Shown: piece by piece, positions 1 to 46,135 of the stretch
Layout: each line of letters starts with the position of its first letter
How positions within the stretch are numbered: position 1 is the stretch's first letter
From: an uncultured Verrucomicrobia subdivision 3 bacterium
Lineage (GTDB): Bacteria > Verrucomicrobiota > Verrucomicrobiia > Limisphaerales > UBA11358
Length of the DNA stretch: 46,135 nucleotides
Reading direction: 5' to 3'
Assembly (NCBI GenBank): GCA_903875465.1
Contig: CAIQWB010000065.1
Span: 1 to 46,135, forward strand
Program-made: the position numbers and the translations under genes
Notes under the pieces: model-generated
The model's input: the letters and a program-made list of their open reading frames with translations, nothing else
Database searches by the model: none
Told to the model about the DNA's origin: nothing

Positions 1-57
1 CTGCTGGATTTGGGCAATGTCATGGAGGATCGACTGGGGGGTGAGGTTGAGGTTCAT
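1..57 (-). CDS. 5' end of an unknown gene, cut by the window edge
   Basis: An ATG at 57-55 opens a frame that stays open for 19 codons to the left edge and begins MNLNLTPQSILHDIAQIQQ. A promoter-like pair of hexamers lies directly upstream (65-94) and the terminator of the glutaredoxin gene just beyond it, so this is a plausible new transcription unit on the same strand. No Shine-Dalgarno sequence is visible. Too little is present to name a family. Confidence 0.4.
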   Translation of the reverse strand, partial: MNLNLTPQSILHDIAQIQQ

Positions 58-64
58 GAAACTG

Positions 65-94
65 AGTATATGCCTTACACATATACTTAGGCAA
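65..94 (-). promoter_or_regulatory. Candidate sigma70-type promoter with very short leader
   Basis: On the minus strand TTGCCT (94-89) and TATACT (70-65) are separated by 18 bases. The ATG of the partial gene follows the -10 hexamer after only 7 bases, so transcripts would be leaderless or nearly so. This rests on hexamer matches only. Confidence 0.35.
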
Positions 95-149
95 CAAAAA
101 AGGCCCGAAAACTCAATGTGGAGAATTTTGTCTCACACCCGTTCAGGCC
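95..149 (-). terminator. Rho-independent terminator after the glutaredoxin gene, with a repeat in its loop
   Basis: On the minus strand GGCCTGAA (149-142) pairs with TTCGGGCC (109-102; one G-U pair) and is followed by a run of six T. The 5' arm overlaps the last codons of the glutaredoxin-like gene. The roughly 32-base loop contains GGGTGTGAGACAAAATTCT (140-122), a motif found twice more at 41.4-41.7 kb. Confidence 0.55.
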
Positions 150-385
150 TTGGGCAGCGTTTCCCAGAACCGGGCCAGCTCCTCCGGACCGAAGTCGGCC
201 AGAATTTTACCATCCACCTCAATCACCGGCGCAAAACGCTGGCCGGAAAGATTGATCATTTCCGTGAAGGCCTGGCCATCGGCAATAACATCCAGGGTTT
301 CGTGCGGGACGCCGTGCGCCGCCAGCCAGGCAACCGCCTTGTGGCACCACGGGCAAAAGGGCTTGATGAAGAGCCGGACTTTCAT
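143..385 (-). CDS. Glutaredoxin-like thiol-disulfide protein
   Basis: An 80-residue protein with the glutaredoxin/thioredoxin fold. Beta-strand VRLFIKP is followed by the redox motif CPWC (Cys11, Cys14), a helix, and the cis-Pro segment [10 protein letters not shown] typical of the family. This is the size of a minimal single-domain glutaredoxin. The role expected from the family is reduction of protein disulfides or glutathione mixed disulfides in the cytoplasm. Its start overlaps the gcvH stop by 4 bases (ATGA), so it is translationally coupled to gcvH. The second motif Cys and the cis-Pro are present, so it is probably active. The specific substrate is unknown; a link to lipoyl-protein or glycine metabolism is only suggested by position. 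Confidence 0.85.
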
Positions 386-765
386 CCCCCAATCTGCTGT
401 AAGTAATCCGCCGGGGACAGCAAACCGGCGAGTTCCGCCGGGGCGCTTAATTTGATTTTGAAAAACCAGCCGGCGGCGTGCGGATCCGTGTTTACCAGGG
501 CGGGTTGGTCCACCACCTGCGGATTGATTTCCAACACCTCACCGCTCACGGGCGCATATATGTCGCTCGCCGTTTTCACCGATTCCACCACGGCGGCGGC
601 TTCCCCGGCCTTCACCACGCGGCCCACGGCGGGCAGTTCCACAAACACGACGTCGGTCAACTCATGCTGGGCATGGTCCGTGATCCCCACGGTGGCCACG
701 TCACCCGCGACCCGGACCCATTCGTGCGATTTCGTATATTTCAGATCAGAAGGTACGTTGCTCAT
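382..765 (-). CDS. gcvH: Glycine cleavage system H protein
   Basis: A 127-residue lipoyl-carrier protein that shuttles the methylamine group between the P, T and L proteins of the glycine cleavage complex. The N-terminal KYTKSHEWV and the lipoylation site [15 protein letters not shown], with the acceptor at about Lys64, are diagnostic, and the length matches the family. The gene follows gcvT on the same strand, but a strong terminator-like hairpin (811-842) lies between them, so it may also have its own promoter. gcvP is not in the window. The start ATG at 765 has only a weak purine-rich ribosome site (AAAGAA). Confidence 0.97.
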
Positions 766-810
766 AAATTCTTTGCCGGCTATTTGAACACCAAAACGAG
801 TGGACTAAAA

Positions 811-842
811 GAAAATAAAAAAGGCCGCCCGTCTGGCGGGCC
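811..842 (-). terminator. Rho-independent terminator between gcvT and gcvH
   Basis: On the minus strand a GC-rich stem (842-823; GG-CCGCC with GGCGG-CC and one bulged C) is followed by TTTTTTATTTTC (822-811). It lies about 190 bases past the gcvT stop and 46 bases before gcvH. It would make gcvT and gcvH separate or only partly co-transcribed units. Confidence 0.75.
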
Positions 843-1030
843 GCTAGGGGGGAGCACCTGGGGTGAATCAGCCCGGCGCCCGGCCACCAGCCCGCAATCC
901 AAACTCCACCAGCCCATCGGTTCGCGGAGGGAGGTTGATTAGCCAAATCCGTTTGGTTCAATGGCCGGAACTTACCCCGGCCATTTCATTCCCGGTTTTG
1001 CGCGACCTGGGACCTGGCCAGTGAAACCAC

Positions 1031-2146
1031 TCAACGCTTGTAAATCGGCTTTTTGACCACGACCGCCGGGGCCAGTTTGCCCCGAATTTCAATTCCCAAC
1101 CGGGTGTCGGGCTGCGCAAATTCCGGCGGGACATAACCCATCCCAATGCCCAAGCCGAGCGAGGGGCTTTGCGTGCCGCTGACCACCTGCCCCACCGCCT
1201 GGCCATGGACATGAATCGGATAATGCGGCCGGGGTGGAGCGGATTTCTCCGTCATTTTGAAAGCCACCAGGCGCTTCTTGGGGCCGGTGGCTTTTTGCTC
1301 CGCCAGAACGGACCGGCCTGTGAATTCACCCTTGTCCAGCGCCACAAAAAAGCCCACGCCGGCTTCGATGGGGGTGGTTTCCTCGTCCAATTCGTGACCG
1401 TACAGCGGATAACACACTTCCGTCCGCAACGTGTCGCGGGCGCCCAGTCCGGCGGGTTTCAGGCCAAACGGCTGGCCGGCCGCCAGCAACCGGTTCCACA
1501 CCGCCTCAATTTTCTCCGCCGGGGCAATCACTTCAAAGCCATCTTCGCCGGTATAACCCGTGCGGCCCACATAAATGGTGGCGTAATCGAACACAAACAC
1601 CCCGATCTCATTCTTTTTGAGATCAGAAATTTTGGCCACTTCCCGCCCGGCACAAGCGCTGCCGGGCAGCGCGGTATCGATAAATTTGGCGACATTCGGC
1701 CCTTGGATGGCCACCGCCCCGAGCTGACCCGACAGATCGCGCAATTCCGCCGCCCCCGCGTTGGCCGCTTCCAGCCAGGCCACGTCGGGCGCAATGCGTG
1801 AGGCATTGATGATCAGGAGGAAATCGGTGGCATTCATGCGGTAGGCGTAGAGGTCGTCCACCACCCCGCCCCGCGCGTTGCACATCAAGGTGTACTGCCC
1901 CTGGCCGGGGGCCAGTTTGCGCACGTCATTGGTGAGCGTGCGATTCAGGAAGGCCTCCGCGCCGGGTCCACCCACAAACACTTCGCCCATGTGGGAAATA
2001 TCGAAAATCCCGGCGGCGGACCGCACCGCCAGATGTTCATCGGTGATGCTGGTGTATTGGACCGGCATTTCCCAGCCACCAAATTCAATGAGTTTGCCCC
2101 CCAGTTTTTGGTGGGCGGCATACAGCGGCGTGCGTTGTAACGTCAT
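1031..2146 (-). CDS. gcvT: Aminomethyltransferase (glycine cleavage T protein)
   Basis: A full-length 371-residue GcvT, which transfers the methylene group from aminomethyl-H-protein to tetrahydrofolate and releases ammonia. Family landmarks are the N-terminal RTPLYAAHQKLGGK and FGGWEMPVQY, ISHMGEV, the folate-site region GRTGYTGEDGFE near residues 215-225, and a C-terminal barrel domain ending with GKLAPAVVVKKP. The start ATG at 2146 matches the normal GcvT N-terminus. gcvH lies downstream behind a terminator and an oxidoreductase gene lies upstream with 141 bases between. Nothing is missing or truncated. Confidence 0.97.
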   Translation of the reverse strand: MTLQRTPLYAAHQKLGGKLIEFGGWEMPVQYTSITDEHLAVRSAAGIFDISHMGEVFVGGPGAEAFLNRTLTNDVRKLAPGQGQYTLMCNARGGVVDDLYAYRMNATDFLLIINASRIAPDVAWLEAANAGAAELRDLSGQLGAVAIQGPNVAKFIDTALPGSACAGREVAKISDLKKNEIGVFVFDYATIYVGRTGYTGEDGFEVIAPAEKIEAVWNRLLAAGQPFGLKPAGLGARDTLRTEVCYPLYGHELDEETTPIEAGVGFFVALDKGEFTGRSVLAEQKATGPKKRLVAFKMTEKSAPPRPHYPIHVHGQAVGQVVSGTQSPSLGLGIGMGYVPPEFAQPDTRLGIEIRGKLAPAVVVKKPIYKR

Positions 2147-2287
2147 AATGGCAAATTCAATTTAAAAAAACTCGGACCGTGCCGAAAAATTGTGATCACT
2201 GCCCCGCCAGCGTAGCGTCTTCGCCCCCCCACCGCTGGTACAAAAACCAAGCATTACCCGCCGGCCCAGCCGGCAGCCGGAGCGTGC

Positions 2288-3037
2288 TCAGCCCCATTTC
2301 TCCGTCTTCATCTGTTCCTTGGGCACCCCCAGGCCATGCAGCACCACTTCCTCGGCAAATTCCACGAGCTCGTTGGGGCCACAGGCATAAAAATAGGTCT
2401 TGGCCAGGTCGGTCACATGTTCCTTCACCCACTCCGGAGTAATGCGCCCCCGCCGGCCGGTCCAGGGATCTTCATCGGTCAGGCGGGTGCAGGTCACCAG
2501 AAATTTGAAATTAGGATTTTCTTTCTCCAGTTGTTCAAACTCCTCCTTGAAAATAATCCCCTTGGGATTGCGCACACTAAACATCACCGTGATCTTGGTG
2601 TCCAGCTGGCGGCGCGTGGCTTCCCGCACAAAAGCGCGGAAGGGCGTCACGCCCGAACCGCCCGCCACACAAATGAGGTGATGCCCCGTACCATACACTG
2701 GCAGAAATTTGCCCACGGGCGGAATGACGAAAAATTTGTCGCCTTCTTTCGCCCAATCCACAATCCGGGTGCCCATCTTGCCATCGCGCTTGATGGTGAT
2801 TTCAAAAAAGCCGCGGTCCAGGGCACAGGAGGAGAGGGAGTAAGCCCGCTTGTAGGAGGGGGTGTCTGGCCAGTAAACCGTGATGAACTGGCCGGTCTTA
2901 AATTCGGGATTATAACCCTCCGGCCACTTCAATTGGAGGGTCTTCGTATCCGGCAATTCCAGGGTTGCCTTCTCCACCAGCATTTCCAAAATTTCCCGGG
3001 CCATAATAGTTTGATTATTGTGCGTGCCTCGCGCCAT
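2288..3037 (-). CDS. Ferredoxin-NADP reductase-like FAD/NAD(P)H oxidoreductase
   Basis: A 249-residue two-domain flavoprotein of the ferredoxin reductase superfamily. The FAD-binding barrel carries RAYSLSS (residues 64-70), and the pyridine-nucleotide domain carries GGSGVTPF (126-133) and the C-terminal CGPNEL (219-224). No 2Fe-2S domain is fused, so it must pass electrons to a separate partner. The start at 3037 is preferred over the internal Met at residue 12 because GGAG lies 5 bases before it, while the internal Met has no ribosome site. The partner is not evident from the neighbours. It could also be called a phenol-hydroxylase-reductase-like or BenC-like module; the exact role is open. 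Confidence 0.85.
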   Translation of the reverse strand: MARGTHNNQTIMAREILEMLVEKATLELPDTKTLQLKWPEGYNPEFKTGQFITVYWPDTPSYKRAYSLSSCALDRGFFEITIKRDGKMGTRIVDWAKEGDKFFVIPPVGKFLPVYGTGHHLICVAGGSGVTPFRAFVREATRRQLDTKITVMFSVRNPKGIIFKEEFEQLEKENPNFKFLVTCTRLTDEDPWTGRRGRITPEWVKEHVTDLAKTYFYACGPNELVEFAEEVVLHGLGVPKEQMKTEKWG

Positions 3038-3243
3038 CCCGACTCCACGGCAGAATAAGGGAGCCAGGCGACCACGGCAAGCGTTGCGATTGGTTTGACT
3101 GAGTTTGCGTTTTCACGCGGGTCTTTTCCGGTTCTGCCACTAGCTTAAGGATGAATCACCCCCGGCAAATGGCTTCCCCGGTTTTGACTTTTTCCACACC
3201 GGTTTTGTCCAACCCAAAACAATTCCCGGAAGGTCAGCCCGGC

Positions 3244-4068
3244 TCACCCCTTCAATCGCTCCACGAACTCTTGCGCCAGTAATTGGTAGGCGGCCGCCCC
3301 ACTGCTGTATTTGTCGTAATAAATGATCGGCTGGCCAAAGCTGGGGGCCTCCGCCAAACGGGTGCTGCGGGGGATCAGCGTTTCAAACACTTTTTCCCCG
3401 AGTTGCTTGCGCACCTCACCAACCACTTCATTGCACAGTTTGGTCCGGCCATCAAACATGGTCATGACGACGCCAAACGTGGTCAATTCCGGGTTCACAT
3501 TGGCCTCCCGCAACTGCCCCAGCATCCGGTGCAGCATCGAGATCCCCTCCAACGCGTAATATTCGCATTGCAGGGGGATGAGCAGGCCATGGCTAGCGAC
3601 AAACGCATTCAGGGTTAATAACCCCAGTGACGGGGGACAATCAATCAAGACCACGTCAAACCGGCCGGCATCCAGCACGGGTTGCAAAGCCTCCTTTAAC
3701 CGTAACAAATGATTGTCCAACCGCGACATCTGGAGATCGGCCGCGCATAAATCCACCTCGGAAGGCACCACTTCAAGACGTTCGTAAGCGGTGGGCTTGA
3801 TTTTCTCCAGCAAAGTCCCTTCTCCCAAAAGCACCCGGTAGGCACTGCCGCCTTCCGTCTTCTCCAGCCCCACCCCGCTGGTGGCATTCGCCTGGGGATC
3901 CAGGTCCAACAGCAGCACCCGCAAATCCAGGCTGGCCAGGCAGGCCGCCAAATTGACTGCTGTCGTGGTTTTTCCCACCCCGCCCTTCTGATTGGCGACC
4001 GCAATAACTTTAGTTGGCACTGGGCTATTAAATGAAAATTGCGGTGGCGTTACAAGCGCACACCGCAA
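3244..4068 (-). CDS. parA: ParA/Soj-family chromosome-partitioning ATPase
   Basis: A ParA-type P-loop ATPase: deviant Walker A KGGVGKTTT (residues 28-36), the switch region LLDLDPQANAT, and Walker B-like VVLIDCPPSLGLLTLN. ParA proteins bind DNA non-specifically as ATP dimers and position cargo with ParB. No parB or parS-like repeat is seen here, so it is either the chromosomal parA split from parB or an orphan. The frame is open from TTG 4068; a GTG at 4020 would give 258 residues beginning VPTKVIAVANQKGG, closer to the usual Soj start. Neither has a Shine-Dalgarno sequence. It lies 23 bases behind the sigma/anti-sigma pair and is probably the last gene of that operon. Confidence 0.9.
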   Translation of the reverse strand: MRCALVTPPQFSFNSPVPTKVIAVANQKGGVGKTTTAVNLAACLASLDLRVLLLDLDPQANATSGVGLEKTEGGSAYRVLLGEGTLLEKIKPTAYERLEVVPSEVDLCAADLQMSRLDNHLLRLKEALQPVLDAGRFDVVLIDCPPSLGLLTLNAFVASHGLLIPLQCEYYALEGISMLHRMLGQLREANVNPELTTFGVVMTMFDGRTKLCNEVVGEVRKQLGEKVFETLIPRSTRLAEAPSFGQPIIYYDKYSSGAAAYQLLAQEFVERLKG

Positions 4069-4091
4069 TCAGTTGAAGGAATACAACAAAC

Positions 4092-4583
4092 TTAATGACC
4101 AAAACTTACTTGCTGCAGCAGCGGATTCGGAGTACCAAAAGTGCCATTCCCGGGATCCAGGGACATCACCGGATTGGTGCTGGAATCCAGGCTGGTTTGA
4201 TTCGCCGCCGCATTCAGAAAAGCGGGGGAAATGCCCTGGATGGCGGAACCGCTTTGCGAAACTTGCGACGGCACCAGGGATTCCTGACTAGGATCGGGAT
4301 TATCGGTATAAACTATGCCGGCCACGATTAACAGGCACACCGCAGAGGCAAACACGCCCGTGAAGGCAGGCTTGGATTGGAACGCCTGGATGATGGAAAG
4401 CACCCAAGGCGCTTCGACGAACAAACGTTCCAAAGCAGTTTCGGGTTTGCCGCTCTCCCCCTGACGGATGCGGGAAACCACGTTATCTGAGAAACTGTTA
4501 AAAAAGCCGGGCGGGGGAACCTCATGCTTTTTCAAGGCCAGCAGCCGGCGCAACGTTTCAAAATCAGGTTCGGTTTCGTTCAT
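4092..4583 (-). CDS. Single-pass membrane protein, candidate anti-sigma factor
   Basis: A 163-residue protein of no family I recognise. The N-terminal 65 residues are charged and cytoplasmic-looking, then a hydrophobic span (about residues 71-90, FTGVFASAVCLLIVAGIVY), then a Ser/Asn/Pro-rich outer part. The start ATG at 4583 is one base after the stop of the ECF sigma gene (TAA-C-ATG), the classic position for an anti-sigma factor. The zinc motif HxxxCxxC of ZAS-type anti-sigmas is absent. The role as a membrane anti-sigma is therefore an inference from position, topology and size, not from homology. Confidence 0.6.
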   Translation of the reverse strand: MNETEPDFETLRRLLALKKHEVPPPGFFNSFSDNVVSRIRQGESGKPETALERLFVEAPWVLSIIQAFQSKPAFTGVFASAVCLLIVAGIVYTDNPDPSQESLVPSQVSQSGSAIQGISPAFLNAAANQTSLDSSTNPVMSLDPGNGTFGTPNPLLQQVSFGH

Positions 4584-4584
4584 G

Positions 4585-5208
4585 TTACTTCAAATAATCC
4601 GCAAGTTCCGACTGCAATTGTTGCCGTGCGTAAAACAACCGTGAACGCACAGTCCCAATGTTACAATCCATTACTTTTGCAATTTCTTCATGTGACTGAC
4701 CCTGCACATCATGCAATACCACCACTAATCTATGGGGTTCAGACAGCTTCAAAAGGGCCGCGTTCAATTTTTCCTGCAATTCATTCAAACCGGCATCGCG
4801 GCGCGGCGTCTTATGCGAAATCAACGCCATCAGGTCCGGGTCATGCTCGGCGTTGAAATCCAGATCATTCAGGCTCATATGCGCCCGGTTTTTCCGTTGC
4901 TTGAGAAAATTGATCGTTTTGTTGACCGCGATCCGATACAGCCAGGTGTAAAAACTGGAACCGCCTTTGAAGGAGGAGAGCGCCTGATAGGCCTTGATAA
5001 AGGCATCCTGGGCCAGATCATTGGCATCCTCATGATTGGAAGTCATATGATAGATCGTGGCGTAAATGCGCTCCTGATAGCGCTTTACCAAAGCATCATA
5101 AGACTTGAGATCGCCCCGCCGGGCCCGGTGGACCAAGACGTCTTCCGGCACTTCCGCTGCAGCGGAATTGGCGTCGGATGGCTGGGGGGAATCAGGCATA
5201 TGCAGCAT
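4585..5208 (-). CDS. ECF (sigma-E type) RNA polymerase sigma factor
   Basis: A 207-residue group IV sigma factor with region 2 (about residues 25-100: YQERIYATIYHMTSNHEDAN, then DLAQDAFIKAYQAL, then FYTWLYRIAVNKTINFLKQ) and region 4 (about 150-205: LSEPHRLVVVLHDVQGQSHE, then EIAKVMDCNIGTVRSRLFYA). The start ATG at 5208 overlaps the stop of the polyprenyl synthase gene (TAATG); Met4 is an alternative start. Region 1 and region 3 are absent, as expected. The gene is coupled downstream to a membrane protein that may hold it inactive. ECF factors usually autoregulate, but I see no convincing promoter motif. Confidence 0.93.
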   Translation of the reverse strand: MLHMPDSPQPSDANSAAAEVPEDVLVHRARRGDLKSYDALVKRYQERIYATIYHMTSNHEDANDLAQDAFIKAYQALSSFKGGSSFYTWLYRIAVNKTINFLKQRKNRAHMSLNDLDFNAEHDPDLMALISHKTPRRDAGLNELQEKLNAALLKLSEPHRLVVVLHDVQGQSHEEIAKVMDCNIGTVRSRLFYARQQLQSELADYLK

Positions 5209-6254
5209 TAAACCACCAACAAACTGGTTTGTTGCGCTAAAAAGTTCGTCAACCCCAGCAAACCGGCGCGACCGGAGGATTCGGGCAGGTCCTGCAAAAT
5301 CGTGCGGGACTCTTCCAAATACTTGAAGATAATCTCCAGAGAGGGTTGAAAGGTCGCGTATTTGACCAGCAAACGGTTGACCTCACTAAAATGCGCCGGT
5401 TGCCAGTGGGCAATCATGTCCTCCAAACGGCTGCGATCTTCCGGGTTGGCGCGTTCCCACGCCAGCAGAAGCGGCCAGGTCAGCTTGCCCTTTTCCAAAT
5501 CTGTGCCCAGCGACTTGCCGGCCTGGGCTTCCGTGCCAAAAAGATCCACACAATCATCATACACCTGATAGGCCGTGCCAAAGGCCGCGCCGAACTGGCC
5601 CAAGGCGCGGCGTTGCCCGGGTGTGGCCCCGCTCAGAAACGCCGCCAGATCACACGATAGGGTAAACAACTCACCGGTTTTCATGCCGATCACGCGGAAA
5701 TAATCATCGCGTGAGACTTGAAACTTCCGGCGGCTCTGGGTTTGCAAAATTTCCCCCGCGCAAACCGTGTTCGTGGCCGTGGCCACCGCCCGGCAGACTT
5801 CCGGGGTGGGAAAACCCGCCGCCAGTTCCAAGGCCCGGGCGAACAGGCAGTCGCCAAATAAAACCGCAATCTCATTGCCCCAATGGGAGGCCAGGGTCAA
5901 TTGTCCCCGGCGAATTTCCGCCTCGTCCATGATGTCATCGTGGACCAGGGTGGCGAGATGAACCATTTCAATGATCACCGCAATCGTGGCGTGATCATCC
6001 TTCACCTCACCCAGAGAAGCCGCCGCCAGCGCCACCAGCGTGGGCCGCAAATGTTTGCCGCTGCCATTCAGGGCGTACTGCGCGTAGGGCACGATCTGCG
6101 GGTCAAATTGATTGGCCTGCCGGATCAACCGTTCAGTGACCTTTTCCAGAAAAGGTTCCACCGGTTCCACGATGAGTTTCCAGGAACGGTTCAGATCAGC
6201 TTTGGTGGGCGAGGTCAACGCCTCAGCCCTAACCTTTGTATCGGCAGCCAGCAT
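5208..6254 (-). CDS. Polyprenyl diphosphate synthase (IspB/HepT family)
   Basis: A 348-residue trans-prenyltransferase that extends farnesyl diphosphate with isopentenyl units to make the side chain of menaquinone or ubiquinone. The first aspartate-rich motif is HDDIMDEA (Asp106, Asp107, Asp110) and the second is YDDCVDLFG around residue 230; GKHLRP marks the N-terminal substrate site. The FARM is the short DDxxD form found in long-chain synthases. Chain length cannot be read off. The gene heads an apparent operon with an ECF sigma gene (TAATG overlap), its putative anti-sigma and parA. The terminator of pnp lies just upstream, so the operon promoter should sit in the 60 bases between. Confidence 0.93.
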   Translation of the reverse strand: MLAADTKVRAEALTSPTKADLNRSWKLIVEPVEPFLEKVTERLIRQANQFDPQIVPYAQYALNGSGKHLRPTLVALAAASLGEVKDDHATIAVIIEMVHLATLVHDDIMDEAEIRRGQLTLASHWGNEIAVLFGDCLFARALELAAGFPTPEVCRAVATATNTVCAGEILQTQSRRKFQVSRDDYFRVIGMKTGELFTLSCDLAAFLSGATPGQRRALGQFGAAFGTAYQVYDDCVDLFGTEAQAGKSLGTDLEKGKLTWPLLLAWERANPEDRSRLEDMIAHWQPAHFSEVNRLLVKYATFQPSLEIIFKYLEESRTILQDLPESSGRAGLLGLTNFLAQQTSLLVV

Positions 6255-6314
6255 GCTTTGTTCAAGTTACGGAGGATTCGGAACCCAGTCAAACTAGTTG
6301 TAAATGGATCAGTA

Positions 6315-6352
6315 GTAAACAAAAGGCGCGAACGGTTGCCCGTCCGCGCCTT
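6315..6352 (-). terminator. Strong Rho-independent terminator after pnp
   Basis: On the minus strand a 13-bp stem (one G-U pair) closes on a GCAA tetraloop (arms 6352-6340 and 6335-6323) and runs into TTTTGTTTAC. It starts 20 bases past the pnp stop and ends the rpsO-pnp unit before the polyprenyl synthase operon. Confidence 0.9.
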
Positions 6353-6371
6353 CAAGTTGCACCGTGGGCGC

Positions 6372-8534
6372 TTATTGCTGTGGCGCCGAGGCCGAAGCGG
6401 GGATGCCCGCCGCCTGCAGTTCCTTGTCACGGTCTTCCATCGCGGCGCGGCGGGACAGGCGAACCCGGCCCTTTTCATCCACACCGAGACATTTGACCGT
6501 GATGTCATCACCAATCTTGACGATGTCCTCGGTTTTCTTGACCCGGAAATTCGCCAGTTCGCTGATGTGCACCAGGCCGTCCTTGCCAGGCAGGAATTCG
6601 ACGAAGGCACCGAATTCTTTGACGGTGACGACTTTGCCGCGGTAAATCTTGCCGATTTCGGCTTCCGCGCTCATGCCCAGAATGGTGTCCTTGGCCATCT
6701 TCATGCCTTCGGCGGACACGGAGAAGATGTTCACGGTGCCGTCATCTTCGATGTCAATTTCGCAGCCGGTTTCTTCCACCAGGCGCTTGATGTTCTTGCC
6801 GCCGGGCCCGATGAGCGCGCCAATCTTTTCCGGATTGATTTTCACGATCTCGATGCGGGGAGCGTACTGGCTCAGTTCCTTGCGGGGAGCGGAGATGGTC
6901 TTGGCCATTTCGGCCAGAATGTGCAACCGGGCAACCCGGGCTTTTTCAATGGTCTCAGCCATCAGCGCATGGGGAATGCCCTTGAGCTTGAGGTCCAATT
7001 GGAAACCAGTGATGCCCTTTTCCGTGCCGGCAATCTTGCAATCCATGTCGCAATACGCGTCTTCCCAGCCGATGATGTCGGTCAGGAGCTTGTAACGGGA
7101 AATGGTGTGGTCCGCGGCGTACTCGGTGCAGATGCCCACGCTGATGCCCGCCACCGGGCGGATCAGCGGCACGCCCGCGTCCAGCAGCGCCAAAGTCCCA
7201 CCGCACACGCTCGCCATGGAGGTGGAACCATTGGATTCCATAATCTCGCTGGTGACGCGAATGGTGTACGGATAATTATTCGTGGGAATCACCGGTTCGA
7301 TGCTGCGTTCAGCCAGTGCACCGTGGCCAATTTCCCGGCGACCAGGGCCCGTGATGCGGCCGGTTTCACCGACGGAGAAATTCGGAAAATTATAATGCAG
7401 GATGAATTTCTTTTCATTCCCACCCCCCGTGTAGGAATCAAATTCCTGGGTGTCGTCGCCGGTGCCCAGCGTGGCCAGGGTGACGGCCTGGGTTTCACCC
7501 CGGGCAAAAATCGCCGAACCGTGGGCGCGGGGCAGCAGGCCCACTTCGCTGGTGATCGCACGAACGGTGTCAAAATCACGACCATCCAGGCGCTTGCCGT
7601 GGTCCAAAATCAGACTCCGGACGGCCTCTTTTTGGATGTAATAAAACGCGTCCTTGATGACGAAATCATTCACCTTTTCGGCACCGAACTTGGTGGTCAG
7701 ATCCGCGCCCACTTCGTCCTGAATGGCTTTGCAGGCCGTTTCCCGGGCGAGTTTGCCGGGGGTCAGGAGGGCGGGCACAAAGCGGTCGCCCGCCTGCTTT
7801 TTGGCCTCGGCCAAAATTTCGTCCGGCACAATGTTCAGGGTGATTTCGCGTTTCTTCTTGCCCGCCTTGGCGGCGAGTTCCTTCTGGGCCGCAATCAAGG
7901 GCACGCAGCAGGCCTGGCCGAAAACCAGGGCGGCATTGAAATCGGCTTCAGAAATCTCCTTGGCCGCCCCTTCGTACATGACAATGTCATGTTCGTTGCC
8001 GACGTACACGAGGTCGAGATCGCTCTCGGCCATCTCAGAGTGTGTCGGGTTCGCCACAAATTCGCCACCGATGCGGCCCACGCGCACAGCGCCCAAGGGA
8101 CCCGCCCAGGGGATGTCGCTAACCATCAGGGACGCGCTCGCGCCGATGATGCTCAAAATATCAGGGTCGTTTTCGCCATCGGCGCTCAAGACCACGGTTT
8201 GCACCTGGACTTCATTGTACCAGCCTTTGGGGAACAGGGGACGAATCGGACGATCGGTCAAACGGCAGGTGAGAATTTCCTTTTCTGTGGGACGGCCTTC
8301 GCGCTTGAAGTAACCGCCGGGGAACTTGCCCGCCGCCGCGGCTTTTTCGCGGTAATCAACGGTGAGCGGGAAGAAATCCTGGCCGGGTTTAGCCTTGGTC
8401 GCGGCGACGGCGGCTACAATGACGATGGTTTCGCCGAGTTGAATCGTAACGGCACCATCCGCCTGTTTGGCCAGCTTGCCGGTTTCGATGGTAATCTGCT
8501 TGTCGCCCACTTGGGCGGTTATTTTATCGGACAT
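6372..8534 (-). CDS. pnp: Polynucleotide phosphorylase
   Basis: A full-length 720-residue PNPase, the trimeric 3'-5' phosphorolytic exoribonuclease of the RNA degradosome. Two RNase PH domains are visible; the second carries [20 protein letters not shown] and the catalytic-site segment [14 protein letters not shown] domain ([16 protein letters not shown], about residue 580) and an S1 domain ([20 protein letters not shown]) follow. The C-terminus ends in a short Ala/Gln-rich tail. It sits downstream of rpsO, the order known from many bacteria, separated by a 205-base leader with a long-range hairpin that could be used for autocontrol. Confidence 0.97.
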
Positions 8535-8546
8535 AACGGTTGTACA

Positions 8547-8618
8547 CCGCCACTTCCAGAGAAACTTCAGTCAAACCCGGATGGGTCGGAGTTGAATGAA
8601 ATTGCCCGAAAGTGGCGG
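8547..8618 (-). promoter_or_regulatory. Long hairpin in the pnp leader, possible autoregulatory site
   Basis: CCGCCACTT (8547-8555) and AAGTGGCGG (8610-8618) are perfect 9-bp complements enclosing 54 bases that hold a smaller hairpin (ACCC-GGAT-GGGT). The 3' side of the hairpin ends about 12 bases before the pnp ATG. In E. coli a pnp leader hairpin is cut by RNase III and used for PNPase autocontrol; a similar role here is inferred from position only. Confidence 0.45.
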
Positions 8619-8739
8619 AATTTTTTACGCGAGGTTGTTTTGGTTTGGTTGAGGAAGCAGACCGGTCGCGTCACCGGCCTAAATCCGGAAAACAGAGGGG
8701 CGGAACGCCGGGAAGGCACACCGCACCCCCCATATTAAA

Positions 8740-8997
8740 TTAATGGCGCAGCTTGAGCTTCTTCGCGACGGTCTGGTAACGGCTCACATCCTTGCTTTCG
8801 AGATACTCGAGCAGGCGGCGGCGTTGGCCGACCATCATCAGCAACCCGCGGCGGGAGCTGTGGTCTTTTTTGTTGGTCTGCAAATGCTCGGTCAAATGGT
8901 TGATGCGGTGCGTCAGCAGCGCGATCTGGACATCGGCAGAACCGGTGTCTTTGGCATGCACTTTAAACTGTTCAATCGTCTTTGTCTTGGCTTCCAT
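8740..8997 (-). CDS. rpsO: 30S ribosomal protein S15
   Basis: An 85-residue S15, the primary-binding protein of the 16S rRNA central domain. The motifs [39 protein letters not shown] and the RRRLLEYL helix are all present. It is a few residues shorter than the usual 89 because the C-terminus ends at LKLRH. It heads the rpsO-pnp pair. A good promoter lies only about 18-45 bases upstream. Confidence 0.97.
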
Positions 8998-9014
8998 ATC
9001 AATTAGAGCGGATT

Positions 9015-9043
9015 AGAATATGTCTTAAATTGGGCGGTGTAAA
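9015..9043 (-). promoter_or_regulatory. Candidate rpsO promoter
   Basis: On the minus strand TTTACA (9043-9038) and TATTCT (9020-9015) are spaced by exactly 17 bases. The predicted start of transcription would leave a leader of only about 10 bases before the rpsO ATG at 8997, with no Shine-Dalgarno sequence. Seen by hexamer match only. Confidence 0.4.
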
Positions 9044-9045
9044 GT

Positions 9046-9081
9046 CTTTTTAGGACGTTAAAGGGGATAAAAATGGCGGGG
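9046..9081. repeat. 36-bp direct repeat, copy 1
   Basis: Starts CTTTTTAGGACGTTAAA and ends GGGATAAAAATGGCGGGG. It matches 9811-9846 at 35 of 36 positions in the same orientation, with a G/C difference at position 18. The two copies are offset by 765 bp and enclose the gene pair 9166-9758. Copy 1 adjoins the rpsO promoter. Confidence 0.9.
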
Positions 9082-9165
9082 GTCAGCTTGGATGCGAATC
9101 GTCAGTCAGGCGGCGAGGTTCGGCATGCTCAAGGAAGCCTGAATCCGAGTGAATTAATCAATTGA

Positions 9166-9429
9166 TTAAATACCGGATGGCTTTTTCGTAGCCGCCAAAT
9201 GGCGCTTGCACCTGATGATGACCGCTTTTCTAAATTCTTGGAGGGGTGGCTTTGGACCAGTCAACGAATCATACCATTCGGCCACATCCTGCATGAATAT
9301 TTTTTCAGCATTATCTCGTTGGGCTGCAAAGGGATCCAAGGCATTTGCAAATTCATCGTAAAGTTTTGCCAGGCCGGGTATCTCCGGCAGTTGGTCGGCT
9401 ATTCGTGAAGGGTCTTGAGACGGTAGCAT
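9166..9429 (-). CDS. Unknown 87-residue protein, second gene of an overlapping pair
   Basis: I do not recognise the family. The protein is soluble, mixed acidic/basic, predicted largely helical, and ends HLAATKKPSGI. The start ATG at 9429 has a good ribosome site (AAGGA, 5 bases upstream) that lies within the 3' end of the preceding gene; the two frames overlap by 31 bases, so they are very likely co-translated. A perfect 16-bp palindrome (TTAATCAATTGATTAA, 9154-9169) covers the stop codon. The pair is enclosed by 36-bp direct repeats next to a VapBC system. Two small overlapping genes in this setting suggest a toxin-antitoxin or defence pair, which is inference only. Confidence 0.65.
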   Translation of the reverse strand: MLPSQDPSRIADQLPEIPGLAKLYDEFANALDPFAAQRDNAEKIFMQDVAEWYDSLTGPKPPLQEFRKAVIIRCKRHLAATKKPSGI

Positions 9430-9758
9430 TTGTTCCTTAAATCAAGCACCCGATCATAATAGGACTCAGCCCCACACGCGGGATGTTTTTTGGCAAGATT
9501 GCTTAAAACTTCCCCAAAAGCGTCGCACGTTTCAACCATGCCGCCCCATATTTGAGCTATCATGGGCAAATCTTCCTCCTTTCGCACAATCATGGCAACC
9601 AGCCGGTAAATTGTCAGGAGGTTGCTTTCAAGCTCTCTTGCCTCGGCATGAAATGGTCCGCAAAGATCATTGGGAATTGAAGCGATTCGCTGGCTGGAGT
9701 CAAAAACCATCGATTTTCCCAGTTCCTGTACTTCTGAACTTGTAAGGCAATTACTCAT
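9399..9758 (-). CDS. Unknown 119-residue protein, first gene of an overlapping pair
   Basis: No family recognised. The sequence starts MSNCLTSSEVQELGKSM and is predicted to be almost entirely helical, with LESNLLTIYRLVAMIVRKEE followed by GGMVETCDAFGEVLSNLAKK and a C-terminal YYDRVLDLRNKCYRL. There is no signal peptide or membrane segment. Its 3' end overlaps the next gene by 31 bases. Base composition is lower in GC than the flanking core genes, consistent with acquisition. It lies between 36-bp direct repeats (9046-9081 and 9811-9846). Confidence 0.65.
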   Translation of the reverse strand: MSNCLTSSEVQELGKSMVFDSSQRIASIPNDLCGPFHAEARELESNLLTIYRLVAMIVRKEEDLPMIAQIWGGMVETCDAFGEVLSNLAKKHPACGAESYYDRVLDLRNKCYRLKTLHE

Positions 9759-9810
9759 TTCTGTCGAACGGTAGCATTTATTTTGGTGCTTGTAAACCAG
9801 CTTCAGTTGA

Positions 9811-9846
9811 CTTTTTAGGACGTTAAACGGGATAAAAATGGCGGGG
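9811..9846. repeat. 36-bp direct repeat, copy 2
   Basis: Same orientation as copy 1 (9046-9081) with one mismatch. It lies between the unknown gene pair and the VapBC genes, about 50 bases before the vapB start. Confidence 0.9.
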
Positions 9847-9899
9847 CGCCGGCGAGGTCCACCTTGACAAGCTGTTTTTCTGGTGGGAATGTTCCCTCA

Positions 9900-10166
9900 G
9901 TGAATACGAGTGTGTTAACCTCCAAAAACCGCATCAGCCTGCCCAACGATGTGGTGGCAGCGGCTCGATTGCAGTTGAATGATGAAATCTACTGGACCGT
10001 GGACCGTCAGGGGGAACTACATGGCCGTAAACTGACACCGACCGGAACCCGGGCAGGCCGGATTGAGAGTGACCCCAATAACGGCATGATGTTTTGGCGC
10101 GGCGCGATTACTGATGCTGAGGCGGAGACCGCCGCTTTGAATGCCAATATGTCCCGCCATGATTGA
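9900..10166 (+). CDS. AbrB/VapB-type antitoxin
   Basis: A protein of about 88 residues with an N-terminal swapped-hairpin AbrB-like DNA-binding segment: VNTSVLTSKNRISLPNDVV followed by AARLQLNDEIYWTVD. The C-terminal half, with an acidic ITDAEAETAALNANMS, is the likely toxin-binding tail. The frame is open from a TTG at 9864, but that TTG is part of a TTGACA that may be a -35 element, so I chose the GTG at 9900, which starts exactly at the domain. The stop lies 8 bases inside the next gene. As in known VapBC pairs the antitoxin comes first and is expected to repress its own operon. Confidence 0.8.
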   Translation: MNTSVLTSKNRISLPNDVVAAARLQLNDEIYWTVDRQGELHGRKLTPTGTRAGRIESDPNNGMMFWRGAITDAEAETAALNANMSRHD

Positions 10167-10566
10167 TTATTTCGACACCCCGATTTTGGTTTTTGCCTGC
10201 GCCAATGCCACCGAGTTGGGGGACAAATCCCGGACGCTGATTGCCGCGGCGGCCAATCCGGTCACCACGCCGCATGCGCTGGCCGAATGCTTCAATGCCC
10301 TGACTTACCGGCTGGGCATCCCGCCGGCGGCGGCGCGAAAATTGATGCAAACCAACTTCCAACGCATCCGGTTTGAGAATCTGGAGGCTGCGGACTACCT
10401 GACCGCCATGAATGAAGTGGTAGAGAATGGCCAGACCGGGGATAAAATTTATGACGCCTTGCATGTGCGAGCGGCCAGCAAAGCCAGGGCGGATCGAATT
10501 CATACCTCCAACAAGCGAGATTTCCTGCCCTTTGCACCAGAGGCGGAAATTGTGAAGCTGGGTTGA
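10159..10566 (+). CDS. PIN-domain ribonuclease toxin (VapC-like)
   Basis: A 135-residue PIN protein. The first acidic residue is in YFDTPILVFA (Asp6), the next in HALAECFNAL, then DKIYDALHVRAA and finally HTSNKRDF. These correspond to the metal-binding acidic set of VapC toxins, which cut tRNA or rRNA. The start ATG at 10159 overlaps the antitoxin stop by 8 bases; an in-frame ATG at 10141 is less likely because it would deepen the overlap. Together with the upstream AbrB-like gene this is a complete type II toxin-antitoxin pair. Confidence 0.87.
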   Translation: MIDYFDTPILVFACANATELGDKSRTLIAAAANPVTTPHALAECFNALTYRLGIPPAAARKLMQTNFQRIRFENLEAADYLTAMNEVVENGQTGDKIYDALHVRAASKARADRIHTSNKRDFLPFAPEAEIVKLG

Positions 10567-10938
10567 GGTGATGGGGGTGTGGGGAAACCTTTGCGTAAGT
10601 AAAGTGACAGAGGCAACCTTGGATTGGCACGGCCAAATACCAGAGCGGCATCTCCAAAGCGTGGGCTAACGCAAGGTTGGCACAGGATTCTGATTATTGT
10701 CGCGCGACCACCTTGGACTGCGGTAGCGGCGACACCGCTTTGGGTGGAGCGTAGCGTCAGGGTTAGCTCTTTGAACTTCAGATCAGCTTAACTCATGCGG
10801 CTTTTCCCGGTTCAATTTTTATGGGTAAACCGCCATATACCATGATTGACAGCCTCAAGAAACTAAAACACTATCGCCACATGTTAGAAATGAAAAAACG
10901 TAAATGGCGTTCGAATTTCTACTATGCAGCCTAGTGCG
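10567..10938. other. Intergenic stretch with one REP-like hairpin
   Basis: 372 bases without a convincing gene. A palindromic unit (GCGGT 10720-10724 with ACCGC 10734-10738, in the context GGACTGCGGTAGCGGCGACA) has the form of the short interspersed hairpins common in this phylum. A 37-codon frame (10821-10934, very basic) ends 4 bases before the nuclease start but lacks a ribosome site. The last 120 bases are AT-rich and probably hold the promoter of the nuclease gene. Confidence 0.5.
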
Positions 10939-11745
10939 ATGAAAACATTCCTCTTAACATGGAACCCGAAGAAGTGGTTGTGGAGCACGCTCGACGCAGA
11001 TTACGACCTTGCTCGCAAACAAGGCTTCCTCGACGACCGATGGAGTTGTGGTCGCAACAAGCATATTCGCTCCGGAGACCGTGTTTTTTTATTGCGGCAG
11101 GGTCAGGAGCCGCGCGGCATCGTGGCGTCTGGAATAGTCACCTCCGAAGAGCCATTCCCTGACGACCACTTCACCAACGCGGGCCGTTCGGCTCTCTATG
11201 TTTGTGCCCGTTTCGATATGCTTCTGCATCCCAACCGAGAGCCGGTTCTTCCGCGAGCAAATCTCAATTCTGGTGCACTAGCCGCTGTCCATTGGAGCAC
11301 GCAAGCAAGCGGTATTACAATCGCACCCGATGCTGCCGCCGAACTTGAGGAGCTTTGGCGTGCGTTCCTCACCATGCGCGGTTATTCACCTATTCTCCTC
11401 GCCGATGAAATTCCCGCAGCTGAGCGCTTTTGGGAAGGTGCCTTGCGGCGTGTCACAGTTAACGCCTTTGAGCGCAACGCTATTGCTCGGGGGGTCTGCA
11501 TTGCTCACTTCGGCGCAACTTGTCGCGTGTGTAGGTTCGATTTTGGCGCAACCTATGGCGAGCTTGGCAGTGGATTTATTCACGTTCATCATACTCGACC
11601 ACTCAGCGAAGTTCGTTTTGGTTATACTATTGACCCAAAGCGAGACTTGATTCCCGTCTGCCCGAACTGTCACGCCATGCTTCACCGTACTTCGCCACCG
11701 CTCACCGTGGCAGAACTTCAAAAACGTCTGCAGTATGCAAAGTAG
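10939..11745 (+). CDS. EVE-HNH endonuclease, predicted modification-dependent restriction enzyme
   Basis: About 268 residues in two domains. The N-terminal half (MKTFLLTWNPKKWLW, then the SGDRVFLLRQGQEPRGIVAS strand pair) is an EVE/PUA-like domain, a fold that flips and reads modified bases. The C-terminal half is an HNH nuclease: CRVC zinc pair, HVHHTRPLSEV with the catalytic His, DLIPVCPNCHAMLH with the second CxxC and last His. EVE-HNH enzymes are known type IV restriction enzymes for 5-methyl- or 5-hydroxymethylcytosine DNA. The start at ATG 10939 is chosen because the domain begins there; an ATG 15 bases upstream is possible. GC content and codon use are lower than core genes. A HARE/GIY-YIG gene follows 67 bases downstream. 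Confidence 0.88.
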   Translation: MKTFLLTWNPKKWLWSTLDADYDLARKQGFLDDRWSCGRNKHIRSGDRVFLLRQGQEPRGIVASGIVTSEEPFPDDHFTNAGRSALYVCARFDMLLHPNREPVLPRANLNSGALAAVHWSTQASGITIAPDAAAELEELWRAFLTMRGYSPILLADEIPAAERFWEGALRRVTVNAFERNAIARGVCIAHFGATCRVCRFDFGATYGELGSGFIHVHHTRPLSEVRFGYTIDPKRDLIPVCPNCHAMLHRTSPPLTVAELQKRLQYAK

Positions 11746-11812
11746 GGGCCAGGATAAAACCAGCAGAGTTGTTAAAGCGGTTGTAAATTTATAGGCTTAG
11801 CTACACAAAATT

Positions 11813-12589
11813 ATGCCTGAACAATCTTGGAAAAGCGCAATCATAACGGTTCTTACCGAGTGTAAAGAGCCACTACACTATAGCGAAATTACCGAGAGGA
11901 TAATGACGCGAGGTCTCAAGACCACATCTGGAGCAACGCCGGATGCCACAGTCAACGCTCAGATATCCGCCTCTATCAAACATGACGGGGCCAATTCCCC
12001 ATTTCTTCGTGTCGCCAAGGGGACATTCACACTCCGTTCAGTTGGCGCTGAAGCACAACAATCCGTGACCGAGGTGGAGGTCGAGATTTCAGACACTGTT
12101 ATTCATGCTTTCGGGATTCACTGGCAACGCGAACATGTGGTTTGGCGGCGGCAGCCCCGTTTGTTTGGTCGCCAGCAGGTTGCCGCCAAAAGCGTTGATT
12201 TTAGCGCACAGCGTGGAGTTTATGTGCTTTCAGATCATCATACTGTTATTTATGTTGGTCGTGCAGTGGAACGTGATCTTGGCCAGCGGCTCTACGAACA
12301 CACACTTGACCGGCTTTCTGGCCGCTGGGATCGGTTCTCTTGGTTTGGCCTTTACAGTGTTTCCGATGCAGGCAAGCTCGAGGAAAAGTCATTGACCCCT
12401 ACTTTTGCTTCGATTGTCAGTGCTTTCGAGGCCATCCTGATTGAGACGTTAGAACCTCCGCAGAACCGTCGTCGCGGCGACGATTTCACGGCTGTCGAAT
12501 ACATCCAAGATATAGACCCCGAACTGCGTGAGCAGGAGCTTCAGAGCACACTCCGCAGCATTGAACAAAAGCTTCGACAAACTCAATGA
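11813..12589 (+). CDS. HARE-HTH plus GIY-YIG nuclease-like protein
   Basis: 258 residues. Residues 1-77 fit the HARE-HTH winged helix (SWKSAIITVLTECKEPLHYS, with EITERIMTRGL), a domain linked by comparative genomics to sensing modified DNA. Residues about 135-220 form a GIY-YIG nuclease: GVYVL (135-139), YVGRA (147-151), Arg in LGQRLYEH (about 159), and the catalytic Glu/Asn segment AFEAILIETLEPPQNRR. All key residues of the nuclease core are present, so it may be active. The start ATG at 11813 lies 67 bases after the EVE-HNH gene, same strand. I infer a two-gene restriction-type module. Exact substrate and whether both act together are unknown. Confidence 0.82.
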   Translation: MPEQSWKSAIITVLTECKEPLHYSEITERIMTRGLKTTSGATPDATVNAQISASIKHDGANSPFLRVAKGTFTLRSVGAEAQQSVTEVEVEISDTVIHAFGIHWQREHVVWRRQPRLFGRQQVAAKSVDFSAQRGVYVLSDHHTVIYVGRAVERDLGQRLYEHTLDRLSGRWDRFSWFGLYSVSDAGKLEEKSLTPTFASIVSAFEAILIETLEPPQNRRRGDDFTAVEYIQDIDPELREQELQSTLRSIEQKLRQTQ

Positions 12590-12678
12590 TAAAACCAGCA
12601 ATGGCTAAGCGCCAAATCACCGGATCGGCTGAAGACTCGGCCCGTTTAATTGTCCCGGTTCCAATTGCTAATTAAAGT

Positions 12679-14187
12679 TTAACCGCGCTTCCACCGCCAA
12701 ACCAACCCCCTCTTCGTTTCCTGCGTAAGCTTGTACCGCTCCGCCATCCGCAACCCTTCCACCCAGAAAATCTCTCCCTCAGCCGTGGCGACCAATAATT
12801 CCCGCCGCTGTTCGCGAGGGATTTTGGCGTTGGTAAACAAATCCTGCAATTTCACCGCCTGGGGCATCCCCAAGGGCTGAAACCGATCGCCCGCCCGCCA
12901 GTGGCGCACCACCACCGTTCGCCCTAATTTCGCGGCATCAAACACTTCGCGTCCCGGCTCCGGGAGGACGGGGAGGGCTACTTTCCCAGTCGTCCGCTGC
13001 CACTGAATCCGCACCCCCGCGAATTCGCTCTCCCCAGTCCGCCGGACCAACTTGAGTTCGCGCTCCGCCAGGTTGAATTCCGGGATGGCTGGCTGCGTTA
13101 ATAATTTTACCCGGCCGGCGGTGTCCCGAACGACGAATAAATTCAAACCCGCGTTTACCGGTCGACCGGCGGTTTCCCGGAGTTGCTCGATCAGTTCAAA
13201 ATCCATGGGCAGGCCCAACCCGGGCAGTTGCGCTTGAATCACCCGTCGTTGCACGGCCAACGGCAGTTTGGCCAAGGGCTGTGCCCTAACCCCGCGCGGT
13301 CCCGCGGCCAGCCATTGCGTGGCCAGTTCGCCGGCCAAATCCGCCTCGGCCCGGGCAATCTCCATGGCCCGCAACACCGTGCGGTTCAAACCCGGCTGGT
13401 ATTTGGCGCGTAGCAACGGCAGCAGTTCGTTGCGCACGCGGTTGCGCGGCATCGCCAGCGAAGCATTGGTGGCATCCGGGCGGAATGGTACTCCATGTTC
13501 GCTGGCATAGGCCTCCAATTCGGACTTCGCAACGTCCAGCAAGGGCCGGATCAGGTCAATCCCGGCATCCATCGGCGAGGGCGAACGCCCGCGCATCCCG
13601 GCCAACCCTTCCCCGCCCGCCCCGCGCAGCAGGCGCAGGAAAAACAGTTCCACCTGGTCATCCGCATGATGCGCCAGCGCAATGGTCGAAAACCCGCCCG
13701 CCCGCGCCGTCCGCGCCAGAAATTCGTGCCGCAATTTGCGCGCCGCCATCTCAAGCGACAACCCGGATTGCTGAGCAAACGCCTTCACATCCCCCTGCCC
13801 CACCGTGATGGGCATTCGCCCGGCGGCGGCGGTCCGGCGCACCAACGCCTCATCCCGGTCACTGTTACGCCCGCGCAGTTGATGGTTGAAATGCGCCACG
13901 GCCAGTTTCCAACCCCATTCGGGAGCCAGGGTTTGCAGCAGGTGCAGCAGGACCATGGAATCCACGCCACCGGATACGGCCACCAGCAGCGTGCTGCCGC
14001 GCTGGAGGCCACAACGCCCCGGCAAGCCCGCCGCCACCCGTTGGATTAAACTGGTCACCCGGGCATGGTACGGAACCGCCGTATGGGTGCAAGTCAGCGG
14101 CACACAAACTGGGCCATGGGTTGGCAAGCCAGGGCCGCCCTCCCCCCAGATTTCAATTGGACGGCAGGACTTCACCTCATTACTCAT
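12679..14187 (-). CDS. tilS: tRNA(Ile)-lysidine synthase
   Basis: Converts C34 of tRNA-Ile(CAU) to lysidine with ATP and lysine. The N-type ATP-pyrophosphatase loop is AVSGGVDSMVLLHLLQ (around residue 70), followed by AHFNHQLRG, AARKLRHEFLA and LAHHADDQVELFFLRLLRG; the C-terminal substrate domain includes WRAGDRFQPLGMPQAVKLQD. The annotated 502 residues include about 43 N-terminal residues not typical of TilS; a GTG at 14058 would begin VTSLIQRVAAGL, a more usual start. The ATG at 14187, however, overlaps the stop of the upstream duplicated fragment as ATGA, which suggests translational coupling. I keep the longer form with doubt about the start. Confidence 0.95.
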   Translation of the reverse strand: MSNEVKSCRPIEIWGEGGPGLPTHGPVCVPLTCTHTAVPYHARVTSLIQRVAAGLPGRCGLQRGSTLLVAVSGGVDSMVLLHLLQTLAPEWGWKLAVAHFNHQLRGRNSDRDEALVRRTAAAGRMPITVGQGDVKAFAQQSGLSLEMAARKLRHEFLARTARAGGFSTIALAHHADDQVELFFLRLLRGAGGEGLAGMRGRSPSPMDAGIDLIRPLLDVAKSELEAYASEHGVPFRPDATNASLAMPRNRVRNELLPLLRAKYQPGLNRTVLRAMEIARAEADLAGELATQWLAAGPRGVRAQPLAKLPLAVQRRVIQAQLPGLGLPMDFELIEQLRETAGRPVNAGLNLFVVRDTAGRVKLLTQPAIPEFNLAERELKLVRRTGESEFAGVRIQWQRTTGKVALPVLPEPGREVFDAAKLGRTVVVRHWRAGDRFQPLGMPQAVKLQDLFTNAKIPREQRRELLVATAEGEIFWVEGLRMAERYKLTQETKRGLVWRWKRG

Positions 14188-14432
14188 CCCACCAGGTACC
14201 GCCCGACTTTTTTAACCGGTTCCAGATCCAAGCCCGCCGGCACACTTCCCTCAAAAGCCGCCCGGCCATACAAGTTCGCCAAACCGCCCGGCTCGCTGGT
14301 GATCTCGGGAAATTTCTGGACCAGTTCCAAGCCAAATTCGCAGGCGTTCTGCACCGGATGTTCGACCCCGCCACGCTCCTTCGCCCAGACCAGCAAGACT
14401 TTAAATTTGCGCAAATGCCCGGGCTCAGCGCT
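14184..14432 (-). pseudogene. Duplicated 3' end of the DUF4129-type gene
   Basis: The frame is open from 14432 (just after a stop) to the TGA at 14184 and encodes about 76 residues that match the last ~75 residues of the protein at 15053-16615: WAKERGGVEHP against WAEERGMVERP, LVQKFPEITSEPGGLANLYG against LGQKFPEITSELKGLANLYG, and PAGLDLEPVKKVGRYLVG against PAGMDLEPVKKVWQYLAG. It has no proper start codon (TTG at 14414 at best) and begins inside the end of the Uma2 gene. Its stop overlaps the tilS ATG by 4 bases. It is best read as the displaced original 3' end or a partial duplicate of the operon gene. Confidence 0.8.
14187..14405. repeat. Imperfect direct repeat, copy B (3' end of DUF4129 gene)
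   Basis: About 220 bp, roughly three quarters identical by eye to 15057-15277 and in the same orientation. The most conserved block is CTCGGGAAATTTCTGG-type sequence near 14305. The Uma2 gene lies exactly between the two copies. Confidence 0.8.
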
Positions 14433-14985
14433 TTAACAATTCCGCCACCGCCACAATTGCATCGGGAAAGGCTTGCGGAGCCACTTGGTCGCCTGCTCGC
14501 AGAACGGTTTTTGAACCGTAACCGGTGAAATATGGATCGCGATAAATTTCAATGCTGGCATCGGTCAGATTTACAATCCAGACCTCGCCAATGCCCGCGC
14601 GTCCATAAGCGGGGATTTTTTCCTCACGATCATAGCCCAGGGTGCTGTCGGAAACTTCGACCAGCAAAAGCACTTCTTCCGGCTGCGGATGGCGGCTGGT
14701 GTAATCATCAGGCGAAGGCTTGAGCAGCATGAAGTCGGGCTCGGGTTCGGAATGATCATCCAGCCGTAGCGGGTCTTGGACGGAAGCCTGCCAGCGGCCC
14801 TGCGAAAGTTGAGTGTAGATTCGGTTCAAACGCTTAACCAAACCACTATGAAAAGGACCGGTCGGGGACATGTCAATAATCCTGCCGTTGAGCAATTCCA
14901 TCCGCGCGCCCGGCCGGAAAACCGCCGTCTCCGCCATGCGGTAATACTCTTTCACATTAAAGCGATGTTCCGTCTGCACCGGCAT
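14425..14985 (-). CDS. Uma2-family (DUF820) PD-(D/E)xK nuclease-like protein
   Basis: 186 residues with the Uma2/DUF820 restriction-endonuclease-like fold: FNVKEYYRMAE, MELLNGRIIDMSPTGPFHS, the catalytic-type set EPEPDFMLLK, LLLVEVSDSTLGYDREEKIP with Glu and Lys, and GIGEVWIVNL. The family is abundant in cyanobacteria and other bacteria and often spreads as single genes; its function is not established, though some members are associated with mobile elements. It starts at ATG 14985 and ends at TGA 14425. It is inserted between two copies of the 3' end of the DUF4129 gene, so it looks like a recent addition to the MoxR-tilS operon. Confidence 0.9.
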   Translation of the reverse strand: MPVQTEHRFNVKEYYRMAETAVFRPGARMELLNGRIIDMSPTGPFHSGLVKRLNRIYTQLSQGRWQASVQDPLRLDDHSEPEPDFMLLKPSPDDYTSRHPQPEEVLLLVEVSDSTLGYDREEKIPAYGRAGIGEVWIVNLTDASIEIYRDPYFTGYGSKTVLRAGDQVAPQAFPDAIVAVAELLKR

Positions 14986-15052
14986 AACCTAAAAATATCA
15001 GATCATCGCCGGTCTGGCAACCGACGGAAATTCGCGAATGAACCACGGCAGC

Positions 15053-16615
15053 TCACCCCGCCAGGTACTGCCACACTTTTTTGACCGGTTCCAGGTCCAT
15101 GCCCGCCGGGAGACTCCCGCCATACGCCGCCCGGCCATACAAATTCGCCAAACCCTTCAGCTCGCTAGTAATTTCGGGAAATTTCTGGCCCAGTTCCACG
15201 CAAAATTCGCGAGCGGTCTGTTCCGGACGTTCGACCATGCCCCGCTCCTCGGCCCAAGCTTGCAAGGCTTCAAAACTGTAAAGTACGAGTTGTTCGGCCG
15301 TCCACGTCGTGTCGTTGCCGGTGTTGAAGGGATTTTGAAACGCGGCGAAGCGCTGGCTTTTGGCTTGGGCGAGGCCGGCCGCCGGGGCCGTGGCATCGAC
15401 AGGCGGCGAACCCCAGCGGTACAGATCCGCGAAAAATTTCCGGATCGCCGCCAGGATGGTCCGCGCCATGTCCCGCAGCACCACCCGGTTGCGGTATGCC
15501 CATACGGCCAGCAAACCCGCCAGCCCGAGCAATAACAGGAGCCGGAACCACTGGTACAAATGATTTACAATATCCGACGGGGCCGGAGACGGCGAATTGG
15601 CCGGACTCGGGGTGGTCTGCCCGGTGGTTTTTTCCGGCGACTGTCCCGGCGTTTTTTGCGTTCCGGACGCGTCCGGGACATTGCCTGGTGGTGCGGACTT
15701 GTCCACTTCATTGCCCGGCTTGCCCGGTCCCTGGCCGTGGGGACTGAATCGCGCGGCGTATTCACTGGCTTGGTGCAACTGGTAGTCCACGTGATGTGCC
15801 AGTTGTTGCCAGGCGACCAATGCTCCCGGCCGTGGCAACAGCAGCGCCACCGCCAGCACGATCAGCGCCACACTGGCACCAAACCGGATCCAGCCAAAGG
15901 CCATTCTGCCGGGCATGGTCAAATAGCGCTGCCGCAGATACCGCCGCAAGCCGAGAAAGCTGGTGGTGAGCAGCAACCCCAGTGCGGCGGCCACATAAAC
16001 GAACAGGTATACAAAACCCGCCGACCGCGCCGCCGCGTCCCCTGCCGGCAGCAACATCTGGCCCAGGCCAAAGAGCGGCAGCGCCGCCACGGAAAACCAG
16101 ACCACCCAGCGTCCCGGCGAGTGTGGGGCCGCCGGGGTTGCTTTGGCCGCCTTCCCGCCGTCGGTGGGGGTCACGGTTTTTTTGCCCAAAAGTTTGAACC
16201 CCTGGCGCTGGTAAATGGTTTGCAGCAAACCACCCCCGGAAGCATCCTCCGAATCATCCAGCAGCGTGCAGTCCCGAGTGAGCTTGTGGGCGCACCACCA
16301 TACCACGCCCAGCAGCACCGCGCCGAGCAGGAAGGCCGGATGTATGCGCACCAGATAAAACCACGTGGCCAGGGCCAGCGCGATGCCATAACCCGCCGCC
16401 AGCCCGGCACCCTGCTCGATGCCAATCCGGGTGACGAGCACCACCGCCAGCACAAACCAAAACATCACCCAGCGGACGCTGCCCTCCGCCTGGCCCCGGT
16501 AAAACACCTCGATCAAAAAAAAGCACAGGCTGCCCACCAGCAGCATGATCAAGACCGGGCTGAGGCCAATGACCAGCCAGTCGGCGGCGGTTTTACTGGG
16601 TTTAACCGGCTGCAT
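15053..16615 (-). CDS. Multi-pass membrane protein with C-terminal DUF4129-like domain
   Basis: 520 residues. Four to six hydrophobic spans in the first 280 residues (for example WLVIGLSPVLIMLLVGSLCF, AAALGLLLTTSFLGL), then a Pro/Ser/Gly-rich linker (about 310-360), another membrane span (FRLLLLLGLAGLLAVWAY) and a C-terminal cytoplasmic domain of the type found next to MoxR/DUF58 and transglutaminase genes. The ORF is open to 16642, but ATG 16615 is preferred: GAGGTG lies 3-4 bases upstream and it starts 2 bases after the DUF58 stop. Such proteins are thought to work with the MoxR ATPase on envelope or surface complexes. Its last 75 codons are duplicated at 14184-14432. Confidence 0.85.
   Translation of the reverse strand: MQPVKPSKTAADWLVIGLSPVLIMLLVGSLCFFLIEVFYRGQAEGSVRWVMFWFVLAVVLVTRIGIEQGAGLAAGYGIALALATWFYLVRIHPAFLLGAVLLGVVWWCAHKLTRDCTLLDDSEDASGGGLLQTIYQRQGFKLLGKKTVTPTDGGKAAKATPAAPHSPGRWVVWFSVAALPLFGLGQMLLPAGDAAARSAGFVYLFVYVAAALGLLLTTSFLGLRRYLRQRYLTMPGRMAFGWIRFGASVALIVLAVALLLPRPGALVAWQQLAHHVDYQLHQASEYAARFSPHGQGPGKPGNEVDKSAPPGNVPDASGTQKTPGQSPEKTTGQTTPSPANSPSPAPSDIVNHLYQWFRLLLLLGLAGLLAVWAYRNRVVLRDMARTILAAIRKFFADLYRWGSPPVDATAPAAGLAQAKSQRFAAFQNPFNTGNDTTWTAEQLVLYSFEALQAWAEERGMVERPEQTAREFCVELGQKFPEITSELKGLANLYGRAAYGGSLPAGMDLEPVKKVWQYLAG
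15057..15277. repeat. Imperfect direct repeat, copy A (3' end of DUF4129 gene)
   Basis: Partner of 14187-14405, same orientation. It lies within the intact gene and ends at its stop codon. Confidence 0.8.
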
Positions 16616-16617
16616 GA

Positions 16618-17943
16618 TCACCTCACAATGGCCTCGGTGCACAGGTTCATAATCGCCTCCTCGGAATTCACCACGCGAAAATCAATGCCCTGCGCCAGCA
16701 ACAAACCCGCCCATTCGGGCGGCTGGGCCCAATCGGGAATGGCCTCCTTTTCAAAAGCGGCAATCACCGCCGTCACCAAAAACCCCCGCCGCACCAGGCC
16801 GCCCAAGGCCAGGGCCATGTCCGGGGTGACGTGCCGCATCACCGGCACCACGGTGGCGTCCCGGGGAATTTCCGCCGCCACCACCGCCACCATTTCGGCA
16901 AACTCCATGCCATCCGTGTGCTCCAGGCGCGCGAGCATTTCGAGGATCTGGCGGCGGTTTTCCCCGCCCTTGCGCGTGGGCACCCGCACCGGGCGCAAGC
17001 GGTCATTGGCCAGGGGTTCACCCGCCCGCTGCAGCGCCTCGGCACGCGTGGTGAATTCCGCCCGCCAGCCTTCCGCGCGAATGCGGTCGGCCGCATCGCG
17101 GCCATTGCTGACCAAACCAATTTGTTGCCCCATCACATAAACCGCATTGGCCAGTGAGGCCACGGTCACAATGGCCAGTTCCGCCGAAGTGGTGGCGCCG
17201 ATGCCCTGAAAGTTATGCGTGTGAAAATCCAGGAGCAAGGTCGCCCCCGCCACCCGGGAATGTTCATACAACCGGCTGTGAATTTCCCCCGTCCGGGCGG
17301 TGGCGCGCCAGTGGATGCGGCGCATGGGGTCGCCCTCCTGCCAGGGCCGTACCCCCGCCAGCCGGGTGGGATCCTCAAACAACCGGTGGACCACCCGGAT
17401 TTCCCCCATGGGCCGGCGCGAGGCCAGGTTGTACCCCTGCAACGGCAGCACCTTGGGCAGGACCAGGGCAAAATGTGGCTCGGTGGCCACCCGGAAACGG
17501 CGGTGCAACCCGAAAACATCCCCCGTTTCCAACAGCACCGGCCCCAGTTGGTAATATCCCCGCTGACGAAAAGCAACCTCGTATTCCAGGGTGGTTACCT
17601 CACCCGGACCCAGCCGGGTGAGCTCCAGCCGGCCGCCTTCCACCTCAATCCGAAACGGCCGTTGCGCCATCGCTTCGTAGGGCACTGAGTCTTCAATCAT
17701 CAGCCAGGGAATCGTCAGCCGGCTGGTATTTTCAATTTCCACCGTGACCGCCAGGCGTTCCCCAATTTCAAAAACCTCCCCTGCACAAATCCGGCGCGCC
17801 ACCAGCTGTTCCATCCAACTCCGGGTGAAATAACGGCTCAACCACAAAATCCCCAACAGCACGTACATCGCATAAACCAGCAAACCGAGCTGGAACACCA
17901 ACCCCAGCAGCAGCAGCGCGATGGTGCCCAGAATCCCTTTCAT
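16618..17943 (-). CDS. DUF58 (vWA-like) protein
   Basis: 441 residues. Two N-terminal hydrophobic helices (ILGTIALLLLGLVFQLGLLV), an Ig-like middle region (VTVEIENTSRLTIPWLMIED), and the DUF58 core with the hallmark GDPMRRIHWRATARTGEIHS followed by a von Willebrand A-like domain (ATLLLDFHTHNFQG). DUF58 proteins pair with MoxR ATPases, which are thought to use the vWA metal site to assemble or activate partners in the envelope. The start overlaps the moxR stop by 4 bases (ATGA) and the stop is 2 bases before the next gene, so moxR-DUF58-DUF4129 form a tightly coupled operon. Confidence 0.92.
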   Translation of the reverse strand: MKGILGTIALLLLGLVFQLGLLVYAMYVLLGILWLSRYFTRSWMEQLVARRICAGEVFEIGERLAVTVEIENTSRLTIPWLMIEDSVPYEAMAQRPFRIEVEGGRLELTRLGPGEVTTLEYEVAFRQRGYYQLGPVLLETGDVFGLHRRFRVATEPHFALVLPKVLPLQGYNLASRRPMGEIRVVHRLFEDPTRLAGVRPWQEGDPMRRIHWRATARTGEIHSRLYEHSRVAGATLLLDFHTHNFQGIGATTSAELAIVTVASLANAVYVMGQQIGLVSNGRDAADRIRAEGWRAEFTTRAEALQRAGEPLANDRLRPVRVPTRKGGENRRQILEMLARLEHTDGMEFAEMVAVVAAEIPRDATVVPVMRHVTPDMALALGGLVRRGFLVTAVIAAFEKEAIPDWAQPPEWAGLLLAQGIDFRVVNSEEAIMNLCTEAIVR

Positions 17944-19070
17944 GGGGCAAAACCCGTGGCGGGCGTGGGTGGCACCGGCACGGTACTCAGCACTTCTTCC
18001 AGCACGGTGCGCACGGTCTTTTTCCGCAACCGGCTCTCCGGCCGCAAAATCAACCGGTGCCCGAGCACATGGGGGGCAATGTGTTTGACGTCATCTGGCA
18101 CAATAAAATCAAAGCCATTGATCGCCGCATAGGCCTGGGCGCAACGCAGCAAGGCCATGGAGGCGCGCGGACTGCCGCCCAGCAGCAGGTCGTAATGGTC
18201 TCGCGTGGCCCGGATCAGTTGCACTATGTAACGCACCACTTTTTCATCGGCATGCACCTGCCGGACGGCTTGCTGGCCGGCGAGGATCTCGTCCGCCGTG
18301 GCCACGGTCGCCAGCGTGTCAATCGGATGGTCCACCCGGAGCCGTTGGAGCATCGCAATTTCATTTTCCATTTGCGGATAGCCCAGGCTCAACCGCACCA
18401 GAAAGCGATCCAGCTGCGCCTCCGGCAGGGGAAATGTGCCCTCGTGATCCACGGGGTTTTGGGTGGCAATCAACAGGAAGGGGGGCGTCAGGAGGTAATT
18501 ATTGCCATCCGCCGTCACTTTACGCTCCGCCATGGCTTCCAGAAGCGCCGCCTGCGCACGCGGGGTGGCGCGGTTAATCTCATCGGCCAGGACAATTTGG
18601 GCAAACAGCGGACCCGGCCGAAATTCAAACTCGGTCGTCTTTGGGTTGTAAATGGAACTGCCCGTGATGTCGTTGGGCAGCAAATCCGGGGTGCATTGGA
18701 TGCGCTTGAAGTGACAACCCAGGCTCCCGGCCAGCGCGCGTGCCAGCATGGTCTTGGCCACCCCGGGCACGTCCTCCAGCAGCACGTGCCCCTCGGCCAG
18801 ATACGCCATCACCACCAGGGTGATTTCCGCCCGCTTCCCCACAATCACCCGCTCCATGTTGTCAATCATCCGCGACGCCAGAACCGCGACGGGAAATTCT
18901 GCCGGTGCCGGCTGGGCCGGGCTGGGAAGTGGGGGGAGCTTCACCGCCAGCCCGGCCGGCTGGCCCAGCGAGTTATGGGTCCCGCAACGGGGGCAGGCGA
19001 CCACCCCGCCCGCGACGCCGCCCTCCACGGCAAACCGTTGGGAACAAAAAACGCAGGTGTATGGTGGCAT
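17940..19070 (-). CDS. MoxR-family AAA+ ATPase with an N-terminal zinc ribbon
   Basis: 376 residues. Residues about 60-370 are a MoxR AAA+ module: Walker A in LLEDVPGVAKTMLARALA, Walker B in IVLADEINRATPRAQAALLE, sensor ATQNPVDHEGTFPLPEAQLD and the RFLVRLSLGYP segment. Ahead of it is a short domain with two CxxC pairs (Cys6-Cys9 and Cys26-Cys29; YTCVFCSQRF and ACPRCGTHN), which should bind zinc. Most MoxR proteins begin directly at the AAA+ module, so this is an added domain. First gene of the operon; the upstream S53 peptidase gene ends 56 bases before it on the same strand. Confidence 0.93.
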   Translation of the reverse strand: MPPYTCVFCSQRFAVEGGVAGGVVACPRCGTHNSLGQPAGLAVKLPPLPSPAQPAPAEFPVAVLASRMIDNMERVIVGKRAEITLVVMAYLAEGHVLLEDVPGVAKTMLARALAGSLGCHFKRIQCTPDLLPNDITGSSIYNPKTTEFEFRPGPLFAQIVLADEINRATPRAQAALLEAMAERKVTADGNNYLLTPPFLLIATQNPVDHEGTFPLPEAQLDRFLVRLSLGYPQMENEIAMLQRLRVDHPIDTLATVATADEILAGQQAVRQVHADEKVVRYIVQLIRATRDHYDLLLGGSPRASMALLRCAQAYAAINGFDFIVPDDVKHIAPHVLGHRLILRPESRLRKKTVRTVLEEVLSTVPVPPTPATGFAP

Positions 19071-19126
19071 AAATGTATCTCACTGGTTCAAGCACCCGCC
19101 CGCAGCCAACGGCTTCGCCTTGCGGT

Positions 19127-22100
19127 TCAAGGCCCGATCCGCGCGCGGTAAAATCGCTGAACATCATTGGTGGCCGTATCATCCAAAAATTGCGTCACCC
19201 CGGTGTCAAACCCATTGGTGAACAACGGCTGCCAACCGTTCACCACGGACAGGTCAGTGGTCATCTCCAGGATGCAGTTCGCACCCGCGGGCCCCGTGGC
19301 GGTCAAGGCGAAACCCGTGCCGGGGTTATTCGTCACCGTCAGCATCAGCCCCGGAGTCACGGTCAAAGTGGCCACCGCGCTGCTGGTCGCCCCCCCCGCG
19401 GACGTGACCACCACCTGGTAATTTCCCGCCAGCGATGGATCCACGTTGCCCAGCGTTAAAGCGGCGTTGGTCTGTCCATTCATGGCCACTGAGTTAAACC
19501 ACCACTGGTAACTCAAGGGCGTGCACGCCGTGGCCATTACCGCGAAGCTGGCGGTCGTGCCTGCCAGATTGGTCACACTGACCGGCTGGCTGGTGAGCAC
19601 CGGGGCATTCACATCCACCACCAAAATCGTATTCGTGACATAAACAGTGTTACCCAGGCTGTCACTCACCGCCTGGATTACCAGGTTGGTGCCAATCGGC
19701 AGGTCCGCATTGGTGTCCGGACTCTGGGTGATCACGGGCTCGCCCACGCCAACGGTGGCTAGAATATAATTCGTGCCCGTCACCTCCGGCATTTCCGCCA
19801 GGCAATCCGCGCCCGCGGCCAGGACCAGGTTGGTGAAGCTGGCCAAAATTTCGGGCCGGGGGATCACCGTCAGGGTGGCCACGTCGCTCGTGACCGAACC
19901 ACCCGCCGAAGTCACTGTCACGGTGTAATTTCCCGCCGCGGAGAAATCCACGCCCACCAGGGTCAGCGTGGCATTGGTTTGCCCGATTAAACTCCCACTG
20001 TTAAATGACCATTGATAACTCAAGTCCGTGCAAGCCGTGGCGGCCACGGCCAGACTCACCGTGGCCCCCACCACGTTCGTTCCACTTTGCGGCTGGCTGG
20101 TCAGCACCGGGGGTGTCTCATCCAGCACCACCAGGATATTCGTGACCGAAACCGCGCTGCCCAGCAAATCGCTCACGGTCAGCACCACCAGGTTCGTGCC
20201 CACATTCAGTAGGGCGTTGGTATCCGGACTTTGGGTGATGATCGGCGGGCCGGACCAAATGGTCGCCAGAATAAAATTCGTGTCCGTCACGTCCGGCATG
20301 GTCGCCTGGCAGTTATCCCCGGCGGCGAGCACCAGATTGGTAAAACTCCATTGGATGGCCGGCAGCGCCGCCACCGTCAGCGTGGCCACGGCACTCGTGG
20401 TCGCCCCGCCGGCGGCCGTCACCACGGCCACATAATCACCCGCCAACGAACCATCCACGTTTCTGAGTGTCAGGGTGGCATTCGTTTGTTCGGCCATGAC
20501 CGTGTTATTGAACAGCCATTGATAACTTAAGGAGGTGCAAGCCGTGGCCGCCACCGCCAGGCTGACCGTGGCCCCCGCCACGTTCGTTCCACTTTGCGGC
20601 TGGCTGGTCAGCACCGGGGGCGTCCCATCCTGCACCACTATGGCATTGGTGGCGTAAACAGTATTGCCATAATCATCCTGAACCACCTGCCACACCAGAT
20701 TAGTGCCGATCGGCAAATCGGCATTGGTATCCGGAATCTGGGTAATCATCATCCCCCCTGCCGAAACCGTGGCCTGAATGGCATTGGTACCGGTGATATC
20801 CGGCATTTCCGCGAGACAATCCTTTTGCGCCGACAGCACCAAATTCGTGAAACTCCAATGAATGACCGGCGGCACCACCACGGTAAGCACCACGACCGCA
20901 CTGGTGGTGGCCCCCCCGTCCGCCGTTGCAACCATGGCATAATTGCCTGTGGCGGTGGTATCCACGTTGTTTAAGGTCAAAGTGGCATTGGTCTCCCCGG
21001 CCAGCCTGTCACCATTAAATAACCACTGGTAAGTCACCGGCGTACACGCGGTGGCAGCCGCGGAAAAACTGGCGGTCGTTCCGGCCAGATTGGTGGTGCT
21101 TTGGGGTTGCAGCGTCAGCAACGGTGGTGTTTCATCCTGCACCACCAACCGATTGGTGGCGTAAACCACGTTCCCCAGACTGTCGAGCACGGTCTGCACC
21201 ACCATGTTGGTGCCCAGCGCCAAAATGGCATTGGTGTCCGGTGTTTGCGTGATCACCGGCGGCCCGGACCAAACTGTCGCCTGGATAAAGTTGGTACTGG
21301 TGATATCCGGCATGCTGGCGGTGCAGTTGGTGCCCGCCGCCAGGACTAAGTTGGTAAAGCTCCACTGAATGAATGGCTGGGCCGCCACCGTCAGCCTCAC
21401 CACCTCGCTGGTGGTCGCCCCTCCCGCAGCCGTGACCACCACTTGATAATTACCCATCGCGCTCGCATCCAGGCTGGCCAAAATTAAAGTGGCATTGGTT
21501 TGTCCGGCCATGACCCCGTCATTGAACAGCCATTGGTAACTCAGGGGGGTGCAAGCCGTGGCGCTGACCGAAAAAGTGGCGGTGGTTCCCACTGTGTTCG
21601 TGACGCTTTGAGGCTGGCTGATGATCTGCGGCGGCGTTTCGTCCAGTACTATGACGGTATTGGTCGAGAAGGCCTGATTGCCCGCCAGGTCGGTCACGCT
21701 GAGCAACACTTGGTTTGTGCCCAGATTGAGCAGCGTGTTAGCGGCCGGATTTTGGGTTACCACCACCGTGTCATCGACATCGGTGGCCAGAATAAAATTG
21801 GTGCCCGTCACCTCGGGCATCACCGCCACGCAATCCGCGCCCGCACTCAGCACCAGATTCGTGAAACTCCATTGAATGGTGGGCGGTGTGCTGTCGCGCA
21901 CCACCACGATCCGGCTCACACTCCCGGTATTGCCATTGCCATCCGTTGCCTGGTAAACCAGCACATTCGTCCCCACCGCGTGGGTTTGTACCGTGCCCAG
22001 GACGGTCACCCCTTCCGCCCCCGCACACGCATCCGTCGCGGTCGCCCCGGGATCGGCAAAGCTGGCGCCCAGTTCCAGGGTCAGGGGATTGGCCCCCTGC

Positions 22101-24664
22101 AAAACCACCCGTGGGGCCTGAGAATCCTGCACCGTCAGGGTCACCGTGTTGGTCGTGCTGCCGTAAAGATTGGTGGCCACCACCCTGACCAAGTGGTTCG
22201 GCCAATGGACATTGGTCAGGGTCAGGCTGCTATTGGTAACCCCCGCCAGTGCCGCACCATCCAGCCACCAGTGGCAAACTGGCGGCGGTGTGCCCAGCAG
22301 GGTGATCCCCAGCATGGCGTTGCTGGAGCATTCCACCGTCTGACCGGCCAGGGGAACCGTGATGATCGGCGGCTGTACCACCATCAGTGAGGCCGGACTG
22401 CTCGTAACCGCTCCGTAAACATTGGTCACCACCACCGTAAGGCTGCCCGCGGAGTTGGTCGTGACCCCCGTAAAAGTGAGCTGGCTGGTGTTGGCTCCGG
22501 CAACCCCCGCGCCATTCACCAGGTTGGTGCCGCCGCGCCGCCACTGAAATGCCAGCGGCGTGGAACCGCTATTGGTCACACTAAACACCGCGTTACTGCC
22601 CACCAACACCGTCAACCCCGCTGGCTGGCTGGTGAAAACCGGCGCCCAGCCAATATTGACCGCCGCGACCAAACTGGTCACCGCCCCATTGGGATTGGTC
22701 ACCACCAGCCGATAGGCGCCGGAGTTATTGGTGGTCGCCGCAACGATGGCCAATACATTGCTGGCCACCCCGGTGATCCCGCCCCCGGCCGCCAAATTGG
22801 TGCCATTCAACTGCCACTGGTACGTCAGCGGCGCCACGCCCCCCGCCAGGGCGGTCAAGGTCAGGTTGCCTCCATTGGTGAAGCTTACCCCCATCGGCTG
22901 GGTATAGAGAAACGGCAGCAAAGGTGGTGCCAGGGCGTTGATCAGATTGGTGCCATTCGGGGTGCCCAAGCCGGTGCAAAGGTCATAACCATTGGTCGCG
23001 TAAAAAAGCCCGGCCGTGCCTGTGCCAATGTTATTCCCGGTTTTCACATCATGAAAACACACCGGATACAAGACATTCGTGCCCAGGGCGTACAAGGCGG
23101 AATTCAGCAACCCCACTGTGGTGCCCCCCTGGGCCAGCGCCTGCTGGTTAATCAAGGCCGTGAAGGCCGCCCACAGCGGCGCGGCGCAACTGGTGCCATA
23201 CGCAATCCCCACTTGGTTGCTATTGTAATAAAGGTAAACATTGCTGGCCGTCATGGCCACATCGGGAATGTTCCGCCGGGTGGTGGAACCGCCATTGCTC
23301 GCCATGCTCACGCTCTTCTGCCAGGCCGGAATGCTATAGTTCGGACTGATGCCCCCGCCGGTCCCCACGTTGCCGCCGCTGTTCCACACCACTTCCGAGG
23401 CCCAGGCGGCCGCGGTCCCATTCATGGTCAGCATCGTGCCCCCGACACTGGTCAGATAAGCACTGTCCACGGGCACGGGTCCGGTGCGCGTGCTGAGGGC
23501 ATGACTCCCCGTGTAGGCGTCGGCATCGCCCGAAGCCACATAAAAAGACTGCCCTTGCGCCGCCATCAGCAACAATTGTGAATCCAGCGTGCCAATCCCG
23601 GTGCCTCCCGGCCAAAAGGAGTTGTTAGGACTGGTGGAAAAAGCCCAGGAGCAACTGATCTGCTTCGCGGTGTTGTCGGTGACGATCTGATTGAACACGT
23701 CATAGGGCGAGTTTCCCTCGTAGACCTGCAATTTGGCCAGCCCCGGGGCCAGCGCGATGATCAATTCAATGTCCAGGGAAACCTCGCCATCCGCCCCCGC
23801 CACCCCGCTGAAACCCGGAATGCCGGACACCCCGTCCACCAGCACGTTTTCCAGGGGCACATTCGTATATTGAATTTGACTCTCGTAAGTGGTGATGTCG
23901 CTGGCGTAATAACCGTCAAATTCTGCCACCGCCGCCGTCTGCCCGCTGCCTGTCAATTTGGAACCCGGCACATACGCCGTGCGAAAGTCCTTCCCTTGAA
24001 ACGACCCGTTCACCCCGCTGCCGCTGGCCCCCAGGGGGAAACCCTGGATTGGCCGGGCGAAATGAATCATCGGCCGGGGCCGGCCGTAATCCGACAGCCC
24101 CCACATGTCCGCCACGGGCACGTTCGTCGGCACCGCCGGCTCCACCTCGGGGGCAAAAAACTGGCGCGCCTCGGTGGGATGTCGGTAGGTGTGCAGCCGG
24201 GTTTTGAAGGCCGCTTCCAAATGGGTGACACTCCCCCGCACATCCAGGACCAGCCGGTTGCCGGAGCGACCGGTTACCTGCAAGCCCCGCGCTTCCGCAA
24301 AATCAATCACCGCCTGATAATCCGCCGGGCTCGGTCCAAAACGCTCGGTTAATTCCCGGGTGGTGCGGTAATGGTGATAATTTGTGCTGCCCGGATCATA
24401 AATCTGCTCCACCAGCGCCGCCAGTTCCGCGGGGTTGCGCAAGGGCAAACCAATGGCGAGACTCAAATTGGTTTCGGCGGGCAATCGGCTCAGTGGGGTC
24501 AATTGCCCCACCACCGCCGGCACATGCCCCGACAACTGCCGCCAGCCCGGCTCCGCCGCCCCGCTCGCACCAGCCAAAAACAAACACCCCGCCAGCGCCA
24601 GCAGCCAGCGGGCGGTAAATTCAAATGCTGATGGCCCTTGGCCACCCGATGGTTGGTTGATCAT
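19127..24664 (-). CDS. Giant secreted S53 (sedolisin-type) peptidase with Ig-like and five long C-terminal repeats
   Basis: 1,845 residues. A signal peptide (WLLALAGCLFLAGASGA) precedes the activation prodomain (LPLRNPAELAALVEQIYDPG, then YHHYRTTRELTERFGPS). The catalytic domain has the sedolisin set: Glu ~294 and Asp ~298 in GEVSLDIE, Asp ~380 in ASGDADAY, Ser ~492 in YGTSCAAP, and a calcium site near GYDLCTGLGTPNG. After it come three Ig-like domains, one HYR/DUF5011-like domain, five copies of a 169-residue unit (about 929-1773) and a C-terminal module ending FYRARIGP. S53 peptidases act at acid pH outside the cell. The ORF is open from a TTG at 24682, but ATG 24664 is preferred. Confidence 0.92.
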   Translation of the reverse strand: MINQPSGGQGPSAFEFTARWLLALAGCLFLAGASGAAEPGWRQLSGHVPAVVGQLTPLSRLPAETNLSLAIGLPLRNPAELAALVEQIYDPGSTNYHHYRTTRELTERFGPSPADYQAVIDFAEARGLQVTGRSGNRLVLDVRGSVTHLEAAFKTRLHTYRHPTEARQFFAPEVEPAVPTNVPVADMWGLSDYGRPRPMIHFARPIQGFPLGASGSGVNGSFQGKDFRTAYVPGSKLTGSGQTAAVAEFDGYYASDITTYESQIQYTNVPLENVLVDGVSGIPGFSGVAGADGEVSLDIELIIALAPGLAKLQVYEGNSPYDVFNQIVTDNTAKQISCSWAFSTSPNNSFWPGGTGIGTLDSQLLLMAAQGQSFYVASGDADAYTGSHALSTRTGPVPVDSAYLTSVGGTMLTMNGTAAAWASEVVWNSGGNVGTGGGISPNYSIPAWQKSVSMASNGGSTTRRNIPDVAMTASNVYLYYNSNQVGIAYGTSCAAPLWAAFTALINQQALAQGGTTVGLLNSALYALGTNVLYPVCFHDVKTGNNIGTGTAGLFYATNGYDLCTGLGTPNGTNLINALAPPLLPFLYTQPMGVSFTNGGNLTLTALAGGVAPLTYQWQLNGTNLAAGGGITGVASNVLAIVAATTNNSGAYRLVVTNPNGAVTSLVAAVNIGWAPVFTSQPAGLTVLVGSNAVFSVTNSGSTPLAFQWRRGGTNLVNGAGVAGANTSQLTFTGVTTNSAGSLTVVVTNVYGAVTSSPASLMVVQPPIITVPLAGQTVECSSNAMLGITLLGTPPPVCHWWLDGAALAGVTNSSLTLTNVHWPNHLVRVVATNLYGSTTNTVTLTVQDSQAPRVVLQGANPLTLELGASFADPGATATDACAGAEGVTVLGTVQTHAVGTNVLVYQATDGNGNTGSVSRIVVVRDSTPPTIQWSFTNLVLSAGADCVAVMPEVTGTNFILATDVDDTVVVTQNPAANTLLNLGTNQVLLSVTDLAGNQAFSTNTVIVLDETPPQIISQPQSVTNTVGTTATFSVSATACTPLSYQWLFNDGVMAGQTNATLILASLDASAMGNYQVVVTAAGGATTSEVVRLTVAAQPFIQWSFTNLVLAAGTNCTASMPDITSTNFIQATVWSGPPVITQTPDTNAILALGTNMVVQTVLDSLGNVVYATNRLVVQDETPPLLTLQPQSTTNLAGTTASFSAAATACTPVTYQWLFNGDRLAGETNATLTLNNVDTTATGNYAMVATADGGATTSAVVVLTVVVPPVIHWSFTNLVLSAQKDCLAEMPDITGTNAIQATVSAGGMMITQIPDTNADLPIGTNLVWQVVQDDYGNTVYATNAIVVQDGTPPVLTSQPQSGTNVAGATVSLAVAATACTSLSYQWLFNNTVMAEQTNATLTLRNVDGSLAGDYVAVVTAAGGATTSAVATLTVAALPAIQWSFTNLVLAAGDNCQATMPDVTDTNFILATIWSGPPIITQSPDTNALLNVGTNLVVLTVSDLLGSAVSVTNILVVLDETPPVLTSQPQSGTNVVGATVSLAVAATACTDLSYQWSFNSGSLIGQTNATLTLVGVDFSAAGNYTVTVTSAGGSVTSDVATLTVIPRPEILASFTNLVLAAGADCLAEMPEVTGTNYILATVGVGEPVITQSPDTNADLPIGTNLVIQAVSDSLGNTVYVTNTILVVDVNAPVLTSQPVSVTNLAGTTASFAVMATACTPLSYQWWFNSVAMNGQTNAALTLGNVDPSLAGNYQVVVTSAGGATSSAVATLTVTPGLMLTVTNNPGTGFALTATGPAGANCILEMTTDLSVVNGWQPLFTNGFDTGVTQFLDDTATNDVQRFYRARIGP
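19346..21880 (-). repeat. Five in-frame tandem repeats of exactly 507 bp
   Basis: Copies begin at 21880, 21373, 20866, 20359 and 19852 (minus strand); each start-to-start distance is 507 bp, 169 codons. Each copy has the pattern SFTNLVL-x-AG-x-x-C, MP-[DE]-[IV]-T, NxxxxxGTN, PP-x-L-x-x-QPQS, TACT-x-[LV]-[ST]-YQW, TNA-[TA]-L-[TI]-L. Two cysteines recur in every copy. The first part resembles an HYR-like domain, the second an Ig-like domain. No indel separates the copies although the amino acids have diverged. Confidence 0.92.
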
Positions 24665-24778
24665 GAATTTGCTGGCCTTCAAACCCGCGACTTTTTATCC
24701 CAAACCATCAGCGGGGAACACCTTATGTAATCGCCCAAAAACCGCCAAAAGTCAACCCCGCCACCTCCCCTTTCGTGA

Positions 24779-25867
24779 CTATTTACCGCCGCATTTGCCC
24801 CCCACTTTGACCGGCCGGCCACCTTGTCTGGCCGATTCCAGACAGGCATCCTGCACCTCTTGGGTTTGCCCGGACCACTGCGGCCATTCCGGATTCAGCT
24901 GGCCCGAGGCCACCTGGCGGGCAAATTGCCGGAACATATTAACCTCCTGCGTCTGCACCAAAACCCGTCCGCCGGCATCCCGCACCTCCGGCACCACCAC
25001 CGGCACCAGCGCATCATTATGCTGATAGGTTAACGCTTGAGGGTTAAAGGGATGCACAAAATCATCCATCCGGAGCGACCCTTTCGACCCGCTCACATTG
25101 ACCCACCGTTGATTGGGGGCGGTGAAGGAACAGTAAAACCCCGCCGTGGCCCCATCCGCAAAGAACAGCTCGCCCGAAAATTCCATCGGTCCCGAAACGC
25201 CCCCTTGGCCATCTTCCCGCGCGGCAAGAATCCGTCCCGTCACTTCCCTGGGCATCTCCCAGCGCCTCGCCCACAGGGCAAACCGCACGCAATACCAACC
25301 CAGATCACCCAGGCACCCCGCCGGCTCCAAATGCCCTTGGGCCCGGATGTTCTTCTGCGCAAAGTCCGGATACCCCAGAAAACTGAAAATCGACATGATC
25401 CGGCGGATGGCCCCCACACTCACCCCGTCATCCAGCACCTGCCGCAGGACCGGCAACCGGGGGTTGTGCATAAACATCACCCCGTCCATGAACTGCACCT
25501 TGTGCAACCGGCACGCCGCCAGCATGTGTTCCAGTTCCACCGCACTCGTGGCACACGGTTTTTCGCACAACACATGCTTGCCCGCCTGGGCCGCCCGAAT
25601 CACCCACACCGCCCGCAGTCCGGTGGGCAGGGGAATGTACACCGCATCCACGTCCGGCGACGCGAGCAACGCCTCGTAACTGCCCAGCGCCTGCGGCGTT
25701 ACCGCGAAGGGCGCGGCGGCCTGGCAATCCTGGATAAATGCCTCCGCCCGCGCCAGTTCCCGGCTCGCCACCGCCGTGACCACACAATTTTCCGTCTGCT
25801 GGATGGCCACCCAGTTTTTCCGGGCAATGCCCGCCGTGCTCAAAAATCCCCAGCGCAATGGTTTCAT
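24779..25867 (-). CDS. Gfo/Idh/MocA-family NAD(P)-dependent oxidoreductase
   Basis: 362 residues. An N-terminal Rossmann domain (RWGFLSTAGIARKNWVAI; VDAVYIPLPTGLRAVWVIRA) with the family's EKP motif (AGKHVLCEKPCATS, Lys103) and a C-terminal alpha/beta substrate domain (FMDGVMFMHNPRLPVLRQVL). Members oxidise or reduce sugars, inositols or related compounds; the substrate cannot be told from sequence. The start ATG overlaps the stop of the CbiX-like gene (ATGA at 25864-25867), so the two are co-translated. It is expected to be cytoplasmic; no Tat or Sec signal is visible, unlike many paralogues in this phylum. Confidence 0.92.
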   Translation of the reverse strand: MKPLRWGFLSTAGIARKNWVAIQQTENCVVTAVASRELARAEAFIQDCQAAAPFAVTPQALGSYEALLASPDVDAVYIPLPTGLRAVWVIRAAQAGKHVLCEKPCATSAVELEHMLAACRLHKVQFMDGVMFMHNPRLPVLRQVLDDGVSVGAIRRIMSIFSFLGYPDFAQKNIRAQGHLEPAGCLGDLGWYCVRFALWARRWEMPREVTGRILAAREDGQGGVSGPMEFSGELFFADGATAGFYCSFTAPNQRWVNVSGSKGSLRMDDFVHPFNPQALTYQHNDALVPVVVPEVRDAGGRVLVQTQEVNMFRQFARQVASGQLNPEWPQWSGQTQEVQDACLESARQGGRPVKVGGKCGGK

Positions 25868-26703
25868 ACGTTAATTCCCGTTTGGGCCGCCTCGCGCACC
25901 CGGGCCATAATCACTTCCGCCATGAGCGGTTCCGTGCCCACGGAAGCCGCATACCAGACTCGTTTGCCGTTTTTCTCGGTCGGATTGCGCCAAGTCGGCT
26001 GCCCCACCGCCAGCCGCTCCTTCACCAACCGTTCCGGCTCCCCCAGCAACACCGGGATATCTTCCACCGCATGCAGGCCGTCGCTGATAAAAAACGGCAC
26101 CACCACAATGTTCTTCGTCGTGGCCATGGCATAACAATCCCCGATCCGCGGCGCTTCTTCCATGAAAATATCATGCACCCCGGCATAAATATGTTGCTCC
26201 CGAATCAAGGCCACCTGCCGCTCAATCGCCTTGCGCGAATTGGCATTCCGCCCCGTGCCGTGGCCGGCCACAAACAGGGTGATGTCCGCCGGCTTCGGCG
26301 CATAGGGAAAGGGATGCTGCGCCACCACCTCCCGGGCCCGGGCCAGAATCACCCCCGTCATCGCCTCATGCGACCCCACCGGCAGGCAGTAATGCCAGGT
26401 CGTTTGCGCGAAAACCTGGGTGGCCTGCCCGGCAAAACCCAGTTCCTTCGGAATGATTTCCGTGCTGAAATACCCCTCGCTGATAAACAACGGCACAATA
26501 AACACCCGGGGGAACGCCAGCTTGGGCAGAACCCTCCGGACGTGCGGTTCCTGTTTCCAAAATGCCTGCGCCACCCGGGCGAACACCTTCCGCCGGCGCA
26601 ATGCGGCACAATGCAGCCGCACCGCCCGCGCCGACTCCGCATTCAACGTCGTGCCATGCCCCATCACCAGCAGCACCGCATCGGAAAAATTGTCGCCGTT
26701 CAT
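25864..26703 (-). CDS. Two-domain CbiX/SirB-like (chelatase-family) protein
   Basis: 279 residues from ATG 26703 (the frame is open to 26739 but residues before this Met look untranslated). It has two chelatase-like halves, each with a GHG motif: AVLLVMGHGTT near the N-terminus and ITLFVAGHGTG in the middle, each followed by a family-type segment (RVFIVPLFISEGYFS; IVVVPFFISDGLHAVEDIPV). The family inserts Co2+, Ni2+ or Fe2+ into sirohydrochlorin. No other tetrapyrrole gene is nearby, so the substrate is open and it could be a paralogue of unknown role. It is translationally coupled to the Gfo/Idh/MocA gene that follows. Confidence 0.85.
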   Translation of the reverse strand: MNGDNFSDAVLLVMGHGTTLNAESARAVRLHCAALRRRKVFARVAQAFWKQEPHVRRVLPKLAFPRVFIVPLFISEGYFSTEIIPKELGFAGQATQVFAQTTWHYCLPVGSHEAMTGVILARAREVVAQHPFPYAPKPADITLFVAGHGTGRNANSRKAIERQVALIREQHIYAGVHDIFMEEAPRIGDCYAMATTKNIVVVPFFISDGLHAVEDIPVLLGEPERLVKERLAVGQPTWRNPTEKNGKRVWYAASVGTEPLMAEVIMARVREAAQTGINV

Positions 26704-26860
26704 GCGTCCAAGGTTGGCCGAATCGCCGCCCCCCCGCAAGCCACCGCTGCCCGCTGGCTCCCGTTCGCCTATATTCCCGGCTTTTTCCGCCTTTTTTTGA
26801 AACCTTTTGCCCGCCTCGGTGTCTTATCCCTCGATTGCAACGCAATTGAAGCAACCATAT

Positions 26861-27274
26861 ATGAAAATCTCGCTTTCGCTCACGACCGGGTTCGCCGCCA
26901 CCTGCGTGCTGGCCCTCACCCTCTCCGCCCAGGCGGCCAATCCGATGCCCCCCGCCGCCACCAAGACGGGCGTAACCTACGCGGGCGATATCAAAGTCAT
27001 CCTCGACAAATCCTGCGCCAAATGCCACAGCGGCGACCGCCCCAAGGCCAAGCTCAAGCTGGACACCCTCGCCGGCATCCTCAAAGGCAGCCGCAATGGC
27101 AAGGTTATCATCGTCGGCGACAGCGCCAAGAGTGAACTCGTGCAAGCCGCCGCCCATACCACCGAAGACTCGGATGAATGGATGCCCCCCGCCAAGGCCG
27201 TCGACCGTTTCCCCAACCTGACCGCCGATCAAATCGGCCTCGTCCGCGCCTGGATCGACCAGGGGGCCAAGTAA
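26861..27274 (+). CDS. Small exported monohaem cytochrome c (PSCyt1-like)
   Basis: 137 residues from ATG 26861. A signal peptide (ISLSLTTGFAATCVLALTLS-AQA) is followed by a single haem-binding CAKCH (residues 52-56), the family segment GDIKVILDKSCAKCHSGDRP and the distal Met in DEWMPPAKAVDRFPN. This is the planctomycete/verrucomicrobial cytochrome C domain, usually fused to large PSD proteins; here it stands alone. It should act in the periplasm as an electron carrier. The upstream start at 26807 adds 18 residues before the signal sequence and is less likely. A strong terminator follows. Confidence 0.9.
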   Translation: MKISLSLTTGFAATCVLALTLSAQAANPMPPAATKTGVTYAGDIKVILDKSCAKCHSGDRPKAKLKLDTLAGILKGSRNGKVIIVGDSAKSELVQAAAHTTEDSDEWMPPAKAVDRFPNLTADQIGLVRAWIDQGAK

Positions 27275-27300
27275 GCCCATCGTTCATTTCGCCTCCCCAT

Positions 27301-27332
27301 CAGCCAGCCCACCCCGGGCTGGCTGCTTTTTT
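27301..27332 (+). terminator. Rho-independent terminator after the cytochrome gene
   Basis: A perfect 10-bp stem (CAGCCAGCCC 27301-27310 with GGGCTGGCTG 27316-27325) around a 5-base loop, followed by C and six T. Confidence 0.93.
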
Positions 27333-28047
27333 GCCCGCCGCCCACGACCGGCCCGGCACCTCCACCCCCACCGCACTCCGCACTGGTTCCATGTGAAATT
27401 CATTGCCAAAGGGAACCCAACTTTGAAACCATAGGCAGACCATGCGTCCCGGACACCGCCAACTGCCAAAATCGCCCGCCGCCCCAGCTGCCTGGGCACC
27501 AGCGGCTGGACCTGTCCGTGCCGGCGGCAATCACCCCGCTGGAACTTTTGGGCGAATCGTGATGCAAAAACCGGCTGACGAAGCATGGACTGCGGTGCGC
27601 GTCGTTCGCCCGGCGAGGTGCGACCGTTTTGGGAATGATCCCGTTCGCCTCCTCTCGCACTTGCGCGCGGAGTTGCAACCTTACCCGGGGGGGGATTATA
27701 AAAAGTTGGCCCCCGCCCCAACCCGCGACCGTTTTACGCGAACAGCTGCCAGCTAAAAAGCGGAGCCTATGAACCACCTCCGAGGAATAATCGAGTTCAA
27801 GTTTCACAACGGCTTGGCATTTGCTGCCCAACCCGGAGGGTTGAAAGCTGGTAGCCGGGGGTTGAGCATCGCGATACCCCCGAAAAACCGGCCAAAGCCA
27901 TCGGCACCCCTGCGGGGTGCCAGATCATGGAATAACCGCATCACTACTGCGTCAGGAATGACATCGAAAACGAATGAACACCGCCCAAATGTGGGATTCA
28001 AATTTTTTTGATGCGCTGAATCATTCTGGCAAAAAATAATTTATCAA
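27333..28047. other. Gene-free stretch before pheT with a hairpin-rich repeat
   Basis: About 715 bases without a supported gene. The first 480 bases show no codon-like structure in any frame that I trust. At 27829-27921 three hairpins follow each other (described separately). The last 80 bases are AT-rich and should hold the pheT promoter; no ribosome site stands out before the pheT ATG. Confidence 0.5.
27829..27921. repeat. Triple-hairpin REP-like element
   Basis: Three inverted repeats in 93 bases: CAACCC-GGA-GGGTTG (27829-27843), CGGGGGT...ACCCCCG (27856-27882) and the perfect GGCACCCC-TGC-GGGGTGCC (27903-27921). This layout is that of an interspersed extragenic palindromic element. Similar hairpins with other sequences occur at 10.7, 30.5-32.5 and 41.5 kb. 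Confidence 0.7.
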
Positions 28048-30486
28048 ATGAAAGTCACCCTTAACTGGCTCAAACAATACGTCGATTTTAACTGGTCGCC
28101 TGAGGAACTCACCGAACGGCTCACCATGCTCGGTCTCGAAGTCGAGGGCGTGGATAAACTCGACGGCGAGTTCGCCGGCATCGTCGTCGCCCAGGTCATC
28201 ACCCGCGACAAGCACCCCAACGCCGACAAACTCTCCCTCTGCCGGGTCAACGACGGCACCGGCGAGCGTCAAATCGTCTGCGGCGCGCAAAATTTCCAGG
28301 CCGGCGACAAAGTGCCGCTCATTTTGCCCGGGGCCTCCCTGCCGCCCAAGGCCGGCGAGAAAGAACCCTTCACCATCAAAGTCGGTAAAATTCGCGGCGT
28401 GGAATCCCACGGCATGCTTTGCTCCCACGAGGAACTGGGCATCGATCCCGCGGCCATCGGCCATAAAAAGGAGGATGGCTTGCTGATCCTCCGCGCAAAC
28501 GCCACCGTCGGCCAGTCCTTCGCCGCCTACCTCGGCCGCAGTGGCAGCGATGTGGTGTATGACCTGGAAGTCACCCCCAACCGCCCCGACCTCAACAGCG
28601 TCATCGGCATCGCCCGCGAAATCGCCGCCGTCACGGGAAATCCCCTCAAACTGCCCGAACTGAAAATCGCCCCGGCCCCAGCCCCGGCTCTGGTCCAGGT
28701 TCGCCTCGAAGATCCCGCCGTCTGCCCGCGCTACACCGCCCGCGTGATCCAAGGCGTGAAAGTCGGTCCCAGCCCCGATTGGCTGCGCGTCACCCTGGAA
28801 AAAGTCGGCATCCGCAGCATCAGCAACGTCGTGGACGTCACCAATTACGTCATGCTGGAAACCGGCCAGCCGCTGCACGCCTTTGATTATCACCTGATCG
28901 CCCCCGGGGCCTCCGGCCAGCCCACCATCGTCGTCCGCCGCGCCGCCGCCGGGGAAAAATTCCAGACCCTGGATAACCAGGAACGCACCCTCACCCCCGA
29001 AATGCTCCTCATCGCCGACGAACAAAAGGGCATCGCCCTCGCCGGTGTCATGGGCGGGGCGAACACCGAAATCAACGCCCAGACCGTGGATGTGCTCCTC
29101 GAGAGCGCCTACTTCAGCCCCACCAACATCCGCCGCACCAGCAAGCTGCTCGGCCTCCGCAGTGAATCCAGCTACCGCTTCGAGCGCGGCGCCGATGTGG
29201 GCCTTTGCGACTGGGCCAGCCAGCGCGCCGCCCAATTGATTCTCGAAACTGCCGGCGGCCAGCTCGCCACCGGGGTCGTCGATGTCTATCCCCAGCCCGG
29301 CCAGCCCAAGGAAATCACCCTCCAGTTTGCCAAATCCCTCGATTTGCTCGGCATCGGCATTGCCCACTCAGACCAGGTCGCCTCCCTCACCAAGCTGGGC
29401 CTGACCGTCACCAGGCAAGCCCCCGGTGCCTGCACCTTCGCCGTGCCCTCCTGGCGCGTGGACTTGAAGCGCGAAGTGGATTTGATTGAGGAAGTCGGCC
29501 GGTTGTACGGCGTGGATAAAATCCCCAGCACCCCGCCGCGCGGCGCCCTGGGCACCAATGCCTTTGATTCCATTTACGATCAAATTGGCGAAGTGCGCCG
29601 CCTGCTCACCGGCCTCGGCCTGCACGAGGCGCAGGGCCAGACCCTCATCTCCGACACCGCCGCCCGCCTGGCCGCCCCGCAAGTGCTCGCGCTGGAAAAC
29701 CCCCTGAGCAGCGATATGAACGTGCTGCGCCCCTCCCTGCTCCCGGGCCTCCTGGATTCACTCCGCATCAACGTCAGCCGCAAAAACGCCGACGTCGCCC
29801 TCTTTGAAATCGGCCGTGTGTTCACCTCCGTCAATGGCACGCCCAAGGAAGAACGCCGCGTCGCCCTGGCCCTCACCGGCCGCCGGCTGCCGCCCTTCTG
29901 GAGCGGTGCGGAGCGCGATGCCAAGTTCGATAATTACGACCTCAAAGGCCTCGCCGAGGACCTGCTCGAACAATTTGGCGTGCGCGGCGTCGTCTACACC
30001 ACCAACCCCGCCAGCACCAGCCTCCTGCTCGAATCCGCCGCCATCACCCTCGGCGGCAAGCTGCCCTTGGGCGAACTCGGCCAGCTGCTCCCCGCCCTGG
30101 CGAAAAAATACGACTTGCGCGACGCCGTCTACCTCGCCGAGTTCAATCTCGACTTGCTGCTGGCCAGGCGCAACGCCACCAAGGCCTACAAAGCCCTGCC
30201 CGCTTTCCCCACCATCCGGCGTGACGTCGCCCTGCTGGTGCCCGAAGCCATCACCCACCAGGCCGTGCTCAACACCGTGAAACAGACCAAGCCCGCCAAC
30301 TTGGAAACCATCGATTTGTTCGACGTCTTCCGTGGCAACCATGTGCCGGCCGGACAGAAAAGCCTGGCCTACGCCTTCACCTACCGCGCCGCCGACAAAA
30401 CCCTCACCGACGCCGAGGTCAATGCCGCCCACGAAAAACTCGTGGCCGCCTTCAAAACCCAATTACAAGCCACCATCCGGGAGTAA
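28048..30486 (+). CDS. pheT: Phenylalanyl-tRNA synthetase beta subunit
   Basis: Full-length 812 residues. It has the N-terminal tRNA-binding EMAP-like domain (GIVVAQVITRDKHPNADKLS, VCGAQNFQAG), the B3/B4 editing domain (YDLEVTPNRPDLNSVIGIAR), the B5 domain, the catalytic-like core (VDLIEEVGRLYGVDKIP) and the C-terminal anticodon-binding FDX-ACB domain (LPAFPTIRRDVALLVPE; SLAYAFTYRAADKTLTDAEV). It forms the alpha2-beta2 enzyme with PheS. In most bacteria pheS precedes pheT in one operon; here pheS is about 8 kb away on the opposite strand, so the two subunits are not co-transcribed. Confidence 0.97.
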   Translation: MKVTLNWLKQYVDFNWSPEELTERLTMLGLEVEGVDKLDGEFAGIVVAQVITRDKHPNADKLSLCRVNDGTGERQIVCGAQNFQAGDKVPLILPGASLPPKAGEKEPFTIKVGKIRGVESHGMLCSHEELGIDPAAIGHKKEDGLLILRANATVGQSFAAYLGRSGSDVVYDLEVTPNRPDLNSVIGIAREIAAVTGNPLKLPELKIAPAPAPALVQVRLEDPAVCPRYTARVIQGVKVGPSPDWLRVTLEKVGIRSISNVVDVTNYVMLETGQPLHAFDYHLIAPGASGQPTIVVRRAAAGEKFQTLDNQERTLTPEMLLIADEQKGIALAGVMGGANTEINAQTVDVLLESAYFSPTNIRRTSKLLGLRSESSYRFERGADVGLCDWASQRAAQLILETAGGQLATGVVDVYPQPGQPKEITLQFAKSLDLLGIGIAHSDQVASLTKLGLTVTRQAPGACTFAVPSWRVDLKREVDLIEEVGRLYGVDKIPSTPPRGALGTNAFDSIYDQIGEVRRLLTGLGLHEAQGQTLISDTAARLAAPQVLALENPLSSDMNVLRPSLLPGLLDSLRINVSRKNADVALFEIGRVFTSVNGTPKEERRVALALTGRRLPPFWSGAERDAKFDNYDLKGLAEDLLEQFGVRGVVYTTNPASTSLLLESAAITLGGKLPLGELGQLLPALAKKYDLRDAVYLAEFNLDLLLARRNATKAYKALPAFPTIRRDVALLVPEAITHQAVLNTVKQTKPANLETIDLFDVFRGNHVPAGQKSLAYAFTYRAADKTLTDAEVNAAHEKLVAAFKTQLQATIRE

Positions 30487-30717
30487 TCCCGCCGCGGACC
30501 AAAAGTAAAGCCCCCTGCGGACGACCGAAAACACCCCGCCGTTTCAAAACGGCGGGCCCCCTCCCCGCCTTGCCGCCCCCAAGTCTCGCCACGGACGAAA
30601 GCCAATAACCCAGCGATTTGTCGCTGAGTATCCGTGCTAATTTGCCCTCAAGCCCCGTCAGGGGCGACCGACAATAGCCCACCATTTCAATGGTGGGTTA
30701 CCGAGGGCAATCCCGCC
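30487..30717. repeat. Hairpin-rich repeat cluster before copy L
   Basis: Successive short palindromes typical of interspersed verrucomicrobial elements: GCCGTTTCAAAACGGC near 30540, a CCAGCGATTTGTCGCTGAG-type unit near 30614, AAGCCCCGTCAGGGGCGA near 30653 and CCCACCATTTCAATGGTGGG (30678-30697). The same units recur in a different order at 31970-32245. No gene. Confidence 0.75.
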
Positions 30718-31047
30718 GAAGCCCCGCCAGGGGCGAAAGCACGCTCCCCCATCATAAACCAAAATTTCCACCACCCCTCGCGCAAACCGCTTGGCTGAAA
30801 CCTCGCACCCCGCCGTCTCAAAACGGCGGGCCCCCTTCCCGCCTTGCCGCCTCCAAGTCCCGCCAGGGACGACCGAACTAAAGCCTTGTGCCACCGGAAT
30901 CCCTAACCGCCGCCGGATTTTTCTCGCAAGCCCCGGTTGAGGCTCCCAATTGTGGCCAATCTCCTCCCCTCGAAAAGAACAACCCATCACCATTCATATT
31001 CCCCCAAAAATTCGCGCCCCTTCGCGAAATTAGCGGATTCAACCCGC
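30718..31047. repeat. Long direct repeat, copy L, flanking the HEPN-MNT module
   Basis: About 330 bp from AAGCCCCGCCAGGGGCGAAAG to ATTAGCGGATTCAACCCGCC. It is close to 90 % identical by eye to 32246-32572 in the same orientation, with a few single-base indels. It carries the same palindromic units and a shared non-palindromic tail (AACCCATCACCATTCATATT). Confidence 0.85.
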
Positions 31048-31204
31048 CTCAACGTACCGCAGCCCAATGGCCACACGCACCACTGGCATCGTTTTTCGCG
31101 CGGATGCGTCCCCAAGGAAGCGCTTCGGGACGGTGTAAATTTCGTTTTCCCATGGCGGGCGCGGTTGGGTATGCTGACAACAGTTTAACCGGCGTCATTG
31201 CATC

Positions 31205-31645
31205 ATGAAACATCAGGACATCCGCTGGCGGCAACGCCTCCAGAATTACCAGCAGGCGCTGGGGAATCTGACCAGGGCAGTCGAACTGTCGCGCCAGCGC
31301 CCCCTTTCAGACTTGGAGGAGCAGGGGCTCATCCAGGCGTTTGAATTCACCCATGAACTGGCGTGGAACGTGCTCAAGGACTATCTGGAGGCGCAGGGGT
31401 TGGGGGACATCATCGGCTCAAAAAATGCCACCCGGCAGGCCTTTAAGAATGGATTGCTGACCGATGGCGGGGTGTGGATGGACATGATCCAGGCGCGCAA
31501 CCTGACCTCCCACACCTATCAGGAAAAAATCGCCACGGACATCGTCCGGGATATTCTGGAGCGCTTTCATGCCGCCTTTGTCGCGCTGGAAGCACGCGGC
31601 CGGGAGTTGGAAGCGCAGGAAGCACAGGAGGCGGAGGGCGCATGA
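31205..31645 (+). CDS. HEPN-domain protein (HI0074-like), toxin candidate of a HEPN-MNT pair
   Basis: 146 residues, all helical, of the nucleotidyltransferase substrate-binding/HEPN family: RWRQRLQNYQQALGNLTRAV, FEFTHELAWNVLKDYLEAQG, SKNATRQAF and the RX4H-type motif RNLTSHTYQ (Arg98, His103). The Arg and His of HEPN RNases are thus present. In HEPN-MNT systems the HEPN protein is an RNase toxin that the MNT partner inactivates by AMP transfer or binding. The stop overlaps the MNT start by 4 bases (ATGA). The module is enclosed by ~330-bp direct repeats. Confidence 0.9.
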   Translation: MKHQDIRWRQRLQNYQQALGNLTRAVELSRQRPLSDLEEQGLIQAFEFTHELAWNVLKDYLEAQGLGDIIGSKNATRQAFKNGLLTDGGVWMDMIQARNLTSHTYQEKIATDIVRDILERFHAAFVALEARGRELEAQEAQEAEGA

Positions 31646-31959
31646 AGCACGGACTGACCGACGGGACGCTGGCGGAAATCCAGGCGGTGCTGGCCAAGTT
31701 TCCGGACGTGGAAACAGCCCTGCTGTACGGTTCGCGGGCCAAGGGGAATCACCGGCCGGGCTCGGACATTGACCTCACGCTCATCGGGGCCGGACTGACC
31801 TCGAAAATCCTCGGCCAGATTCAAAGTGAATTGGAGGACGGCTACCTGCCCTATAGCTTTGACCTTTCCCTGCTGAACCAAATTACGCAGCCCGACTTGC
31901 TGGATCATATTCGGCGGGAGGGGGTGGTGCTGTATCAAAAGCAAGCTGTGTCCGCGTGA
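31642..31959 (+). CDS. MNT-type nucleotidyltransferase (antitoxin of the HEPN-MNT pair)
   Basis: 105 residues from ATG 31642, the start that overlaps the HEPN stop. The minimal nucleotidyltransferase motif GSRAKG (residues 30-35) followed by GSDIDLTLIG with the two metal-binding Asp (42, 44) is intact, and the third acidic residue is likely in YSFDLSLLNQ. The family AMPylates a Tyr of its HEPN partner in characterised systems; the HEPN here has a Tyr three positions beyond... the RNLTSH motif (HTY), as those substrates do. The frame is open further upstream but that part is the HEPN gene in another frame. Confidence 0.9.
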   Translation: MKHGLTDGTLAEIQAVLAKFPDVETALLYGSRAKGNHRPGSDIDLTLIGAGLTSKILGQIQSELEDGYLPYSFDLSLLNQITQPDLLDHIRREGVVLYQKQAVSA

Positions 31960-31969
31960 ACGAAACCGG

Positions 31970-32245
31970 AGCCAAAGCCCCGCCAGGGGCGATACCACGC
32001 TCCCCCATCAAAAACCAAAATTTCCACCACGCCTCGCGCAAACCGCTTGGCTGAAACCTCGCACCCCACAATTTCAAAGGGGCCACCTCCCCCCTTGCCA
32101 CCTCCAAGCCCCGCCAGGGGCGACCGATAATAGCCCACCATTTCAATGGTGGGTTACCTGCCCCCCTTGCCGCCCCCAAGTCCCGTCAGGGACGCAAGCC
32201 AACAGCCCAGCGATTGATCGCTGGGTATCCATGTTAAAACACCCT
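31970..32245. repeat. Hairpin-rich repeat cluster after the HEPN-MNT module (partial copy)
   Basis: Contains a partial copy of the repeat (31975-32100, matching 30720-30860: AAGCCCCGCCAGGGGCGA, then CCAAAATTTCCACCACGCCT, then GCTTGGCTGAAACCTCGCAC), the CCCACCATTTCAATGGTGGG palindrome (32134-32153) and an AGCCCAGCGATTGATCGCTG-type unit. The order of units differs from the left-hand cluster, so the region has been shuffled. No gene. Confidence 0.75.
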
Positions 32246-32572
32246 CAAGCCCCACCAGGGGCGAAAGCACACTCCCCCTTCATAAACCAAATTTCCACCG
32301 CCCCTCGCGCAACCGCCTGGCTGAAACCTAGCACCCCGCCATTTCAAAACGGCGGACCCCATCCGCCTTGACACCCTCTAGTCCCGCCAGGGACGACCAA
32401 AATGAAGCCTCGTGCCACCGGAATTTCTAAACGCCGCCGGATTTTTTTCGCAAGCCCCGGTTGCGGCTCCCAACGTGGCCAATCTCCTCTCCTCGAAAAG
32501 AGCAACCCATCACCATTCGTATTTCCCCAAAAATTCGCGCCCCTTCGCGAAATTCGCGGATTCAACCCGCCA
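32246..32572. repeat. Long direct repeat, copy R
   Basis: Partner of 30718-31047. Its right edge (ATTCAACCCGCC) runs over the stop codon of the M48 peptidase gene, whose last codons and TGA (32564-32562) are therefore made of repeat sequence. Confidence 0.85.
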
Positions 32573-34523
32573 CAAACGGCGGCATGGGACAGTCCAGCGT
32601 GTCCGCGATGGCCCGGAGCAGTTCCGCTTCTTCCTCCAAAATGACACCATCCGCACCCACCACCTGCACGCAGGCGGTGAGGAGGTCTTTCTTAATACCC
32701 GGGGCGGCGACGGCCAGGCGGTTGAGCGCGGCATCGATGTCGGTGATGCCGCAACCATCCGGCGGGACAAGTTGCACCCTGGCCCCGGTGCCGGCGGGCA
32801 GGCTGGCGCTGCCATTCGCAAAGGCCTGCTGAATCTCGGCCTCCACCCGGCTGCTCACGCGGGCCAGCGCGGTGAGCACCACCGCGCAATCCGGCAGCAA
32901 GGGTTGCAGATTGTAAAATTGCACCTTGGTTTTGCGGCCGTAACCAAACTGCGGCGAGAGGTGGCGCAGAATGATTTTTTGGAGCACGAATTCAAACAGG
33001 TCAATCTGGCCATCACTCTTGATCAGCCAGTCCATGGCCTGGGCGAACTCCACATACTGCTCCGCCGTCAAACCGCGCAACCCACCCAGCGCCAGATTGA
33101 CGATGGGCAGGCGCACCCGCGCGGCGCTTTGGGCGACCTCGGGATACAGGTTTTCCAAGGCGTCGTAGACCTCCCCGTCAATTTTGTCCACCAGCTCATC
33201 CAACTGGGGCAGGCGCACCGCTTCCTCCGGACTCAATAACAACGCATAAATCAACGCGGCGGCACCGAGCGGCTCCCGGGCGGCGGCCTGGAGCCGGACG
33301 GGGATGGAATTCCGTAGTTCTTCCGCATACTTTAAATGTTGCGGCGTCGGCGTGCCCAGGTTGGGCATCACCGATCCGGAGGCGATCACCGGCGGCTGGC
33401 CCGGGGAAGGTTCCGCGCCCGCCACCGTGCCCCCCAGGATGGTCCCCAGCACGTTGGGCAGCGGCGGCGGGTTGCGCCGGGGGGCCGGCGCTTCCTGCGC
33501 CAGTTCGGCGAGCGGTTTAAATTCGCCGTCCCACGTCGGATCAATCGCCCGGATGCGGTCCGGCAACGGCGGGTGCGTGGCCATCGGCTCAAACAGCGCG
33601 CTCTTCATGCCATTGCTGAAAAACATATGGCACAGGTCGGGCGCATGCTCGGAAGCCAGCTTCGAGCCCAGGCTGTAGCCGCCAATTTTTTGGAGCGCAC
33701 CCGAGAGGCCCGCCGGGTTGCGGGTGAATTGCACCGACGAGGCATCCGCCAGAAATTCCCGCTGGCGGCTGATGGCCGCCTGAATGAGGCGGCCAAAAAA
33801 TGCGCCGGCCGCCCCAAGCACAATGAGCACCAGGCCCAACAGGGGCAGCACATTGTTGCGTTCCCGCCCGCTCCGCACATACAGCAAAATCCGCCCGAGG
33901 GTGGCCAGGCACAGCAGCCCGAAAATGATGCCAATGAGCTGCAGATTCAACTTCATGTCCCCATTCAGAATGTGGCTGAACTCGTGCCCGATGACCCCCT
34001 GCAATTCATCCCGCGTGAGCAACTCCAGGCAGCCCCGGCTGACCGCCACGGCGGCATCACTGGTGGAGTGGCCGGCGGCAAAAGCGTTGATGCCCGCCTC
34101 CTCATCCATCACATACACCTTCGGCATGGGCACGCCCGAGGCAATCGACATCTCCTCCACGACATTGAGCAGCTTGCGTTCCACCGCCACCGTGGTGTTG
34201 GGATTGAGCTGGCGACCCCCCATCAACTCCGCCACCGCACTGCCGCCGGCGGAGAGTTCGCTGATCTTGTAAGCACTGCCCAAACCAACCACCGCCAGCA
34301 CGCCCAGCGTGGACCACAGAAACACCTCGGGGTTCCAGAGCGTCAGCGGGGTGGCTTCGGCATTGGCCTCATACCGCCCATGATGATGCGAGCGCACCCC
34401 GGCAAACAGCACCAGCGCCACCAAATAGACCATGGCCACCAGCACCACGACCGCACTGCTGAAGTAAAACACCAGCAGCTTCGTCTTGCGGCGGGCGCGG
34501 TCCTGTCGCTCAAAGAAGTCCAT
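32562..34523 (-). CDS. M48-family membrane metallopeptidase (HtpX-like) with extended C-terminal region
   Basis: 653 residues. Two N-terminal membrane spans (LLVFYFSSAVVVLVAMVYLV; FLWSTLGVLAVVGLGSAY), then the peptidase domain with zinc motif GHEFSH (His180, Glu181, His184) and the downstream SRQREFLADASSVQF segment holding the third ligand Glu, two further membrane spans between them, and about 300 C-terminal residues that look soluble and helical. HtpX is about 290 residues, so the C-terminal half is extra. It follows lemA on the same strand (63 bases), the common lemA-M48 pairing. It probably cleaves misfolded membrane proteins from the cytoplasmic side. The stop codon lies inside repeat copy R. 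Confidence 0.92.
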   Translation of the reverse strand: MDFFERQDRARRKTKLLVFYFSSAVVVLVAMVYLVALVLFAGVRSHHHGRYEANAEATPLTLWNPEVFLWSTLGVLAVVGLGSAYKISELSAGGSAVAELMGGRQLNPNTTVAVERKLLNVVEEMSIASGVPMPKVYVMDEEAGINAFAAGHSTSDAAVAVSRGCLELLTRDELQGVIGHEFSHILNGDMKLNLQLIGIIFGLLCLATLGRILLYVRSGRERNNVLPLLGLVLIVLGAAGAFFGRLIQAAISRQREFLADASSVQFTRNPAGLSGALQKIGGYSLGSKLASEHAPDLCHMFFSNGMKSALFEPMATHPPLPDRIRAIDPTWDGEFKPLAELAQEAPAPRRNPPPLPNVLGTILGGTVAGAEPSPGQPPVIASGSVMPNLGTPTPQHLKYAEELRNSIPVRLQAAAREPLGAAALIYALLLSPEEAVRLPQLDELVDKIDGEVYDALENLYPEVAQSAARVRLPIVNLALGGLRGLTAEQYVEFAQAMDWLIKSDGQIDLFEFVLQKIILRHLSPQFGYGRKTKVQFYNLQPLLPDCAVVLTALARVSSRVEAEIQQAFANGSASLPAGTGARVQLVPPDGCGITDIDAALNRLAVAAPGIKKDLLTACVQVVGADGVILEEEAELLRAIADTLDCPMPPFVAG

Positions 34524-34586
34524 GCGCAGTCAGTGGGTGGGTGGGGCCGGCCACCCCGCGGCAGCCAGCGGGGTGGCCGCCGGACT

Positions 34587-35228
34587 TCAGGAGAACGAAA
34601 CCTTGGGGGCTTCCTTTTGTTCGGGCTTGTCGATGACAAACAATTCCGCCGCGGTGAAATTGAACATGCCGGCAATGAAATTAGCCGGAAACACTTCACG
34701 GTCCGTGTTGTAGGTCATCACGGAATCATTGTAAGCCTGCCGGGCGAAAGAAATCTTGTTCTCCGTGGAAGTCAGCTCCTCGGTGAGCTGCATCATGTTC
34801 TGGTTCGCCTTGAGGTCAGGATACTGCTCGGACACCACCATCAACCGGCTCAGGGCGCTGCCCAGGCCACTCTCGGCCGCCCCAAGGTTTTTCACCGCCG
34901 TGGCATCCCCGGGATTACTCGCCGCCGTTTGCGAGGCCACATAGGCAATATTACGGGCCTTGGTCACGGCTTCCAGGGTGTCGCGCTCGTGTTTAATGTA
35001 ACCCTTGGCGGTTTCCACGAGGTTCGGAATGAGGTCATACCGGCGCTTGAGCTGCACATCAATCTGGGCATAAGCGTTCTTATACCGGTTGCGCAGCGTG
35101 ACCAGCTTGTTGTAAATCCCCACCCCCATGCCGGCGGCCAGCAAGGCCAGCCCGATCACAATGGCGAAAACAATGACCGCCAGAAACGCAATCCCTGTCG
35201 TACTGGCCAAAAAAACTCCGGTTTTCAT
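34587..35228 (-). CDS. lemA: LemA family protein
   Basis: 213 residues with an N-terminal anchor (FLAVIVFAIVIGLALLAAGM) and the LemA helical bundle: YNKLVTLRNRYKNAYAQIDV, QLKRRYDLIPNLVETAKGY, LMVVSEQYPDLKANQNMMQL and the conserved RQAYNDSVMTYNTDREVFPA end. It is membrane anchored with most of the protein outside the cytoplasm. The molecular role of LemA is unclear; its regular partner is an M48 peptidase, as here, directly downstream. Confidence 0.95.
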   Translation of the reverse strand: MKTGVFLASTTGIAFLAVIVFAIVIGLALLAAGMGVGIYNKLVTLRNRYKNAYAQIDVQLKRRYDLIPNLVETAKGYIKHERDTLEAVTKARNIAYVASQTAASNPGDATAVKNLGAAESGLGSALSRLMVVSEQYPDLKANQNMMQLTEELTSTENKISFARQAYNDSVMTYNTDREVFPANFIAGMFNFTAAELFVIDKPEQKEAPKVSFS

Positions 35229-35380
35229 ATATAGTTTAAAGAGAACGTGCTTAAAAACCTCGTAAACACCGCTGAATTTATGCTCTTTTACGGTATTTAA
35301 CGAATTTCACTGTTCCCCCCTATTGCTAGGCCAAACCCCGCCCCCGGGCAATGATAATTTGACCCGGAATTTGGAACGCC

Positions 35381-36571
35381 TCACGGCACCACCTGCACCG
35401 GCAGCCCAACCCAGACCAATTTGATGAGATATTCCGCATCCCAATTGGCCAGCCGAAAGCAACCGTGCGATTCTGTCCGGCCCACCTGTTCCGGCACCGG
35501 GGTGCCATGCATGCCATACCCGGGCCGGTCCAGCCCCATCCACGCGACCCCCACCGGATTATTCGGCCCCGGCGGCAGGATCAATTTCCGCCCCAGCGCC
35601 CGCGCCTCCGGCGATTCCGGAAACACAGCGGGATCAAAGGTGTAATTGGGATGCGGCGCCACCACCACCACATGCAGCAATCCCACCGGACGCTTCTCCA
35701 CATGCGCGGCAATGCTGCACGGGCAATGCAGTAATAAATTGGTGGCTTCATCATAAGCCTCCAAGTATTTGCCGGACAAATGAATGGTCACCCAGGCCGC
35801 CTTGTCCGTGGGGTCCGGGTAATGCAAGTCGGGGATGCGCAACCGCGTTCCGGGGATAAGTTTCGCCCAATTAATCTGGGGGTTCAATTGGCGGATCAAG
35901 CTGGGATGGGCATGACAGTATTCACCCACTAATTCCAACTCGCTTTCATAATCCAAAGCGGTTTGCGCCGATTTTTCCAGCCAGGTTTTGCCGATGGGTT
36001 GCAGCCGGGCCAGATCGCCCGCAGTAACGGTATAGGTCGTCATCGGGTCGGCCTCCAGAGTGAGCAAGCTGCGGGTGGCGGCATCCAAAGCTCCCGTGCC
36101 CGGCAGGTGGTTTTGCTGCTGAAACTGGCGCAACGCCTGGCGGGTTTGCGAACCGATGGCCCCGTCAATGGAGCCCGCGGAAATGCCCAGCCGGGCCAGC
36201 GCCACCTGGGCTTCCAAGGGATTCACCACCGGGCGGGGGAACCCGGCGGGCACCGGCAGCGATGCCCCGGGCGGGCCGACCCGGGCCGGCGGCGGAGCCA
36301 CCACCACGGGCGGGGAAACGACAACTGGAGGCAGAACCTTGGTCGGCGGCAACACCAGTAGCGCCGGGGGAAATTTCTTAACCATGGGGGCGGCCGAAAC
36401 CACCGGCTTGGACCGGACAGCGAGTGGAAATGTTGCGGGTGTTTTCGGCCACCAAAACCAAACTCCCACCCCGGCCAAAATCACCACTAACAGCCACCCC
36501 AGCCAGCGACCCGAACCGGAACGCCGGCGGCGGCTGGGTAACTGATATTTTGACTTGGAACGACGGGCCAC
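35381..36571 (-). CDS. L,D-transpeptidase with peptidoglycan-binding domain
   Basis: 396 residues. A basic N-terminus and one membrane anchor (WLGWLLVVILAGVGVWFWW), a Pro-rich linker, a peptidoglycan-binding type 1 domain (VALARLGISAGSIDGAIGSQ, TRQALRQFQQQNHLPGTG; about 130-185), a LysM-like stretch (YCHAHPSLIRQLNPQINWAK) and a YkuD catalytic domain with MHGTPVPEQVGRTESHGCFR, the Cys of SHGC being the nucleophile. It forms 3-3 cross-links or attaches proteins to peptidoglycan in the periplasm. The domain order is standard and all key residues are present. Start ATG 36571. Single-gene unit. Confidence 0.93.
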   Translation of the reverse strand: MARRSKSKYQLPSRRRRSGSGRWLGWLLVVILAGVGVWFWWPKTPATFPLAVRSKPVVSAAPMVKKFPPALLVLPPTKVLPPVVVSPPVVVAPPPARVGPPGASLPVPAGFPRPVVNPLEAQVALARLGISAGSIDGAIGSQTRQALRQFQQQNHLPGTGALDAATRSLLTLEADPMTTYTVTAGDLARLQPIGKTWLEKSAQTALDYESELELVGEYCHAHPSLIRQLNPQINWAKLIPGTRLRIPDLHYPDPTDKAAWVTIHLSGKYLEAYDEATNLLLHCPCSIAAHVEKRPVGLLHVVVVAPHPNYTFDPAVFPESPEARALGRKLILPPGPNNPVGVAWMGLDRPGYGMHGTPVPEQVGRTESHGCFRLANWDAEYLIKLVWVGLPVQVVP

Positions 36572-36621
36572 CCGGGCATTAAGCCATAATCAATGGCATT
36601 CCCCAAGCAACAATCATCCGT

Positions 36622-37461
36622 TCAGCCCTGGGTCAGCATCTCGTCGTACGCGCAGGCAATCTGGTCCACCAGCGGCGAAGGGGTGACGGGTTCGCCATCA
36701 AAAACACTGACCGGCACAATTCCCAGGGCGCTTTGCGTAACGAAAATCCCCTCCGAATTGCGCAGCGCTTCTGGCTTGATCACCCGTTTATTGGTTTGGA
36801 GGCCCAAAGACTGGCAAATTTCGAGGACCACCGCCCGGGTAATGCCGGGCAACACTCCTCGCCCGGTGGGCACCGTGCAAATTTTATCCTGATAAACCCA
36901 AAAGAGATTGCCGGTGGCGGTCTCGGCGGCCTCACCGTTGGTGTTCACCAGCAAGGCCTCATCGGCCCCCCGTTCGGCTGCCTCCGCCCGGGCCATGACA
37001 TAAAGAATTTTGCTGGTCGTCTTGAATGAGGACAGCATGTCCGATGCCGGTATGCGGTAGGGTGAAGTCACGAGGCTCCAACTCACTTGGGTGTCCGTGG
37101 CCGCCGCCGGCGTGGAATGCAGTGTCATCACGACCGTGGGCGGCCCGGCATCCGCCGGTCCGTATCCACGCGGGCCGGGGCCACGGGTCAAAACTATGCG
37201 CAGGATGGCATCGGGCATTTGGTTTTGTTCGATCAACTGGTCCGTAAATCGCGCCAATTCCTTGGGGGTGTGCGGCAATTTGATTTTCAAGAATTCCGCC
37301 CCGCGCACCATGCGTTCCAAATGCTGCGCCAGGCGGAAGGGCTTGCCCCCCACCACTCGCATGGATTCAAACAAGCCGTCGCCATACATGAACCCCCGGT
37401 CGTTGATGGGGACAACGGCCAGCGATTCCGACACGAATTGCCCGTTTAGAAAAACAATCAT
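36622..37461 (-). CDS. Class IV PLP aminotransferase (BCAT / ADC-lyase / D-amino-acid transaminase type)
   Basis: 279 residues of fold-type IV PLP enzyme. The N-terminal INDRGFMYGDGLFESMRV, catalytic Lys in SSFKTTSKI (Lys147), the Glu that binds the pyridine nitrogen in NTNGEAAETATGNLFWV (about Glu180) and GVLPGITRAVVLEI are all present. Members include branched-chain and D-amino-acid aminotransferases and aminodeoxychorismate lyase; sequence alone does not decide which. It is a single gene here with the L,D-transpeptidase downstream (51 bases), so a D-amino-acid role is possible but only positional. Confidence 0.88.
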   Translation of the reverse strand: MIVFLNGQFVSESLAVVPINDRGFMYGDGLFESMRVVGGKPFRLAQHLERMVRGAEFLKIKLPHTPKELARFTDQLIEQNQMPDAILRIVLTRGPGPRGYGPADAGPPTVVMTLHSTPAAATDTQVSWSLVTSPYRIPASDMLSSFKTTSKILYVMARAEAAERGADEALLVNTNGEAAETATGNLFWVYQDKICTVPTGRGVLPGITRAVVLEICQSLGLQTNKRVIKPEALRNSEGIFVTQSALGIVPVSVFDGEPVTPSPLVDQIACAYDEMLTQG

Positions 37462-37739
37462 GAATACAAATTCCTAATAGCCATATTATTACTGCATACC
37501 GGGTGGTTCTGCGAGCAGAAAAAAACTCTGGAAAAAGGGTAAAGTGCCACTGGCTCGCCAAACGGGGGCCGGGGACATGCGGCTGGAGCAGGGGGAGGGT
37601 TAAACCCCATGGCCGCCACCGCTCCGGCCGGGTAAACTGGTTGAATAAGTAGCAGCCCTGCAGGATGGCAATGGTGCATGACCGCACTGAGCACGGTGCT
37701 GTACAACCCTTGTCGGAGACGTGAACCAATATTAAAATT

Positions 37740-38741
37740 ATGCAAACCACTAAAAGTAATCCAGCTGGCCAGCGGACAAAGCTTAATCTGGCTCTGACAG
37801 CCAGCATTATGGCAGCGTCTGGCACCCTCTTCGCGGCCGGACCGGCACCGGTAAACCTGGGATCGACCGCCCATTTTACGATTCTCGCGGGCGCGGCCAT
37901 AACCACGACCGGCGGAGGCATGGTCCATGGCGATGTGGGGGCAAGTCCAATCGCTGGATCAGCAATTCATTTGCCCCAGTCGCAGGTGAACGGGATCATT
38001 TATGAAGTGGATGCCAGCGGCCCCGCCGGGGCAGTGATTGATCCGGTGCGGTTAACTGCCGCCAAGGGCGATTTAACCACGGCGTATAATGACGCAGCAG
38101 GACGGTCGCCCGCACCCTCCGGCCCGTTCCTGAATCCCGGGTCAGGTAATATTGGCGGGCTGAATCTGATCCCCGGACTCTACAAATTTACCGGCACGGC
38201 TGCCATCACGGGATCGGATGTCACCCTCACGGGCGGTCCGGAGGATGTCTGGATTTTCCAAATTGCGGCGGATCTGCAGGTAGCCACCAGTATCCATGTG
38301 ATCCTGGCCGGGGGGGCGCAGGCGCGCAATATTTTCTGGCAGGTCGGGACGTCGGCCGTGATTGGTACGTTCGCAGTGTTCAAGGGGACAATTCTCGCCA
38401 GCCAAGCCATCACGATGGGCACGAGCAGCACCACCGATGGCAGGTTGCTGGCGTCAAGCGCCGGGGTTACTTTCGATGGCACCGTGGGGACATTACCCAC
38501 CCCAGCCGCACCGGTTTTTAGTGGCATTTTTCAAACGAATGCGCATTCGGCCACCCTGGTGATCAATTCCACGCCGTACTTTCCGGTGACCTTGCAATCG
38601 AGCCGCAGCCTGTCTGCACCGAACTGGACCACGATTGCCACCAACACGCCGGTGGCCAGCCCATGGATGGTTACGGACACGAATACCATGCTGACGAGGC
38701 CCCAGAATTTTTACCGCGCCTTCATCACGATGCCCAATTGA
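37740..38741 (+). CDS. Secreted ice-binding-like protein (DUF3494) with C-terminal FYRA module
   Basis: 333 residues. A signal peptide (LTASIMAASGTLFAAGPAP) is followed by a DUF3494 ice-binding domain of about 210 residues: NLGSTAHFTILAGAAITTTG, GMVHGDVGASPIAG, DLTTAYNDAAGR, LIPGLYKFTGTAAITG, VWIFQIAADLQVATS, IFWQVGTSAVIGTFAVFKGT. Such proteins form a beta-helix that binds ice in characterised members; many environmental homologues are untested. The last 70 residues form a module (VTLQSSRSLSAPNWTTIATN ... NFYRAFI) similar in type to the end of the S53 peptidase. The ribosome site is weak (GGAG about 21 bases upstream). Confidence 0.87.
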   Translation: MQTTKSNPAGQRTKLNLALTASIMAASGTLFAAGPAPVNLGSTAHFTILAGAAITTTGGGMVHGDVGASPIAGSAIHLPQSQVNGIIYEVDASGPAGAVIDPVRLTAAKGDLTTAYNDAAGRSPAPSGPFLNPGSGNIGGLNLIPGLYKFTGTAAITGSDVTLTGGPEDVWIFQIAADLQVATSIHVILAGGAQARNIFWQVGTSAVIGTFAVFKGTILASQAITMGTSSTTDGRLLASSAGVTFDGTVGTLPTPAAPVFSGIFQTNAHSATLVINSTPYFPVTLQSSRSLSAPNWTTIATNTPVASPWMVTDTNTMLTRPQNFYRAFITMPN

Positions 38742-38849
38742 GCAGCCTCGGGCTGGCTAAAACCACCGGGAAAAATTTATCTGGCCAACCGCTAAAAGTA
38801 GTCGTAAGGAAGCTCTTGAAAGCGCCAGACCGGCATCCCCTGCCCGCAA

Positions 38850-39854
38850 TCAAAACTGGCGCAAAAACCGCACATCATTCTCATAGAACAGGCGGATGTC
38901 GTTGATGCCGTAACGCAGCATCGCGATGCGTTCGATCCCGAAACCAAAGGCCCAGCCGGTCCAAACCGCCGGATCGTACCCAACGTTTTCAAAAACCCCG
39001 GGATGCACCATGCCGCAACCAGCGATTTCCAGCCAGTCCTTGCCCATTTTCTTGACCAAGGCATTGGTAAAATCAATCTCGTAGCTGGGCTCAGTGTAAC
39101 TAAAATAATGGGGACGGAACCGGATTTTCACATCGCTGCCCATCAATTCCCGGAAAACGAATTCCACGGTGCCTTTCAGGTCGCCCACGGTGACTTTTTT
39201 ATCCACGTAGAGGCCTTCAATTTGATGGAAAGTCGGATTATGAGTGGCATCGGCATTGTCGCGGCGGTACACCCGGCCGGGCACGATGATGCGCACGGGA
39301 GGGACCTGGGATTTCATCACCCGAATTTGTACGGAACTGGTATGGGTGCGCAGCAGCGGACGCTCGGGACTCGCCACATAAAAGGTGTCCTGCGCATCCC
39401 GGGCGGGATGGTCGGCCGGGGTGTTCAATGCGTCAAAACAATGATACTCATCCTCCAGTTCCGGGCCATCGGCCACGGCAAAGCCGATTTTGCGAAACGC
39501 CCGCACAATATCATCCGTGACTTGGGTGAGCGGATGCAATTTGCCCAGGATGCGGCGGCGTCCCGGCACGGTAAAATCGGTTGGCTCTTGCGGCAAGGCG
39601 GCGGCGAACTCCAAAGCTTCGCGCCGGTGGAGCAGCGCCGCCTCGATCTCCTGCTTGGCCAGATTGATCAATTTGCCAGCGGCCGGTTTTTCTTCCTTGG
39701 GCAAAGAACCAAGCTGCTTCATGAGGGCCGTGAACCGGCCGTTGCCGCCCAGCCACGCACCCTTGGTTTGCTCCAATGCCGCCAAGTCGGGGGCGGCAGC
39801 GAGTTCGGCCAACGCAGTTAGTTTCAACGGTTCAATGTCATCAAGCAACGGCAT
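38850..39854 (-). CDS. pheS: Phenylalanyl-tRNA synthetase alpha subunit
   Basis: 334 residues, the normal length. It has an N-terminal coiled-coil (KQEIEAALLHRREALEFAAA), class II motif 2 in LRTHTSSVQIRVMK and VYRRDNADATHNPTFHQIEG, and motif 3 in WAFGFGIERIAMLRYGINDI. It pairs with PheT, which is encoded 8 kb to the left on the other strand. The upstream region contains no T-box or leader peptide that I can recognise. It stands alone between the ice-binding gene and a gmhA-like gene. Confidence 0.97.
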   Translation of the reverse strand: MPLLDDIEPLKLTALAELAAAPDLAALEQTKGAWLGGNGRFTALMKQLGSLPKEEKPAAGKLINLAKQEIEAALLHRREALEFAAALPQEPTDFTVPGRRRILGKLHPLTQVTDDIVRAFRKIGFAVADGPELEDEYHCFDALNTPADHPARDAQDTFYVASPERPLLRTHTSSVQIRVMKSQVPPVRIIVPGRVYRRDNADATHNPTFHQIEGLYVDKKVTVGDLKGTVEFVFRELMGSDVKIRFRPHYFSYTEPSYEIDFTNALVKKMGKDWLEIAGCGMVHPGVFENVGYDPAVWTGWAFGFGIERIAMLRYGINDIRLFYENDVRFLRQF

Positions 39855-40168
39855 AATCTAATAACCACAATATGTCAGAAAACCAAGGGTGGAAACTCTA
39901 AAATGCGATCGCGTAAATTCCATATATGGCCAGGAATTTGCCGGCAATCCCGCGATTCAGTTGCCTTTTAACGCCATGATATCAAGGGGTTGCCTGCCAT
40001 CGATTCAGGTCGCCGAACCTTTTGAACATCACCATGTTTTGCCACCGGGCACTGTGCCGGCGGCAGCAAAATCCTGTTTGCCAGATGATTGTCTTATCCG
40101 CCGATCAAATACGATACCATCGCCAAAAATGTCGCAAAGCGAGCTTCTGGGGGAAGGCTGGCACTGGC
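39855..40168. other. Gene-free stretch between pheS and the gmhA-like gene
   Basis: 314 bases. An open frame on the plus strand (39889-40230) runs across it but has no family similarity that I see, and it ends inside the isomerase gene on the other strand, so I do not call it. The pheS promoter must lie here; a weak TTTCCA-17-TATTGT pair is found at 39894-39866. No hairpins of note. Confidence 0.4.
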
Positions 40169-40744
40169 CTAACCGGCGGGGTGCAAACCCAGTTCCAACT
40201 CAATCAGGCCGAGCCAGGCATGCAAAATAAATGTATGTACTTCCTGAACCCGCGCCGTGGTGTGGCTGGGGACGATGATCTCATAGTCCGCGAGCCCCAA
40301 ACATTTGCCGCCATTCTTGCCCAGGAGGCTGATGGTGGCCAGACCCTGCCGGCGGGCCGCTTGCAATGCTGCCACCAAGTTGGGGGAATTGCCGCTGGTG
40401 GAAAAGACGATTAATGCATCACCGGGCCTTCCCAAACCCTCCACCTGCCGGGCAAACACCTCATTGTAGCCAAAATCATTGGCAATGCAGGTTAAAAGGG
40501 GGGCATCGGCACAGAGGCAGATGGCTGCCAAGGACCGGCGGTTTCGATCGAAGCGGCCAACCAACTCTTCCGAAAGGTGCAGGGCATCACAAGCACTACC
40601 GCCATTGCCACAGGTGAGAATCTGCCCTTTGGCCGCCAGTATGGCCGCCAGCTGTTTGCCGGCGGCGGTCACGGCGGACAGGTGACCACGAAAATTAGCA
40701 ATGGTGGTCTGCAGTTCATCAAGTTGGTATTCGAGAGCTTCCAT
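40169..40744 (-). CDS. SIS-domain phosphosugar isomerase, GmhA-like
   Basis: 191 residues from ATG 40744 (open to 40831, but the domain begins at this Met: MEALEYQLDELQTTIANFRG). The SIS fold shows ILTCGNGGSACDALHLSEEL, VFSTSGNSPNLVAALQAARR and the C-terminal VQEVHTFILHAWLGLIE typical of sedoheptulose-7-phosphate isomerase. GmhA catalyses the first step of ADP-heptose synthesis for the lipopolysaccharide core. The other heptose genes are not nearby, so the name is by family resemblance; a DnaA-binding DiaA-like role is the alternative for this subfamily. Confidence 0.88.
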   Translation of the reverse strand: MEALEYQLDELQTTIANFRGHLSAVTAAGKQLAAILAAKGQILTCGNGGSACDALHLSEELVGRFDRNRRSLAAICLCADAPLLTCIANDFGYNEVFARQVEGLGRPGDALIVFSTSGNSPNLVAALQAARRQGLATISLLGKNGGKCLGLADYEIIVPSHTTARVQEVHTFILHAWLGLIELELGLHPAG

Positions 40745-40962
40745 AGTTTGCGACGGCAGCGCACATCTTCCGGAAAAACCCACGTCCGTCAATTTTATAT
40801 TTAACCGGCCAGCCACTGGCGAAAACCCCACGCGTGCCTCGTAACCTCATAGAATGACCGACTGGGCGGCACAGAGCCAGTGATTCGATCGGCAAGCGCA
40901 TTTACGGCGAAGGGTTCATAAACCAATCAGTTATTCAATAATTTTTAAACTTATAATATTCT
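40745..40962. other. AT-rich spacer before the mobile-element cluster
   Basis: About 220 bases; AT-rich near 40915-40962. It should contain the gmhA promoter (minus strand). I see no gene. Confidence 0.4.
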
Positions 40963-41196
40963 TTTAACCCGAACTCCGAAATAAAATGGCTGGGATGTGT
41001 CCAGATGTTGGAGCAGAAACACGTTGGAAAAATCGCCGGCCCACCCGCATTGGTCTGGTGAGACTGCCTCTGCGCGAAGCGCACATCCTTAAATGGGCAA
41101 CTGCTTGGCAGCGGCTTGGGAAGCCAATTTTCCAAAGCGTTTATGCCCAAGCGATTGATGCAGACCGGCCGTTTTAATTGCGGAGTTCGGGTTAAA
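40963..41196. mobile_element. MITE-like element with 16-bp perfect inverted ends
   Basis: TTTAACCCGAACTCCG (40963-40978) and its exact reverse complement (41181-41196) bound 234 bp; the inverted match continues imperfectly for about 10 bases inward. There is no transposase. Length, ends and lack of coding capacity fit a non-autonomous miniature element. A long minus-strand frame (40935-41378) crosses it but does not look like a protein. Confidence 0.6.
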
Positions 41197-41435
41197 TGAA
41201 CCAGCCGCAGTCGGACCAACTCCGGAGGCGATTGGCACCAATCAGCGGGTAGCGTGCCCCAAAACAAACATTTCAGCACTGCGTTGACTCTGCGGTTAAT
41301 TTCCCCTCGCCTGGGGGGAGGGCTGGGGCGGTAAATCGGCCAGGCGAACTCAGTTACCTGCCAAATCGGGGCTGTCACCTGGTAAACTATCGGGGTTTTT
41401 CAGGAATTTAACATGAGTCAGCCCTACAGCCCTAC
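41197..41435. other. Intergenic spacer between the two MITE-like elements
   Basis: About 240 bases with no gene or hairpin that I can support. Confidence 0.35.
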
Positions 41436-41660
41436 GGGTGTGAGACAAATTTCTTCCTTCGCCCGAGCCTTGCCCCGGAGGGGCGCCGGAAATTAGCCGG
41501 GGGGCAAGCTTTGCGCCGCCCCCGGTACCCAGCCCGGAACAATCGCGCCCCGGCAGGGGCGCTGGAAAGTGGCGAATCCATGCAATCCCTAGACTTCTAA
41601 ATATTTATTATGCCAAAACCCGTGAAAATGAACCTGCCCGAAGAATTTTGTCTCACACCC
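41436..41660. mobile_element. MITE-like element with GTGTGAGACAAA inverted ends
   Basis: A 21-bp end beginning GGGTGTGAGACAAA (41436-41456) is matched at 20 of 21 positions by the reverse complement of 41640-41660. The inside (about 180 bp) is hairpin-rich, with GCGCCCC-GGCA-GGGGCGC (41545-41562) and CCGGGGGG/CCCCCGG-type arms. A single end motif of the same sequence sits in the terminator loop at 122-140, so the motif is dispersed. Confidence 0.6.
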
Positions 41661-41787
41661 CAGCCCTGCAATCCCGACCAGGTAGTGTCCTAATTTGAAT
41701 TGCAAAAAATGGTGGCCAGCACTTGCTTTGCCGCGCAAAGTAGGCGATAGGTGTGGCATGGAAAATTTAGAATCACCGCGCCCCGGC

Positions 41788-42120
41788 CTAATTCTCGCTG
41801 ATCTTGCGGGTTTCGTGGAACTTGATCGGTGCATAAACCGAGCGGGAAGCCCCGTCAGTGGGACGGGAGTTGATTTTGCACCAGACAGCGAACTCATTAG
41901 CGTCCGCCTCCACTTTGTTCAAGTTGATTCCATGGAGGCTCAACTGGCGAAGCTGCTCCGTCGCACGCTGGAGCCATTCGTGATACGGACTGCGCATGTC
42001 TGGGCAAACCTTTTGAAAAGCAAGGTAGGTGGATTCATCCTTAAACCAAAGCGTGCAGTGGAATTCCATCCGCGAATTGTCCAAGAACAAAACCGCTCCG
42101 CGCAAGTTTAATTTAATCAT
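41788..42120 (-). CDS. Unknown passenger protein of the IS1-family element
   Basis: 110 residues from ATG 42120 (another Met 17 residues later, MEFHCTLWFKDESTYLAFQ, is possible and begins the conserved-looking part). It is soluble and mixed helix/strand; SLHGINLNKVEADANEFAVW looks structured. It is transcribed opposite to, and divergently from, the transposase, whose start lies 90 bases away. No family recognised and no DNA-binding motif obvious. A role as a regulator or accessory of transposition is only a positional guess. Confidence 0.6.
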   Translation of the reverse strand: MIKLNLRGAVLFLDNSRMEFHCTLWFKDESTYLAFQKVCPDMRSPYHEWLQRATEQLRQLSLHGINLNKVEADANEFAVWCKINSRPTDGASRSVYAPIKFHETRKISEN

Positions 42121-42209
42121 CCGTCGGGCTGGACGGCGGGCCATCCTGTGCGACATTGGTCGCACGGGATTTTTTGTTTCAGCAAATCCCAATCGTAAAA
42201 TTACGAAAT

Positions 42210-43037
42210 ATGTCTAACGATCTGGCAAAGGAAAAGAAGATCATGGCCGTTTCGCTGCTGGCCGAAGGGAGCAGCATCCGGGCCATTGAGCGCATTACCG
42301 GTGTCCACCGTGACACCATCATGCGCCTGGGCATCCGCATTGGCGAGGGTTGCGCCAAGATTCACGATGCCAAAATGCGGCACCTGAACTGCAAACAGAT
42401 CCAGGTTGATGAAATCTGGGGGTTCATTGGGGCCAAGCGCAAGAACGCTGCGGCCTCTGGGTGCTATGGGGATGTCTGGACGTGCATCGGTCTTGATGCC
42501 GAGTCAAAGCTGATACCCTGCTACATTGTCGGGAAGCGCGACGGCTATCACGCCGATGCGTTTATGGAGGATTTGGCGGCCCGGGTGACCAATCGCCTGC
42601 AAGTCAGCACCGACGCGCTGGCGGCCTATCCTGATGCCGTCGAGCGGGCCTTTGGGTCGGAGATTGATTACGGACAGGTGGTAAAAACGTATTCTGTCAC
42701 CAACCTCAACAAAGACGCTGCCAGTAGGTATAGCCCGGCAGAAGTGGTGAAGGTGGACAAGACGGTGATTTATGGGCTGCCCGACGTGACCCGCATTACC
42801 ACGTCACACATTGAGAAGCAGAACCATACCCTGCGGATGCACTGCCGCCGGCTGAGCCGGCTCACCAATGCATTCAGCAAAAAGATTGAGAACTTTGAGG
42901 CTGCTGTGTCCCTCAACTTCGCGTATTACAACTTTGTGAAACGGCACGGCACGATCCGCATGACTCCGGCACAGGCTGCCGGGGTGGAAAGCAGTGCATG
43001 GACGGTGGCTGATCTGGTTGAACGGTGTGGCGAATGA
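42210..43037 (+). CDS. IS1-family transposase
   Basis: 275 residues in a single frame. The N-terminal helix-turn-helix (SLLAEGSSIRAIERITGVHR, DTIMRL) is like InsA, and the catalytic domain like InsB: Asp67 in IQVDEIWGFIG, Asp135 in VSTDALAAYPDA and Glu202 in HIEKQNHTLRMHCRRLSRLT make the DDE set, and the end FAYYNFVKRHGTIRMTPAQA is the family's C-terminal signature. Unlike classical IS1 there is no insA/insB frameshift. The start ATG 42210 is chosen because it begins the HTH domain; upstream codons in the open frame look non-coding. The enzyme should cut the 19-bp ends of this element. Confidence 0.92.
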   Translation: MSNDLAKEKKIMAVSLLAEGSSIRAIERITGVHRDTIMRLGIRIGEGCAKIHDAKMRHLNCKQIQVDEIWGFIGAKRKNAAASGCYGDVWTCIGLDAESKLIPCYIVGKRDGYHADAFMEDLAARVTNRLQVSTDALAAYPDAVERAFGSEIDYGQVVKTYSVTNLNKDAASRYSPAEVVKVDKTVIYGLPDVTRITTSHIEKQNHTLRMHCRRLSRLTNAFSKKIENFEAAVSLNFAYYNFVKRHGTIRMTPAQAAGVESSAWTVADLVERCGE

Positions 43038-43059
43038 CGAATACATAGAGCGGTTGCAA

Positions 43060-43347
43060 ATGGTGATCTCCCAGTTGCACAAGTGCGACTCACGGCACCT
43101 TGAATCGGTGCCGGTGCATGAGGCATTTGAGGGGAAAACCATTTGGCGTGGCGTTGTGGAAGTGTTTGAGACCATCAAGCACCCGAAGGCCACGCGCTGC
43201 TATGCCTGGTCCCACCGGGAGGGGCCGGGGGACACCGGGGAAAGGTTCGTGGCGGTGATGGGGTTGCCCCCAGTCGATTCGCCCCAGTCAGCCGTAAAGG
43301 TGGCCATCGCCAGCGAGGTCCGGTCAAAAAAGACTGGACAAAAATGA
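43060..43347 (+). CDS. Unknown passenger protein downstream of the transposase
   Basis: 95 residues from ATG 43060; a GTG at 43027 that overlaps the transposase stop would add 11 residues and would couple the two. The sequence contains SVPVHEAFEGKTIWRGVVEV, then KATRCYAWSHREGPGDTGER and FVAVMGLPPVDSPQSAVKVA, and ends in a basic tail. Repeated aromatic/Arg pattern suggests a small folded protein of unknown role. No family recognised. Start uncertain. Confidence 0.6.
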   Translation: MVISQLHKCDSRHLESVPVHEAFEGKTIWRGVVEVFETIKHPKATRCYAWSHREGPGDTGERFVAVMGLPPVDSPQSAVKVAIASEVRSKKTGQK

Positions 43348-43373
43348 AATGGCGTGCGAGTTTTCTTTGTAAA

Positions 43374-43451
43374 TGGTGGACGTGGCGGGGATTGGACCCG
43401 CATTTCCGAGGTGTAAAGCAACGGCGGTTTAACCGATTAACCTACACGCCC
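43374..43451 (-). tRNA. tRNA-like gene with abnormal anticodon arm, inside the IS1-family element
   Basis: 78 bases read on the minus strand. The 7-bp acceptor stem GGGCGTG/CACGTCC pairs completely (one G-U) and is followed by A and an encoded CCA. The D arm GGTT-AATCGGTTA-AACC has A14, G18-G19 and A21. The T arm GCGGG-TCCAATC-CCCGC pairs fully but has C at position 55. The anticodon arm (24 bases including the variable loop, one more than normal) does not form a proper 5-bp stem: CCG...CGG and one inner G-C pair are broken by a TT/CT mismatch. The loop holds CTTTACAC, compatible with UUA or UAC anticodons depending on register. A degenerate tRNA, or a tRNA mimic, are both possible. Confidence 0.6.
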
Positions 43452-43471
43452 ATAATTGGTAGCTGAGAGTG

Positions 43472-43565
43472 CCTAGCGGTCTGATAAGTCGGGTTGGAAC
43501 CGGCTCGTGATACAAATTCTTGGCTTTGGATGCCAAGTTGGATTGCAGCACTTCGACCCACTAGG
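43472..43565 (-). ncRNA. Structured RNA-like region upstream of the tRNA-like gene
   Basis: Read on the minus strand, CCTAGTGG (43565-43558) pairs with CCGCTAGG (43479-43472; one G-U) and encloses a perfect 6-bp hairpin CTTGGC-ATCCAAA-GCCAAG (43537-43519), whose 7-base loop has the form of an anticodon loop with CCA, and a T-arm-like hairpin GCCGG-TTCCAAC-CCGAC (one mismatch). The parts are in tRNA order but the spacing does not close into a cloverleaf. It could be a decayed tRNA or another RNA. Confidence 0.35.
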
Positions 43566-43574
43566 TCTTGTAAT

Positions 43575-43613
43575 CCCCGGCGTGTTTGCTGCACGACCGG
43601 GGAAAGTCTTTTT
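43575..43613 (+). terminator. Hairpin with T-run inside the element
   Basis: CCCCGG-CGTG...CACG-A-CCGGGG (43575-43602) is followed by AAAGTC and five T on the plus strand. It could end transcripts coming from the transposase side; it lies 3 bases from the stop of the minus-strand gene at 43616. Confidence 0.45.
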
Positions 43614-43615
43614 AA

Positions 43616-44044
43616 TCACAGGAGGACATACCCGGCTGCGGTTTTTGCCACAACCTTCTTCCTCTTGGTCAAATACGCCATCGACCCGGAGATTTTCATG
43701 TAAAACTCTCGCCCGTCTTCTGGCCTCGGCCAGCCTTTGCTGGCGTAAATTTCAACAACGTCTTTCGGCATTAGCGGCTTCCCAGCCTCTCGGATGAGTT
43801 GAAGCACCCGCTCAGTCATTGCCAGAGGGGCACCATTAGCCTCCGGTGGCATTGGGGGCTGTAATTTAGGTTTTGGTGCAATTGCAGGACTGGCACTAGC
43901 TGTGCCACCCTTCAACGTGCTCATAACCGTGATTGCGCTGTCTGCCACTTCAAGGAAGTTCGATATATCCTTCACTGTGTCCGACATCACGTCCGACAAC
44001 TCCTGCAACCGGCGCTTGGCTTCGGCAAAATTGTTAATCTTCAT
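43616..44044 (-). CDS. Passenger protein with N-terminal coiled coil and C-terminal winged helix
   Basis: 142 residues. The first 50 residues form a helical, heptad-like segment (NFAEAKRRLQELSDVMSDTV), a Pro/Ala-rich linker follows (PAIAPKPKLQPPMPP), and residues about 75-142 look like a winged helix-turn-helix: ERVLQLIREAGKPLMPKDVV, EIYASKGW, GSMAYLTKRKKVVAKTAAGY. This pattern (helix, helix, wing ending in GYVL) resembles HARE-type or similar winged helices in shape, but I cannot assign a family. It is a likely DNA-binding regulator carried by the element. Start ATG 44044. Confidence 0.65.
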   Translation of the reverse strand: MKINNFAEAKRRLQELSDVMSDTVKDISNFLEVADSAITVMSTLKGGTASASPAIAPKPKLQPPMPPEANGAPLAMTERVLQLIREAGKPLMPKDVVEIYASKGWPRPEDGREFYMKISGSMAYLTKRKKVVAKTAAGYVLL

Positions 44045-44264
44045 ACAATCAATTCCTAAAGCTAAATTAGCACAGTTCTACATCGGTGCAACTAAAAAGT
44101 GAACTAGTAGCACTGGCAGGGCAAAAGCAATACAGCACACACCTTTAACCTGTAGAACTACAAGATGGATTAAGTGCTACACTTTCGGTATAACCAAATA
44201 AAACAAATGAAAAATGAACCATTAGATTCGTATGAGCTTAAGCAAATCAAAAAGGTGGCCAACA

Positions 44265-44531
44265 TTATACGGGTGGCGGTTGCCGGCCCTTGTCCATCTG
44301 AGCGGCTAGACTTGGATTCTGGTCCTCGATCCCCAAAAGATATTTCTGCTGCTTCTGCTCAACACGAGCCCGAATCGAGGAAAGCACCTCCTTCACGTCG
44401 CGTCCGGAAACCTCGCTAATCAACTCCGCCAAAACCTCATTCAGAACTTGAAGCTGGGCGGATGTGTCAAGATGCTGCCTGGCGTTCAGGGTTGCTATGT
44501 TTACAATCCATTGTTTGTCGGCATCATTCAT
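44265..44531 (-). CDS. Unknown 88-residue passenger protein
   Basis: Mostly helical: WIVNIATLNARQHLDTSAQL, QVLNEVLAELISEVSGRDVK, EVLSSIRARVEQKQQKYLLG. It has no membrane segment or known motif. Its start ATG 44531 lies 76 bases inside the right inverted end of the element, and it is followed on the same strand by the winged-helix gene 220 bases downstream. Function unknown. Confidence 0.6.
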   Translation of the reverse strand: MNDADKQWIVNIATLNARQHLDTSAQLQVLNEVLAELISEVSGRDVKEVLSSIRARVEQKQQKYLLGIEDQNPSLAAQMDKGRQPPPV

Positions 44532-44804
44532 ATCATACAGCGTTCAGGCTACACTGTTTCCAGTGTGCCCACGCCTTTAACCCGTTGGAAAGCCAAAAAA
44601 CCGCGTTTCAAATTAGGACACTACCCCCGACCACGCGCCCTGTCGTGGTGCGAGCAAAAGGAGACAGGCCTGTGCGAGCAAAAGGAGAATAATGATCTGG
44701 CCCGATTGTCAGAACGTTTTTGAGGTGTAATCTCATGGGTTGCTTCAGCGGAGGATAGGGCTCTGCGGGGACGCAACCTGAGCGCCGCCTGAAGCCTGAT
44801 AAAC

Positions 44805-44849
44805 GGTCAGTCGGGCCGCCGCCGGGCGGCGGCCCGGCTAGCCCTGACC
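44805..44849. promoter_or_regulatory. Very stable hairpin before the transposase gene
   Basis: GGGCCGCCGC-CGG-GCGGCGGCCC (44813-44835, perfect 10-bp arms) sits inside an outer pair GGTCAG (44805-44810) and CTGACC (44844-44849). It ends 28 bases before the transposase start. Such hairpins can block read-through translation or transcription from neighbouring genes into an insertion sequence; that role is inferred. Confidence 0.55.
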
Positions 44850-44877
44850 GGCATCAGTTCCAAAGCGAAAAATCCAT

Positions 44878-46080
44878 GTGCCTCTGACATTCTGTGGCGA
44901 TGAAAAGTTACAACTGATCAAACGTCTCCCTGTTCCACTTATCCGCCATCTTCTGGCCAGCCATCGCCGCGCGGAACTTTCCGCCAGCCAGGCCGCCCAA
45001 GAATTAAGCCTGTCCCGCCCGCGCTTCTACAAACTCTACAGCCAATACCTCCGGGCCTGTGCCCAAGGGCAATCCGAGTCCTGGTCGCCCGGCGTCTCCG
45101 GCGGAGATCATCAACCCGCCTGGCCGGCCGCCGCGAGTGACCTGCTTAAGAAGCTGCTCACGGCCAAACCCCCGGCCTCCTACAGCGCTTGTGCCAGCGA
45201 ACTCCACCGCCGGCTCAATTTTAAAACCGACCGCGCCAGTGTCCGCCGCTGGGCCATCCAAAATCAACTGGCTCCCGACACCCGTTACAAGGTCCCGCCC
45301 AAGCCCGTTAAACGCTGGCAGGTGCGGGATCTGGGCGCCCTCTGGCAGTATGACACCAGTCCCCATGCCTGGCTGCCAGACAATCCCGCCAAACAAGCCC
45401 TCCTCGACCTGCTCGATGACGCCACGCGCTACAATGTTGGGGCGCGGCTTTATCCCGCCGAAACCCTGCTGGCCCATTTGGACTTTCTCCCGCGCGCCTT
45501 TCAAGCCCATGGCTTGCCACTGGCATTGTATGTGGATTATCACTCCTTTTTCTTCACCCACACACCCGATGCCTTCACCCAGCTCGGGGCCGCCTTGCAC
45601 TTCTACGGCATCGCCCTGCGCTATGCGCCAACGCCCCAGGCCAAAGGCAAAATCGAACGCCGCCACGATTACTGGCAAAAACGTCTCCCACCCTTGCTGG
45701 CGGCCGATCACATCTTGGAACTCCAAGGGGCCAACAAACTCCTGGATCAACTCCTCCCGCATGTCAATCAGAACGAAATCCACCGCGCATTGGGCACCAC
45801 CCCGCACACCGCCTGGCAGCAAGCCCTCGCCGACCAACACTCCGTCTTGCGACCAGTCCCGGCTTGCCCGTGGTGGCCTTTTGTCTGGAGCCAGCAAAAC
45901 CTTGTCCGGGTTGGTGACGATGGCAAAGTCCCGGCGGGTGCCCAACGCCTGACCATCGAGGCCCCGCCGCGCACCAAGGTCATCCGCTGCTTGCGCCCGG
46001 ATGGCGACATCTATTTCCTCCGCCATCTTCCCAATCCAAAGGCCAAACCAATCGTTCTCCTCCACTGTCCGGTCTTCTGA
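44878..46080 (+). CDS. IS481-type (rve integrase fold) transposase
   Basis: 400 residues from a GTG at 44878. The N-terminal part has a helix-turn-helix (SASQAAQELSLSRPRFYKLY) and a second DNA-binding region; the catalytic rve domain carries Asp159 in LWQYDTSPHAW, Asp220 in ALYVDYHSFF and Glu260 in KGKIERRHDYWQKRLP, a complete DDE triad. The C-terminal region ends LLHCPVF, 1 base from the right-hand repeats. The frame is intact, so the element may be active. The ATG two bases upstream of the GTG is in another frame. Confidence 0.88.
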   Translation: MPLTFCGDEKLQLIKRLPVPLIRHLLASHRRAELSASQAAQELSLSRPRFYKLYSQYLRACAQGQSESWSPGVSGGDHQPAWPAAASDLLKKLLTAKPPASYSACASELHRRLNFKTDRASVRRWAIQNQLAPDTRYKVPPKPVKRWQVRDLGALWQYDTSPHAWLPDNPAKQALLDLLDDATRYNVGARLYPAETLLAHLDFLPRAFQAHGLPLALYVDYHSFFFTHTPDAFTQLGAALHFYGIALRYAPTPQAKGKIERRHDYWQKRLPPLLAADHILELQGANKLLDQLLPHVNQNEIHRALGTTPHTAWQQALADQHSVLRPVPACPWWPFVWSQQNLVRVGDDGKVPAGAQRLTIEAPPRTKVIRCLRPDGDIYFLRHLPNPKAKPIVLLHCPVF

Positions 46081-46135
46081 CATATGTCTCCTTTTGCTCG
46101 CACACTAAATTCTCCTTTTGAAAACTACACGACAC

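Follow-up and report, generated by a model that had tools for sequence, protein, structure and literature searches.

The element at 41681-44625 of the window (the whole 46,135-nt stretch of DNA that was analysed) belongs to a group of 68 related elements in which an IS1-type transposase, a neighboring accessory gene, and often a ribbon-helix-helix (RHH) gene form a core between conserved ends. It also harbors a tRNA-like gene. Judging from sequence features, we tentatively propose that this gene encodes an alanine-chargeable tRNA mimic within the accessory module of an IS1-family transporter insertion sequence (IS), a reading to which we give slightly less than an even chance.

The left end of the element, GGTAGTGTCCTAATTTGAA (41681-41699, + strand), and its right end, TTCAAATTAGGACACTACC (44607-44625, − strand), are 19-bp terminal inverted repeats that proved complementary at 19 of 19 positions in a repeat search, as the earlier note had read them, and similar ends are found in all 68 elements. 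The perfect 8-bp duplication reported outside these ends was likewise recovered, as CCCGACCA is identical at 41673-41680 on the left and 44626-44633 on the right. The element thus combines terminal inverted repeats with a duplication in the 8-9 bp range of the IS1 family. The intact IS1-type DDE transposase described previously is a single ORF of 275 aa (42210-43037, + strand) that scores 28.8 bits against Pfam DDE_Tnp_IS1 (PF03400), above the gathering score of 24.1, and 59.4 bits against NCBIfam IS1 (NF033558), below the cut-off of 100. Typical IS1 members have insA and insB, read via a frameshift, and usually measure about 0.7-1.2 kb. Here this arrangement is absent, the transposase being one uninterrupted frame, and the approximately 2 kb of non-transposase DNA noted earlier is indeed present between the ends. 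In the host assembly (5.3 Mb, 96% complete), the 18-base end pattern (≤2 mismatches) occurs only at the two ends of the window element, and the rest of the assembly contains a distant transposase relative (38% identity).

The accessory gene (43027-43347, + strand) codes for about 100 aa arranged as helix-4 strands-helix. From alignments, it probably starts at the GTG at 43027, in overlap with the stop codon of the transposase. It was matched by HMM in 61 of the 68 elements, and an RHH gene is present in 48. The ORF at 43060-43347, previously counted among four extra genes of the element, is therefore part of the core rather than cargo. The AlphaFold model of the accessory protein has a mean pLDDT of 92.3; comparisons gave nothing at E ≤ 10 among PDB sequences and nothing at E ≤ 0.001 among PDB folds. 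Two candidate families were judged unconvincing: Pfam US10 (5 of 42 relatives, best E 0.0023, other Pfam matches being single) and NCBIfam TnpC_regulator (5 of 42, best E 0.02).

The 68 elements come mainly from Verrucomicrobiota and Acidobacteriota and have a median length of 2.9 kb. Their target duplications, which lie outside the cargo, are perfect in 62 and match at 7 of 8 positions in 6; a duplication of at least 7/8 was a selection rule for 53 elements, and 13 of the 15 picked without this rule have a perfect one. Seven loci repeating contigs already included were dropped from the census (L052, L056, L057, L059, L060, L063, and L074), and the near-copies L076 and L077 were both counted. 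Excluded were 28 of 88 loci with no end pair passing the rule, some of them cut by contig ends; others, such as L081, L092, and L100, have both end motifs and no matching duplication. In another set, 6 of 20 stretches (L035, L043, and L046-L049) were not delimited, and L240 and L243 apparently duplicate the records L121 and L053. That cargo differs between elements would also be expected if a second element had inserted unrelated DNA into an ordinary IS1, but this explanation has almost no chance of being correct and is already contradicted by the length of the elements, 66 of 68 being at least 2 kb, and by the ends themselves, as the nested structure against which the earlier note had cautioned was not seen: the repeat search gave no second set of like ends closer to the transposase.

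In the window, the passenger genes lie within a single set of IS ends, and the 68 like-ended elements with varying cargo support the earlier proposal of a cargo-carrying IS1 relative. Given these related elements, and given that relatives in other elements exist for 54 of 159 cargo ORFs, the counter-case set out in the earlier note, with no second copy anywhere and cargo without homologues elsewhere, fails for the element. Two of the ORFs it listed (43616-44044 and 44265-44531) stood as described, while those at 41788-42120 and 43060-43347 begin at inner starts, the ORF list opening longer frames upstream (41788-42192 and 42994-43347, respectively). The first cargo ORF (41788-42120, − strand, 110 aa) matches phrog_4753 (E 1.1e-11) and had no match in phage records by tblastn. 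The second (43616-44044, − strand, 142 aa) has a long N-terminal helix and a C-terminal winged helix and is located 5′ of the tRNA-like gene on the same strand. For the third (44265-44531, − strand, 88 aa), profile and ORF comparisons gave no convincing family. The expectation that the same small genes would recur was not borne out for these three, which matched no ORF of other elements at E ≤ 1; what 43616-44044 has in common with other elements is limited to the layout of long helix and winged helix and to a location next to the tRNA-like gene. Across the group, most cargo lacks a named family. The recognizable genes, of defence or toxin-antitoxin type, code for BstA (L045), a DNA methylase (L070), Panacea (L042), and P63C (L054) in elements bearing a tRNA-like gene, and for GmrSD (L122, L055, and L064), PIN (L034 and L040), and Panacea (L050) where no such gene was found, so that most of the clearest defence cargo (restriction, PIN) is in the latter elements.

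The tRNA-like sequence mentioned in the earlier note is real: ARAGORN calls a tRNA at 43374-43451 (− strand), and the match to the Rfam tRNA model scores 47.6 bits (E 2.3e-8), where the gathering score is 29. The gene itself spans 43377-43451 (− strand), with CCA next in the DNA (43374-43376), and just 5′ of it lies a structured non-coding block (43452-43602, − strand) common to the window, L033, and L170. The first reading had missed that this was the most unusual part of the element. No homologues of the 238-nt tRNA-like block were found in the phage or plasmid records searched. Among the 68 elements, a tRNA-like gene is present in 25 (plus 2 by eye), chiefly those of Verrucomicrobiota. ARAGORN default calls were obtained in 12 elements and in 0 of 340 shuffles. 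The structure-only search, which is blind to the identity pair, whereas the model R1 copies were picked for likeness to G3:U70 copies, was positive in 21 elements and 3 of 340 shuffles; both G3:U70 and A73 occur in 19 of these 21 and in none of the 3. On the transposase tree, which omits two rows of less than 200 aa (L123 and L131) and on which the rows for L041, whose transposase is frameshifted, and for L130 are both long and unreliable, presence of the gene requires 14 changes against a shuffled mean of 20.4 (3 of 500 as low). It was found in no member of an 18-member Acidobacteriota clade and is therefore dispensable for transposition. As an observation outside the group, a tRNA-like RNA occurs by itself at locus L210, flanked by a cas3-like and a casA-like gene in an apparent type I-E CRISPR operon.

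Single copies look degenerate, and the window copy has the lowest score of 42 host tRNA matches, as would be the case if these were decayed tRNA genes of the host, picked up by chance. We find this very improbable, as independent elements have the gene at the same junction, the shuffled elements gave 0 of 340 both with ARAGORN and with the structure-only search requiring G3:U70 and A73, and compensatory changes preserve the stems. Among 19 aligned copies, acceptor pairs 4, 5, and 6 vary on both sides, the 7-bp acceptor is 100% paired, and 96.8% of the cells of the 5-bp T stem are paired; registers slid by 1-3 columns pair far worse. This covariation largely contradicts a decayed capture.

The identity elements point to alanine. 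The alanine identity pair G3:U70 is present in 33 and A73 in 34 of 36 copies, a set that excludes the truncated L043 copy and the long-variable-arm copies L037 and L085; the window copy has both, L117 and L045 have neither, and L082 lacks only G3:U70. The BstA-bearing element is thus one of those without either feature. Of the 19 aligned copies, 18 have GU at pair 3:70 and one has GC. Among 31 distinct host tRNA genes (30 loci fetched of the 42 matches), G3:U70 occurs only in the two tRNA-Ala genes. The alanine anticodon (NGC) is missing from the window copy, whose loop is CUUUACA; alanyl-tRNA synthetase ignores the anticodon. Since UACA is found in the anticodon loop of 31 of the 36 copies and ARAGORN reads the anticodon mostly as UUA (stop), UAC, or four-base UUAC, one could imagine a decoding alanine tRNA that reads the valine codon GUA or the stops UAA/UAG and in this way recodes genes of the element or the host or tunes their translation. 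We regard this as improbable despite the retained synthetase identity, as the anticodon stems contain mismatches and many copies have no D arm (by reading of structures). Moreover, in elements with the tRNA-like gene, the RHH and accessory genes stop at TAA and TAG alongside TGA, which gives no hint that stops are avoided or reassigned, and stop-codon use gives no support to a nonsense suppressor. Promoter-like scores 5′ of the gene showed no excess in the 36 copies (mean 7.19, against 7.09 when shuffled).

The tRNA-like gene and the RHH gene are convergent, 0-29 nt apart, in 17 of 17 elements that contain the two; in the window and L032, the 3′ end of the tRNA-like gene meets that of the accessory gene. 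In many Verrucomicrobiota-type elements the tRNA-like gene lies between cargo and core, the 3′ ends of the RNA and a core gene abutting. Such a position would suit an insulator or processing site, at which RNase P and other tRNA-maturing nucleases would cut transcripts arriving from cargo or host DNA and shield the core from outside transcription, and the best-paired parts are indeed those required by RNase P, namely the acceptor and T arms, while the D and anticodon arms decay. This is nevertheless unlikely, as it leaves the retention of G3:U70 and UACA unexplained, and the RNA is on the strand opposite the transposase in the window, L032, L054, and L061, its 3′ end facing away from the transposase in L054. 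The window and L032 have transposases that are 92% identical, and their core and ends align, whereas the cargo does not; as the tRNA-like genes that this pair carries at the shared junction belong to different classes, the gene appears to be linked to the cargo. L170, in which no transposase was found, is bounded by both ends with a perfect duplication and retains the tRNA-like gene along with two ORFs and a fragment of an RHH gene.

A coiled-coil/winged-helix family (E < 1e-3) was found in 10 elements, all bearing a tRNA-like gene next to it, and in 0 of the 41 without; the co-occurrence p value of 2.9e-5 ignores the relatedness of elements, and 7 of the 10 formed the HMM seed. The gene was recognized in only 10 of 27 tRNA-like-bearing elements. 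A search of 387 genomes gave 7 matches at E ≤ 0.001, and just two of them look convincing, L245 (the L042 element) and L246; model and structure searches gave no tRNA-like gene beside the winged-helix gene of L246. In L244, a DNA cytosine methyltransferase gene and a Vsr-like gene adjoin a coiled-coil/winged-helix and tRNA-like module. Because the tRNA-like gene accompanies many different cargoes, its pairing with one toxin is unsupported.

For the alanine-chargeable mimic that we favor, the element would transpose as a unit, and the RNA would be transcribed, processed like a tRNA, and, as G3:U70 and A73 suggest, charged with alanine by alanyl-tRNA synthetase. With its mismatched anticodon arm and often missing D arm, it would be a poor or non-decoding tRNA. 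Within an addiction- or defence-type accessory module, it would most likely play the part of an RNA partner or guard, and the coiled-coil/winged-helix protein, where present, may act together with it. A more specific version is possible though doubtful: protein and decoding-defective mimic might form a new two-part module, an RNA-based toxin-antitoxin or phage-defence guard that travels on IS1 transporters and also stands alone in defence loci.

If the favored reading is right, a clade of IS, elements generally regarded as carrying nothing beyond a transposase, would amount to a large class of small vehicles that transport single accessory genes, some with a defence or addiction function, among bacteria of soil and groundwater. 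The odd tRNAs of soil metagenomes that seem untranslatable (PMC7609411 section 7) would likewise gain a home and a role open to testing. Such RNAs would have retained the alanine charging mark and lost ordinary decoding features.

Several known systems resemble these elements. Like MIC-type elements (mobile insertion cassettes), L170 has perfect ends and a duplication around cargo with no transposase found, but its ends are of IS1 type and it contains an internal tRNA-like gene. The group shares with the IS1 family the DDE transposase, the terminal inverted repeats, and the 8-bp duplications; it differs in being mostly 2-4 kb long, with one transposase ORF and an added accessory and often RHH gene. 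Transporter IS (tIS) members with passenger genes, likewise single IS whose ends enclose them, occur in a number of IS families (PMC7986276), whereas here a whole clade has a common core, cargo that varies, and, in many cases, a tRNA-like gene. The literature searched, with most subscription papers outside its scope, gave no published tRNA-like gene inside IS1 elements. Finally, the copies described here are odd in the same way as the allo-tRNAs of soil bacteria, which have destabilised stems and, for some, G3:U70 (PMC7609411), and which include the Edaphobacter C40 allo-tRNA-UAU ‘pseudogene’ (PMC7609411 section 7, on Mukai et al. 2017). However, allo-tRNAs have a 12-bp branch (8/4 or 9/3), and our copies fit a 7-bp acceptor and a 5-bp T stem; beyond the known allo-tRNAs, the present analysis contributes the elements with their ends and the recurrent location of the gene.

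The element at 41681-44625 is bounded by inverted ends that are complementary at 19 of 19 positions (41681-41699 and 44607-44625) and flanked by a perfect 8-bp repeat, as the earlier note had claimed. Its ORF at 42210-43037 (+) matches PF03400 above the cut-off, in keeping with the proposed IS1-type transposase, and the suspected tRNA-like sequence is called a tRNA by both ARAGORN and Rfam (43374-43451 or 43377-43451, (-)); at 47.6 bits it scores lowest among the host genome's 42 tRNA matches. The ORF at 43060-43347, previously taken for cargo, instead belongs to an accessory family present in 61 of the 68 elements that we delimited. The ends of the element occur nowhere else in the host assembly (5.3 Mb searched). 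Just beyond its right end, the 17-bp GTGCGAGCAAAAGGAGA is repeated with a spacing of 24 bp (44648-44688), and adjoining this repeat is a 400-aa ORF (44878-46080) with a weak helix-turn-helix match.

Transposase searches gave matches in 22 of 59 related genomes and in 8 of 387 from the phylum. A scan of named species genomes, with ten close transposases aligned as the query, found 99 relatives; the 80 best were retained (titles mostly Verrucomicrobia or Acidobacteria), and viral contigs contained 8 more. Fifteen elements were delimited by the end motif and a further 53 by inverted ends with a duplication matching at 7 or more of 8 positions; 28 of the 88 loci from the named-species and viral scans had no end pair passing this rule and were excluded, some of them with both end motifs present and the matching duplication absent. 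The 68 elements, with 62 perfect duplications and 6 matching at 7/8, measure 1,153 to 5,804 bp (median 2,919; at least 2 kb in 66) and constitute a clade of IS1-type transporter elements that differ in their cargo. The shortest, L129, holds a transposase match, an accessory gene and little else; this transposase is probably broken, as the match starts only at residue 47. Short elements of 1.6-1.9 kb (L170:2828-4406, L239:3377-5312 and L241:3316-5191) have intact ends and a partial or absent transposase, and retain the tRNA-like gene.

The accessory gene mostly follows the transposase directly, and its family was detected in 16 of the 59 related genomes. AlphaFold confidently models its product as a helix-four strands-helix fold (mean pLDDT 92.3), with nothing similar in the PDB at E<=0.001. 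A ribbon-helix-helix (RHH) gene, present in 48 of the 68 elements, lies after the accessory gene in Acidobacteriota-type elements and before the transposase, on the opposite strand, in most others.

With default settings, ARAGORN called a tRNA in 12 of the 68 elements and in none of 340 dinucleotide shuffles. A structure search for a 7-bp acceptor and T arm alone, blind to identity, found 21 of 68 elements versus 3 of 340 shuffles, and G3:U70 with A73 was present in 19 of these 21 finds and in none of the three shuffle finds. Adding the covariance models R1 and R3 brought the tRNA-like gene to 25 of 68 elements; by eye, copies with a long variable arm were spotted in two further elements, L037 and L085. 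In a MAFFT alignment of 19 copies, all R1 finds and some of them close relatives, pairing in the acceptor stem is 100%, with both-sided changes at acceptor pairs 4, 5 and 6 and at 4 of 5 T-stem pairs. No slid register of this alignment came near that pairing, and none of 500 shuffles reached its covariation score. Pair 3:70 (GU in 18 copies, GC in 1) is kept as a wobble while the neighbouring acceptor pairs covary. The G3:U70 wobble is the familiar alanine identity element, and is described as such in PMC7609411. Of 36 listed copies, G3:U70 is present in 33, A73 in 34 and, within the anticodon region, TACA in 31 (in L087, TACA lies outside its usual place). G3:U70 and A73 are both present in each of eight later copies, two of which are apparently repeats. 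In the host, 31 distinct tRNA genes, from the 30 loci fetched out of 42 matches, were compared, and only the two tRNA-Ala genes have G3:U70. Selection acts on the RNA gene to keep both the alanine identity pair and the acceptor/T-arm shape of a tRNA. A decoding tRNA would explain this pair, but its anticodon and D arms would be broken: as we read the alignments and foldings, the anticodon stems are mismatched in places, and a normal D arm is missing from roughly one copy in three. Stop-codon use does not fit either, and we consider a decoding role quite improbable. Our preferred reading, held tentatively at a little short of an even chance, is an alanine-chargeable tRNA mimic in the accessory module of a transporter IS: the gene would be transcribed, and its RNA may be charged and act as a mimic within that module.

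The RNA and the RHH gene are convergent in all 17 elements with both (RHH calls being weak in L042 and L065), with 0-29 nt from the RNA 3' end to the stop codon, and in L061 the pair is inverted as a unit. Eight of the 25 elements with the tRNA-like gene lack an RHH gene; in the window and L032, where none was found, the accessory gene takes its place as the convergent partner of the RNA. In L054, the RNA 3' end is directed away from the transposase. An insulator or processing site would fit the usual orientation but leaves the identity pair unexplained, and we consider it unlikely. The tRNA-like gene appears to be linked to the cargo. Between the window and L032 elements, the transposases are 92% identical and ends and core are alignable, but the cargo is not, at E<=0.01. 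The tRNA-like genes of the two occupy the same junction and differ in class, one having a D arm and the other none. L170, with perfect ends, a perfect duplication and no transposase found, has a tRNA-like gene nearly identical to that of the window and an upstream block common to both. A 150-nt structured block precedes the tRNA-like gene in the window (43452-43602, (-)); aligned with L170 and L033, it shows a mean column identity of 76%.

Of 159 cargo ORFs picked, 54 have a relative in another element by phmmer. A Pfam scan of 94 of the 159 gave matches at E<=0.001 to 20 families, the most frequent being SocA_Panacea (4), GmrSD_N (3) and PIN (3); the majority of cargo ORFs fall in no named family. 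The identification is clear for BstA in L045 (E 5.6e-116), for the L122 protein, which has both GmrSD domains, for the DNA methylase of L070 and for the PIN proteins of L034 and L040. The tRNA-like gene is present in the cargo-bearing L045, L070, L042 and L054. Structure and model searches did not find it in L122, L055, L064, L034, L040 and L050, where most of the unambiguous restriction, PIN and Panacea genes lie, and this counts against our preferred reading.

A coiled-coil/winged-helix family (E<1e-3) occurs in 10 elements, 7 of which seeded its HMM; all 10 have the RNA, and the family is absent from the 41 elements that lack it. In 8 of the 10 the gene shares the RNA's strand and lies upstream of it. 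The window ORF at 43616-44044 sits where these genes sit elsewhere. It was not matched by the HMM; its model combines a long helix and a winged helix (mean pLDDT 81.3), and its best PDB matches are winged-helix proteins (E about 0.1). A winged-helix relative in a distant genome of the phylum (L246:1294-1707 (+), E 1.5e-6) is followed by a hairpin-like sequence seen by eye, with no tRNA-like match found beside the gene.

In the 59 related genomes, all nine matches that score at least 70 bits with either model belong to such elements or to pieces of them; the next reach at most about 55 bits and include ordinary tRNAs. The 320 genomes of the order gave 17 matches at E<=1e-10, in 15 genomes, and 16 of the 17 have at least one element mark close by (ends, transposase, accessory or RHH piece), the sole mark being a single end in L171, L172 and L242 and an accessory fragment in L238. 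Only in L244 was no IS1 element mark found near the tRNA-like gene (4501-4573 (-), G3:U70). Just upstream is a winged-helix family gene (4718-5482 (-), E 4e-4), and the pair is flanked by a DNA cytosine methyltransferase on one side and a Vsr-like ORF on the other, both named by eye. L210 holds the only other match at E<=1e-10 in the 387-genome phylum sample (3659-3733 (-), G3:U70 and A73, 64.6 bits to R1); neither IS1 ends nor a transposase was found around it, and it lies between Cas3-like and CasA-like ORFs, named by eye, that look like parts of a type I-E CRISPR operon. Since the clearest defence cargo is mostly found in elements that lack the RNA, and in view of the RNA orientation in L054, we hold at reduced odds both the alanine-chargeable mimic and a further, rather doubtful reading, in which the coiled-coil/winged-helix protein and the tRNA mimic would form a two-part module, an RNA-based toxin-antitoxin or phage-defence guard that would also stand alone in defence loci.
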